Source: Myxocyprinus asiaticus (taxonomy: Eukaryota; Chordata; Actinopteri; Cypriniformes; Catostomidae). From it: a DNA stretch of 64,000 nt. Location of the stretch: NCBI RefSeq assembly GCF_019703515.2, contig NC_059373.1, forward strand, positions 19,368,281-19,432,280. Reading direction: 5' to 3'. Position numbers and translations under genes: made by a program. Below the pieces are notes generated by a model. It did no database searches and was not told where the DNA came from. It saw nothing but the letters and a program-made list of their open reading frames with translations. Below are positions 1 through 64,000 of the stretch, piece after piece (the first letter of the stretch is position 1; every line of letters starts with the position of its first letter).

Positions 1-941
1 TGTATACATAGGGAAACCCGTTTTAGCATGCCCAAATGCTTGATTTGTAATCACTGATGTATGACTGTTCATTAAACAAATGTTACACATGATTTCTCAT
101 TGCTAATTGAAACAAATATTTCCGCATTTCAGTTTTATAAAAAATTACATAAAATTCGGATTGATTTTGTTATGAATTTATCTTAAGAATAGACTAAAAT
201 ATGTTTTATGTGCGGCTGTTGTCTGTCTCTGAGACTCTTCCTTTCTCTTTGAGCTGGCATAACCATATTTTACCAGCAAAGGGCAGTACAGCCTTAAGAG
301 AGATTGCCGATCATGAGTACAGGCTCTGCAAAAATGTCCCAGTCTGAGAAAAGGAGCAAGGAATTATGAATAAATATGGTCATTAATAAATTGTGACTAA
401 ATGAAAGTAAATAATTAAATGCTTTGATCATTTCCGACTCAATGCTCCTAAAACAAGTTTGACCTTCGGGAAATTTTTGTCTTTCATTATTGTGTTTTCG
501 ATCATTTTGGCTGTGTTGATGCTAACGGCATAAATTTTGCCAAAGGTGTGTATTTTGGGGGGAATTTTGATATTTCAACCTCAGTTCCTATAATACATCT
601 ATAATACACCGTGTACACAAAATGGTTACACTCAGGAACTTAAGGAAAAAAAATGTCCCCTTTGAAACCTATTAAAACTGCAGTATTTGATCCCAGTGCC
701 ATTAAAAAATCATGAATTCTATGATATTATGCTTTTATTCCGGAGCCCTGGCTTCAAAATTAAATGTTTTTATATTTTCCACCAGATGGCGCAATTTTTC
801 TCATGTTTAGCCTATGGCGCAAATACATGCACCCCCCCCCCCCCCCACCCGCCCCCGCCCCAATTGAATAAATGATGCCGCTAAAATTGTGTGGGTGTGT
901 TGGTATGGATGTCAGAATGTGCTTTGTATGTGTATTGAGAA

Positions 942-1023
<82 letters not shown>

Positions 1024-1530
1024 ACAACAGTGGCATTATGTAAACAAACTGGCATTTAAAGGTTTAAAATCCTGAAAATGAATGAATATTTGGTAGTTAT
1101 GATCAGGACGGATGTTGGTTAAAAAAGTCAGTGAAAGTGGAAAATAATATTAATATATAACATTTTTATGGCAGTTTTTTGACGTGGACATTTTTGTCCT
1201 CTAAGGACCTCTGAGTAACTTTTTTAAATTGACGCACAAGGGTTAAGCACATTGCAGACTCCTTCAGAGTCGTTTCAGGAATACTAAACAATCGAGAGAG
1301 AAAAATCTATGCAACAGGCATAAACTAAACTATGTTAATTTGCATTATTATTTATATGTGACCCCCCCGAACAGTCAGGATTTCCCATTAATTTCAGTGA
1401 GATCACTGATTGTCTAACGGACAACAGATCATATAATATAAAGATCGAAAATTACAACGATAATGTTCCGAATTGCACACTTGCTTGCTACTTGTTGAGT
1501 AGGCTACAGCTGTCTAACACTGGAAGCTAA
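1..1530. other. Non-coding stretch, no gene seen
   Basis: AT-rich sequence without a credible exon or recognisable transposon protein. It contains a short C-rich run near 832-858 and a long (TG)n microsatellite at about 943-1017. Short open frames here, including one that reads as a poly Val-Cys run, are produced by the repeats. Confidence 0.6.
943..1017. repeat. (TG)n microsatellite
   Basis: Uninterrupted TG dinucleotide run of about 37 units, preceded by an interrupted TG-rich stretch from about 890. This is typical fish dinucleotide satellite DNA. Confidence 0.97.
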
Positions 1531-1767
1531 CAGAGGTGAGACCAAGTCATTGCTTACAAGACACAAGTAAGTCTTAAGTCTTTGTTTTCAAGTCTCAAGT
1601 CAAGTCCCAAGTCCTCAACTTTTAGCTTCAAGAATTAAACAAGCCATTAGTGCTCTTTGCCCAAAATAGTGTCCGAGTATTAATTACTATATTAAATTCA
1701 TATTAATTTATATCAGGAACGCTTTTTGAAGTATATTCATCACCCAGTTCAATTTCATGTGAGATAT

Positions 1768-2455
1768 ACACTCACAACCGCTTTATTAGGTACACCTGTA
1801 CACCTACTTATTCATGTGATTATCTAATCAGCCAATTGCGTGGCAGCAGTGCAATGCATAAAATCTTGCAGGTATTGGTTAAAGAGCTTCAGTTAACGGT
1901 CACATCAGCCATCAGAATGGGAAAAAATGTGATCTCAGTGATTTTGACTGTGGCTTGATTTTTGGTGCCAGACGGGCTGGTATGAGTATTTGGTATAAAT
2001 ACTAAGGTATGGTATAACTGCTGATCTCCTGGGATTTTCACACACAACAGTCTTTAGAGTTTACTCAGAATGGTGCCATAAATAAAAAACATCCAGTGAA
2101 CAGCAGTTCTGCGGACACAAACGCCTTGTTGATTAGAGAGGTCAACGGAGAATGGCCAGACTGGTTTGAGCTGACAGAAAGGCTACAGTAGCTCAGATAA
2201 CCACTCTGTACAACTGTAGTGAGCAGAATAGCATCTCAGAATGCACAACATGTCAAACCTTGGGGCAGATGGGCTACAACAACAGAAGACCATGTCAGGT
2301 TCCACTTCTGTCAACCAAGAACATAAAGCTGAGGCTGCAGTGGACACAGGCTCACCCAAACTGGACAGTCAAAGACTGGAAAAACATAGCCTGGTCTGAT
2401 GAATCTCGATTTTGGCTGAGGCACAGAGATGGTAGGCCCACTGCAGCCTCTGATG
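1768..2455 (+). mobile_element. Tc1/mariner-like transposon fragment
   Basis: The left end reads cactcacaaccgctttatta, like the TIR of a widespread fish Tc1-like family, followed by its 5' region. From about 2260 the + strand reads STKNIKLRLQWTQAHPNWTV and then a segment ending WSDESRF. These match the region before and around the second catalytic Asp of Tc1 transposases (WSDES). Upstream coding is disrupted. The 3' half, including the last catalytic residue and the right TIR, is missing; sequence switches to hAT near 2455. Confidence 0.8.
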
Positions 2456-2704
2456 CCTCACAAAATTGGATGTTGTTGATATAGCGTCTGTAATTTTTGA
2501 ACCACAGGTTCTACATGTTGCAATCCTTTTGTTGCCTTCGATATTGCATTCTTTGTATCCAAATGATAATACCTTTGGTATCATTTTGGCTGTGTTGTCC
2601 TTGAATGCGCAATCTTCAATCTTGGTCCTGTTCTCGTGGAAGCTGATTCGTTGGTTGTCTGATTGTTTGAATGTGGAGCATGGAAATGCAGATTTGAAAA
2701 TCAA
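2455..2704 (-). pseudogene. hAT transposase N-terminal fragment (BED zinc finger)
   Basis: Read on the minus strand, the roughly 80 residues contain CRTC followed about 17 residues later by NFVRHQR. This is the Cys-x2-Cys ... His spacing of a BED zinc finger, the DNA-binding module at the N-terminus of many hAT transposases. The frame runs into the Tc1 fragment right after NFVRH, so the catalytic RNase-H-like and dimerisation regions are absent. The remnant cannot encode an active transposase. Confidence 0.7.
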
Positions 2705-2976
2705 ATGAATTGTTTATTGGGAAAACAAATCTTATCTTTGATTTGCTGCATATTTGTAAATGTACAACTCCGATATTTGGTTTTAGAAGGTATAAAGCCT
2801 TTCCATGTCAGAGGGCTCAAGTCCTAGTCAAGTCTCAAGTCATCGTTGTCAAAGTCTAATTTGAGTCGCAAATATTCTTTGATTATGTCGAGTCAAGTAG
2901 CAAGTCATCAAAATTGTGACTCGAGTCCAAGTCAAGTCCAAGTCATGCAACTTGAGTCCACAACCCTGGAAGCTAG

Positions 2977-5679
2977 AGTATGTTATGCAAGTCATATTGG
3001 ATAAGAGCGTCTGTTAAATTCTTTAGATAGGAAATGTAGCTACTTAGAATGGTAAAACCTTGTACAGTCTATAATTAGGTGAGTACTAAAGAACAAAATG
3101 AGCAGATTTAGGAGTTCTGTTCTATGTCCCTCACCACATCAACACTGGAAAATAAAGCACTCTTTACATTCATTCTGTATAGGTAACCAAAAATTGACTT
3201 TATATTATTTAATTAATATTACTGATTTATTTAATCAGCAAAGCATGAAGAATGGAATGCAATTATCATCTTGCACGACATTTAATCTCTGGACCACTTA
3301 ACCTTGGAGAGATGTGACAGCAGAGATCAATGCATCAACACATTCTTAGCAATTAAAATGTTTACAGAGGCAAATGTTAAAGCCTGTTACTTTCGAATGC
3401 ATCCATTAACGTGTGCAATACACAGGGAAGGTGAAGACAAATTATAAAATAGTGCTCTTTATAACATTTACCACTGGGGGAAAAAAATCAAAAGTCAGTT
3501 ACCATGAGCTGTTAATCCACCTCAAGCATTTGACTTTCAGAAAATCCAACCCAATAAAGTTGTTTAGCAAAGACTTCCTGTTGTTTTAAAGCCATATTAT
3601 TTGATGAAAAGGTTCTCTTTTCTCTCACTTACTCAGTTTTTCTGGTTTGCTTATAAGAAGAACAAGATTACTGAATTAGGTCAACTATTTTTCCCTTCCT
3701 TTAGTTATTTTCTGACCATCAAGCTAACTGCCATGAGACTTTCACTTTATTTATTTATTTATTTTATTTACCTACCTATATCCTTACTTATAAACTTATT
3801 GTTTTAGTTATTTTATTTTATTTGCAACATAAAAACAATATGCATGCTTTATATTCATTCACTGACCAATTAAACCCCAAAGAGACTTTCACTTTATCAC
3901 TTTTCCAATTAATTTATTTTAGCTAGTTAGTTTGTTAGTTTTTTTAGTTTATTTATTTGTTTATTATTGAAATGTACAACGTATAAATCCTAATATATAT
4001 ATATATATATATATATATTCAAGGCTATTTTTAATCTTCACACATAACCTCTAAAAGTGGAATACACACCCTCAGATTGCCAGTCCATTCGCAATTACAT
4101 CTGTATAGTGACGCTGAGGTTTCATCACTGTGGTGTTCTGTTGAGGAGGATTTAGTGCAGCTGATAAGTCTGACTCAAGGTGAAGGAGTGGTGGGTGGTA
4201 TGAATACAGACAGTGCTGACGCTTGGCTTTGGAGACTCTTCAGCACCTGGACAGCTCCGCAAATCCGTAGTCAACGGATTTGCAATTTTCGTAAAACTGC
4301 GACTAAACCTACAGTTTAGCTTCTTAAAAACAGTTCTACAATTCTAAACCTTCAATCTACCAAACTTTTGTTCCAGGAGATCATCGTTACAACCCTGATG
4401 GGTGAATTACTGTAGACTGCGGCAAACTGTCATCTGCTGTACACGATGCTGTCAAGCTCAAGCCGAGATGGAAACGATAAATCTCCGCGTCTCAGACGAG
4501 ACTTCTCATGGATTTGCATGTTTATCAATGCAGTACTCGTCTTGATGTTCTGATATCGGACCGAATAAATAGCATAATTTCTTTCTCTGGAGCAGAACAT
4601 GTCTGATATGTAAATGACTGACTCAAGACTGGGAAAAATGAGTGGAAAATGTATGGACTAATCTATACATTGAAAACATTCCAGCATACAGGTAAGTCTA
4701 ATAACAATTATGTTTACAATAGTCATTTAGAACTTTTTAATGATATTATACTCTCGTATTAGGATCGTGATCAAAACTGTCACTATCAGAAAACTCAAAG
4801 GTTGTGTATCAAAGCATGCCACCTACTTGGCATTTCTGGGCATCACATGCTTGTGCAGCTCTTTATTGGCTATCATGTGTGGGTTCTGAGTCACCTGAGC
4901 TCAAAATTGATATCTAAAAATAGGCTCATATTTGATGGGCTACTGTAGATAGGGAGCGCAGAGTTTGAAGACCCAGCCTTAAAGTCTGAGTTTGTAATTG
5001 ATTTCAGCATCAATCTGTTTAGTAGATATCTGTTTTAAGAAATCGTTGTGAATGGACCAACAAAACTATAAGGAAGTTTCCCTTTTGAATACTAGATGGC
5101 TATAGCCTATTTGCTGTAAAATGTGGTGACCTGCAATTGTTATCTTAAGGTGTTGTGCCTGATCTTACCCATAAAATCAGTATTGTATTCAGGTTGATTA
5201 AGTGATTTTAAATACTATTTTTCTCATGAATAAAACTAGTAGATTTAGATATTACCACAGGAAGCACATATTTTGGTTTACCAGACAAAACATTTTTTTA
5301 CAGTGTAAGTGTAAGCTTTTGAGGCGAGGAAAGGAAAGGGTATAATAGAAAAGCTAAGTGACTTCATTTAGGTGTATTTCGCAGACATTTCACAGCATCA
5401 AATGGCATAAAGTAGGGCCAGTAATAAAATCTGTTGAGCTTTATGTTGAAGCTGATAATGTTGGTTACATGGCAGTGAGGTGCAGGATAACACATTGTTT
5501 GTTACAGAACATGTATATTGCATTACTGTAATATGTTAATAACTTCTGCCTAAGTACAGTTTACACCTAACAAGACCATCTAAAAGAAATATGTCTGAGA
5601 GCAGGAGTAGCATTATAACCTTCAATAACTAAATCAGCCTACTATCATTTCAAAAATATAGCTAGAATTAGTTGTTTTC
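2977..5679. other. Non-coding stretch with minor repeats
   Basis: No recognisable coding exon. A short SINE-like tail (ggataagagcgtctgttaaa) lies near 3000-3025, a TTTA-rich tract near 3745-3835 and an (AT)n run at about 3992-4018. Part of a MITE (gaagcaca ... cagacaaaacattttttt) lies near 5260-5305 and resembles 11545-11590. A less AT-rich patch at 4080-4700 ends in a strong splice donor (separate entry). Confidence 0.5.
4480..4691 (+). other. Candidate non-coding 5' exon end (splice donor at 4692)
   Basis: The sequence ATACAG|GTAAGTCTA at 4686-4700 is a near-consensus splice donor, and the preceding DNA is less AT-rich than its surroundings. The receptor gene downstream needs an upstream 5' UTR exon, because a splice acceptor lies one base before its ATG. 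This donor on the same strand, 4.75 kb upstream, could end that exon. The exon start is arbitrary here. The link is inference and other donors could serve. Confidence 0.25.
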
Positions 5680-6395
5680 TATCCAGTCAAGATGAGAAAC
5701 TTGTTTATGCATTCATCACCAGTAGGGTGGACTACTGCCATGGACTCCTCGCCGGCCTTCCCAAAAAGACCATTAGACAGCACATGCTGCCAGGATTGTC
5801 ACCCAAACCAAAAAAATCTGAGCATATTACTCCAGTCCTTATATCTTTACACTGGCTTTCAGTTACATTTAGAATAGATTTTAAAGTACTATTACTCATT
5901 TAAAAATCACTCAATGGCCTAGGACCTAAATACATTGCAGATGTGCTTGGTGAATATAAACATAACAGACCTCTCAGATCATTAGAATAATGTCAGTTAG
6001 AAATACCAAGGGTTCACTCAAACCAAGGTGAGACTGCTTAGCTATTATGCCACCTGTAGCTGGAACCATCTTCCAGAAGAGGTCAGATGTGCTCTAACAG
6101 TAGCCACATTCAAGTCCAGACTAAAAACACATCTGTTTAGCTTTGCATTTACTAACTGAACACTGTGCTGCACTCACTGATTGTACTGCATCGTTTTATT
6201 TCTATATTATTTTTCTTTTATATTCATTGTAATAATTTTTACTTTTTTATTTATTCTATCACTTTTTATTCTCATTTCTTGTTCTTAATTGGTTTTAAAA
6301 TGTATCTTGTGTTTTATTTTTCATTTTTATGTAAAGCACTTTGAATTGCCATTGTGTATGAAATGAGCTATATAAATAAACTTGCCTTGCCTTCA
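5680..6395 (+). mobile_element. L2-type LINE 3' fragment
   Basis: The + strand encodes broken fragments of the C-terminal reverse-transcriptase region of fish L2 LINEs. An early part reads like the module around SRVDYC, with later stretches recalling LHWLPV and LWN-type motifs in other frames. It ends with the non-coding tail tatataaataaacttgcctt, the usual L2 3' terminus. The element is 5'-truncated and riddled with stops. Confidence 0.75.
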
Positions 6396-6399
6396 TTCG

Positions 6400-9340
6400 A
6401 CTTTATTATCATTTTTATTTTTTGCATATTATTTTCTTTCTTTTCATGGTTAGAAATAATACTCTAAAGGCTAAACTTGCCTTCTCTCAAAGCACTGCCT
6501 TGTCTCAAAGCACTGTGGCAAATGTCAGCTCACTCATACAGTAATTTGCTATGAAATCTTAATATTCTCATCAAACTTATCTTAATTAACTGGCTCTAAG
6601 TCATTTGTCACGTGATCAAGAATATAAATAGAATTATCCTTAATCACAAAGTTGAATAGTATGATGGCAATGATCCCTTAAAACCTTTCTAAACTAAACG
6701 AAATTAATACAGTGTGACTTTTCCAACCAGATGCTTATAGGTGCATCTCAAGTCATCTTAAGTCATTAAGGCCACTGGAAAACAGAAAGAAAGAAAGAAA
6801 GACAGACAGAAAAAGAAAGACAGGAATTTAATCATTTAGTCTGCATTTCTAACAGATCTTTAGTTAGATTTGAACATCCATGGTTATATATTGTAAAGAG
6901 TTATGATGGCTTATGCTCTTCCTTGCATATATTTACATAATGTATATCTACATTATGGGGCAGTATTGCTGAGCTGCCATGATTCCAGTGGGAGGGTGTC
7001 CAGCAATCATTCAGTTGATCTGACAGCAATGTAAAGGAGATGCATCTATTACAACAGCTGTAAACTGCAATAGTCACTCTAATTAATAAATCAGAGATAT
7101 ACTAAATGTCAAGGTAGGCTCATTTGGTTCATTTTATCCAACAAAATACCTTTTCTTCTGCTTTGATTTGGAAATGCATCTTGAAAGTTTTACTGCACTG
7201 AAAAAAATGTTAACCAAAAAAATTGGTCTAATTGGTCTTAATCTAAATTAACATCACTGAATCAACCTGAATTCATTGTTTTACAACAAAACTAATTTTA
7301 CCACTTTTTTAAAGTGTAGTCAATAATTTTGTTACTCTATGGTGAATGTAATTCAGGTGAAGCATTGAACAACAATTCCAGTATTGTAGTACTAAAGCAC
7401 TGCGCCAAACTGGTGTGGGGGGTGCAGATACAAGGTAGATTGGTGCAGTAGTCCTGTTTACTGTTCTCTCTATCTATCACCACCATGCTGTTTACCCAGA
7501 CAACAACCACACAAAAGACCATACATATCACTTTAAAATGGAGGGAAATAGTGATAACAGCCATTTGTCAACACGATAGGGCACTTATATCTGAACCAGA
7601 GCAGGAACCTTAAATTATTATTTTGTCTTTAGGGCAGCATGATGTTATCAAGAATGTAAACTTTATGTTTTTATCTTTTCCATCAGGTAATCATTCAATG
7701 GGAATTTGCTTCATTCAGTTTGATCAAATTTATGGTAATTTAAACTAATCTTAAATGTAGGCTGCTTAATGTTTTATCAATACCATAATTGGCCAAATCA
7801 GATATCATCAAGCATGACAAACAAGGCATTTAGAACATATTGTATATGTGAATGAAAAAACAAACAAACATACAAACAAAACAATGTCTTTATTTCTTAT
7901 CTCAGTGTGCCTCTGCCTGCTGTAAATGCACATAATCTAAAAGCAGACCCCTGATAGTTGTCTCTGAGGTTTATATATAGACATTTAAAGAACCTCTTAG
8001 GTGTAATCAATCTCCCTGCCACTTTTACGAAGGCCCCCCAATTTGATGTGATCCTGAGTGAAAAAAGGCCCCTGGCAAGAGTTTCCTGTCTCTAGAAGAT
8101 GAAATGGCCACTGAATGCACGGGATATTACAGTGCATGGAGCAGGGGCAATGGATATTGAGGTGTAATGCTGAGAGGGTGAATGATGCATCTGTGTATTC
8201 TAATGTAATGGTAATCAGGGTTTCTAGCAGATGTGCTCAGAATATTCATGTTAGTATTAATCAGTGATGTGCTTAAAAGAGATACTAAGAATGTACTGTA
8301 ACTATGTAAATTAAGAGAGGTGGACAAATGAACATCAAGGCTCTTAGAGATACTTTTGAAACCCTTTCCGGCTTTATGCTATGATTTAAAATTTTAGATG
8401 TACTGAGTTCTCTTTTGTTCAAGGCATGGTTCGTATTAGGCATGCAGTGCTTATTGTAAATAGCAAACTCAAAATATTTAAGTTTTTAAAGGGCAGAGTG
8501 GCTCTGATCATCTCCAATCTCATCTCAGTTATTGGAGTCTAGGTTAGCGGACTCCTGATTCCAAAGATTTGGAGACGTCCTAGGCATGAGGATTCACTTT
8601 TTCCACTTTTTTCAGACTTGAAAACATAACATTGTTTGTGTGTCACTTATTTAAGCAGAACGTGTTTTGTCTGTTGTTATGACTTAGTCTATTACTTAAT
8701 GACCATGTTGTGTAACCATCAAGAAAACATTAAAATACTTAAGATATTAAAATACTTTCCTCATTCTTTGAATAATTATTATATAATTTCTTAGGGTTTT
8801 TATGGTTACTCCATGAACATAATGTGCATTTTCATATTATTTTTTCAAAATAACTGATTTTTATAGATAGCACATAGTCATGAGGTTCTGAAAGGGTCTT
8901 CTTTGTCACATGACAACAGAGTGACAGCTGACTTTGATTTGGTGGACAAAGGTTTTTCAAATATTAAATATATTTAAAAAAACAAAACAAAACTAAATTT
9001 CACTGCTTATTTTTAAAGAAATAATAATAAAAGTGTATTCCAAACTGCTAGTGTCAAAAAATTGTTTTTCAAGAATTTCAGCTTTTAATTAAGCATTTAT
9101 GTTTTTTGTTTTTTTTACTGTCTCAGGACTGTTATGCCACTTAGACAATTTGACTTTCAGCCTCAGATGTTGTTTTAAAGTGAATCAGGAATTTAGAAAT
9201 TGAAAATATGTGCATCATAGTAGATGTGAATTTAATAATTGTTTTGTGTGCTTTTATTATGTATTTTGGAATGAATTAATAGATCTCAACAAAAAAAAAA
9301 AAAGCATCACATCATTCACCCATATTCAAACCATGTGATA
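6400..9340. other. Intergenic or 5' intronic stretch, no gene seen
   Basis: AT-rich DNA upstream of the receptor coding exons. It contains a short GAAA/GACA purine tract at about 6786-6822 and a weak MITE-like patch at 7195-7320. If the 5' UTR exon lies further upstream, this stretch is the first intron of the gene. No other coding or RNA feature could be supported. Confidence 0.5.
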
Positions 9341-9441
9341 AAGAAATGTTGCATAATTTTAACAATTTTACATTGTGTGACCCCTGTGTTAATTTGTGTC
9401 AATCCTGTATTATTCAACAAAAGTCTTTTTTCATTCACAGG

Positions 9442-9972
9442 ATGTCAGGAAACTTGTCTCTGTTTTCAGTAAGTCCCACAAGTATTTGGGACAACTCCTC
9501 TCTGTTAATCACCTCCCCTCCTCACTTCCCACCTAACTGGGAGGCACCCACATTCACTGTAGCTGCTCACTTCCGTGTGGTGGCCACCATGGTACTCTTT
9601 ATCTTTGCTGCTATCAGTAACCTCTCAGTACTGATCAGTGTTACCAGGGGACGAGGACGCCGCCTGGCATCCCACCTGCGGCCTCTCATCGCCAGCCTGG
9701 CCTCTGCTGACCTGGTCATGACTTTTGTGGTTATGCCACTTGATGCTATTTGGAATATCACAGTGCAGTGGTATGCCGGTGATGCCATGTGCAAGCTGCT
9801 CTGCTTTCTCAAGCTCTTTGCCATGCACTCCGCAGCATTTATCCTAGTGGTGGTCAGTCTGGACAGGCACCATGCCATTCTGCACCCGCTGGAAGCTCTA
9901 GATGCCGGACGCAGGAACAGGAGGATGCTGCTAGCTGCTTGGATCCTCAGCATACTGCTTGCTTCTCCACAG
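9442..9972 (+). CDS. gnrhr: gnrhr coding exon 1
   Basis: Encodes residues 1-177, from the extracellular N-terminus to the first part of TM4 (…ILLASPQ). The ATG at 9442 is chosen because tttttcattcacag|g directly precedes it, a clear splice acceptor. The upstream in-frame ATG at 9346 would therefore lie in an intron. The exon ends CCACAG|GTACAG in phase 0. Confidence 0.93.
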
Positions 9973-12900
9973 GTACAGTAAGTGAATTAACAAGACGTTA
10001 TTTTAATGAGAGTTGTCATGTGTGGAATTGTCTTGTTATGAACCAGCATTAAACTGTCTCAGAGAGTTTATAGATTGATGATAATAATGGTGTTTGGAGG
10101 CACTCATTAAAGCTGAAGTGTATAATTTCTCTGCCACTAAACATAATTGCTAAAAAAAAAAAAAAAAAAAAAGTTGGACAAAGAGTCCCTCCCTAAACTC
10201 ACACCACTGATTGAGCCAATTTTGCTGTGTCAGGCTGGTCAGGATTCTCAAAAGTTTTCTCTGCATATTAAGATGGGATAGGAGAAAGTATTTTATTTTG
10301 CTCTATAACCCTTAAAAATAACTTTTGTTTGTGTAACCTAATGTATTAAGATTGATTTAGTCATATTAAATATTTTTAACTTGAGTAAAATCAGTCAGTT
10401 TGGAAGCTACCACATGTATGACCAGAGTTCAGCCATGTGGCGCAAGCTGATAAGTGCTTTGAACTAATTATGTGTTAGCCAATCAGCTCGCTCACATGTG
10501 GCATGTTAAGACAACCGGCTCGCATGGTGTAAGCAAGATGAATGGTCCTTTGACATGTAATCGGGTAGCCAATCAACTTGCATCTCTCTCTCTTTGTCTA
10601 ACGTTTAAATTGCTACATTTTGCAGAAAAGCCAGATTCAGTGGAGCACACTGTAAGATTTTTTCTCTGAAACCCACCTCCACTTGTCTAGATCTGCTACA
10701 TAGGGATTGTTTTTGTAAATTTGTGCAGCAGCATGTCATAAATGCTCGATGCATCGTGTCTTGCATTTTGCCTAATTGTGCAGCAGCAGTAGCATGTCTA
10801 CATGCTTACCTCAGCATGTCTGTGTACTATATTTCCTAGCATTAGCAAGTCTGCGTATGTGCTCTGCAACAGCAGCAGCAGCATAGCAGATCTAGCCTGC
10901 CAAGACCAATATCTTATCGATATGTCATACCCAAATTAACATGCTTAATCTTTCCAAGAGCTGTCATGACTGAAACAGTGTTGCCAATGTAACCGGTCCT
11001 GCAACATGGGAGACAGGTGCACTAACGAGGAGGCAAAAGGCTACAGCCTCTAGAGTCAGTCACTAGTGTGCCTCTTGAGGCCAGGGGAGTGAGGTTTACA
11101 CATACCGCACAGCTATCACATACCTGCTGGCTCCCGTTACACTCACCCTCCTAAACCTCACTCCCATCCAGGTCAACGGTACCACTGTAACCGGTCCTGC
11201 TCGACCTGCTCTGAACGTGATTCGAACCAGCATCTCCAGCATGGGAGGCGGGCGCGTTAACAAGGAGGCTAAAGGCTACAGCCCCTAGCATCAGTCGCTA
11301 GTGCACTTCTTGAGGCCAGAGGAATGAGGTTTACACATACCGCACAGCTATCATGTACCAGCTGGCTCCCGTTACACCAACTTTTCACCATGTGAATACG
11401 GGACACTTGAGCATTTTAAGCAATTAAACGGGACGGGGCTCCCCCTCAATTGCGTTGCTGCTAAAATATGGGACAAATGGTGCATAGGTCCTCATTTTGG
11501 CCAAAATATGAGACTTCCCAGCAAACAGTTAACAACACTACACATGAAGCACATTTTTAGGTTACCTGATAAAACACATTTTTTTACAATGAACTTCAGC
11601 TTTAAATGTGATGAGTAATTTTTAAAGTTAAAAAATTATTCCCACTTAATACGCAGAGACAACTCAATCAATCAATCAATCAATCAATCAATTTATTTAT
11701 AGAACACAATAAAAACAACAGTATTTCACAACTGTGCTTTACAACCATAATAAAAGAAATATCACAAAAATACATCACATAAATACACCATCAAAATACA
11801 TCAATACAGCTATGCTGTACAAACCGCAATGCAAGATAAAGAGGTACATCAAAGCACATATATAAGTTTACACCTTTGGACTCTAAGGACAATTGTAAGC
11901 CTGCGCAAAAAGAAAAGTTTTTAACTTTGATTTAAATTTATTTAGGGATATTGGTAAACTATTCCACAGTTTAGGGCCGGCAATGGCAAAAGCACAGTCA
12001 CCCTTCGACTTCAGTCTAGACCTGGGAACCATCAATAATCTCTGATCAGATGACCTTAGACGTCTAACAGATGTATTTGCACTCAGAAGGTCAGAGAGAT
12101 AATTCAGTGGCAGTCCATTCAAGGCTTTAAAAACATAAAGTAGGATTTTAAAATCAATTCTGTACCGGACTGGCAACCAGTGTAAAGAGAATAAGACGGG
12201 TAATGTGGTCATTTTTCCAAGTACAAGTCAAAAGTCTAGCAGCTGCATTTTGAACAGTTTGTAAATTATTAATGTACGATTGGTTTATCCCTCTATAAAG
12301 TGAACTGCAGTAGTCGAGTCGAGATGAAACAAAAGCATGTGTCACTCTCTCAAACTCTACAAATGATAAAAAAAAAAAAAACTCTTAACCTTAGCTAAGA
12401 GCCTTAATTGAAAAAAGCTAGATTTGACTACTGCATTTATCTGTTTGTCAAATTTCAGTGCAGACTCGAATATGACACCCACATTTTTCACAGAGGGTTT
12501 AACATAAGATTCCAGATCTCCCAAATCATAATTTTTGCTGCCTGAGATGCCTGAAGGCCCAAACACTATCACCTCTGTTTTGCTCTCATTTAGATTTAAG
12601 AAATGTAAGGACATCCATGACTTAATATCCGACAGGCAAGCGGATAAGGACTTCAAGCCATTTTTGTCATTATGCTTCAAGGGCAGATATATTTGAGTGT
12701 CATCTGCATAACAGTGAAATGACACCCCATGTTTGTTAAAAAACTATAACAACTATAAATATAACGCCATCTGCAGGCAGATTCCCCCCAATAATGCTTT
12801 TAAAACACTACTGTGTTTGTTTCAGCATCCAAATCAGCCTGATATGAATGCAGTAACATTGGTTCAACCAATGGTGGGAGTGTGGGGTGGGATTATCTGT

Positions 12901-15900
12901 TTGTTCGACTGATGACAGATGAGGGGAGTGTTTGTGAAACCTGCATGAAAATTGTTATTATTTTTGCAAAACCTTTAGATGCTAGTGGCAGAGAAATTAC
13001 ATGGCCAAACTGAATTAGTTTTGCTTTCTACCAAAGTTAATTCAATTGAAATGATGCAGAAATACCACTTTCAGTATACCACATGAAGCATCTCCTGATA
13101 TCCATCTAAGGTTAGCATTTTTTTTTTAAGTGATTAGTTGTAGCTTGAAGTGGTGTAATAGCTGACCCTGGATAGTGGCTCTTCACTTAACACTTGCTGC
13201 ATTGCTTATGGATCCTATTTGTCAAGCTACACTAGGCTTGGGGCATTTTTCTGTAACTTTTAACATGCTTGACTGACTCCCTTCAGTGTGATCTTTCCCT
13301 GTTCCCTTCTGAAAGAAAGATTTCTCTTCACATACTTAATTCCAGTAATGCAGGAGTTGTTGTTTTTAGCAGCCTGTGGATGTGACATTGGCTTTTAAAA
13401 TCATTAAGAGGGAGATAAAGAAGCCACTCTGATACAAGGGCAGTTAGTCAGTCACGGATAATGGGAAAGAGATGTAACTCTGTAGACAAGAGTGTGGGCA
13501 CTGAGTTGTGTATATCAATACATCTGTACTTCTCTTCACTACCACCCCCACTCCTGTATTCTATGTGCACAGTGCACACCTCCCCCAGCCTGAGAAAAAA
13601 TTGTGGGGCTTCCCTCTGTCACGCTGTGTGCTACCTGATAAATTGTGTAAGATATTATAGAGAGGCACATTGAATGGAAAAATAATGCCAACCTAAAGCA
13701 CATACATTTCCTATATCTGAAAGCATAAAGCCATAACATGACAAGAATTTATTTGATTTAAGTTTAACAAGGATAACAGAATGTGTTTTTCTTTTTTTCT
13801 TTTTTTTTCTTTTTTTTCTTTTTTTATTTCCCCCTCAAAATCCATTATACATCCCACAGTTCACAGAGGAACTCCTATCATGAAGTCGGAACAACAACAC
13901 AGCTTTTTGACACCACAACAGAAGCATTAATTACTTTACAATGTTTTTGGGTAGTTAACATGAATAGAATGACATTAACTATTTTAAATGGCATTTCGCT
14001 AATTATTTTATTTGAAAGACTACATAGAATATTTGTACTTTTATACATTATTTGGTCACACCGCAGGACCATTTAAAATGAACTAGTTGAGGAAAAAAGG
14101 TGGTTAGAAATGGTGAAAACTTAAAAGAAATGGTGATCAGTTAGAGGACCTAAGACATACACTTATATTGGCAAGTGCCCATATAAGCAAAAAACAATGA
14201 GTATTTATCTTTGGGGTTGCTCTACATCTTACCTCTCCTTATCAACTCATTTTCTTTGTTCTTTTTTTCCCCCAGTTGTTTATTTTCAGGGCAATTAAAG
14301 CTAAAGGAGTAGACTTTGTGCAGTGTGTTACACATGGAAGCTTCCAGCAGCGTTGGCAGGAAACAGCCTACAACATGTTCCACTTTGTCACCCTCTATGT
14401 GTTCCCTTTGCTTGTCATGAGCTTCTGCTACACTCGAATCCTAGTGGAAATCAACCGTCAGATGCCACGTGGTAAAGGAAAAGGTAATTTGCACTGTTCT
14501 GAAGTGGTACCTGTTGTATTTCACATAGTTAACTGATTTTGGCATTATATTCATGCTGTATAGCTGGAGGTGGAACTGGCTCCCCCAGCTGAGCCTGGTT
14601 TCTCCCTAGGTTTATTTTTCTCCATTAACTAACATCTTACAGAGTTTTTGGTTCCTTGCCAAAGTCGCTTTTGGCTTGCTCAATGGGGGCCTAATTTTTA
14701 AATAATGATTTTCAATGACATTCTTCAATGAAACTGCTCAACTTTAAGACATTACAGACATTACAGCATTATTTTCTGTAAAACTGCTTTAAAATGAAGT
14801 GTATTTTGAAAAGCACTATACAAATAAAAATGAGCTGACTTGACTGCCTACCTACAAGAATATTCAGATATTTATCAAAATTTGGTCACATTCCAATTAT
14901 GTGAGCATCATGTAAACACATTAACCTGATGGCTATAACCGAATTAGGCCAATATTCTGGTTTCTAGAAATCTAAATAAGACAACTGGAATATGCCTGTA
15001 TTAATCAGAATTGTGGGTCATGTGAGCATTTTATTCTAAATATCCACTGTAAATGAGCATTCATTTATATCTGCACATGCCCAAAAAAAGGTAAGTCTGG
15101 GTGATTTTAGATATAGACAGCGAGGAGGAGACTAAATTTGTACTAACATTTTACCGACATTAAAGGAATAGTTCATCCAAAAATGAACATTCTCTTATCA
15201 TTTACTCACCCTCATGCCATCCCAGATGTGTATGACTTTCTTTATTCTGCTGAACATAAATGAAGATTTTTAGAATAATATTTTAGCTCATGACAATGTA
15301 GGTCATGACAATGCAAGTGAATGTTGACCAGAATTCAGAAGGTCTAAAAAGGACAAAAAGGCAGCATAAAAGTAATCTATAAGACTCCAGTGGTAAAATC
15401 AATATCTCTTGAAGTGATATGATAGGTGTGATTGAGAAACAGATCAATATTTAAGTATTTTTTCACTGTAAATCTACTCTTTCACTTTCACATTCTGGTG
15501 TTGGGGCTATTCAAAGAGGAAGATTTATAATAAAAAAGGACTTAAATATTGATCTGTTTCTCAACCTCACCTATAATTTCACTTCTGAAGACATGGATTT
15601 AACCACTGGAGTCAATGAATTTTTTTGCTGACTTTATTTGTTATGACCTTCTGAGTTCTGGTTACCATTCATTTGCATTGTATGGACCTACAGAGCTGAG
15701 ATATTCTAAAAATCTTAATTTGTGTTCTGTAGAAGAAAGATACACATCATACACAGTCATACACATTTAGAATGGCATGAGGGTGAGTAATTTTCATTTT
15801 TGGGTGAACTACCCCTTTAAAAGAAATGTCATGGCCTACATTGTACATTTCTTTCCCCCCAATGTTTTTTTTTGTTGTTTTTTTTTTGTGTGTGTGTGTG

Positions 15901-16565
15901 TGTGTGATTGTTATGTATCCTCATTTGATAATGGAATATTAATTGATTAAACTACTGTCCAAAATTGCTAAAATGCAGCAGAATAAATGACAAGAGTTAT
16001 AATTTCAAAAGAGACTAGCAAGCTATGGTGCATGTAAACATCTCTTTCAGAATTAAGGCTTAATCAGAATATGGACCTTAATCTGAAAATTTTGTAAATG
16101 TGGTCATTGACATAAAACATGTCTCTAGTCCTGTCCTAAGCTACATTTGCGTTTCTAGGTGGGGAACCTTGTCTGAGACGCAGCGGAACTGACATAATCC
16201 CAAAAGCACGTATGAAGACCCTAAAAATGACCATCATTATTGTGGCATCCTTTGTGGTGTGCTGGACGCCATACTACCTGCTCGGAATCTGGTACTGGTT
16301 CCAGCCTCGTATGCTACAGGTGATGCCAGAATACGTCCACCATGCCCTCTTTATCTTCGGCAACCTTAACACATGCTGCGATCCGGTCATCTATGGTTTC
16401 TTCACGCCCTCGTTCCGAGCAGACATAACCAGCTATTTTTGTAGAAAGAATCATAATTCTTCTCCTAAATCATTGGACCGACTCTCTGCACGGAGAGGGG
16501 GGGCAAGTGGAGAAGCCGAGTCAGACCTCGGAAGTGGTGACCAGCCCAGTGGACAACAAGCATAG
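9442..16565 (+). CDS. gnrhr: Gonadotropin-releasing hormone receptor (three coding exons)
   Basis: Class A GPCR of the plasma membrane that binds GnRH and, in the family, couples mainly through Gq/11 to gonadotropin release in pituitary cells. Exons 9442-9972, 14276-14483 and 16159-16565 join with GT-AG borders into 381 residues. Visible features are N-glycosylation sites at N4, N18 and N105; Asp90 in TM2; the disulfide pair Cys117 and Cys194; DRH (141-143) in place of DRY; CWTPYY (281-286) in TM6; and DPVIY (321-325) in TM7. A cytoplasmic tail of about 50 residues is present, as in non-mammalian receptors and unlike mammalian type I. Intron phases 0 and 1 and the three-exon layout fit the family. 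No disabling change is visible. Paralogue identity is not resolved, and no clear poly(A) signal was fixed. Confidence 0.93.
10989..11142 (-). repeat. tRNA-derived SINE, copy 1
   Basis: Related to the copies at 11186-11377 and 19564-19729 (shared ends gtaaccggtcctg and cccgttacac). The box B region present in copy 2 is deleted here. It is not a functional tRNA. Confidence 0.65.
11186..11377 (-). repeat. tRNA-derived SINE, copy 2
   Basis: Read on the minus strand it holds tagcctttagcctcc and later ctggttcgaatcacg, which resemble the A and B boxes of a tRNA-type RNA polymerase III promoter with the intervening CCTCCCATG anticodon-arm-like segment. It lies 43 bp from copy 1 in the same orientation. 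Intact tRNA folding is not expected. Confidence 0.7.
11664..12731 (-). mobile_element. L2-clade LINE, 5'-truncated, antisense in intron 1
   Basis: The minus strand encodes in order CYADDTQIYLPL (reverse-transcriptase catalytic YADD box), SRLDYCSSLY, LFSLHWLPVRYRIDFKILL, RLRSSDQRLLMVPRSRLK and PKLWNSLP. This order is the C-terminal half of fish L2 reverse transcriptases. Frames are broken near 12200 and 12350. The 3' end is an (AATC)n tract at 11664-11692, corresponding to the L2 tail repeat. The N-terminal endonuclease and the front of the RT are absent through 5' truncation. Confidence 0.88.
14276..14483 (+). CDS. gnrhr: gnrhr coding exon 2
   Basis: Starts after ttttttcccccag and encodes residues 178-246: the second extracellular loop with the conserved Cys194, then TM5 (VTLYVFPLLVMSFCY) and the start of the third intracellular loop. 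It ends aaaag|gtaatt, leaving one base of a split Gly codon (phase 1). Confidence 0.93.
14565..14848 (+). repeat. LINE-like 3' UTR fragment
   Basis: Contains the gcctggtttctccctaggtt and ttggttccttgccaaagtcg blocks and a terminal aaagcactatacaaataaaa. This arrangement is common at the non-coding 3' ends of fish LINE-derived repeats. No protein-coding part is present, and family assignment is from memory of the pattern only. Confidence 0.5.
15164..15816. mobile_element. Foldback MITE with TTAA target duplication
   Basis: Left end aaggaatagttcatcc and right end gggtgaactacccctt are inverted repeats flanked by TTAA at 15160-15163 and 15817-15820. Long inverted arms (…cactcaccctcatgccatcc… / …gaatggcatgagggtgagtaa…) would form a hairpin over most of its length. 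Relatives lie at 16771-17023, 30351-30760 and 59275-59957. This is a very abundant cyprinid class with no coding capacity. Confidence 0.85.
16159..16565 (+). CDS. gnrhr: gnrhr coding exon 3
   Basis: Starts after gcgtttctag and completes Gly247. It encodes the end of the third intracellular loop, TM6 (VASFVVCWTPYYLLG), TM7 (NTCCDPVIYGFF) and a Ser/Gly/Arg-rich cytoplasmic tail ending …PSGQQA before TAG at 16563-16565. The tail contains several serines that could be phosphorylated during desensitisation; that role is inferred from the family. Confidence 0.93.
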
Positions 16566-16770
16566 AGGGTCAAGACACCTCAATGGAGTTATGGAGTGAT
16601 TAAAGCACCATTTATTATGTCAGGCTTAGATAGATTTGAATTTAACCCATGAATTAAATAAGGGGACTTTTTACTCTGTCCAGACTTGTGTACTGTATAT
16701 GCAGCTGATGGTGTATTGAGAATCGGTGCAAGCATGATGTGTTTGCTTGTATTTGGCTTTGAGCCACATA

Positions 16771-17023
16771 AAGGGATAATACACCCAGACAAGAAAATTC
16801 TGTCGTTCTATGAAAACTGCATGACTGTTTTTCTTTCATGGAACACAATAGGAGTATGTTAGGCCTCAGTCACATTCACTTTTATTGTATGGGAAAAAAA
16901 TTGCAATGAAAATCAATGGTGACTGAAGCTAACATTCAGCTCATTTAGTGTTTCACAGAAGTAACAAAGTCAAACAGATTTGGAACAACAGGGTGAGAGT
17001 GAATAAATAGGGTGAACTATCCC
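16771..17023. mobile_element. Foldback MITE, short relative
   Basis: Ends aagggataatacaccc and gggtgaactatccctt are inverted, followed by TTAA at 17024-17027; the left copy has decayed to ATAA. It lies about 200 bp after the receptor stop codon, so it may be transcribed within or just past the gene's 3' UTR. Confidence 0.7.
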
Positions 17024-17027
17024 TTAA

Positions 17028-19563
17028 ATATTTGGCCGGGAATTGAACATAGATCATCAACAGTCTCAGTATCACAATGTGGTTTCAAGCCAGGATGTCT
17101 TATAGAGAGATACAAGGAATCACAGCTATATTTGAATGTAAAGGACCAAATGGTAGCTCATTGCCTCAGGCAATACCTTGAATGTGAGATATTTGCCTGT
17201 CTGGAACAGGTGATAAATATACAGTGCCTCATTTGTAGTCCACATGTATAACAACTTGCGTGTTTGGAGTCTGTTGACAAGGTTCTCTAATTAATTATAT
17301 CTCAGAGCTAAGAGTTACCCCAGCTAAAAGATTCTCTGAGACCTCACTTTTGTAATATCTCCTTTCTGCTTCCTGTTTTGGAATGTCACTTAATGCTATA
17401 ATAGTTGCCTTAGCAAACAAATCATTAATAATAATTAAAAAAAACCACACAATTCTGTTGTGAATGTTCAGCCCTGTTCATGTGTGATTGTGTCTGTGGA
17501 ATCGCCATAAGCTATGTTCACTAAGATAGTGTTTGCATTGACAACTGTTTTCACTGACATACAATAGTTTACAGAATGTTATCAAATAATGTCTATATTA
17601 TTGAGCAACCAAAGTGAAGCCCCTTTTCTATTTCCGCGTTATCCACGAATAATGCGTTAGCTATCTCACTGAATTACTTGACAGAAAACTATTGTTGTTG
17701 TCCACTGCTGTTCCATTCACACAGCACGTTAACCAAATTCACTCAAAAAATGTGGTTGTCAGTCACGAAAATGAAAGGTTCTATAGATATATAATGCGAC
17801 TGTCACTCTTGTTCATAACTGAATTGTGTGTGAACACATATTTAGCAACCCAAAACAGGACTGACTACAGTATTCTGCTGCTGTGTGAACATAGTCATTG
17901 ATGTTCTTTGCTCAATTCATTCAGTCATTTTCTTCTCACATTCTGCTGCAGCAGTGTATTTTGGTGATGATATGCATGACTTTCCAGAATACTTGTGGTG
18001 TGTATTTGTGATTAAAAATGAATGTGGGTGCTCGTCCAGTCTTAACTTCAGGATCTGGATGAATGTTATTGCAATTACAATGTGCTAGTTACAAGACGAC
18101 CAGCAATATACATGTGAATATACGAACAAAACCATCTTGTGTGTGCCTTATTTTTTTACAATCACCATTGAAAGGGCTCTTAGTCCTAAGTGGTCACGGT
18201 AATAACAAAAGGCCAACTCGGAAAGTGGTGAAGAAAAATTAAACAGAAGTCACTGATGGCTGTTTAGAGGTGCTCAACAAGATGGATTCATCAAGCAGAA
18301 TCCTCTGAGGAGCTGGAATGTGTTTAGACATTTTATTAGATAATTCTGTTGTGTGTCATATTTTGAAAAAGCAATACTGAGAAATCTTGTTTCTTGAAAA
18401 GAGTGAAGTTTACAGTAAAAGAGCTCTCATTCTTTAGATGTCGTGGGAAAAACAGGGCTAACAAACCTTTTAAATGTGCAGCAAATAATGGATTAATAAT
18501 AGTGGCACATAATTGAAAATGTTGTACAATAAATATATAATAAATAAACAATATATGTAAAGGATAATGTACCTTAAGCCGGTCATTATCGCAAAATAAA
18601 CCCGGACATGGTGGACCTTGACGCAGAGGGGTCTTTCATCACCGTGACGGGGTTTATTTAGCTATAATGACCATCTGACTATACACTATCCCACTTATTA
18701 CACCGCTAAATAAATAAATAGACATGAAATGTTGATTTTCATTGAAATTATGTTATTATATGAGAATAACGAAACCATAGAATCTCCAGAAACAGCAGAA
18801 TTTATTTTCCAGTTTGCTTTGGAGTTGGTATTTATTTAGCATAAATTACCATCTGACAGCTTATTATCCAGCTTATTACAAGACTATTTGTCAAATAAAT
18901 AATAAATGGACATGTAATAACTAAACTGTTAAAATGGGAAATTAAACTGTTCAGTATCAGGAAAGAAAAATTGAGAGGAACAATGAGAGATGTTTGGGGG
19001 GAAAAAAACCCTCTTTGAATCTGTGTTGTACATGACACTAGGTGTAGGGTTGTTTGTGTTTGTGTGGTGTGGCAGTGAATGAACATTAATCAATTTGGTG
19101 ACTTGTGCTGCAGTGGGTGACATTCTCTCCGCTGGCAAGTCTGACAGGTCCATCTGCAGTCAACGCACACTAATCACATCACTATGGTTGCAGAGCCTGC
19201 TATCCCTGCCTTATCTCTGACTGGCCTCAAGTCCTTTACTCCATTGTCACTGTGAGAGCAAGAGTGCTAGTCAATGCACACTCACAATGCACATCTGCAC
19301 ACACAGCTTTTGTCTCTGTCATGATACCGTGTGAAACAAAAATGGGTAGCCTTTAAAGTTCATTAACTTTTCAGTTAATTAGGCAAAATCTGACTGGCCA
19401 CTCTACACATACAATTGTCTGCCCACATGAGCCATTTCTTAAGTTGCACTTATTGAAAGGAAATAACCCCAACCAATTACAATATGATGACATTTTTTTT
19501 TACACAGTAGTAAAAGACCATGAGATGCATAATACATAATTGAGTCTTGCCTGATTGAGATAT
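17028..19563. other. Non-coding stretch downstream of gnrhr
   Basis: No exon recognised. AATAAA hexamers occur at 17002-17007 and near 18535-18547, but I cannot tie any to the receptor transcript. A compact palindromic patch lies at 18582-18672 (gtcattatcgcaaaataaac … gtttatttagctataatgac), with a related half copy around 18834-18920. Confidence 0.5.
18582..18672. repeat. Short inverted repeat (MITE-like hairpin)
   Basis: The arms ggtcattatcgcaaaataaa and gtttatttagctataatgacc are imperfect reverse complements around a GC-richer loop. The stretch after it (ccatctgac … cttattaca … aaataaataa) recurs at 18850-18910. Confidence 0.55.
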
Positions 19564-19729
19564 TGTAACCGGTCCTGCTCGACTTGAGCGTGATTCAAAC
19601 CGGGGTCTCTGGCATGGGAGGCGGGCACGCTAACAATAGCCTTTAGCGTCAGTCGCTGGTGAGCCTCTTGAGGCCAGAGGAGTGAGGTTTACACACTGCG
19701 CAGCTACCTACCAGCTGGCTACAGTTACA
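19564..19729 (-). repeat. tRNA-derived SINE, copy 3
   Basis: Same family as 11186-11377: tgtaaccggtcctgctcgac at the left and cagctggctacagttaca at the right. The flanks gagatatt and atattttg suggest a short atatt target duplication. The minus strand carries the box-B-like ggtttgaatcacg. Confidence 0.65.
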
Positions 19730-19990
19730 ATATTTTGTTTTAGAAGCATAAATCTAACCATGCTAAACAGTTTCCACTTATCAACTGTGCAGCTACTAAT
19801 GGGAGCCAATAGGATGCTATACTTGCAACAAGGAGCTTTTGATCAAAGGCCTTGTGTGGTTTGGTTTACATTTGAATTTTCTGACAGTTAAGAGTTTGAA
19901 TTCACGAATATTCCATTTCAGCCTCTTGGCACATTTGAACATTCTGTCAATGTAAGTCTATGGGATTTTTTAGCCAGTCTGAAGGCCTTT

Positions 19991-21201
19991 GCCCGGTTGC
20001 ATAAAACACCTTAAGTTTTTCCCTTAAGGATATCACTTAAAGCACGATTTACCTTTACCTGAGGGAATGACTTGAGGGTGTTGCATATAATCTCTTAGAT
20101 ACTTCTCTTAGGTAAGGGAAACTGTTAAGAGATTTACTAAAGTGAGTGAGGTTTTATCATCATAAAATCCTACGGTTACCATGGACATGACATGTCTTTG
20201 CCAACTTTCAGAAGATTGGAATTTGTCCCGATCAGCACTTGGGCAATTTTACCACAAAGAAAATACTTTAAAGGTAGAATAAAAACATATCATAAAGACT
20301 ATTAAAGTTTCTCAGTATCATTATTAATGTGCAAATTATCGTCCGACCTCTTCTGAAGCAGTGGGTAAATGCCGTTGTCACGTGTCATGTGTTAGTTTTC
20401 ACAGCACTTTTCAGTATGCACCAATCACAGTCTTTTATGGTTACTGCATAAATATTTTTTCAAACTAATTTTCTGGAGGATACATGGCCACGGGCAATTT
20501 TCCATTTGTATAGAGGTACTGAATTTGATCGCTTCAAACACTTTTTTGTGTGTGTACACATTTTTCCTGTGTAAACGTTTTGCATGCAGACCAATTAATG
20601 GGGGATTCTGCTTTTACAGCAGGCCGGCAAGTGCCCTATTGAGAAAGACACCCTTGAAACACTGTGCCAGGTAAGTGTGGACTAGAGGTGCAAGAGGTAA
20701 AGATGCTTTATAACTGTGCAGAGAACTGATTGCCAACCCAAATTAAGAATATTAGTGGTGGTCAGTAGGGGTGTAGGATATATATAAAAATTTTGTGATA
20801 TAATGCAAATTAACTTGCGGTGTGATTTTAATGCGTCCATTTCTACAGTTTATACAGAGGCAGAGAGCAGATAATACTGGGAACACTTCTGGTTTGTGTG
20901 TGTTCCTATTAGATCTCCCTCCAGCTTGTAAGCGATTTCTCATATTGCATGACCATCAAATCTCCTGCAATAGTTTTTCATCACTACAATGGCCAAGAAT
21001 AGTGGATTTCATCAACCATGCCACGGACATCCATTACGTAATGGAATAAATCCATGTTTTAATGGATATAAAACGTTTGGAGCCGTGATATACTGGAAGT
21101 TTTTAATGCAAACATTCTATTCAGAGTGTACAGTATGTAGGGTTATGTGTAAATATAAAGTGAGAGAGTGTAATAATGATTGTATTTCCTTAAACTTATA
21201 C

Positions 21202-21269
<68 letters not shown>

Positions 21270-22631
21270 GAAAGAGAGAGATTAGTAGTAGTAGTAGTAG
21301 TAGTAGTAGTATATTATAGCTTTTGAGCATCTGGGATTTTAGTCTTATAACGAACATGAGGTTGCTGAGTATTTGGAGTGAATTTGTTTGGCATGGATTA
21401 TGACTATTATATGTTTTTTTTATTTGTTTGATTTTTTTTCGAGAACATATACAGTCCTATTTCTTCTTTAATTTGTTATGGGATTAAAATCTTATTTTAG
21501 TATAACATGTTTTATACTCTGTCACGTATATCACAGAGGAACATAAATATATAGCCATTATTTGATCCTGATTAATGATTATTACACGCCGATGACTGCT
21601 TCTGCACATCTATGATCAAAGTGTCTCTATAAAACTAGAGAATAATTATACAGTTGCAGATAGATATTTTCAGATTCTAAACCTGACATTTTGGATAGCA
21701 AAACATAGTGGACAAATAAAAATGTGTAGGCTAGTAGATTTTTATTTCCAAAACAAAGTTATGTGGATTATAGACAACACATATATTGTTATAAAATATG
21801 ACTTACTTGAGATGACAAGAATAAAAGAATCTTTATATATCCTGCTATTGTCGATTACGATATGGCATGAGTAGAGCAGTTTCGTGGAGATAAAATACAA
21901 AACAATGCAAATATCCAGTCTTTAAAATAAACACCAAACTTTGAAGATGCCAGAGAGAAAATAACCTTTATTATATGGATAAATTTAAACATTAAAGCTT
22001 ATACGGACACAGATGTCTACCAGCAGAAGTTAAACTCCTAACTTTTAGTTAACCACTATGCTAATATAACCTGTAAACAAAATTGCATATAGTCTTATTG
22101 ACAACACTAAATAACACAATATTGTAAAGAGAATCTAATGTAATATGTAGCTGTGGGCGTGCACATTAAAAACATCCATTACGTCATGGAAATCAACTAC
22201 GTAGTGGATTAAATCCACTACGTCATCACGCTATGATCGTAGCGAGGACAGTCTCAAACTGGCTTCTCCCTGTCACAAACATTTGCCTCGGCACATTATA
22301 CTCTTCAATTGGTTCTATAAACTAAGCCATATCTTCATTTTTACAAACCTTGTAACTCTTAACCTATACTTAAGGTGAAGTTTTCCTAACCTTAAGAAAT
22401 ACTTAGGAAAATGGCAATTAAGGGGCTTTATGCAAAACATAACAGTTTTTAAGGGAGAACTTAAGGAAAAAATAACTATTTGAGGGAAATCATAAGAGAT
22501 TGTGACGTTTTATCTATAAAACCCCTTAAGTAACACTTAAGAGTTATTTCCTGCAACACCCTTAGGTTTAAGGGAAAGTTTAGGGAGATCTTAAGGAAAA
22601 ATTACATTTAAGGTGCTTTATGCAACTGGGC
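19991..22631. mobile_element. 2.6-kb TIR DNA element, no transposase seen
   Basis: Begins gcccggttgcataaaacacc and ends aggtgctttatgcaactgggc, terminal inverted repeats of about 21-24 bp. The subterminal regions are full of cttaag/ttaagg motifs in both orientations. No transposase domain is recognisable. It carries (AT)n at 21202-21220, (GA)n at 21220-21280 and (TAG)n at 21283-21311, plus near-palindromic tccattacgtaatgga blocks near 21030 and related ones at 22170-22225. Non-autonomous; superfamily undetermined (PIF/Harbinger is one possibility). Confidence 0.6.
21202..21311. repeat. Compound microsatellite (AT)n-(GA)n-(TAG)n
   Basis: Three adjoining simple repeats: TA dinucleotides, then AG/GA dinucleotides with minor interruptions, then about ten TAG units. 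The Glu-Arg run in one reading frame is an artefact of the GA tract. Confidence 0.95.
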
Positions 22632-22801
22632 ACTAATATGGGAAAACTGTATGTTCAATTTGTTAGAATAGATATAGCAGCAAGTCAGAACAGTCTGAAG
22701 GTCTGGGCAGGATTTCATGGATGTACCTTGAAAGCTCTAGGAAGAGTTAGTGTTAGAAGTTTTGGTCTTGGTTTAGGGATTTTGTAAAAACCCAAACATA
22801 A

Positions 22802-22988
22802 GTTCCCTATCTGTCACTCACTCGACGTTGTGTCGATGTAGTGACACTAGGGGTCACTCTTGGGAGCCCGAGACACCTCTGGTCTTTGATAAAAGGCCAA
22901 TGAAAATTGGCGAGTGGTATTTGCATGCCACTCCCCCGGACATACGGGTATAAAAGGAGCTGGTATGCAACCACTCATTCAGATTTTC
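22802..22988 (+). repeat. DIRS left inverted terminal repeat
   Basis: Starts gttccctatctgtcactcac. From about 22840 to 22988 it is the reverse complement of 26930-27075 (shared tacgggtataaaaggagc). A TATA-like tataaaag at 22951-22958 suggests the element's promoter. Confidence 0.88.
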
Positions 22989-23099
22989 TCTTTGGAGCCA
23001 AACAGTCATGCTCACTGAGCTAAATTCCCACGACTGTTTATTCACCTCTGCTGGATCTGACAGCGCATTTCAGCGGCTTCTCCCCCCTCTGCACTGGTG

Positions 23100-24586
23100 C
23101 AATGCAGAGAATGCCCCTGGGCGCTTCGGCAGAAAAAAAAGAGTATATTTCTCTAAAAGAGCGGCACACACGGAACGTCTTTTTAAAGACGCTTTTCCGA
23201 TTGTGTGTTATTCCTGGTTGCGCTCGTTATCTCTCGCCTTCTGACAGTCACGATCACTGTCTTTCGTGTCTGGGCACTGCTCACGCGGAGACAGCATTCA
23301 TGGATGGTCATGTTCTCATTGCGAGGACATGTCCATGGCAACGATGCAGTCGCGGCTCGCCTTCGTAAGAAAGCAAGCCACCCCAGAGGCTTCCGCCTCG
23401 GTCCTTTTACCCACGGGTATGAGGCCAGCGTGGCTAGCACTGGGGGCAATTTGGGGACCCCAATGGGGCCGCCTCCGCCGGGTATCCCCCCGCGGACCTC
23501 CCATTCCCCAGCATACTCGCCTGCCCTGATCGGGCTTCCGGATGAGTCCGCCGGCTCATCTCACGGCGAGTTCGACCTCTTATTCGGAGCCCGCGTAAGT
23601 GATGAGCTCTCGAGCACAGCATCGGAGAGCGGGCTCGTCCAGTCGGAAGCCTCAGCTGGGCTCCTCCCTTCGGGGACGATTGCCCAGTCACAGGCTGACG
23701 CGGAGATGACATACTTTCCCGGGCAGCCGCGAGCGTCGGCTAAAGTGGAACCCTCTGCTCTTCCCTGAACCCTCGCGGCTCGATGATTGGTTCCTGGGCT
23801 CGCGGCACCGCTCAAAGCCACGCCCGCCCCCGTTCCTTTCTTCCCGGAAGTGCATGAAGAGCTGACAAGGTCATGGGAGGCACTTTTTACTGCCCGGTCC
23901 CGATCTTTTCAGCTTCCCTGCCCTCACTACCCTCGATGGTGGGCCGGCCAAGGGCTATTCGGCAATCCCCCGGTGGATAAAGGCGCTCGCGGTGCACCAA
24001 TGCCCGCAGAGCGCCGCCACCTGGCGCGGGTGCCCAAAGCCCCTGTCCAAGGCCTGTAGGTTTAAGTTGTCTCTGACGGCCAAGGCCTACGGTGCCGCTG
24101 GACAAGCCGCCTCTGCCCTGCACACCATGGCTCTCCTGCAAGTCCGCCAAGGCGCTAAAGGAACTGCATGAGGGTAATTCTGCCCCGGGATTGATGCAGG
24201 AACTGCGCTCGGCGACCGCCTACGCTCTCCGAGCGATGGAGGTCACGGCGCGGTCTCTCGGGTGGACGATGGCCACACTAGTGGTCCAGGAGTGCCACCT
24301 TTGGCTCAACCTGGTCGAGATGGGCGAGGCCGACAAGACACAGTTCCTTGCTGCCCCCATTTCCCAGGCGGGCCTATTCGGCGACATCGTCGAGGACTTT
24401 GCCCAGCAGTTCTCGATGGTGGAGCAGCAGACAGAGGCTATCTTGCATATCCTGCCCCGGCGCGACTCAAGATCCCGCACCCCATTTGCTTGTCGCCAAG
24501 GGCATCCCCCTGCAGTGACTGCACTGGCTCCGCTGCAGCCCGCCCCTTCGGCCCGGCCCCGGCGTGGAGCCCACCGCAGGAAGTAG
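23100..24586 (+). pseudogene. DIRS gag-like ORF, frameshifted
   Basis: Fragments in different + frames follow the order of fish DIRS ORF1 proteins. A Cys/His patch (CLSCLGTAHAETAF, then HCED) lies near 23250-23320. An acidic/Ser-rich middle (GEFDLLFGARVSDELS) follows near 23565, and VPFFPEVHEELTRSWEAL near 23837. A helical C-terminal block lies at 24140-24480 (QELRSATAYALRAMEVTARS; ECHLWLNLVEMGEADK). At least three frameshifts separate them. Function in the family is capsid-like nucleic-acid packaging. Base composition is clearly more GC-rich than the surroundings. Confidence 0.75.
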
Positions 24587-24769
24587 ACGCTTGTTCCCTG
24601 GGTCACATATCCAGTGTGCACGGCTGTCATCACGACCACTGTCCACCACTCTATTTGGCAGGTTTGGCGCTCCAGCGGCGGTCTCCCGCCCCTGAGCGCC
24701 CAGCTGTGGCACAAATCCACCTCGAGCTCCACCCTGCTGTGAGGCCCCACCTGCCGATACGTCTGATGA

Positions 24770-25994
24770 CGTTGTGCAAGGTCAGGGAGGACGTGGACCA
24801 GGTCATCCTGGTAGCACCCTATTGGCCTGCCCAGGCGTGGCTCTTGGACCTCACGCTCCTCACAACAGCCCCCCCCCGGCGAATTCCCTTGAGGAAGGAT
24901 CTTCTTTCTCAGGGACGGGGCACCATCTGGTACCCGTGACCAGACCTCTGGAATCTCCATGTCTGGCCCCTGGACGGGATGCGGAAGACCTAAGCAGTCT
25001 ACCACCTGTGGTGGTAGACACGATCACTCAGGCTAGGGCCCCCTCTATGAGGTGCCTGTATGCCTTTAAATGGCGTCTGTTCGCTAAGTGGTGTTCTTCC
25101 CGTCGGGAAGACCCCAGAGATGCGCAGTCGGATCAGTGCTTTCCTTCCTGCAGGAGAGGTTGGAAGGGAGGCTGTCCCCTTCCACCTTGAAGGTGTACGT
25201 TGCCGCCATAGCACACACCATGACGCAGTTGATGGTAAGTCCTTAGGGAAGCACGGCCTGATCATCAGGTTCCAAAGAGGCGCCAGGAGGCTGAATCCCT
25301 CCAGACCGCGCCTCGTTCCCTCATCGGACCTCTCTGTAGTTCTTCAGGGTCTACAGAGAGCCCCCTTTGAGCCTTTGCAGTCAGCCGAGCTTAAGGCACT
25401 CTTCTTGAAGACTGCCCTCCTGACTGCGCTCACTTCCATCAAGAGGGTAGGTGACCTGCAAGCGTTTTCTGTCAGCGAAACGTGCCTGGAGTTCAGTCCG
25501 GGTTACTCTCACATGATCCTGAGGCCCCAACCGGGCTATGTGCCCAAGGTTCCCACCACCCCTTTAGGGACCAGGTGGTGAACCTGCAAGCGCTGCCCCA
25601 GGAGGAGGCAGACCCAGCCCTGTCATCGCTGTGTCCGGTGCGTGCTTTATGCATCTATTTGGATCACATGCAGAGCTTAAAAATCTCTGAGCAGCTCTTT
25701 GTCTGCTTTGGTGCACAGCGGAAAGGAAGCGCTGTCTCCAAGCAGAGGATCACCCACTGGCTCATTGACACCATAACTATGGCATATCTCGCCCAGGACA
25801 TGCCGCCCCCGGTAGGGCTATGAGCCCATTCTACCAGAGGTGTAGCGGCTTCCTGGGCCCTGGCCAGAGGTGCCTCTCTAACAGACATCTGCAGAGCAGC
25901 GGGCTGGGCAACACCCAACACCTGTGCAAGGTTCTACAGCCTCCGGGTGGAACCGGTTTCGTCCCAGGTAGTGGCACGCAACACAAGCGGATAA
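24770..25994 (+). pseudogene. DIRS tyrosine recombinase, frameshifted
   Basis: Starts with the linker after RNase H (VAPYWPAQAW, LLTTAPPRRIPLRKDLLSQG), then the recombinase core. Catalytic residues can be read across frames: Arg in TSIKRVGDL (about 25435-25460), the HSTR box at 25827-25838, Trp in AAGWATP, and the nucleophilic Tyr in ARFYSL, with the frame ending TAA at 25992-25994. Frameshifts lie near 25130 and 25565. A TGA at 25821-25823, probably a decayed CGA, sits just before the HSTR box. The catalytic motif residues survive but the frame is dead. Confidence 0.88.
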
Positions 25995-26749
25995 GCCTGG
26001 GATAGCCGGCCGGGTGTATCGCTTGCACATAGCGCCTTCCACCTCCTTTTGAGCTGAAGACGTGCGCCATTAATTCCCAGTAGTGTTCACAAGTTTGTTC
26101 CCTGGTTGACTTCCTCCGAGTCCTGTGGCAGTCGAGTTTTCGGAGAGATTCGTTGCAGGCCCAGTACATGCACTAACTAAGAGCCCTGTTCTGGGGTAGG
26201 TGCTCCGCATGTGGTGGTTCCCTGTAAGGCTAACCCCATGCTATATATATTTTCCGCTAATTCGTTTCCCTGTTGGCAAACTGCGTCTTCCTTGGGCAGA
26301 GCCCCTCTGCCCCAGTCTCTATGTTTGTAGTAACTCCTCCCCCATTGGGCAGGATCTACCTTGAAGACTCTCCACATGGTTGGAAAGACCATTTGACATA
26401 TTTTTCCACTTAAATATCCCCCCCTCTCCTTGGTCGAGGTGTGGTCTCCGCTGTGTCTACCCCTTGGGAGGGACACCCCCCGACTAGACCTGGCAGCCCA
26501 GTCAGATAATCCCCCTTCTTTTTTAGGGAGTGGAAAAAAAGAAGGGGAAAAGAGGCCACGACTGGGTTAAGCCTGTCTCTATCTTTTGGGTAGTCGACTT
26601 GTCCCCAAAAAGGGCCGTTCGACACTCATAACTATGTTGGGGGAGGTTATGTGTCGACCTGGTGTGCTGGCTATGAGGCACACAGTAGTCTGCCCACCAC
26701 ACACCGCCAGTTCACGTAACACAGTTCAGCCAGTTGTGGTGTTTCGTAT

Positions 26750-26866
26750 AGGGACCCCTAGTGTCACTACATCGACACAACGTCGAGTGAGTGACAGATA
26801 GGGAACGTCATGGTTACTTGTGTAACCTCCGTTCCCTGATGGAGGGAACGAGACGTTGTGTCCCTT
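26750..26866 (+). repeat. DIRS internal complementary region
   Basis: 26750-26806 is the reverse complement of the left terminus (22802-22855). 26807-26866 is the reverse complement of the right terminus (27076-27134). Together they mirror the junction that would form if the element ends were joined in a circle. This is the diagnostic DIRS-group feature. Confidence 0.9.
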
Positions 26867-26929
26867 CTGCCACAACGCTGAACTACCCGCTGAAATGGCT
26901 GGACCTTATATCGGCTCCTCAGCATAAAA

Positions 26930-27134
26930 CCTGAATGAGTGGTTGCATACCAGCTCCTTTTATACCCGTATGTCAGGGGGAGTGGCATGCAGATACCACT
27001 CGCCAATTTTCATTGGCCATTTATCAAAGACCAGAGGTGTCTCGGGCTCCCAAGAGTGACCCCTAGTGTCACTACATCGACACAACGTCTCGTTCCCTCT
27101 ATCAGGAAATGGAGGTTACACAAGTAACCATGAC
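26930..27134 (+). repeat. DIRS right inverted terminal repeat
   Basis: Reverse complement of the left ITR up to about 27090, then a right-specific extension ending acacaagtaaccatgac at 27134, which matches the second half of the internal complementary region. Confidence 0.88.
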
Positions 27135-27752
27135 ATGCTTAGACACATATAAAAAAATAGCAAATATTTTTCTAGGTACCATACTAAAAACACAGCATTG
27201 CGGTAATGAAGTTTCATAGGATTCTTGATTGCTGAACGATGTGCATTTTGAAAAGTTCAATACAAATAAAAATGACTTAATTTGACTTTTGAAGAAAATT
27301 ATTTTCATTTTCAGTGAAATTAATAAACATTCAGATTAGTGTTCCGATCTATCTGAGAGCAGTCAGATCAGTGTGTGGGGTGATGAGAATGGCTTTCAAA
27401 AGAACACTAGAAATTCTGATTCTTATCCAAAAAATAAAAAAATAAAAAAATAAATCCAATATCCAGCCAATAAACAATTTACTAAGCCCATATCTTCATT
27501 CAGTGAGTACTTTCAAGTCTGCAACAGATTCACATCCTAACACATTTTTGTCATACAAAATTAACAGTCTTCCCTCAAGACATGTGCTTAATTCAGTTTG
27601 CTTGATGAGAAAATTTCTCAGCACCACAATATACTGCAGCTCACATTAATAATTTATTGAAGTCTCTAAAAATCCATATCTGTGGCCTGAAAGCCATTTG
27701 CATCAATCTGATGACTGTAGGTCTCTGGGTTAAAATTAGACTGCGACATTAA

Positions 27753-28262
27753 AAGAACATTCTGGGTCCAATACAAATTAAGCTTAATCAACAGCTTTTG
27801 TGGGATTATGTTGATTACCACCAAAATTACTCTCAACTTGTCTTGCCTTTTCTTTAAAAAAAAAAAAAGCAAAAAATGTGAATGGGGCCAATCTGTAAAT
27901 GTTAAAATACTCACTGTTTATAGTATAGCCACAAGACATAAACAATATGTGTGTTAACATTATTTTAGTGTGATAAAATGCTTACTCTCCTTTTCTTTGG
28001 AAAGTTTACATCCAAGTTTTCCAAATTTGTTGCCATAACGCAGTAACGCCGTAAATCCTAAACAACTGTAAAAACTATGATTTAAACAACTTTGCAGTTT
28101 ACATTTATTTAAGTACTTTTAATAAATTATAAGCTTCACATTTCTGCCTTTGTTTTGTTTTTAATAAAAACGTTTTTGTTTTTTTTTTGTTTTTTTTGTG
28201 GTAATCAACATTATGCCACAAATGCTGCTGACTGAGATTAACTTGTATTGAACCTGAATTCA
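27753..28262. mobile_element. MITE with imperfect TIRs
   Basis: Left region attctgggtccaatacaaat and right region cttgtattgaacctgaatt are imperfect reverse complements, with further inner inverted matches (gattaccacc / gtggtaatcaac). TTAA precedes the left end (27749-27752). A diverged relative lies at 50126-50590. No coding capacity. Confidence 0.6.
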
Positions 28263-28564
28263 TCTTTGTGCAGAATTATTCAGACTTGTTGGATTGCTGA
28301 TAAGTGTTCATAATTGAGGATCTGTGCCATTAATAGAATAGTTGGAGGATCAGTCCCAGAGAGGGAGGAGTCAAAAGCAGGAGAGATACTCGCAATAACA
28401 ATCCTGCTTTATTACCACTGTGCCCTTGAACAAGACACTGTACCGCCCAGAAGACCATTCCTGAAAATAGTGCACAGGCATTTCTATTTTACAAAGAAAT
28501 TTGTTAGGTGCAGATAAAGGAGTATCCTGAAAACATGTTTATTGTCATATTGCCATATTTTTAA

Positions 28565-30158
28565 AGAGGCCATATTATGCTTTTTGGGATTTTACCTTTC
28601 CTTTAGTGTGTAATATAGCTGTTTGTGCATGTAAAATGTCTGCAACGTTACAAAGCACAAAGTCCACGCAAAAGGGAATTATTCTCTCCCACAGACAACA
28701 CTGCTCAAGAACTACAAGAAATGGCTGGATTTGAGTCCAACCAATTCTTCCGTAAAGTATCTACGTCACGATGTAACACATTTGCATAATGCCCCCCTAA
28801 GGGCTACTTTGGCCCACCCTCAAACAAATGTAGTTATAGCAGAGGCCAGGATGAGTTGGTTTAGTATTGTTGCCATGTCGAGAAGACGCTGTTTTCTTCA
28901 CTGCAAAAGCAAAACCTCTTTGTTTGGACTTCCAAAGGCAGGCGAATTGAAGAATCAGTGGTTAACATTTATTTGAATTATTAAGCAGTACAACCACAAC
29001 CAATGCTGGATTTTCAAGATGGTGCAGTTTTCACTTTGTTGGGACAATCTGGCACTTCAGGATCACAACCTGTAAGTATGTTTGATTATTTGTGGATTTA
29101 TCTGCTACCGAGAGTTCAAATGCAGAGTTTTGTGTTGCAGCTACTGTGTACACCCAGTGCACATCTGTAGGCCTCTACTAACCTGCTAGCTAATGTTATT
29201 GTGTTGAGATAGTTTTGCTAACCAGCTGCGGGCCAACTTACCTACAGTTGTGTAAAATTATGCAGATTGTTTGTTGTTCTTACTATCATGAATAGTGATC
29301 AAGTGTGGAGGTGGATTTATTTTTACAAACGGTCATTTTATGTCTGCAAGCCACGGTAGTGCTCGGCTAATTTGCTATGTAATGTTATTGTTTTGTTTAA
29401 GGGTTTACTATTCAGCTGTGGGCTGGCTTTTACCTAAAACTGTGTAAAATGGTCGATCTCAAGAGTCTTATATAATTATATAATTACAAGCTGTAATGTT
29501 ACGGCCACTATCCACGGTAGTCCACGGCTAACCTGCTCACTAACCAGGAGTAAGCCTCTGTTCTCCGTTCATATCTCGGGTGAAAAAAGTTCGTATACAG
29601 CCATTCCAGTAAAAGATGACTAACTTAGATGCACTGCGTGTCTTTTACTTGAAGCTATGTTAGGTTCACAATAATCAACAGTGTACTTGTAAGAAAGCTA
29701 CAAAATTAAAACTTACCACTGTGAAACGTCCTGCTCAATTTGTGCTTGCGAAGGTGGTTCGGGTTGATCAGCTTGTTCTTCCAAACTTTCATTATCAGAC
29801 TCAAACTGGTACGGCAAAAACCGATGCCACTGCTACCATAGTTACAATAGTGTTTACAGCTGTTAAGGAAGCCTGAAACTCAGTTTTGGTAAGGGGCATT
29901 ATATTTCCGACACACGCTCTATGCGGTTAACCAATCACAACAGACTAGGCCTGCTGACCAATCAGAGCAGACTGGGCTTTTCGGAAAGGGGGACTTTAAA
30001 GAGACAGGACCTAAATCAGAGTGTTTGAGCCAGAGGATGAAAATAGGTTTAGCAGAAATGTACAGTATGTGTTTTTTGAATATTAAAGCATGTAAACCTA
30101 TTCTAGCAGACCCCCTAAATAAAATTATGAACCTGTAAATTAGCATAATATGGGCTCT
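28565..30158 (+). mobile_element. Kolobok-like TTAA transposon with THAP remnant
   Basis: Ends agaggccatattatgc (28565) and gcataatatgggctct (30158) are inverted and flanked by TTAA at 28561-28564 and 30159-30162. The + strand at about 28858-28974 encodes a THAP-type zinc-finger start (see next entry). TTAA duplication plus a THAP module fits Kolobok. A P-element relative is an alternative, but it would have an 8-bp duplication. Transposase catalytic regions are not visible, so the element is probably a deleted derivative. Confidence 0.7.
28858..28974 (+). pseudogene. THAP-domain fragment of transposase
   Basis: Reads MSRRRCFLHCKSKTSLFGLP then a segment with the conserved Trp (NQWLTFI) before a stop. 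Cys-x3-Cys, FGLP and the invariant Trp are in THAP order. The distal Cys/His part is interrupted by stops, although GSVP/LLGQ-like residues may continue in other frames after 29015. Confidence 0.6.
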
Positions 30159-30350
30159 TTAAAACTGATAGTTTCGATCCTGGATGCTGATTGCATTATA
30201 CAGCATTCCATCCATGCTATAATCCACAATATAGTAACAGCTATGATGCAAAACAACCCTTCACCTCATAACTATAGAGCACCCATAACTTATTATTATT
30301 TTTATTACATCACAACTTTCAGTTATGTCAGGGAATATATCTGCTCTTAA

Positions 30351-30760
30351 AGGAATAGTTTACCCAAAAATGAAAATTCTCTTATCATTTACTCACCCTC
30401 TTTCTTTCTCTAGCAGAACACAAACAAAGAATATTTCAGCTCTGTAGGTCTATACAATGCAAGTGAATGGTAATAAGACCTGTGTAGCTCCAAAAATCAC
30501 ATAAAGGAAACATAAGTAATCCATATGATCCAGTGTTTAAATCCATATCTTCAGAAGTGATATGATAGGTGTGGGTGAGAAACAGAACAATATTTAAGTC
30601 CCTTTTTACTCTAAATCTCCACATTAATTTTCACTTTCAGATGTAAAAGTAAAAATGGATATTTAGAATAAAAAAATGGACTTAAATTTTTATGTTTCTC
30701 ACCCACACCTATCATATCGCTTCTGAAGATATGGATTTAACCACTGGAGTCATATGGATT
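30351..30760. mobile_element. Foldback MITE, truncated
   Basis: Starts aggaatagtttacccaaaaa after TTAA (30347-30350), same family as 15164-15816. Its right arm (cacctatcatatcgcttctg…) stops near 30760 where LINE sequence begins, so the right terminus is missing. Confidence 0.75.
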
Positions 30761-30814
30761 ACTGGGAAGCATCAGTGAAGAAGTGTGGTCCCATGGTGAT
30801 AGGTAGGAGAGAAA

Positions 30815-32400
30815 AGGAAATATTGCAGCTGGTGAAAGAGCAGAGGCAGCTTTGCAAGGCATGGAGAGGAGCAGATGAGCATGAGAAGGAGGGCTTAAAG
30901 GTATTGTAGGATGGCATAAGGGCTAGGTTGTCGGTTTTGAGGAGGGCAGGGAGAATTCGACAGATGAGAAGGAAGGAAGGAGCATGAGAGGATGAAAATC
31001 ATCAAGGATCATTTTACATTTGCCAGAAATCTTCTCAAAGAGAAGAGGAGTTGAAAGCTGGTGATGCCAAAGCAAGATCTAGAAGATCACATGAAAGAAC
31101 AACTAGGAGATCCCTGTAAAGACAGCCCGATAGGCTCACCCAGATATTTCCCACAGTAGTGGGATTTGATGTAGCTCCACCCAAGTTGAGGGAGATCATA
31201 CCTTATAGGTTGTATAAGCAGTGCCCAACAGTTCTTAAACTGTTATGGAGACTACTGAGAGTTGCCTGAAAGAAGCAGTGCATACCACTGGAATGGCGAA
31301 GGGCAGTTGCCATCTTTATACCCAAAGAAAAGGAATCCACCAACTTAAGTCAGTTTAGAAGTATTGCTCTGCTGAATGTAGAAGGAAAGACTTTCTTTTC
31401 GGTGGTAGCAAAGAGGATGTCTGATTACCTCCTGAAGAATGGATACATAGATAAAAGCTGTCAGAAGGCAGGTGTACCAGGTTTTCCGGGATGTGTGGAG
31501 CATGCATCAGTAAGATGGGAGCAGATACAGTCTGCCAAGAGAGACAAGAAATACCTCCATGTAGTGTGGATGGACCTGGCAAATGCCTATGGATCAGTTC
31601 CACAACAGCTCGTCAGCTATGCACTGGAGTTTTTCCATGTACCAGAGTGTATTAAGAGCTTGGTAGATAGTTACTATGGGTAACTGAAAATATTTAATGC
31701 AACACAGGAGTACATAACTGGATGGCAGCAACTGGAAAAGGGGATTGCGATGGGATGTTCAATCTCTCCCATCCTGTTCACAGCTGCATTCGAGATCATT
31801 CTAATAGGTGCCAGACAGATGGCCCAAGGAATCCGTGCACAATCTGGGGTGAGATTGCCAGCAACAAGTCTGAAGCAACAAGAGATTTTTGGAAGAACCT
31901 AATCAGGAAGAGCAGGCATTGGATGGGGGATAGTTCCCAAACTGTGGTCAGCAGCTTCTAAAAAACAGAAGAAAGTGATGGTAGTGACAGAAGTAACTAA
32001 GATGGAAGAGGAAGGGTATATTATTTGAGTAGTCACACAGCAGCAGCAAGGGCACTGGACAGTATGGGAAGGTGCATCTAATAGAGTTTTAGGATGGGCT
32101 GACCTGTGGAAGAAGGCCAGGCTAAATTTACTAATAAAATCCACCTATGACACTCTTCCAAGCCCTGGAAATTTGTCTCTGTGGTATGATAAAGAGGAGA
32201 GTTGTCCCCTCTGCGAGGCCCCAAGAGCAAATCTGCAGCACATGTTGGCTGGGTGCAAGACTACCTTGGCACAAGGACGGTACAGGTGGAGGCATGATCA
32301 AGTGCTGCAAAAGCTGGCAGAGATCCTTGAGCTGTGTACAATAAAAGCCAACATAGGATATCATGCTCCTCAGAGGAAGTACATTGAGTTTGTAAAATAG
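30815..32400 (+). mobile_element. R2/HERO-like LINE remnant
   Basis: The + strand keeps reverse-transcriptase pieces: YRLYKQCPTVLKLLWRL, RRAVAIFIPKEKESTNLSQF, NVEGKTFFSVVAKRMSDYLL, motif A VWMDLANAYGSVP and motif B GIAMGCSISPILFTAAFEI. After about 31860 the expected YMDD motif C and thumb are missing. Coding resumes near 32150-32340 with a CPLC…LQHMLAGC Cys-Cys-His-Cys motif and RHDQVLQKLAEIL, which in the R2/NeSL/HERO group precedes the restriction-like endonuclease. The endonuclease is absent because sequence switches to another LINE at 32402. Many stops; inactive. The clade is assigned from motif style. Confidence 0.75.
31402..31683 (+). pseudogene. R2/HERO-like reverse transcriptase fragment
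   Basis: Longest open part of the element, 93 residues. It spans the finger/palm region, with KAGVPGFPGC, the catalytic-Asp motif MDLANAYGSVP and a terminal DSYYG before a stop. Motif B continues in frame after the stop. Confidence 0.7.
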
Positions 32401-32401
32401 G

Positions 32402-33044
32402 GAGGTGCCATACAAGGCACGGCACGGAGGTGAGCTTCCCTCCCTCCAGGACATACATACCAGGCGGTGTGTGAAAAAAGCTCGGAGGATCATCAGAGAC
32501 TCCAGCCACCTGAGCCATGGGCTGCTCTCACTGCTACCATCAGGCAGGTGGTATCGCAGCATCAGGACCTGCACCAGCCAAATTCATGACAGCTTCTTCC
32601 CCCAAGCAATCAGACTTTTGAACTCTTGATCTCTCATAATCAATATATATCAGCACTGCACTTTATTAATCTTATTATCTCACACTGGACTGTCATAAAT
32701 TATATTCTCTCTTAACAACACACTGGCAACTGACTAATCAACCAACAGCCTGAATGTCAATACAGCACAATACAACCTACTGTATATTTTATATATACTG
32801 TATATACTATTTTTATTGTATAATGTGTATTCTATATTATGTGTATTGTATACTGTACATTGTATATTATTATTTGTATATTGTGTTGTTTGTAATTATG
32901 TGTATATTAGATATGTAAATTGTGTTGTGTAAATCTGATGTTTATTGTAAATTGGTATATGTCTCATCACTGTCATGACTGCTATGTTGCTCGGAACTGC
33001 ACCCAAGACTTTCACCCACTATTGCACTTGTGTATATGGTTGTC
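32402..33044 (+). mobile_element. LINE 3' end, + copy of a tail-to-tail pair
   Basis: Encodes GGELPSLQDIHTRRCVKKAR and SHGLLSLLPSGRWYRSIRT…FFPQAIRLLNS, then TGA at 32627 and a roughly 415-bp 3' UTR ending tgcacttgtgtatatggttg. It is the inverted counterpart of 33045-33715, and its own terminal aaatc repeats are missing at the junction. Confidence 0.85.
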
Positions 33045-33516
33045 AAATCAAAATCAAATCAAATCACTTTATTGTCACACAGCCATATACACAAGTGCAA
33101 TGGTGTGTGAAATTCTTGGGTGCAGTTCCGATCAACATAGCAGTCGTGACAGTGATGTGACATATACCAATTTACAATAACATCAAATTAACACAGCACA
33201 ATTTAAAATGTCTGATATACACATAATTACACACAACAATATACAAATAATAACATACACTGTACAGTATATAATACGTACTATATAGATACACATTATT
33301 CAATAAAAATTAAAAATTAAATTAAAATATATAAAAAAAGTATATATAGTAGTATATATAGAATGTACAGTATTGTATTGTATTGACATTCAGGCTGTCG
33401 GTTGATAGTCAGTTGTTAAAAGAGAATATAATATAATAATAATATAATTTATGACAGTTCGGTGTGAGATATAAGAGTAATAAAGTGCAGTGCTGATGTA
33501 TTATGATCGTGGGAGA

Positions 33517-33864
33517 TCAAGAGTTCAAAAGTCTGATTGCTTGGGGGAAGAAGCTGTCATGGAGTCGGCTGGTGCGGGTCCTGATGCTGCGATACTGCCT
33601 GCCTGATGGTAGCAGTGAGAACAGCCCATGGCTCGGGTGGCTGGAGTCTCTGATGATCCTCCGAGCTTTTTTCCCACACCACCTTGTATATATTTCCTGG
33701 AGGGAGGGAAGCTCACCTCCGATGATGTGTCTGGCAGTTCGCACCACCCTTTGCAGTGCTTTGCAGTTGTGGGCGGTGCTATTGCCGTACCAGGCGGAGA
33801 TGCAGCCAGTCAGGATGCTCTCTACAGTGCAGGTGTAGAACCGTGTGAGGATGTGGCGGTTCAT
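33517..33864 (-). pseudogene. LINE C-terminal domain
   Basis: Carries HILTRFYTCTVESILTGCIS, WYGNSTAHNCKALQRVVRTA and the LLPSGRQYRSIRTRTSRLHD…FFPQAIRLLNS terminus. It is the same as the + strand copy at 32405-32629 and in frame with the RT after the stop at 33898-33900. Confidence 0.85.
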
Positions 33865-33900
33865 TCCAAACTTCCTCAGTCATCTCAGGAAGAAGAGGCG

Positions 33901-34857
33901 CTAATGAGCCTTCTTCACAACGACTTCAGTGTGGATGGACCATGTGAGTTTCTCAGTGATGTGGACACCCAGGAACTTGAAGCTGCTGACTCTCTCCACT
34001 GGTGCTCCATTGATGGTGATGGGACTGTGTTCTCTGTCTTTTCTTCTGAAGTCCACCACAAGCTCCTTTGTCTTACTGACATTGAGGGAGAGGTTGTGCT
34101 CCTGACACCAGTGTGTCAGAGTGTGCACCTCCTCTCTGTAGGCTGTTTCATCATTGTCAGTGATCAGACCTACCACCGTCGTGTCATCAGCAAACTTAAT
34201 GATGGCATTGGAGCTATGTGTTGCCACACAGTCATGTGTGTACAGGGAATACAGTAGTGGGCTGAGAACACAGCCCTGTGGGGCTCCAGTGTTGAGGGTT
34301 AGTGATGAGGAGATGTTGCTGCCTATTCTAACCACCTGACGTCTGCTTGACAGGAAGTCCAGGATCCAGCTGCACAGCGAGCTGTTTAAGCCCAGAGCCC
34401 GGAGTTTCTCATCTTGCTTGGAGGGCACTATGGTGTTGAATGCTGAGCTGTAGTCTACATACAGCATTCTCACATAAGTGTTCTTTTTTTCCAGGTGGGA
34501 GAGAGCAGTGTGTATTGTAAATGCAATGGCATCATCAGTGGAGCGGTTGTTGAGGTAAGCAAACTGCAATGGGTTAAGAGAGAGAGGCAGCACAGAGCAG
34601 ATGTAATCTCTGATTAGTCTCTCAAAGCATTTGCTGATGATGGGGGTCAGAGCAACAGGACGCCAGTCATTTAAGCAAGTTATTTTTGATTGCTTTGGAA
34701 CAGGCACAATGGTGGATGTTTTAAAGCATGTGGGGACTACAGACAAAGAGAGGGAAAGGTTGAAAATGTCTGTAAAAACACCAGCCAGCTGGTTCGCGCA
34801 CATTCTGATGACGCGGCCCGGAATGCCGTCTGGGCCCGCGGCTTTGCGGATATTCAC
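33901..34857 (-). pseudogene. LINE reverse transcriptase domain
   Basis: 318-residue open frame beginning [14 protein letters not shown]. It has [18 protein letters not shown], motif [13 protein letters not shown], motif [21 protein letters not shown] and the catalytic box [10 protein letters not shown], then LGVHI. All RT motifs are intact within this frame; the C-terminal part continues after TGA at 33898-33900 (RLFFLRRLRKFGM). Upstream domains lie in other frames, so the element as a whole is broken. Confidence 0.9.
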
Positions 34858-35383
34858 CCATCAGAAGGATCGGGTTACATCCGCTACAGAGACGGAGAGT
34901 GAACTAACCTCTGTATCTTCGGCTGCGAGAGCTCTCTCCGCGAGGGCGGTGTTATTTCCCTCAAAACGAGCATAAAAGGTATTTAGCTCATCCGGGAGAG
35001 AGGCAGCAGTGTTCATGGTGGAGTTTTTATTCCCTTTAAAGTCCGTGATGATGTTAATTCCCTGCCACATGCTTCTAGAGTTGGTGGTGTTAAACTATCC
35101 TTCAATCTTGCTCCTGTACTGGCATTTTGCTGTTCTGATAGTTTTTTGGAGGGCATAACTGGCTTGTTTATGCTCCTCCGCGTTCCCGGAATTCCCGGAG
35201 GTCCGCACATTAAGTGCCGCGTGAACATCATTATTTATCCATGGTTTCTGGTTTGGATAGATCCATATTGTTCTGGTTGGAATGACGTCCTCTGCGGACT
35301 TTTTGATGAAACACTTTACACTATCAGCGTAAAGCTCGATGTCGTCATCAGAGGCGGATCGGAACATCTCCCAGTCCGTGTGA

Positions 35384-35953
35384 TTAAAACAGTCCTGTAG
35401 AGTCTGATTGGTCCGACCAGCACTGGATCGTTCTGAGGGTGGGTGCTTCCTGTTTCAGTTTCTGCCTGTAAGCGGGCAGAAGCAGAATGGAAGAGTGATC
35501 CGATTTGCCAAATGGTGGGCAGGATTTGTAGCCATCCCGGAAGGGAGAGTAGCAATGGTCCAAAACCCGGTCCCCTCGTGTGTTAAAACTAATGTGCTGG
35601 TGGTATTTTGGTGTGACTGATTTGAAACTGGCTTTATTAAAGTCCCCGGTCACAATGAATGCGGCCTCAGGGTGTGCGGTTTCCTGCTCACTTATACTCC
35701 CATACAGTTCCTTGAGTGCCCCGTCTGTGTCGGCTAGTGGCGGGATGTACACAGCAGTGATAATGACCGCTGTGAATTCCCTCAGTAGCCAGAATGGTCG
35801 ACACAGAAGCATGAGAAATTCCAGATCAGGAGAGCAGAAAGACTTGATAGAATGTACGTTCCTCTGATCACACCAGGATTTGTTGATCATAAAACATACA
35901 CCACCACCTCTGCTTTTACCTGAGAGGTCTTTCGCTCTGTCCGCTCGGTGCAC
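35384..35953 (-). pseudogene. LINE endonuclease domain
   Basis: 189 residues of an exonuclease-endonuclease-phosphatase fold: GKSRGGGVCFMINKSWC, VYIPPLADTDGAL, VTGDFNKASF (usual GDFN box) and GKSDHSSILLLPAY (catalytic SDH box). In the family it nicks the target for target-primed reverse transcription. The start is cut by frameshifts upstream near 35960. Confidence 0.85.
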
Positions 35954-36599
35954 GGAGAACCTGCGGATTCAATGGCTGAGTCTGGAATCTCCACAGACAT
36001 CCAAGTTTCCATAAGGCAGATAATGCAGCAGTCCCTTGTCTCTCATTGGAAAGAGATCCACGCTTTCAGCTCGCAGAGCTTGCTATCCAGAGACTGAACA
36101 TTTGTCAGTAGAATACTGGGTAGCGGGGGTCGATTTGCGCGGCGTCTTACTCTGATGAGAACGCCGGCTCTGTTTCCCCTTTTCCTCCTGCGTTTCCGTG
36201 GCCGTGCAGCCCAGACAAAGGGCTCCGCTTGCATGTTTGTAAACAGCGGGTCGGCATTGAGGAATTTGAAGTCCGGTTTTCAGTGTGAAATTGCTGAACC
36301 AATGTCCAAAAGTGTTTGTCTGTTGTAGACAATAAGGCTGACAACATCCAAGACAAAAAACATAAGAATTGTGAACAAAACAAACAAAACACTACTATGT
36401 TGTGTCAGAGCTCGCAACGCAGCAGCCATACTCGGCGCCATCTTGAGTCCAATTTTATATTGTGTGACAAAAGTGATTTGATTTGGAGGGAGGAAAGGTC
36501 AATCCTGGCACATGGAAGTGATTGGTCAATGGTGGTCGACCTTGGCCAGCAGCTAAAATTTCCTTCTGAGATCGCCATTACCTCCTTGAGGCCATACTT

Positions 36600-37714
36600 A
36601 ACATGGAGCTGGAATGGTTCAGAAGCTATTTTTCTTATAGAAAACAGGGTGAATCATGGATTGATTCTGTTTCTAAAATGAAGTATATTAAAAGTGGCAT
36701 TCCCCAAGGTTCAATATTGGGGCCTCTGCTTTTTCTAATCTATGTGAATGATTTATGTCTTTACTCAAAGAATGCATTCCTTATCCCATTTGCTGATGAC
36801 ACCAATATTTTTTTATCTGACAAAGATGGACACAAGTTAATTTCTATTATAAATATGGAACTGTCTAATATTGATCATTGGTTTAAAGCTAACAAATGAT
36901 CTCTTAATATAAAGGACTAAAAATAGAACTGATAGTCTTCCAACAGTGTATATGTCTAATAGTGTCATGACCCGTGTTCATTGCACTAAATTTCTTGGAA
37001 TATTTATTGATGATAAATTTAGTTGAAGAAACCATATTGATCTGATTTCATCGAAAATATCTAAGAATATTGGTCACATCAGAAGAAATATGAAATTGTT
37101 ACCCAATCAAATATTTATTTCTTTGTATTACTCTTATTAGCACATAGAAAAGTAACCTCTCCTGTTTGTACTTTCTTCAGAAACGATTTGTTAGAATGCT
37201 TACTTCATCTCATTATCAAGAAACATCTCGTCCACTTTTTCAGAAGTTGCAAATCCTTAATGTTTATGAAATTCATCACCTTCAAGAATGTCAATGTATT
37301 TTTTCTTTCAAAAAAAAAAAAAAAATAATAAAAAAAAAAAATCTGTATCCAGACTCCTTTAAAATTATTCTTCAGTTCAACTCACCAATTCATCATAATC
37401 GCACAAGATCTTCAGAAAACCTTAATTCTGTTTTTTTCAGGGCATCTCTTTGCAATTTCATATAGAGGACTGTATAAAAACCTCAAAATGTTTCTTGTTA
37501 CGCAATAACTCTTCATCAATATCAAAGATAATTTCTTTGTCTGATTAAATTGATTTAATTCAAACTTTGATTTGTGGGAAAGTACCTTGTAGCCCTTTTG
37601 GCCTTTTTCTTTTTTTTTTTACTTTCCCAGCACTAATATTGTTTTAGTTATGTATTTTCTTTAAATCTGCTCCTGTTTCATTCTTTTTTGTGCAAATAAA
37701 AAAAAAAAAAAAAC
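36600..37714 (+). mobile_element. LINE reverse-transcriptase remnant, 5'-truncated
   Basis: The + strand reads FRSYFSYRKQ, then GIPQGSILGPLLFLIYVNDL (RT motif B) and PFADDTNIFLSD (catalytic FADD) in the frame 36603-36899. After a stop, FLGIFIDDKFSWRNHID and later fragments appear in other frames, ending with a poly(A) run at 37697-37714. This is a Jockey-superfamily LINE different from the neighbours. The endonuclease is missing. Confidence 0.75.
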
Positions 37715-38820
37715 ATTTACAAAAAGAGGCCGGACATAGTGTTATGGTCGGCATCAGCTAAGAAAGTCTTAATGATTGAACTGTCCCATGGGAAGAGGGA
37801 CTAGAGGCAGCCTGTGAGAGGAAGAAGCTAAAATGTGCTGATCTGGCTGCCGAGTGAAGGGAAAATGGATGGAGGTCGGGTGTCGAGGGTTCATTGGAAC
37901 ATCAATGCAGCACCTGTTGAAAAACATTGGTATCTTTGGATCAGCGTTGAACAAGTCTCTGAAGTGAAAAGTGAAGACTATCACTTTCATACATTAAAAT
38001 CCTATCAAATTTTCTGGTGCTGTACATGCTGAAGAACTGTCTGTAGCAAGTTGCACATATGTGCAGCACTCTTTTAATGGCGCTTGACATCCTATGAAAT
38101 TCTATTTCAAGGTGAGAAAAAATAATGAGGAAAAATGAAAACAGAAAGTTTCTTCTTACAGTAACAGTACTTGCTCAAAGATGAGCCATTCTCCATCAAA
38201 CTACACAACAACCAGTTTCACTCTGTATATACTACAAATACACTACTGTCTTACTGTGATCCTGACTTTGTGCCAATAGTCTGCAAAGATCATTCAGTCA
38301 TGCACTGAATGGCCTTAGTGTGAGTGAGCACAGGTTTATAATGCTATAAGATGTCATTCCAGGCACCTGCCATTCACTGCCATCACACTATGCATTATTC
38401 AAGCTCCCTCTTCACTCTGTTGAAAATCCATCTAAATTACTTGGGTGATGACATATCTGTTCACAATAGCAGCTCAAACACAAACGCAAAGCTTCAAAGA
38501 GCAATTTGCTTCGACAGTTGTTCTTTCCACTTTGAGACACAAAAGGTTTGTGGAAGGAAGCAGATTTTTTGAGAACATGCACAGTAAAACCAAAAGTCTG
38601 TTTGCACAAAAGACTTTTAAAAATTAAGACTTGTAAATTTATTTTTATAGCCACATAACATTTTTATGTGTGTGACTAGAATTTGACCATTTATAAACAG
38701 TCTATAAGGAAACAATTCTGAGTTTTCAATAGAATAACATGAATAGAAATGGTGTCTAAAATTGCAATTTTTTCCGATTGCAGTTTTCACTGTGCTGTGC
38801 CTAGTAATGAGTCATTTGCA
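37715..38820. other. Non-coding stretch, nothing recognised
   Basis: No transposon protein, tRNA-like promoter or splice-bounded exon was recognised. Short open frames have no familiar motif. Confidence 0.45.
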
Positions 38821-38821
38821 C

Positions 38822-39720
38822 TCACTTTGACATGTCTTTTAACATGTATAGACCATGTTCATTCATTGACTGCAGAGAGCGAGTTGGGACATAGACCTGG
38901 AGGAAGTTGAAGTAAGAGGGTGCTATTCCATTGGCTGTCCTGAAGGCCAGAGTCAAATCCTTGAATTTGATGTGGGCAGCTACTGGCAGCCAGTGGAGCA
39001 AAATCAAGAGTGGGGTAATGTGAGCCCTCTTTGGTTGACTGAAGACCAGATGCGCTGCAGCATTCTGGTCCATCTGTAGTGGCTTAATTGTGCTAGCTGT
39101 CAGACTGGCCAACAGGCCATTACAGTAGTCCAGTCTTGAAATAACCAGAACTTGGATCAGGAGCTGTGTAGCATATTCAGAAAGGAAAGGTCTGATTTTT
39201 CTGATGTTGTAAAGCACGGACCTGCAAGACCAGGCAGTTATTGAGACATTGGCAGGGAAGTTGCTGGTCATCCACCACCATTCCCAAGTTCTTGGCTGTC
39301 TTGGTTGGCATTAGCATAGTTGAACCAAGATGAATAGAGAGGATGTGGTTAAAGGATGGGTTGGCTGGGATCAGGTTAAGTTCTGTCTTGGCAAGGTTGA
39401 GCTGTAGGTGGCATTCCTTCATCCAGGAAGAGATCTCTGAGAGGCAGGCAGAGATACGAGCTGAGACAGTGGGGTCGTCAGGCTAGAACGACAGGTAGAG
39501 CTGCATATCATTTGTGTAGCAGTGGTAGGAGAAGCCAGTTCTGAGTGATTTAATGTAGATCGAAAAGAGGAGGGGTCCAAGCACTGGATCCTTGAGGAAC
39601 AACAGTGGTCAGCTGGGTGTGACTTGGACACCTCTCCTCTCCAGGTGACTTTGAAGAATCTGCCTTTGCGGTATGACTCAAACCATTCAAGCACAGTTCC
39701 ACATTCAGTAGTAAATGTCA
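38822..39720 (-). mobile_element. L2-type LINE fragment, 5'-truncated
   Basis: The minus strand reads in order: LEWFESYRKGRFFKVTWRGE; MKECHLQLNLAKTELNLIPA; SVLYNIRKIRPFLSEYATQL; LVISRLDYCNGLLASL; and LLILLHWLPVAAHIKFKDL. This is the C-terminal half of an L2 reverse transcriptase, in shifting frames. The YADD box region near 39500 is disrupted. The rest of the element is lost. Confidence 0.85.
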
Positions 39721-39899
39721 ATGCATGGTTGATCCTGCTTAGGCTTATTTCAGAAGTACTTTCATTGGCAGAGCAAAAATAGGCAAAATAACTTACTGTG
39801 GCATATTGTCTAAAATGTAAGTTGCTCAATATTAACTTCTTGTTTATAGAAATGTTGCACAAAAACAATATCAACATGCTGTTGGACTGAATTGGGCAT

Positions 39900-40457
39900 A
39901 GGTAATACAGGTAATTTAAGTCAAGTCCAGTTGTAAAGTCACTGTCCAGTTACTGGTTTTCAGCATTTTTAATGTCCCAATGTGATCAGCCAATCAACAA
40001 TAATGGCTTTTTAACTTTTGTACTAGAAGTGCCTTGGACATTTTTTTTTCTTCTAATTTTCAAGTAAAAGTTATTCCTTATTTATTTTATTAAGACCCTT
40101 TAGTTAGGCTAGCCTATTCAGTTCCCTGTTTGATTAAGCAAAGTCTGGCCCAACTTCACCTTCAAGATGGGCACTCCCACCTACACTGAAGTAGTGGGCT
40201 GACATTTAATACAAATGTCATTCTGTGTATTTGAAAGGCCTCCATAAATTGTGTACCCTGTGTTTAATCAGCCGCCTGCTCAAAGTAGGAAAATGGTGCA
40301 CCTACTGACCTCATACATCAATAACATTTGTATATTATGTCAGTATTAATTTAATGGGGAAGTGTGAAATTTCTGCACCAATAGCATCAGCAAACCGGAT
40401 ATATGTATAAACAGTACATAGTCTCTCTTTCTCTGTCTCTCTCTCTCTTTCTCTCTT
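39900..40457. other. Non-coding flank with (TC)n tract
   Basis: Unremarkable AT-rich DNA ending in an interrupted CT-rich microsatellite at about 40421-40457, which forms the left flank of the Tx1-type LINE. Confidence 0.6.
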
Positions 40458-40666
40458 CCGGGTGAGTGGGTGGAGCTTTGAGTGTGAGCGTGTGGCTGCT
40501 GTGCGAGGTATGAGTGGTCTATACTTCTCTATCTTTTTCTTTATTTCACTTTCTTTTTTTTCTTTTGTTTATAGTTTGTAGTTTTCATTTTTTGTAGAAC
40601 TATTTTGTAAAGTAGGGAAGTGAGTGTTGTGTTTAGCTGGGGTATTGGCTCCCGCGTGTTGGGAGC

Positions 40667-42006
40667 ATGGCTACCCCAGGCAGCGGGAGTTTTAATTTTC
40701 TGTCAAGGCGTCATGGTGTTAAAATAGATTCAGCCACTGGTGTGTAGGGATGCAGTTTAGCGGTAGAAGTGATTGGACACGAGAATATTGTGTCAGCATC
40801 CCGTATGAATGCGCTGTTGTTGTTTTTGTGAAAACAGTTGATTTAGCAAATCAGTTAGTGCAAAGCGGTATAGTGATTAATGGTATTTTTACACCAGTGC
40901 TTCCCTTGTCTACACCTTCAAAAAAAGTGACGCTATCAAATGTGCCACTATTCATCCCAAATGAAGTGTTGATCAGATTGCTTGCCCGTTATGGTAAAAC
41001 AGTTTCTCCTATAAAGATGATTCTGATTGGCACCAAGTCTCCTCTCTTGAAACATGCTGTGTCTTTTAGGCATTGTTTATATGATCCTGCAAGATAACCT
41101 CGATGAACTGGATTTGTCCTTGAATTTTCGACATGAGGATTTTAACTGTCATTTTTGCCACTACAAATAACAAGAAGTGTTTTAACTGTGGCTAAATGGG
41201 GCATTTGATCCGTGCGTTTCCAAGTAACGTTAGACTGGATAAGTCAAATGAGGGACCTTTACAGGTTGTAAATGATGGAAATGTTGTAAATGCTAACGAA
41301 AATCAGAAAGTTGCTGCGATTGTCACTGATGATGATGATGTACCTGGACCAAGTTCAGTGCAGACAGCGGCTGCTGCGACTGTCGCAGAGGCAGTGGACA
41401 GAGCAGGTAGCTCGCTCTGTGGGAGATGAAGGTATGATGGTTACTGTGGGTGAAGAGAACGAAGTGGAGAATAGAGACGGTGTGGCGGACGCTGCAGATA
41501 AACCTTCCGTTAATCTTGAAGCCGTGATGATGACTGAGTTAGACGATTGTGCTTTTAAAATGCCACAGAAGCGAAGGTTAGAACAACGTCCTTCAGAACA
41601 GAAAGCAAAAAGAGGATTCGGTTGTGATCTAAGTCAAACGGACACAGAAAGTGAAAGTGATTTCTCGGAATGCAGTGTAACGTATAGTTTGCCGCAAAGT
41701 GGATTTTCGAATAGGAATTATAGTGCGGCTGACATTAAATCCTTTTTGAAGGCAAATAAGAATGTGAGAAAAGTTCGTATTGAAGAGTATTTTCCTGATG
41801 TGATACAGTTCATTGACAAAGCAAGAATATTGATGAGAAATGCGAGTGATTGGGCAAGAGCGTTTGACGGATTGTCTATATTAAGTTATTTGAGTTCCAC
41901 CAGTGGAGGCATTGCTATTTTATTTTCCATGGGGTTTATTCCTTGTTCGTATCAAGTGGAAGAGATCTTAAAATGTAGACTTTTTAAAAGTCAGAGCCCA
42001 GTTTGA
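40667..42006 (+). pseudogene. Tx1-type LINE ORF1, degraded
   Basis: The probable start is ATG at 40667 (MATPGSGSFNFLSRRHG), but a stop follows near 40745 and the frame changes at 40750. The next part (SIPYECAVVVFVKTVDLA, VPLFIPNEVLIRLLARYGK) resembles the N-terminal region of Tx1 ORF1 proteins. A zinc knuckle at about 41174-41223 reads KCFNCG, stop, MGHLIRAF, so it carries an in-frame stop and Phe in place of the final Cys. The C-terminal 190 residues are open (41438-42006) and include acidic DLSQTDTESESDFSECSVTY and DIKSFLKANKNVRKVRIEEY, a segment shared by fish Tx1-like proteins. Confidence 0.78.
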
Positions 42007-42009
42007 GAA

Positions 42010-45000
42010 TTGTTTTTTTGTATTTATTTCTGTATATGTTCCTACCAGAGCAATTTAAAGAATATGTTTTTTAGATACTTTGAGTCATGTATTAGCAAAT
42101 TGTAACTCAGAGGATGTTTTAATTTGGGGGGGGGGGGGGGGGGTATTTAATTGTACTGAACACTTATCAGATAGAAATCATGTAGAGCCTCATATGCCAT
42201 CATGAAAGAGACTCATTGAATTGATGAAATCTAATGAGATTGCTGATGTGTGGAGAAATTTTCATTTTACTCAGAGGCAGTATACTTGGGTACATGTTCA
42301 AGATAATCTGTTATCTCTAGCTAGGTTGGATAGATTTTATGGATACAGACATCAACTTAATTTATTTAGGGGATGTTCTATTATCCCAGTTGGTTTATCT
42401 GATCATAGTCTAGTAAAGTGTGCTGTGACAGTGGGTTCTATTAAGCCCAAAAGTGCTTATTGGTACTTGAATACAATCTGTTATGTGATCACTTTTTTCA
42501 AGGTATTTTTAAAGAGTTTTGGGTTGATTTTAGATCCAAAAAATCTTCCTTTCAGTCTGATAGAGCAGTGACAGCCGTGTCAACATTATATATTTAATGC
42601 CACAAGAGATAGAAAAGGTGCAATTGAAATGTTAGAAAAAGAATTAAAAGAATTGCAAGAACTTGCTGATGTCACTGGAGATTTGACTATTATCAAGAGT
42701 TTTAAAGAGAAAAATAATTTTTTTTAATGACCTGTTAGATGTAACTACACAAGGAGCTCTGGTCAGGTCAAGATTTCAGAATATAGAGCTGATGGATGCG
42801 CCTTTTAAATTCTTCTTTAATTTAGAAAAGAAGAATGGGCAAAAAAAGGCTTTTTTTTTTTTGTTGTTGTCAGATTCTTCTGAAATCAGAAACAGGGCAG
42901 TTAGTTTTTATGGAAAATTATATGAGAGTGAATTAACACTTGTTGAAACGGATGTGAGTTTTTTTGAAAATCTGCCTCAAGTTTCTGAAGAAGTTAATGC
43001 TGAACTTAGTAAAGCTGTCACTTTAGAGGATTTAGAAAAAGCACTTCAAAATATTGAAGGTGGTAAAGTACCTGGAATTGACGGGCTACCAGTTGAATTT
43101 TATAAGACGTTTTGGACAGAGGTGAGCCCAGATTAATTGCAGGTACTAAATGAAAGTTTGGTCAATGGACAGCTACCTTTAAGTTGTAGAAGGGCGGTCC
43201 TCACATTATTGCCAAAGAAAAGTGATCTAAATGAGATCAAAAACTGGAGACCTGTGAGCTTGTTGTGCACTGACTATAAGTTACACAATAGATTGAGTGA
43301 AGTTCTAAGTCAAATTATTCATCCTGACCAGACTTATTGTGTTCCAAGGAGACGAATCTTTGATAATATCTCTTTTATTAGGGATATTTTAGATATTGGC
43401 AAAAGCCTAAAATTGGATTTTGGCCTAGTGTCCATTGACCAAGAAAAAGCTTTCGACAGAGTGGAACACATGTACTTATGGAATGCTTTAACAGCTTTTG
43501 GTTTTAGCATTGATTTTATTTCCTTGATTGAAGTGTTGTACAATGATGTTGAAAGTGTTTTGAAAATTAATGGGAATTTGTGTGCCCCTTTTAGAGTTTT
43601 TAGAGGTATCAGACAAGGCTGCGCTTTGTCTAGAATGCTGTATACTTGGGCTATAGAGCCCCTCTTAAATAAACTAAGAGCAGAATTGTATGGATTACGT
43701 GTCCCAAGATGTACAAATGTTTAAGTTATCGGCATATGCTGAGGATGTTGTTGTTTTAATTAATGGACAGAGAGATGTAAATGTGTTGTTGGAGATCTTG
43801 AATGATTTTAAAAGAATTTCTGCCACAAAAGTAAATTGGTCCAAGAGTGAAGCAATATTGGTTGGAAGTTGGGTCAATATGGAGCCAAAGCTCCCAGAAG
43901 GTTTATCCTGGACCAAGGAAGGTTTAAAATATTTGGGAGTGTTTTTAGGGGATGACATTTTTATGCAAAATTTTTTTGAAGGAATTGTTGAGAAGTTTAA
44001 AGGTCACCTTAACAAGTGGAATTTTTTGCTCCCTAAAATTTTATATAAAGGATGAGTATTGATTATCAACAATTTAATTGCATCTGCTCTTTGGCATCGA
44101 TTAATTTGTGTGGATCCTCCACAAGATCTACTGCCAAGACTACAATCAGTTTTAGTTGACTTTTTTTGGGACAAAATGCATTGGGTACCGAAAGCTGTTC
44201 TGTATTTACCCAAAGAAGAAGGAGGACTTGTTTTAATGCACATACAGAGCAGAATAGCAGCCTTCAGGGTTCAATTTGTTCAAAGACTGCTGACTGGACA
44301 AATGGACTCAAGCTGGAAATTCGCTGCTTGTGTCATTTTGCGAGATTTCAGAGGTCTAGACTTTGAGAGATCTTTATTTTGGTTGAATCCACAAAAGATG
44401 GACTTGTCTAAGTTGCCCACTTTTTACCGGAACTTATTTAAAGTTTGGTCTCTGTTTAAGGTACAGAGACTCAGCACTATGACCTCTCGGCGTTGGTTGC
44501 TGCAAGTACCTCTGATTTATGGATCACGCTTGGACTTATCAAATGAAAAGATACTCCCTGCAATTTGTGACATTCTTTTTAAAACTGGAGTATTAACGCT
44601 TTGAAATTTATTTAAACTGGCTGGATTGGCTTTTGAGGATGTCGATACAGTTGTCGGACATTTGGGGGTAAAGTCGAAATGCATAACGGCCAAATTACTT
44701 GAAAAATGGAAGTTAACACTTACATCAGAGGAAGTTAAATTGCTGGAAGAATACACTGAAGGTTTAATTACTCCAAACTGTAATGACCCTTTTCCTGATT
44801 TGTGTCTGTTGACTGACTTTGAAGAGTGTGAAGGCGTTTTTTTACAAGCCAACATTTTGATGTTAATAGGTCCTAATCCAGTGTCTGGAAAAGTTTTGTA
44901 CAAGAGCTGTGTCAAAACTCTGAATAAGAAGTCTTTGCATAAAAGAGTTGATATGCCTTGGCGTTCTGTCCTCCATTTAGGAGAGAATGTTAAACCAGAA

Positions 45001-45765
45001 TGGAGAGCATTATACAAATCACCTTTGCCAAAGAAAGTGGGAGACTTACAATGGAGAATTCTTCATGGCGCTATTGTAGTGAATGCTACAATGAATGCAA
45101 GGAGTGGTGATGGCGTAGTGGGCTAAAGCACATAACTGGTAATCAGAAGGTTGCTGGTTTGATCCCCACAGCCACCACCATTGTGTCCTTGAGCAAGGCA
45201 CTTAACTCCAGGTTGTTCCGGGGGAATTGTCCCTGTAATAAATGCACTGTAAGTTGCTTTGGATAAAAGCGTCTGCCAAATGCATAAATGTAAATGAATG
45301 CATTTGTTTTGGTTATAAACCCTGGTATTAGCGATGAATGTCCCTTTTGCTTCCAGAAAGAAAATATATTCCATGCTTTTTTGTATTGTAACAGGCTCAT
45401 ACCATTGTTTCAGGTTTTAAAGAGTTTATTTGATCGTTTTGATGCGATTTTTTCTTTGGAAATGTTTATTTGTGGTTTTAAATACACCCAGAAACGTCGA
45501 TTTTGTTGCAAATTGCTGAATTTCCTATTAGGTCAAGCGAAAAAGGCAATTTATGACACTAGGAAAATAAGAATTGAACGGAATTCAAGTATCAATTTAC
45601 AAATTTTGTTTCTTAACCTAGTGAAATCCAGAATTTTAATTGACTTTTGGTATTACAAGGCTATTGGGGATCTTATGTCTTTTGAATTGATTTGGTGTTA
45701 TAAGGGGGCTCTGTGTGAAATTATTAATGAGAGTTTACAGTTTGTACATGTTTTAAAATGATCTG
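42010..45765 (+). pseudogene. Tx1-type LINE ORF2 (endonuclease, reverse transcriptase), degraded
   Basis: The N-terminal part of the endonuclease is missing. Coding is picked up near 42050, the GGDFN box is overwritten by an 18-G run, and QYTWVHVQDNLLSLARLDRF and GLSDHSLVKCAVT (SDH box) follow. RT motifs are GGKVPGIDGLPVEFYKTFW, RRAVLTLLPKKSDLNEIKNW, LVSIDQEKAFDRVEH (motif A) and GIRQGCALSRMLYTWAIEPL (motif B). The catalytic box is mutated to YAED at 43735-43746. KYLGVFLG and the Tx1/L1-like C-terminus follow, with CPFC…FHAF…C near 45328-45390. Stops occur at 42569, 43134, 43722, 44053 and 44602, and a SINE interrupts at 45100. Confidence 0.85.
45100..45292 (+). mobile_element. tRNA-derived SINE nested in LINE
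   Basis: Head gatggcgtagtgggctaaag resembles box A and ggttgctggtttgatcccc box B of a tRNA-type promoter. The tail ggataaaagcgtctgccaaa is the conserved 3' module shared by HE1/V-SINE-like fish SINEs. A perfect 10-bp target duplication aatgaatgca flanks it at 45090-45099 and 45293-45302. Removing it restores the LINE frame across VVNATMNA and FVLVINPG. Confidence 0.93.
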
Positions 45766-45897
45766 ATTTGAAAGTATTGATTTTTGTTTTGGGTATTTGT
45801 TATGAATTGAATGTGTATATTTTGTATTCTCTTAGGTAGGAACTGATTGTATTAGTTTAGGATAATTGTAATAAAGGTGTGTTGAAATTCAATTCAT

Positions 45898-45919
45898 TTC
45901 TCTCTCTCTCTCTCTCTTT
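45898..45919. repeat. (TC)n microsatellite, 3' flank of the LINE
   Basis: Eleven TC units directly after the 3' end of the Tx1-type LINE. The matching left flank is the interrupted CT tract at 40421-40457. Confidence 0.95.
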
Positions 45920-46548
45920 GACCTTTTTTGAGTGGCACCTACAGTGACAGGCATTTTGATGTACCTCACTTGTTGCTCTATTTGAAATAACAGAGTAAAT
46001 GTTGGTATGTGTGCTGTGTAGTTGAAAAGTTATAAGAATTTAAATCTTGCCTACTTACACTGACAAATTGGCCTATACCAGTGCATTTCATTGAAAAATT
46101 TGCCACATGGAAGCTTGTTTCAAGCTGAGTGCACACCTCACTCCATTTGTAATAGCATGATTGATGAGTGAACCACACAATTCTCTTCACTCTAGCTGCA
46201 CATTCATATGGAATAGACTGACAATTTACCTACACCTGATGGATTGCAAAGACATTTGATTGACAGAAACCAAGCTGCATAAGAAGGCAACTGGGAATGT
46301 GATCAGTCAGCAGCATTCAATTTGGATGGATTTCCTTTTTCCTTTCCCAGATCTTGATATCATTCTCAATTGATTCTGCATGCCATTCTCAGTTTTTGTT
46401 TGTTCCTACCTCATGAAAATCTCTCCCTCTCTTTTCTCACTTTCATTTCCCATTTGTTCTGAGTTCCTCTCACAGTTCTCACACATCTATTTTTAGAGTT
46501 TTTTGTGCTTCCATAAGTCATATTTCATATCTGTATAAGTTTCCTATA
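45920..46548. other. Non-coding stretch, nothing recognised
   Basis: AT-rich DNA between the LINE and the next TIR element. No exon or repeat family was identified. Confidence 0.45.
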
Positions 46549-46550
46549 AC

Positions 46551-47460
46551 TATGTTTCCATCCAAGGGTTTATTTGCGACAAAAAGTGTAGCGCATCAAA
46601 AAGTTTACCGAAATAGCTGATGGAAACGTAAATTAATCGCTAAAATTTCACAAGTGTCAACATAATATTTTTCAATTTTTGTCGATACTTCAAATGTCGC
46701 AAAAAACTGGTTTGGAAACACTTTGTCAAGAAAATTGGCATGAATGCAAAAATATAGTGTCACATGACAGAATTTACCCCAATCGTTAGCCTGTGTTAAT
46801 CATGATGACAAGGTATACATCTTTGAAAGCCAATTAATTGTACGTGAAGCATTACTCGCACTGTTATGGATTGGTCTTAACGGCATACCTGCACAGATCC
46901 GATGCTGCAAATACATCTGTGTCATGACACTTCCAGGAGTGCCAACACATATCTCGTATTATGCACCTGTCATCGACAAGTGCACGGAGAACAAATTAAT
47001 GGCCACTCTTTGCGAGAGGCGCAACATCAGGAGCACCAATATTACAGTCCTATCGGAAGGGCAACTGCTCCTTTTTGATTGCAGTTCCTCCTCTTCTGAT
47101 TGCATTTATTTGTGAAATTAAAATTACTGTAAGCTGGATAATTTCAATTAATTGTCTCAATACTCTCCCAAAGACTTCAGGGGAAAAAAATGAGGGACAT
47201 CTGAGAGGTGAAAGGTACATAATTAGTGATGTACACACACATTTCTGTATGGAAACGGCTTAAGGGCAGATTTCTTTTGCGATAAACCAAAACTTATGCG
47301 ACAAAGTGTTTAAGCATGATGTCATCACGCACACAATTTTTATCGATAAATGGCCATTTGAATGGAAACAGGCAGAAGATGGCAAATTTCGCAAACATTT
47401 TTTTACGCATTTTCACTTTGTCTAACAAAACAGCGCAAGAAGTCGATGGAAACTAGGTTT
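46551..47460. mobile_element. TIR element, non-autonomous
   Basis: Left end aactatgtttccatccaagg and right end gtcgatggaaactaggttt are imperfect inverted repeats. Inner segments (tttgcgacaaaaagtg / gcgacaaagtgtttaag) are also related. No transposase domain was recognised. A fish PIF/Harbinger-like family has similar ends, but I could not confirm a 3-bp target duplication. Confidence 0.55.
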
Positions 47461-48766
47461 ATCATAGGAAATGTATTTGTTTATTACAAGAGAAGTACGT
47501 TCTACTGTTTATTCATACAAATGACTACTATATCACCTTGATTTTTTGTGTAACAATGGTGAATAATCAGTATTCCATATACGTGTACACATATGTATAT
47601 AGACTATTTCAAGGAAATTACGCCTTTGTCCCTTCAATATTTCCTGCTTGTTTTCAAACTCATTCAAGACAACAGTGGGAGGCGCTTCATTCATAGTTAC
47701 TTTAACACGATGAACGTTACTAATGTTAACACGTTTGTCATAAAATATCATTAATAAAATGTGGACCATGTTGTTTGGTGGCTGGATGCTCTCTGGATGC
47801 CTGGAACTAATGGAAATTTAAGTGTATAGATCTCCAAGAAAGTAACCACAAATGGACGAATGAACAGCAGCAGTGAAACAAGACAGCTGGATACGTGCAG
47901 TACTAACAACTGTAGCATGTCTTATCTCTGTTAGGTGAACAACATTTATGCCAACTAATAGTACAGGGTTTCTGCAGGTCGTAAATTTAGGCCTTAAAAA
48001 GCTCTTAAATCGGAGCAATAAGTCTTAAATTTATTAGGTCATGGTGTGAAATATTGCATGAGTGACTGGTTTCTCGTTGCGTTTAAGTCATTTTAAATTG
48101 AAGAATAATTTCTGAGCATGAGTAGCCCCACCAAATTTGCAGTCTCTAGGACACACTATGGCATCACCAAATTAATGTTTCTTTTGCGTGTATCTTTTGA
48201 ACCATTTGTCTTGAAACAAAATTATTTTTTCACGTAATTGCACTCCTCCTGATTATACAAATGGACCACTTAAATTAAAACTCTGCCCATTACAGTGGCT
48301 GCCATCTTGGATGATGATGTTTGTCATTTATTCGCTACATTCCTTCAAACTTTGCCCGATTTGCATAAACATTGGATAAAAATAATCTCCAGACTGATCT
48401 GCACAGAATTAATAATACCGAATTTTCAGTGATACTTGGTATGCTTCTTTACTTGGTAAACGATATTTGGTATGCTTCATCGGGACCATGATCTGAGGGT
48501 GCATGCAAAGTTTGGATGCACCACCTATGAGTCAAGAAATGCAAAAAATTATATCATTCCCATATTAGCCATACTGCCTCTCCGGCATATTGATTTTAAG
48601 TTAAATATCTTTTGAATGCATTGCCAGACTTGTGAGAAATTTGATGTATGCATACAGATTTGTGTATGCATTATTGGCATCTTATGCAGTCTAAAACTCG
48701 TATGACTTTCTTATGAGCATGAGTCAATATGTATGAGTTGTATTGATTACCTTTATGCTACCTTAA
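47461..48766. other. Non-coding stretch, nothing recognised
   Basis: AT-rich DNA lacking identifiable coding or repeat structure. Short reading frames on both strands show no known motif. Confidence 0.45.
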
Positions 48767-50121
48767 AGGGGTCATGAAATGCTCTTTTTTTATAGTTTCA
48801 TTATCTTCCCTGTGGTCCACTGATAATGTTAGTAAAGGTTTTCTTTCACCAACAGTCATCATTTTGTAATATATGATCATTTTTCACCCTGTCTCTGACA
48901 ATCTTTCTGAAAAGCTTGATTTTTGCCTCAGCTCCTCCTTTAAACTTCAGTGTAAACACTCTGTTATGATTGGCTAACAGCGTGCAGCCCCTCAAATTCA
49001 GCCATTTTTGAAACTCAATCGGAAGAGAATAAACAAGCACCAAAACATTAGAAATGTACATTTCACTGTTTACACAACGCACATCCAACACGTTGCATCT
49101 GAATATATTACACTATTCATCTCAAGCACAACTGTTAACACACCAGACGCTATAATCAATGATGCTGTCTACCATGGAAGTGTCCGTTGCAGCGTGTTAC
49201 TCCAACAGTAAACAAACAAGTGTCCCATTACATTTTGCACTGGTGCTACTACTGCCAACACCACAAAGAAAAGTTTCAGAAAGTTTGTGTTGATGCGCCC
49301 GGTGTAGACAGCGTGTCAGCATCATAAACAATCATGACATTCGAAATATTAATGAATGGAACTGTATACTTAAGTTTTGATCAGGTCCAATAGTGTTTTT
49401 AACTGCCCCATACCCTTAGGTGATAATTCTTTGGCAAATGCTCGTTTTATGACTGCTTCACAAGATGCACACATACAGTTTATCATCCTGCACTGAGGTG
49501 CACGTCACTGGAAACAAATCAAAATGGTCAAAGATGTCCATCTAGTGCGTGTTTACATACACCAACAATTAAAAATAGAGCTGATAGGCAAAAGAACAGT
49601 TTAAGCAACAAAACAACAAGAGCCACAACAGCTGATGAAACACATCTTCTCTTCAGAGTTGAAACATGACACCACACTTTTAAAAGCATGCCAGAAAGAT
49701 GACAACAATCAAAGATGTCTGTGTAGTACATGTTTGTATACAAAAATAATTCAAAATCCAGATGGTCCCCTTTCATGTTCAGGAGTAGTTAGGCTACAGA
49801 GAGTAGGCCTTTTGTCCTTCTCTCTGTCTTTGTTTACAAGCCAAGTGAGCACCAGTGGGCGGGGCCATGTGTGCAATGATTTTAAAATAGGCACTGATGT
49901 TGTTGCTGTAGAGACCATCTTGAATTAATGAGTACCCCAAGTGACTTAGGGAAGACGTGGAAGTAGAGAATGGGGTGTTTTGGCAGCTTGGTTTCAATAA
50001 ACACCTTTATTGCATTGGGGATTAAGTTTTGAGTTCTGGAATTTACAGTATGTTTTTATAATAGAACGACCTCTTATATTCAAAATAAAGGAAAATTTGA
50101 TTCCTCAAGACAATGACCCCT
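48767..50121. mobile_element. TTAA-flanked TIR element
   Basis: Begins aggggtcatgaaatgc after TTAA (48763-48766) and ends caatgacccct before TTAA (50122-50125). This gives short inverted ends (AGGGGTCAT/ATGACCCCT) and a TTAA duplication, as in piggyBac or Kolobok derivatives. No transposase was found over its 1.36 kb. Confidence 0.65.
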
Positions 50122-50125
50122 TTAA

Positions 50126-50590
50126 AAAGGAATGTTCCGGGTTCTATAAGCTCAATTGTCGGCATTTGTAGCATAATATTGATTACCACAAAAATGAATT
50201 TAGACATGTCCCTCTTTTTCTTTAAAAAAAAAAAAAAGCAAAAATCAGTTACAGTGAGGCTCTTACAATGGAACTGAATGTGGCCAATTTTTGAATGTTA
50301 AAATAAAGCATGCCATTTTAATTTGATCCATCAAACAAGAGTGTAAAGTCTTTAATGATCTAATAATGGTGTTAAGTAAATGAGTTAAGAAAATACATTC
50401 TAAATATTTTTCGGTTTTTACACTAATCTGAAAATTCTGACGGAGTTGACAAAACTGGATAATCATGAATCTTAATCATGTGTTGTACACTGGAGCCATT
50501 TAGTTTTTTTCCTCAGTTAAATCTGCCTCTATAACTTAAGCTAAAATGCCAAAATTTATCCCACAATTCTAACAGAAATTATCATAATGG
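50126..50590. mobile_element. MITE relative, abutting the previous element
   Basis: Starts aaggaatgttccgggttcta and includes gcataatattgattaccaca plus a ctttttctttaaaaa run. It resembles the left half of 27753-28262. The right end is not clear; 50590 is an estimate. Confidence 0.45.
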
Positions 50591-51585
50591 GAATGACGGA
50601 GTTGACATTTTGAAGCTGTGACTGTAGAGACCTAAACGTTGTTTGTTTAAAATATGAAAAACATAAAACTTAACAGAACATGTGTCCTGTTGCATCCACC
50701 ATGAGCAGGAAGTGGGAAAGGGGTACTCAGGCTGCGTTCCACCTCGCTTTAAACATCCACTTGCTAACTCCCTTAAGCACTTCCCCTCTGGGAAAACACT
50801 GCCACCATTTTGGAAATCCATTCCACTTCGTTAAGTGAGCTAGGGAAGTTTCTGTTGACAGACCCTCAACCCCTCGATTTAGACAGAGGGAGCGAGCCTA
50901 CTCAGATGGACACTTCAGGCAGCTCCATATCCCACAATGCAACTCGATTGTGACGTGACAGCAGATTGCGCTTCATCAACCCCACCCAACTCTAATGTAT
51001 GATGGAAGTGAAGTTAGGTCAATTAAGTAGTTTAGAAAAGTTGAGATTTTACAACATAATACTTGTAGCTACCTTTAACTGTTTGTCACACAGTTATAGT
51101 CTATATGATCATTGTTATGTACTAAGCAATGACATACTGTACATCTGAGCAGAGGTGTGTAGATTAGCCAATGTACTCAAGTAAAAGTACAATTACTTTA
51201 AAAAAGTAGAAGTAAAATGGTAACACTTTACAATACGGGTGCATTAATAAGCATTAGTTCATGCTTAATGAATGCAGAGATACTGTATAATGTATGACTC
51301 ATGATTAACCAAGCCATTCATTAATGACTGACACATCAGCAACTAATAAAGTGTCTGTCTGATGAATATATTAATTCACATATGAATTGCTATTAATTAA
51401 ATGTGTCATCATAGATTAATTCCCTAACAACTTATATGAATGAATAGTGTTAATTACCACAATGAGCCGAAACCATGTATTTGAACTTCCACCCAATAGG
51501 GGTACACTAACATGCATTAATACACGTTTAATTACTGCATTATTACTGCAAATTCATGCGTAAATTACAAAAATTACTTAATGAT

Positions 51586-52094
51586 TGTAGTGAGGACGCC
51601 AAGGCAGGAGTGTTAAGATCCATATGCAGTTTTAATAACATTATATATAGTAAAACAAAGTAACAAAACAGAAAAAGGCAGGCAGTGGTTCGGTACACAG
51701 GCAGACAGTCCAGACAAAACCAAGTAAATCTGATAGGCAGAAAGGTAATCCAGTAAACAGGCAATAGTTCGATACACAAGTAAACAGTCCAGAAAGGCAA
51801 ACAAAGTAAATCTGATAGGCAAAAGGGTAATCCAGTCAGCAGGCAATAAATCCACAAAACTCACAAGCAGGCTGGGAAAGAGGGTGGGTAAATAACGCTC
51901 AGAAATGTTGACAAGGCAAACAAGACTTCGCACTGAATGAGAGAAAACAGGGAACTTAAATAACCAGAGTTAATGTAAAACAAGTGTGAGAGTAATCAGT
52001 CTGAGCGGAGGATTATGGGAAATGAAGTTTGTGAGATGTTAATACTAACCTCTGGCGGCATACAGGAGGGGTAGCAGGTGCCGCAGGTGTAACA
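51586..52094 (-). repeat. Gypsy 3' LTR
   Basis: 509 bp, TGTAGTGAGG … GGTGTAACA on the + strand. It contains a tandem duplication of about 85 bp (caggcagacagtccag … tctgataggcag twice between 51690 and 51850) that the other LTR has only once. The partner LTR instead has an extra segment near 56935-56970. Confidence 0.92.
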
Positions 52095-53317
52095 GAGCCC
52101 CACCCCCCCGCGAACGGCTCCTAACGTGAGGAGGTTGTCTGCGTCGGGGTCTACCTCGACCTCTGGGAGCGGGACGATTAGAAAATTGGTGAAATTCAGT
52201 GATGAGAGCAGGGTCTAGAATGTCCTCCGAGTTAGTCCAGGAACGCTTCTCAGGGCCGTAGGTATTGAAGTGTCTGACCCCGGCGTCGAGAGTCTAGGAG
52301 TCTGTGTACCCGAAAAGCTTCCCCTCCATCAATGAGGAATGGAAGGGGTCTTTGAGGTGTCGCAGGGAAACATGAAAGGTGGGGGAAACATGGTAATTAG
52401 CAGGGAGCTGGAGTTTGAATGATACAGGATTTATTTGACGAAGAATCTTGAAAGGACCAACATACCTGGGACTTAGTTTCTTGCAGGGGAGTCGCAGATG
52501 AAGATCTCGGGTAGATAGCCAAACCCATTGTCCAGGAGCATAGTTAGGGCCAGGGCACTGATGGAGATTGGCCTGTTCACTCTGTCGGCAAATGGCATGC
52601 TGTAAGTGGACGTGAGCTTGATCCCAGATAGCCTCGCTGCGCTGCATCCAGTCACCGACTGCAGGTACATCGGATGGCTCCCCGGACCAGGGAAAGAGTG
52701 GGGGTTGAAAACCTAGGATGTACTTGAAAGGCGTGGTTTCGGTAGCTGGTTTGAACAGTGAGTTCTGAGCATATTCTGCCCAGGGCAGGAAATGGCTCCA
52801 GTCGTGCTGGTTGGCTTGATAGTAGGCCCAGAGGAATTTACCAAGGTTCTGATTTAGATGTTTGACTTGACCACTGGATTGAGGATGGTAACCAGAGGTT
52901 AGACTCATTGACATTGAGCAATTTGAAGAATGCAGACCAGACTGAGGAGGTGAAATGGGGACCACGGCCGGAGACAATGTCTTCGGCTAGGCCATACAAG
53001 CAGAAGACGTACTGGAACAGGTTCTCAGTACATTCCATAGATGAGGGGAGCTTGGGCAGAGGGATGAATCTACAGGCCCTAGAGAAGAGGTTCACCATGG
53101 TTAAGATGGTAGTAAAACCTTGAGTTGGGTAGATCCATGACGAAATCTACAGTGATATGGGACCAAGGACGTCAAGGGCAGGTAGAGGCTGAAGGAGACC
53201 AGACAGGAGATGTTGAATAGATTTAGAGGTGGCACACACACATTACAATTTTTTTTTTTTTTTTTTATATAAACATAGTCAGCGACCTCAGTCGCTAGGT
53301 TCTCCTACCAAAACCGA

Positions 53318-53714
53318 TGTGGCAGTGGGGGTGTGGTCAAGCGTCCGTCCGGAGAGAGAGTAAGTGGTAAAGGCGCTTGCACCTGAGCTAATTTATGTCT
53401 AACACCTGTCTCTAATTACAGTGAGCAAGAGGAGAGCGGCATAAGAGCCACACTGCCAGCAGACCAGAGAGAGAGTCTGGGTCTTGAAGCTCTTCATGAA
53501 GCTACAGAGTTATTGTGAAGCTAGAATCGTATTGTGAAGCTAGAATCGTATTGTGAAGCTAGAGTATTGTGAAGCTAAAGAGTATTGTGAAGCTAAAGAG
53601 TATTGTGAGAGCATGAAACTGACGTGTTGTGGCAACCCTGTAACTCCATTAAACACCCTTACCTGAGTGAAAGAAACCTGGTTCCCCGTGTCCTCCCTGG
53701 CAGAACCCTTTACA
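53318..53714 (+). mobile_element. Solo LTR nested in Gypsy integrase
   Basis: Begins tgtggcagtgggggtgtgg and ends cagaaccctttaca (TG…CA form). Flanked by accga (53313-53317) and accgg (53715-53719), a 4/5 target duplication. Excising it rejoins the integrase coding sequence (QNRL/FW then ENLATEVADYV). It contains attaaa near 53649 and a short tandem repeat at 53510-53606. No internal retroviral coding sequence remains, hence a solo LTR. The family is not named. Confidence 0.78.
53510..53606 (+). repeat. Minisatellite in solo LTR
   Basis: Five to six tandem units of roughly 17-20 bp of the form tattgtgaagctagaatcg / tattgtgaagctaaagag, with length variation between units. Confidence 0.85.
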
Positions 53715-54119
53715 ACCGGTTTTGCACTAACCTGCAAGTAGCTTGAGTGCCTGGATGTCCTGAGCAGGCCGAGTCATGAACCCACTGTAGTACTCTGTTG
53801 CGTAAGGAGCTGGGAACAAAGACCTTATCTGGAGGGCAGTCAGCGGGAGTGGGTTCTTGGTTCTGAGCTTGGTTGATGTCTGCCATTATGTCCCATTGTA
53901 TGGGAGTGACAAAGAGAGTAGGTGGGATAATGGAAGTCACAGGGTTGTTGCCAGTAGTGGACCCATAAATGCAAGACAGGGTGTCGGCTTTGGTGTTCTT
54001 GGAGCCAGGTCAAAAGGTGATGGTGAAATCGAACCTGAAGAGGGAACATAAAGACTGACGAGGATTTAAGCATTTAGCAGACTGAATATATTCCGGGTTG
54101 CGATGACCCGTGATTACCA

Positions 54120-54754
54120 GAAAAGGATGACGTCTCTCTAGCCAATGTCTCCACTCCTCACAAAGCTACCTTCATGGCTAAGAGTTCTCGGTTGCCGACA
54201 TCGTAGTTTCTCTCCGCAGCAGATATCTTGCGTGAGTAGAAGGCACAGGGATGAACTTTGGCGGGAGATCCTTGTTATTGGGAAAGTACCACACCAACTC
54301 CTGAGTCAGAGGCATCCACTTCCAGCACTAAGGGTTTAGTGGGGTCTGGATGGAGAATGGGGGCAGTAGTGAAGCGACATTTGAGGTTATCGAAGGCTTG
54401 ATGAGCAGGAGGTGTCCAGTTAAGTTTCTAGGCTTTACCATGGAGCAATGAGGTAAGTTGGGCAGCCACCAAGCTGAAACCTCAGATGAATCGTCTGTAG
54501 AAGTTGTCAAAACCAAGGAAGTGCTGTAGTTCTTTGACACAGGTAGTGGCCACTGCAGCAAGGTTTGTACCTTGGAAGGGTCCATGGTGACCCCCTCAGG
54601 AAAGATGACATATCCCAGAAAAGAGATAGAGAAATGTGAGTTTCATCAGCCTACTATCTTAGCATACCATTGATGTTGGATGAGGCGGTTGAGCACCTCT
54701 CTGACGTGTTGAACGTGCTGACTGAGGGAAGAAGAGTATATAAGAATGTCATCT

Positions 54755-54788
<34 letters not shown>

Positions 54789-55184
54789 AACCCATTTGCC
54801 AATGAGATCACGAAATGTTATTTACAAAGGCTTGGAAGACAGATGAACTGTTGGAAAGTCCAAAAGGCATTACCTGGTATTCGTAGTGGCATTGTGTGTA
54901 GAAAAGGCAGTCTTCCATTCATCCCCCTCCCGGATGGGGATTAAATTGTAGGAATTACGAAGATCCAGTTTGGTGTAGATCTTGGCATCTCGTAACTGCT
55001 CCAACGCCGCTGGTACCAGAGGGATAGGATAGCGATATTTGATGGTGACTGAGTTCAGGCCTCGATAGTCAGTGCATGGACGAAGACCCCCATCCTTTAT
55101 TCCTACGAAGAAGAAAGCAGCAGAAGCAGAAGTGGATGGTCGAACGTATCCTTTTTCAAGAGATTCCGAAATGTACTCCTCCAT
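54120..55184 (-). pseudogene. Gypsy reverse transcriptase and RNase H start
   Basis: The RT begins [20 protein letters not shown] and has [40 protein letters not shown] and [20 protein letters not shown], whose LDLR box holds the first catalytic Asp. The second catalytic box (YxDD) lies at about 54740-54760, where DDILIYS can still be read right beside a (CA)n run that replaces the preceding residues. The connection/RNase H region follows in broken frames (MDPSKVQTLLQWPLPVS at 54585). The functional RT would copy element RNA in the particle. Confidence 0.85.
54757..54787. repeat. (CA)n microsatellite inside Gypsy RT
   Basis: About 15 CA units (TG on the coding strand) placed exactly at the codons before the DD of the YxDD catalytic box. 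Confidence 0.95.
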
Positions 55185-55591
55185 GGCTTTAGTCTCAGGT
55201 TCAGATAAGGGGTATATCCATCCACGTGGAGGAGAGGAGCCTGGCAGAAGGTCAGTGGCACAATCACAGGAACGGTGTGGCAGAAGCTGAGTAGCCTTGG
55301 CTTTGCTGAATGCCTCCTGGAGATACGAATAACAATGTAGCAGGATCGAACTCTCCTTTTCAGGGAGGTTGAGGCAAGACTGGAAATTAGAAGCACTCCA
55401 ATGAGTGATTTGTCCAGCTCTCCAGTAGAGCTCAGGGTTGTGAAGTCTCAGCCATGGCAGACCAAGAACAATCTGTTTCTTAGGAGAGTGAGTGACGAGG
55501 AACTGAATTTCCTCATGATGAAAGAGTCCAACTTGAAGACGAATGGGTTGGGTGATTTGTTGAATCTTGCCAGAGCCCAGGGGTCGTCCGT

Positions 55592-55792
55592 CTAGTGCTG
55601 AGACATGTAAAGGAGGGACACATGGGACAAGACATTAAGACTCGTGGCGAGAGCCAGGTCAATGAAGTTATCTGCAGTCCCTGAATCTAAAATGGCAGAC
55701 AATTGATGTTCATTGTTTTGAACATGCAACATGACAGAAAGTTCAAACTGTTCAATAAGAATTACGTTTGGAAGTTCTGAACTCACCGCCAC
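55592..55792 (-). pseudogene. Gypsy protease region
   Basis: Contains QLSAILDSGTADNFIDLALA, with the aspartic protease active-site triad as DSG. In frame with the zinc knuckle upstream; frameshifted relative to the RT. Confidence 0.8.
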
Positions 55793-55819
55793 ATCCTCCT
55801 TCCTAGGGGGACGAGTTGG

Positions 55820-56739
55820 GCAGGCAGCCAGTAAATGTCCCGACTGTTCGCAGTAGATACATAATCTCTCTGAGACGGTGTTGTCATTCCTCAGAGGAGA
55901 GAGAGAAGACCCACTTGCATAGGCTCGTGATGACTGGTTGCAGCAATGTCAGAGTGACGTGACTGTAGAGAACTGACTGGACAATGGGCTTTGATCAGAT
56001 TATCCAGGCGAATGGCTAATTTGAATTCATCGAGAGATTTCCCCTCATCATGACATGCTACCTCAGATTGAAGATCGGGATTTAACCCCTGACGGAACAA
56101 CAGCTTCAAAGTGTCCTCCACCCACACAGTTTGCGCTGCTAGTGTGCGGAAAGATAAGGCGAATTCAGCAACAGACTTCTTCCCCTGTTTTAAACTCATT
56201 AGAAGTTCTCCCGGGTCCTTCCCACCCTCAGAATGTTCAAAAAACAACCGTAAACGAGCTAGGAAGTGAGACAAGGAACCCTTTAAAATGTTTTCATAAC
56301 TCCAAACTGCCGTAGCCCAGTCTAGAGCTTTTCCTGACAGCAATGATACAATGATGGAAACACAAGATTCATCATTGGGATACATTAGAGGTAGTTGAGA
56401 CAGAAAAAGCTCACATTGTAAGAGAAATACTCACTTACTGGGTGATCCGTCAAACTTCTCAGGAAGCGAGAGTCGAGGATAAACAACAGTTGCAGAGTGC
56501 GTTATGCTGCAGGCAGAGTTGTTAGTGGAAACCCCCTTCGGAGATACTTGTGAGTTTAGCTGCACGGATTTAAAGAGTTCTTCCGTGATTGAGGTGAGCT
56601 TGCACAGCTGATGATGGTGATTGTTAAGCATGGCTGCTTGTGCTGAAACAAGCTTGTGTAACTGTTGGAAAGCTGCTGGATCTAAGTCTGGCGAAGTCTT
56701 CTGTAGCGAGGACGCCGAGGCAGGAGAGTTAAGATCCAT
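55820..56739 (-). pseudogene. Gypsy gag
   Basis: Starts MDLNSPASASSLQKTSPDLD, the first dozen residues encoded inside the LTR. Then come a Leu/Gln-rich helical region and PRLSLPEKFDGSPSK, with a TGA at 56431-56433 where a codon such as CGA is expected. The capsid-like part continues in frame (PNDESCVSIIVSLLSGKALD, SVAEFALSFRTLAAQ, LFRQGLNPDL) to about 55891. After a frameshift, a zinc knuckle C-x2-C-x4-H-x4-C (CIYCEQSGHLLAAC) is intact at 55820-55861. It would form the virus-like particle core and bind element RNA. Confidence 0.85.
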
Positions 56740-57168
56740 ATGCAGTTTTAATAACAGTATATATAGTAAAACAAATCAACAAAACAACAGAGAGAACAAA
56801 AGGCAGGCAGTGGTCCACACAGGTAAACAGTCCAGAAAGGAAAACCAAGTAAATCCGATAGGCAGAAGGGTAATCCAGTAAACAGGCAATAAATCCACAA
56901 AACTCACAAGCAGGCTGGGAAATACAAGAAATAGGCAGGAGTCAAAACACAGGGAAAACAGGGTGGGTAAATAACACTCAGAAATGTTGACAAGGCAAAC
57001 AAGATTTTGCATTGAATGCAAGAATACAGGGAACTTAAATAACCAGAGTTAATGTGAAACAAGTGTGAGAGTAATCAGTCTGAGCGGAGGATCATGAGAT
57101 GTTAATACTCAGGGGATGGTGACCTCTGGTGGCGTACTGGAGAAGTAGCAGGTGCAGCAGGTGTAACA
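56702..57168 (-). repeat. Gypsy 5' LTR (relative to element transcription)
   Basis: 467 bp. On the minus strand it starts tgttacacctgctgcacctg. It contains a TATA-like gttatttaagttcc and a terminal attaaaactgcatatggatc with an ATTAAA poly(A)-type signal. The gag ATG lies inside this LTR at 56737-56739, only about 37 bp before the LTR end. Confidence 0.92.
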
Positions 57169-57668
57169 ATGATGAGTTAATAGTCATGTGCCTCAACAAG
57201 TAAAGTCATAACATAATAATATCTTTGCAAACCATTAGTTAATGATTCATTAAAACAAATGCTGATACAGCCAAAGTACTGCCTAAAAAGTCATGACTTG
57301 AGAACTAATTTATCATTAATCACCATCATTGGACTTTATAAAAGCTGTTTATTTAACATCAGTTTCCAAAAATATTTCCTCACAAAACAAATTAAAAAAC
57401 AGAGGGATGCAGAGATAAAAAAGAGATATATATGTCACTATGACATTAACTTTTGAGTGGTCATAGTGAGGGGGATATATATTTATTTAATTATTTTATA
57501 TTTTGTATATGTTTTAATGTTTTGTTTTAATGTAATGTTTTTTGGAAACTTTTGAGCTAAACGAATGTTAAACAGCTTTAACATAATTGCCATGAAACAA
57601 GCCAATGACCTGCAAGACACTGAAAAAAATAAAGGTGTTACATCAGCCCTGTTAACAGTTTGTCATGG

Positions 57669-57670
<2 letters not shown>

Positions 57671-57747
<77 letters not shown>
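57671..57747. repeat. (AT)n microsatellite
   Basis: Uninterrupted TA dinucleotides of about 38 units in the loop between the two arms of the long-TIR element. The Ile-Tyr run in one frame is an artefact. Confidence 0.97.
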
Positions 57748-57750
<3 letters not shown>

Positions 57751-58286
57751 TACCGTTCAAAAGTTTGGGGTCACTTGCCTGAAATGTTTCTCATGATCAT
57801 GATGATTTTTCTTAAAAATCTTTTGATCTGAAGGTGTATGCTTAAATGTTTGAAATTAGTTTTGTAGACAAAAATATAATTGTGCCAAGATATTAATTTA
57901 TTTAATTACAAAACTAAAATTTTATTTAAAAAAAAAAGTTTTTGAAATTGATGACTTGGGCCGAATAATAAAGAAAAGCAGCCAATAAGTGCCCAACATA
58001 GATGGGAACTCCTTCAGTACTGTTTAAAAAGCATCCCAGGGTGATACCTCAAGAAGTTGGTTGAGAAAATGGCAAGAGTACATTTCTGCAAAATCTGGGC
58101 AAAGTGTGGCCACTTTGAAGATGCTAAAATATAACATAGTTTTTTAGTTATTTTTATTTTATTTTTTTTAGTCACAACATAATTCCCATATTTCCATTTC
58201 TATTATTCCATAGTTGTGATGACTTTACTATTATTCTAAAATGTGAAAAAAAGTAAGTGACCTTAAACTTTTGAAGGGTAGTGTAT
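57748..58286. mobile_element. Tc1/mariner-type MITE
   Basis: Left TIR ctaccgttcaaaagtttggg and right TIR aaacttttgaagggtagtgt are the widespread teleost Tc1-type ends (CAAAAGTTT core). The interior is AT-rich with no transposase. It lies within the loop of the long-TIR element. Confidence 0.75.
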
Positions 58287-58345
58287 ACACTACCCTTCAA
58301 AAGTTTAAGGTCACTTACTTTTTTTTCACATTTTAGAATGTGAAT
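58230..58345. repeat. Near-perfect palindrome at the MITE right end
   Basis: The right TIR and subterminal region (ttctaaaatgtgaaaaaaag…gggtagtgt) is followed at once by its reverse complement (acactacccttcaaaagttt…cacattttagaa), with arms of about 55 bp centred near 58286/58288. Confidence 0.88.
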
Positions 58346-59274
58346 ATTTTGTATATCTCTTTTTTTATCTCTGCATCCCTGTTTTTTGTTTTGTTTTTTT
58401 TCTTTAGTGAGGCAATGTTTTTGGAAACTGATGTTAAATAAACAGCTTGAACATCCAGTGATGGTCATTAATGATAAATTAGTTCTCAAGTCATTACTTT
58501 TTAGGCAGTACTTTGGCTGTATCAGCATTTGTTTTAATGAATCATTAACTAATGGTTTGCAAAGATATCATTATGTTATGACTTTACTTGTTGAAGCACA
58601 TGACTATTAACTCATCATTAAGTAATTGTTGTAATTAACACATTAATTTGCAGTAATAATGCAGTAATTAAGCATGTATTAATGCTTATTAGTGCATCCA
58701 TATTGGGTGGAAGATCAAATACATGGCTTCAGCTCATTGTGGTAATTAACACATTAATTAACACTATTAGTTCATATAATAAGTTGTTATGGAATTAATC
58801 CACGATGACACATTTAATTAATAGCAATTCATATCTGACTTAATATATTAATCAGACAGACTCTTTATTAGTTGCTGATGTGGCAATCATTAATGAATGG
58901 CTTAGTTAATCATGAGTCATACATTAACTCAATATTATCTGTGCATTAGTTAAGCATGAATTAATGCATATTAATGCACCAGTATAGTAATGTTACCAGT
59001 GAAATTAATAATGTTAAAAATGACTCGAGTAAGAGTAAGAAAGTATCCGATACAAAGAATACTCAAGTAGTGAGTAACTAGTTACTTTCACATATAACAT
59101 AATGGATGTTTACTCTCCTATATTCCAGTACAAGAGACACATTTAACTGCATTACAGAATGATTAATAATAATAATAATAATATTAATATTATTGTAAAT
59201 AATGGAAATTGTCATCATTCACCACCATGTTGTTCCAAACCCATATGACTCCTTTCTTCCATACATCAGATTAA

Positions 59275-59957
59275 AGGGATAGTTCACCAAAAAACTTAAA
59301 TGCACTAATTTTTTCACCCTCGTGCCATCCCAGATGTGTATGATTTTCTTTCTTCTGCAGAACACAAATGAAGATTTTTAGAAGAATATGTTAGCTGTGT
59401 TGGTCCATACAATGCAAGTGAATGGTGACCAGAACTTTGAAGCTCCTAAAAGCACATTGAGGCAACATAAAAGTAATTCATAAGACTCCAGTGATTTTCA
59501 GAAGCAATATAATAGGTGTGGGTGAGAAACAGATAAATATCTATAATTTTATAATATAAAGTCCTTTTTTTAATATTAGATCTCCTCCCTGCCCAGTAGG
59601 TGGCGATATGCACAAAGAATTGAATCACCAAAAACACAAGCACAAGAATGTGAAAGTGGAGATTTATTAGTAAAAAAGGATTTAAATATTGATCTGTTTC
59701 TCACCCACACTTAGCATATCCCTTCTGAAGACATAGATTGAACCAGTTTCATTTGAATTCCTTTAATGCTGCCTTTATGTGCTTTCTGAGCTTCAAAGAT
59801 TTGGTATCCATTCAGAGCTGAGCTAACTAACAGAGCTGAGATATTCTTCTAAATATCTTTGTGTTCAGCAGAAGAAAAAAAAAACCACACATCTGGAATG
59901 GCATGAGGGTGAGTAAATGATGCAAGAATTTTCAATTTTGGAAAAATTATTCCTATA
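59275..59957. mobile_element. Foldback MITE (same family as 15164-15816)
   Basis: Starts agggatagttcaccaaaaaa after TTAA (59271-59274). The right arm has gaatggcatgagggtgagta and decays near 59957. Arms are strongly complementary (tcgtgccatcccagatgtgt against the hexamers near 59890). Confidence 0.8.
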
Positions 59958-59984
59958 AGGAGATGTTTGACAGAATACTAACCT

Positions 59985-60197
59985 TAATCATAATTTACTT
60001 TCACTGCATGTTCTCTCCCCCCCCCCCCCCTCCATATTTTGAATGGGAATGGTGATGGAGTCTGTCAGTCTATAATATTCTGTCTAACATCTTTTGGGCT
60101 CCACAGAATACAGAAAGTTTCATGGGGTTGAAAGAACATGAGGACGGGGAAATGATTATATAATATTAATTAAAGGCTGAACTATCACTTTAAGGAT
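59985..60197. mobile_element. MITE fragment
   Basis: The right-hand part (acatgaggacggggaaatgattatat … ggctgaactatcactttaa) resembles the terminal arm of the TTAA foldback class. A C-homopolymer of about 13 lies at 60017-60030. The left terminus is unclear. Confidence 0.5.
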
Positions 60198-60965
60198 GCT
60201 TCTCAGATTTGGATGAATCTGTCAATTAGAAGAGAAGTTTGGAAACCTTTTTCTAGTAATTATTACGGTGAAAAACGTGAACAATGTCACACAGTCCCAA
60301 GTTATTTATAATGTTTAATTATACACTGAAGCAAGATCATGCTTTATTCATGCCTTCTGTCATTATTTCACAGCTTTTGACATCCTGCGTGAATTTAGTT
60401 CAGTGTAGGTCCAGCATTATCAGTGTCAAAAGAACTTAGATAATTAGTTCTGTACACTAAGGGCAAATTGCAACTTTTCTCTGTGTTTGGAAGCTTGTTT
60501 TCCATAAGACAAAGCCGCCCGTATCTGTCAAACGCTGTGCACGCGGCAACTTTGCATGTGCAGTAATGCTCACAATCGTGATAGGCAGGGCAAAACATTT
60601 GCACTTAATGCAGATGTTTACAAGGATTTATACATTAGGCACTGATATGTTGCAGCGCTGATATAAAAATGCAAACTTAGAAACTGAGGTCATAAGAGCC
60701 CAAAGTTACAGATTCACGATGAAAATGAATGAGTATCACCATGACACAGACAAGCCCACATTGTCACAATCTCTAAAATTTACCTCACTGTGTTTTCTTA
60801 AATTGGAGTTGCAATTTTAATCTTGAAATATATCTTGGTGTAAAATAAAGGCATTGTGTGGAGTGAAGAAATATTTGTTTTGTGCGCTTCCTGCTGTAGT
60901 GTTGAATGTGACTCGAGTGACAGCGTGCAGCTGTGATAGAATTAGAAGAGTTAGACACTTATTAA
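60198..60965. other. Remaining outer-hAT interior, no gene recognised
   Basis: Likely original interior of the outer hAT. A Cys-rich 69-residue frame on the minus strand at 60395-60604 (KAMQMFCPAYHDC-like start, CEHYCTCKVAACTAFDRYGR) matches no family I know. It is kept only as an observation. Confidence 0.35.
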
Positions 60966-62170
60966 CAGGGACATGCACAGACATTATGGGGGGCAGGGGC
61001 TCAAGTGGAAAAAAAGGACACTTCTCATAATTATTTAAAAAAATATATTTTTTAAACAAAACGTTAAATATATTAACACAACTCTGGCTTCCTTACCAAT
61101 TTATTTTAATTTCCTCACACTCATGCAATTGTTTCATACTCAACATATTTCTACAAAATAATCAGTTCACACAGAGACCATGGTCTTCTTTAGTATTCAC
61201 TAGGTTTATCACAAAAGCAGGCAACAGCAAAGGAAACTATGCCACAATGTGCATGTTTTCTATGCTACTAGTTTCAAGTTTATATTTACATTAATGTATT
61301 GATCGAATACATTATTATTGCTATTATAATTACACTTACCACGCGTGCGCACACACACACACAAAATAACTGATGGTGACAAGGACTTAGTTTCACATTT
61401 GAGGGAGGGCTGTCTGTATCATGTAAAGATCTATCAGCATACAACAAACTAATAGAATGGATAGTTATTAGATGAGGAGCATACGATCAAAATTATGAAG
61501 TTATTGTTTAAGGCAGGACACTTCCTTCATGTAGTGGTCAATTTTGAGATTTTGGTCTATTTTGCTTCCATGTCTTCTTTTACTGTAATGGAAAGAAAAC
61601 TTCCAAAATACACATTTAGATGGTGTTTGTTTTAATCCTACTACCCTCCGTCTGTTTGCATCTGTAGATTTCTTCTAAATTAACCAAAACAAGCTAATCT
61701 GCATATGTAAACATAACATTTTAGGGGAAAAGACTCTTGATGTAAGTCATTAACTGGGGAAGTTCTGTGGTGATATGCTTTATTTATTTTGTTTATCCTA
61801 TTCACCTGCAGTGCCTTGTCAAATGTATGCAAATTAGCGCATTAAAATTAGTTAACGCCTAATTTGCATATCAATGTGGCAATTGTGATGACGTTATTAG
61901 ACACAAATTTTACTGTATTCATCTGTAGTGTCTCCATTAAGTACAGTACATTAGCCTGTATGGCCATGATATATTGCCTTAGCTAAACTTTAGCTAACTT
62001 ATTACATTAGCTAGTAGCTCATGAGTCATGCATGTTAGCAAGACACAAGTTAACTATTTTTGTCTTTTGGCTAATTAGCTGTAAACCCCAGAAGAAAGGG
62101 CACTTTCTCTCGAGGAAGAAAAAGGGTAGGTGCTCAAGCCCCCTTTGATGTCTATGTGTGCATGTGCCTG
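60966..62170. mobile_element. Second hAT-type element, perfect 8-bp TSD
   Basis: Starts cagggacatgcacagacatt and ends gtgtgcatgtgcctg, inverted ends of the CAG…CTG hAT form with about 45 bp of imperfect TIR (…gggctcaag / cttgagccc… type). Perfect duplication cttattaa at 60958-60965 and 62171-62178. 1.2 kb, no transposase visible, hence non-autonomous. Confidence 0.85.
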
Positions 62171-62382
62171 CTTATTAAATTAAAACCAGTAATGTAATGA
62201 CAGGAACGCAACCCATTGTAACGAAGTAAAAGTACATTTCTTTCATCAGAAATTTACTTGAGTAAGAGGGAAAAGTACCCACCATAAAACAAACTAATAA
62301 AAGTAAATTTTTTCCAAAAAAGATACTCAAGTAAATGTAGCGGAGTAAATGTAGCCCGTTACTACCCACCTCTGCATCCGAG

Positions 62383-64000
62383 TCCATGAGACGGAGGGAC
62401 GTTAGTGAGGGAAGTGCATAAAAATCTGAAGTGGAATGCAGCCTCAGAGTTGTAGCTGAGCATTTTTAAACACTTTTTTTTTTTTGGCAGTTTAACAGTG
62501 TGACCTCTTGCTGAGGACAGGTTAAGTTACATGTGCTTCCAAGTATAGAGCATGCATTTAAAAAAAAAAATCTAATTAAATTATTTAAAAATATAAGAAA
62601 AAAATGCCATGAGTAGTATACACATTTACTTTAGATTTAACTTTTACAGTATTTTTATTGTTCTGAATTATTAGATTTTTAAAATAAAGATGACTTTTGT
62701 ATGTAAGACATGTTTTGTCCCTTATCTCAAGAATCAGTGATCTAATGCAATGACATTTATACATTTCTAATTGTGACTGAACTGTCCAAATACTCTGGGG
62801 CCACTTAAAATACATTTTAGCAACATTAGCAACATAAGTTGTTCATTGTCTCATGCCGAATTAATTTAAATGTTCTCTTGAGTGTGTTGCAGCTGCACAA
62901 ATCACATAACTTGTGTGATGGAGTTCCTCATGCATAAATCATGCACAGAGCTCTGCAGTTATTTCAAAGTGATTACATTAGTTTAACTGGACAATGCATC
63001 TCAAAAATGTGTTTAGATGCACATAATAAATAGATACACTCAACAAAAGTTGATTGTATGATGATATAATTCTGTTCTCTAAGGATATTAAACATAATAT
63101 GGAGACATTAGGCAGCATTTTAAGCAATCTGTTTAACAGTTCAATCTTTAGATAAAATGTGTCGTCTATGGATGCTTCAGGACCAAGCCATTTTGGACGT
63201 ATGTGTAACAATGAGTGTTCCTTATAGGAATAGGCATCCTGGAGACTACAATGCCTACAGAGTGCACATTAGTTTGCATTGCTTGAATAATGTATCTTAC
63301 ATGAAGAAGCATGTTTTCTGGCATTATTCACTCGATGAGACACTTGTCAGTGTTTGGAGCAAGTACTGTCAGTGCTTGAAGTGGAAGAATAAAGTGCACA
63401 TTGTATTAATGTTGTAACAATTATCAATACTATTAATAATATGCATTTATTTACATTAAAATACTATGTAATTACATTAAAAAGGTATTTAATTAACATT
63501 TTTAAGGTCTGGCTGTAAATGTTATGGTCTGGCTGTAAATAAAGAACAAACATGACCTCACACCCTCAAATAACAAATAGGTTTTGATTAACTTTACTTT
63601 GTATGTTTTTATTTTCAATGTAGGGTTATAGTTTATGAAAACTGAGGAAGAGCATTTAGATCTGCTTAAGTCTGTATCTTTGACAATATCAACACACATA
63701 AGAGAACAATGGCATTCTAATGTTGAACTGTCTTTTTACACAAAATTAATGTAGCCTAAAACTGAAAAAGAACATTATGTCTGTTTTTCCTTTTTCTTTA
63801 TTATCCTCCCATTCAATGAGGGGACAGTTAGCCTTTTCTTGTCCTGCACACATGAATTTGCACACAGGAGCCAGATATTTGTGCAGATAATAAATAATCA
63901 TAAGAAACATTGAACAAACTGATTTGATGATGTTCTGGTTTGTGAACGCTGACACACATCTGTATATAGAACTAAACACTGTCAAGATTTATGCATTGGC
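62383..64000. other. Non-coding stretch, nothing recognised
   Basis: AT-rich DNA to the window end. A direct 18-bp repeat ggtctggctgtaaatgttat/ggtctggctgtaaataaa occurs at about 63507-63542. No exon or transposon protein was found. Confidence 0.5.

Follow-up and report, generated by a model that had tools for sequence, protein, structure and literature searches.

A 5438-bp LINE (about 40460-45897, + strand), Tx1-type by sequence identity, was found with an interrupted CT tract (40421-40459) on its left and a pure TC tract (45899-45917) on its right, in the window, that is, the whole 64-kb stretch of DNA that was analysed. The two tracts were read as two parts of one target microsatellite. The favoured explanation, to which a probability of roughly 60% is given, is that a Tx1-type LINE, from a fish lineage to which a zebrafish 'pol-like' element (probably a Kibi) also belongs, inserted into a pre-existing (TC)n microsatellite and then decayed. 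Insertion into a TC repeat at this particular site appears likely. Targeting of TC repeats by the lineage as a whole is plausible but unproven, as it rests on one copy and a probable kinship to Kibi. The features of the locus were as follows.

40421..40459, + strand: left interrupted (CT)n tract, from the sequence (TRF array 40421-40457; pyrimidine run 40436-40459)
40460..45897, + strand: Tx1-type LINE by identity, near full length with an internal stretch missing, decayed; boundaries accurate to a few bases and set by the tracts
40460..40722, + strand: putative 5' untranslated region, upstream of the element's first long open frame
40723..41838, + strand: probable ORF1 relic, from its position and a knuckle at 41178; continues in frame into the middle of the endonuclease
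41839..42472, + strand: ORF2 endonuclease remnant, from tblastn and alignment to the zebrafish protein P0001
42126..42143, + strand: run of 18 G at the site of the GGDFN motif of intact relatives, from alignment
42693..44055, + strand: ORF2 reverse transcriptase (RT) region, spread over two main frames and carrying stops at 43134 and at 44053 (Pfam RVT_1)
43732..43746, + strand: RT catalytic motif, AYAED in place of AYADD, from alignment
44056..45758, + strand: ORF2 C-terminal region, interrupted by a SINE (weak zf-RVT match; alignment)
45100..45292, + strand: SINE-like insertion of 193 bp, with the direct repeat AATGAATGCA at 45090-45099 and 45293-45302
45762..45897, + strand: 3' untranslated region, containing AATAAA (45870) and an 11-bp inverted repeat
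45899..45917, + strand: right pure (TC)9.5 tract, from the sequence

The left tract is 39 bp long and contains interruptions, its longest pure stretch being 13 bp (40436-40448). At the left junction the pyrimidine run stops at 40459 and is followed by GGGTGAG, and at the right junction CAATTCA is followed by a pyrimidine run from 45897. The preliminary description had placed the start of the element directly after an interrupted CT tract and its end directly before a TC tract, and both placements were confirmed. Its count of 11 TC units in the right tract was too high, and is corrected here to 9.5 units.

CT-rich tracts are common in fish genomes generally, which would favour a chance position of the element between two unrelated CT-rich stretches. 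Tracts were defined by at least 14 of 16 bases alternating between C and T (or A and G for an AG tract). By this rule three CT tracts (10583-10599, 40422-40457 and 45896-45920) and a single AG tract, 68 bp long (21215-21282), were present in the 64-kb window; apart from the two flanking tracts, this leaves one CT tract of 17 bp and the AG tract. As a control for chance, an interval of 5438 bp was slid along the window (58,561 placements), and an end no more than 3 bp from a tract was counted as a success. Both ends were near a tract in 5 of the 58,561 placements, which by their coordinates were the real site and its neighbours. When the two flanking tracts were disregarded, the counts out of 58,561 placements were 0 for both ends near a tract and 194 for either end, in a control that was run after the pattern had been noticed and for an element whose ends were themselves drawn at the tracts. 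Because no placement matched, a double TC flank is unlikely to arise by chance, with the same reservation that the control is post hoc and the ends were drawn at the tracts. Given this result and the scarcity of other CT and AG tracts in the window by the same rule, a purely accidental position was considered very improbable.

The two flanks (40370-40470 and 45890-45990) were compared with each other, and among the first 15 matches listed the exact shared stretches of at least 7 bases consisted of C/T repeat, with one exception. The longest common stretch was 15 bases of C/T, TCTCTCTCTCTCTTT (40436-40450 and 45905-45919). The sole common stretch of another kind among the matches listed was the 7-base TGAGTGG (40463 and 45929), which is of chance length, and for this reason a unique target-site duplication was not seen among them. 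The shared 15-base stretch also suits a non-specific insertion at a short CT-rich site, with a C/T duplication of a few bases of which both copies later grew by slippage. Duplication of a CT-rich site alone would give CT at both ends, and the interruptions of the left tract and the dissimilarity of the two tracts are in keeping with such a history, as is the diversity of the zebrafish Tx1-type families, of which 37 in three branches are given in the available part of one report (PMC4746887). Two separate expansions would however be required, and 39 bp on the left together with 19 bp on the right are more simply explained by one earlier array, so that this course of events was regarded as rather unlikely.

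For insertion into a pre-existing TC repeat, a mechanism can be proposed from the anatomy of the locus and the known working of non-LTR elements. The element would have inserted with its sense strand parallel to the pyrimidine strand of the (TC)n repeat. An AP-type endonuclease would have nicked the purine (GA)n strand, if the polarity of the nick is read correctly, and the freed 3' end would have primed reverse transcription from the 3' end of the element (target-primed reverse transcription). The second end would then have been joined within the same TC tract, and TC repeat would be present on both sides because the second junction formed in the same array. Later decay would have involved loss of the endonuclease start, frame changes, stops, losses of catalytic motifs and the SINE. 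Points against this explanation include the single copy, the interrupted left tract and the fact that the ends were set by the tracts.

At the 3' end of the element, a perfect 11-bp inverted repeat was found (45802-45812 and 45887-45897), the right arm of which finishes at the TC junction. No poly(A) separates the AATAAA at 45870 from the TC run. Simple (short tandem) repeats form the 3' end of many LINE families, and this, like the absence of poly(A), is compatible with the right TC run being the element's own repetitive 3' tail and the left tract being a separate coincidence. Such a tail would leave the left tract unexplained, as either end of the sliding interval was near another tract in only 194 of 58,561 placements, and a small probability was assigned to it. 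A special RNA structure of the 3' end was also considered, and is simply recorded here because the fold of the 3' untranslated region was ordinary, with a z of -1.34 and 19 of 200 shuffles folding at least as well. Rfam models, applied to the whole window with their gathering scores, gave no match.

On the + strand, coding remnants of the LINE start near 40723 with ORF1, placed by position, and extend as far as the stop of ORF2 at 45759-45761. Pfam RVT_1 matched two pieces of the window, which differ in frame, with E values of 2.2e-21 and 1.9e-7; zf-RVT matched one piece with an E of 0.009, under its cut-off. The two ORF1 pieces gave no match above cut-off in Pfam. Exo_endo_phos is present in P0001, and a search of the endonuclease remnant returned nothing at E ≤0.01. 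In the window RVT_1 alone thus exceeds its cut-off, and the endonuclease was recognised by alignment. The domain order in P0001 is Exo_endo_phos, RVT_1 and zf-RVT, the last at 27.4 bits against a cut-off of 27.5 bits. The preliminary description had taken the ORF2 domain order to fit Tx1, and the Tx1-type order of AP-type endonuclease, RT and zinc-binding C-terminus is borne out in this relative. The zinc knuckle that had been described for ORF1 was present once, at 41178, as CX2CX4HX4F; it is a relic from which the final cysteine is gone and which has a stop inside.

The copy has decayed throughout. ORF2 matches P0001 from residue 79 onward by tblastn and alignment, so that some 78 residues are absent at the N-terminus, and the N and QETH motifs along with them. 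Five in-frame stops (42056, 42203, 43134, 44053 and 44602) and five frame changes, not counting the SINE join, were found in ORF2. The GGDFN endonuclease motif is broken by the run of 18 G, which lies within the decayed endonuclease coding sequence, and the RT motif YADD is changed to YAED near 43732. Of 247 ORF2 columns that are invariant in 23 relatives, 208 are conserved in the window element, 21 are missing from it and 18 are altered; when each of these relatives was compared with the others in the same way, it differed at 0-10 of their 247-257 invariant columns. We take the insertion at 45100-45292 to be a SINE, a typing made by eye, and no second copy of it was detected in the window by BLAST of 45099-45286. 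An active element was rejected on the grounds of the five stops, the five frame changes, the missing N-terminus of the endonuclease, the broken GGDFN, the YAED and the SINE. Because of these defects and the loss in the ORF1 knuckle, the copy would be unable to move by its own proteins and, judged by its sequence, is a dead, defective LINE.

For the identification of relatives, the RT region of the ORF2 read-through was searched, and 723 proteins at E ≤0.001 were obtained among 7987 candidates scored, of which the best 120 were listed. Three protein searches, each represented by the best 120 of 723, 226 and 449, together listed 178 proteins. The top match among the best 120 of 723 was P0001, a zebrafish 'pol-like protein', with 74% identity over the searched region. 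An unnamed NCBI protein, P0063, was 79% identical over 71% of the searched RT region. P0001 belongs to the same ORF2 lineage as the window element and has the same domain order, with 72% identity in ORF2 (876/1217 residues) and 78% in the RT. Its ORF2 has 1329 aa and no stops; in the window copy, by contrast, the N-terminus of the endonuclease is missing and catalytic motifs are broken. ORF2 identity was 78% (541/692) to P0063. It was 45% to a 'pol-like protein' of Takifugu and likewise to one of Tetraodon, 41% to two proteins carrying the name YTX2, and 28% over 867 residues to L001, a Keno-like sequence described below. Many of the protein matches sit on contigs of about 5.5 kb.

In the RT core, five complete proteins to which annotators gave the name YTX2 or TX1 149 kDa protein showed 56-63% identity to the window element, in a comparison from which the Xenopus Tx1 protein itself is absent. 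A sixth, partial protein of such a name was 47% identical over 110 columns. Identity was 38% to L001 and 32% to human L1. The RT is thus closer to Tx1-named proteins than to L1, which supports assignment of the element to the Tx1 type by identity. The RT-core tree that included an outgroup gave little resolution, so the case for kinship is more one of identity than of a rooted clade. The Tx1 affiliation that had been proposed for the element is supported as far as identity goes (56-63% against 32%); the clade itself was not firmly shown, the 57-row tree below being rooted on human L1 by choice and the deep branches of the RT-core tree being left without resolution.

Three trees were made with rows picked by hand from the 178 listed proteins, and comprised 57 rows (54 proteins), 29 rows (27) and 18 rows (14). 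The other rows were the window element and L001 in all three and human L1 in the 57- and 18-row trees; the 18-row tree also had a further LINE found in the window, which served as its outgroup. In the 29-row tree the window element, P0001 and P0063 formed one set with support of 100/100 inside a large fish group, and the set was also fully supported in the 57-row tree, in which human L1 was the root by choice. Three of the four TX1-like-named rows of the 57-row tree lay in the large fish group, and the fourth in a neighbouring group with two YTX2 rows. Rooted on human L1, this tree had the Takifugu protein closer than the Tetraodon protein to the window lineage (99), and the 29-row tree left the order of the Takifugu, Tetraodon and window lineages without resolution. 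In the 18-row tree of the RT core, with its distant outgroup, the window element was joined with P0063 (82/86) but not with P0001, and the set of three was not recovered; human L1, L001 and the fish rows were without deep resolution. Deep positions in the trees are unsure because of the long branches of human L1, L001 and the outgroup.

The preliminary description had called the element Kibi-like, which is plausible from the protein comparisons. Its nearest named relative is a zebrafish 'pol-like protein', and both lie in the large fish group that also contains the proteins of Takifugu and Tetraodon. Identity of the element to each of the latter is only 45%, and the order of the three in the trees was left without resolution. 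P0001 is probably a Kibi (KibiDr1 or KibiDr2). By the same reasoning the Takifugu protein P0154 (Q76IM4_TAKRU) is probably the Takifugu Kibi (KibiFr1/Kibi_Tr), and the Tetraodon protein P0145 (Q76IM5_TETNG) probably the Tetraodon Koshi (KoshiTn1); both differ from the window element in belonging to separate sub-groups. In the available parts of the literature, PMC2684134 gives KIBIDR1 and KIBIDR2 as zebrafish elements and mentions KOSHITN1, Kibi_Tr is equated with AB097136 (PMC4746887), KibiFr1 is the L1 entry in a pufferfish table (PMC2996927) and the closest Repbase entry to fugu L1 is KibiFr1 (PMC6515669). 'Pol-like protein' is there also the product name of Ciona BAC82623 and BAC82626 (PMC3538665). 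None of the records examined names P0001 as a Kibi or gives its target. The two Ciona entries were presumably submitted by the same authors as the Kibi families.

Target-specific families are concentrated in three LINE groups, among them the Tx1 clade, according to the available part of PMC4640811. In zebrafish, as far as the available text of PMC3706591 goes, Mutsu targets the 5S rRNA genes, Keno the U2 genes and Dewa a tRNA-Leu spacer. The title of Kojima and Fujiwara (2004), as seen in reference lists, gives RNA genes and microsatellites as targets. Literature text naming the repeat that Kibi targets was not found, the 2004 source paper being known by its title alone. That paper is credited, reportedly, with these families, its contents beyond the title being second-hand, and it is said to share authors with the paper on the Mutsu, Keno and Dewa targets. 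A sub-lineage of the window element, the zebrafish 'pol-like protein' and P0063 might also have evolved the targeting of TC repeats separately from the pufferfish Kibi and Koshi, with a 3'-terminal hairpin that stops at the junction and positions the RNA on the repeat; a slim chance is given to this possibility.

Further copies and relatives were sought in the window and in other collections. BLAST of 40000-46499 against the window at E ≤1e-3 gave no second copy of the element, as only the AG tract (21219-21281) and a T-rich stretch (13794-13827) were matched. No relative was obtained from viral contigs with P0001 or with alignment A1, or from genome contigs with P0063. With alignment A1, one distant relative was found in the genome contigs out of 309 stretches, namely L001. 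A 21-base piece of the 3' end of the element had no exact match in the other collections. Among plasmids a single weak match was obtained, to one from Alicyclobacillus, and the search of phages gave no match.

L001 contains an open, partial ORF2 of 917 aa (nt 2-2752), and the contig carries no endonuclease part of ORF2. A match to U2 snRNA was found at 3497-3678, about 0.75 kb after the ORF2 stop. The contig end (5310-5340) was presumed by us to be the start of U2, as which it reads, and a typed U2 pattern reaching past the contig end gave 0 matches. L001 was read as host DNA in the MAG of a symbiont of Taylorina, which we take to be a bivalve, and its sequence has the appearance of a Keno-type insertion in a mollusc. 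Among the hosts given in the available part of PMC4640811 are frogs, fish, lancelet and hydra, and the mollusc host lies outside those given there. L001 would be an example of targeted Tx1-type insertion in a distant relative of the window element. Like Keno, which is U2 snRNA-specific and has an AP-type endonuclease, it has a multicopy target beside its 3' end; it differs from the window element in its low identity and in a target other than the TC repeat.

Other repeats and relics were observed in the window. An RT (33901-34860, - strand) and an endonuclease (35384-35968, - strand) belong to another LINE relic, 20-23% identical to Tx1-type queries, which by eye we assume to be Rex1/Babar-like. 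An RT relic at 31198-32400 (+ strand) was 25-26% identical to Tx1-type queries; it appears by eye to have a cysteine-histidine and restriction-like tail and is presumably, if this is right, of HERO or NeSL type. At 21219-21311 an (AG)31.5 tract is followed by (TAG)9.7, and Tx1-type sequence was not found beside it by BLAST or tblastn.

With regard to its flanks, the window element resembles Togen, (TG)n-specific fish LINEs related to NeSL in the available part of PMC4640811, as both have dinucleotide microsatellite flanks. The NeSL type however has a restriction-like endonuclease, whereas the relatives of the window element have an AP-type endonuclease. As a single dead copy the window element adds little on mechanism, and what it contributes is one more probable instance of a LINE within a fish microsatellite. 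LINEs with a specific target illustrate how selfish elements restrict the damage to their host, and are studied as tools for the placement of genes.
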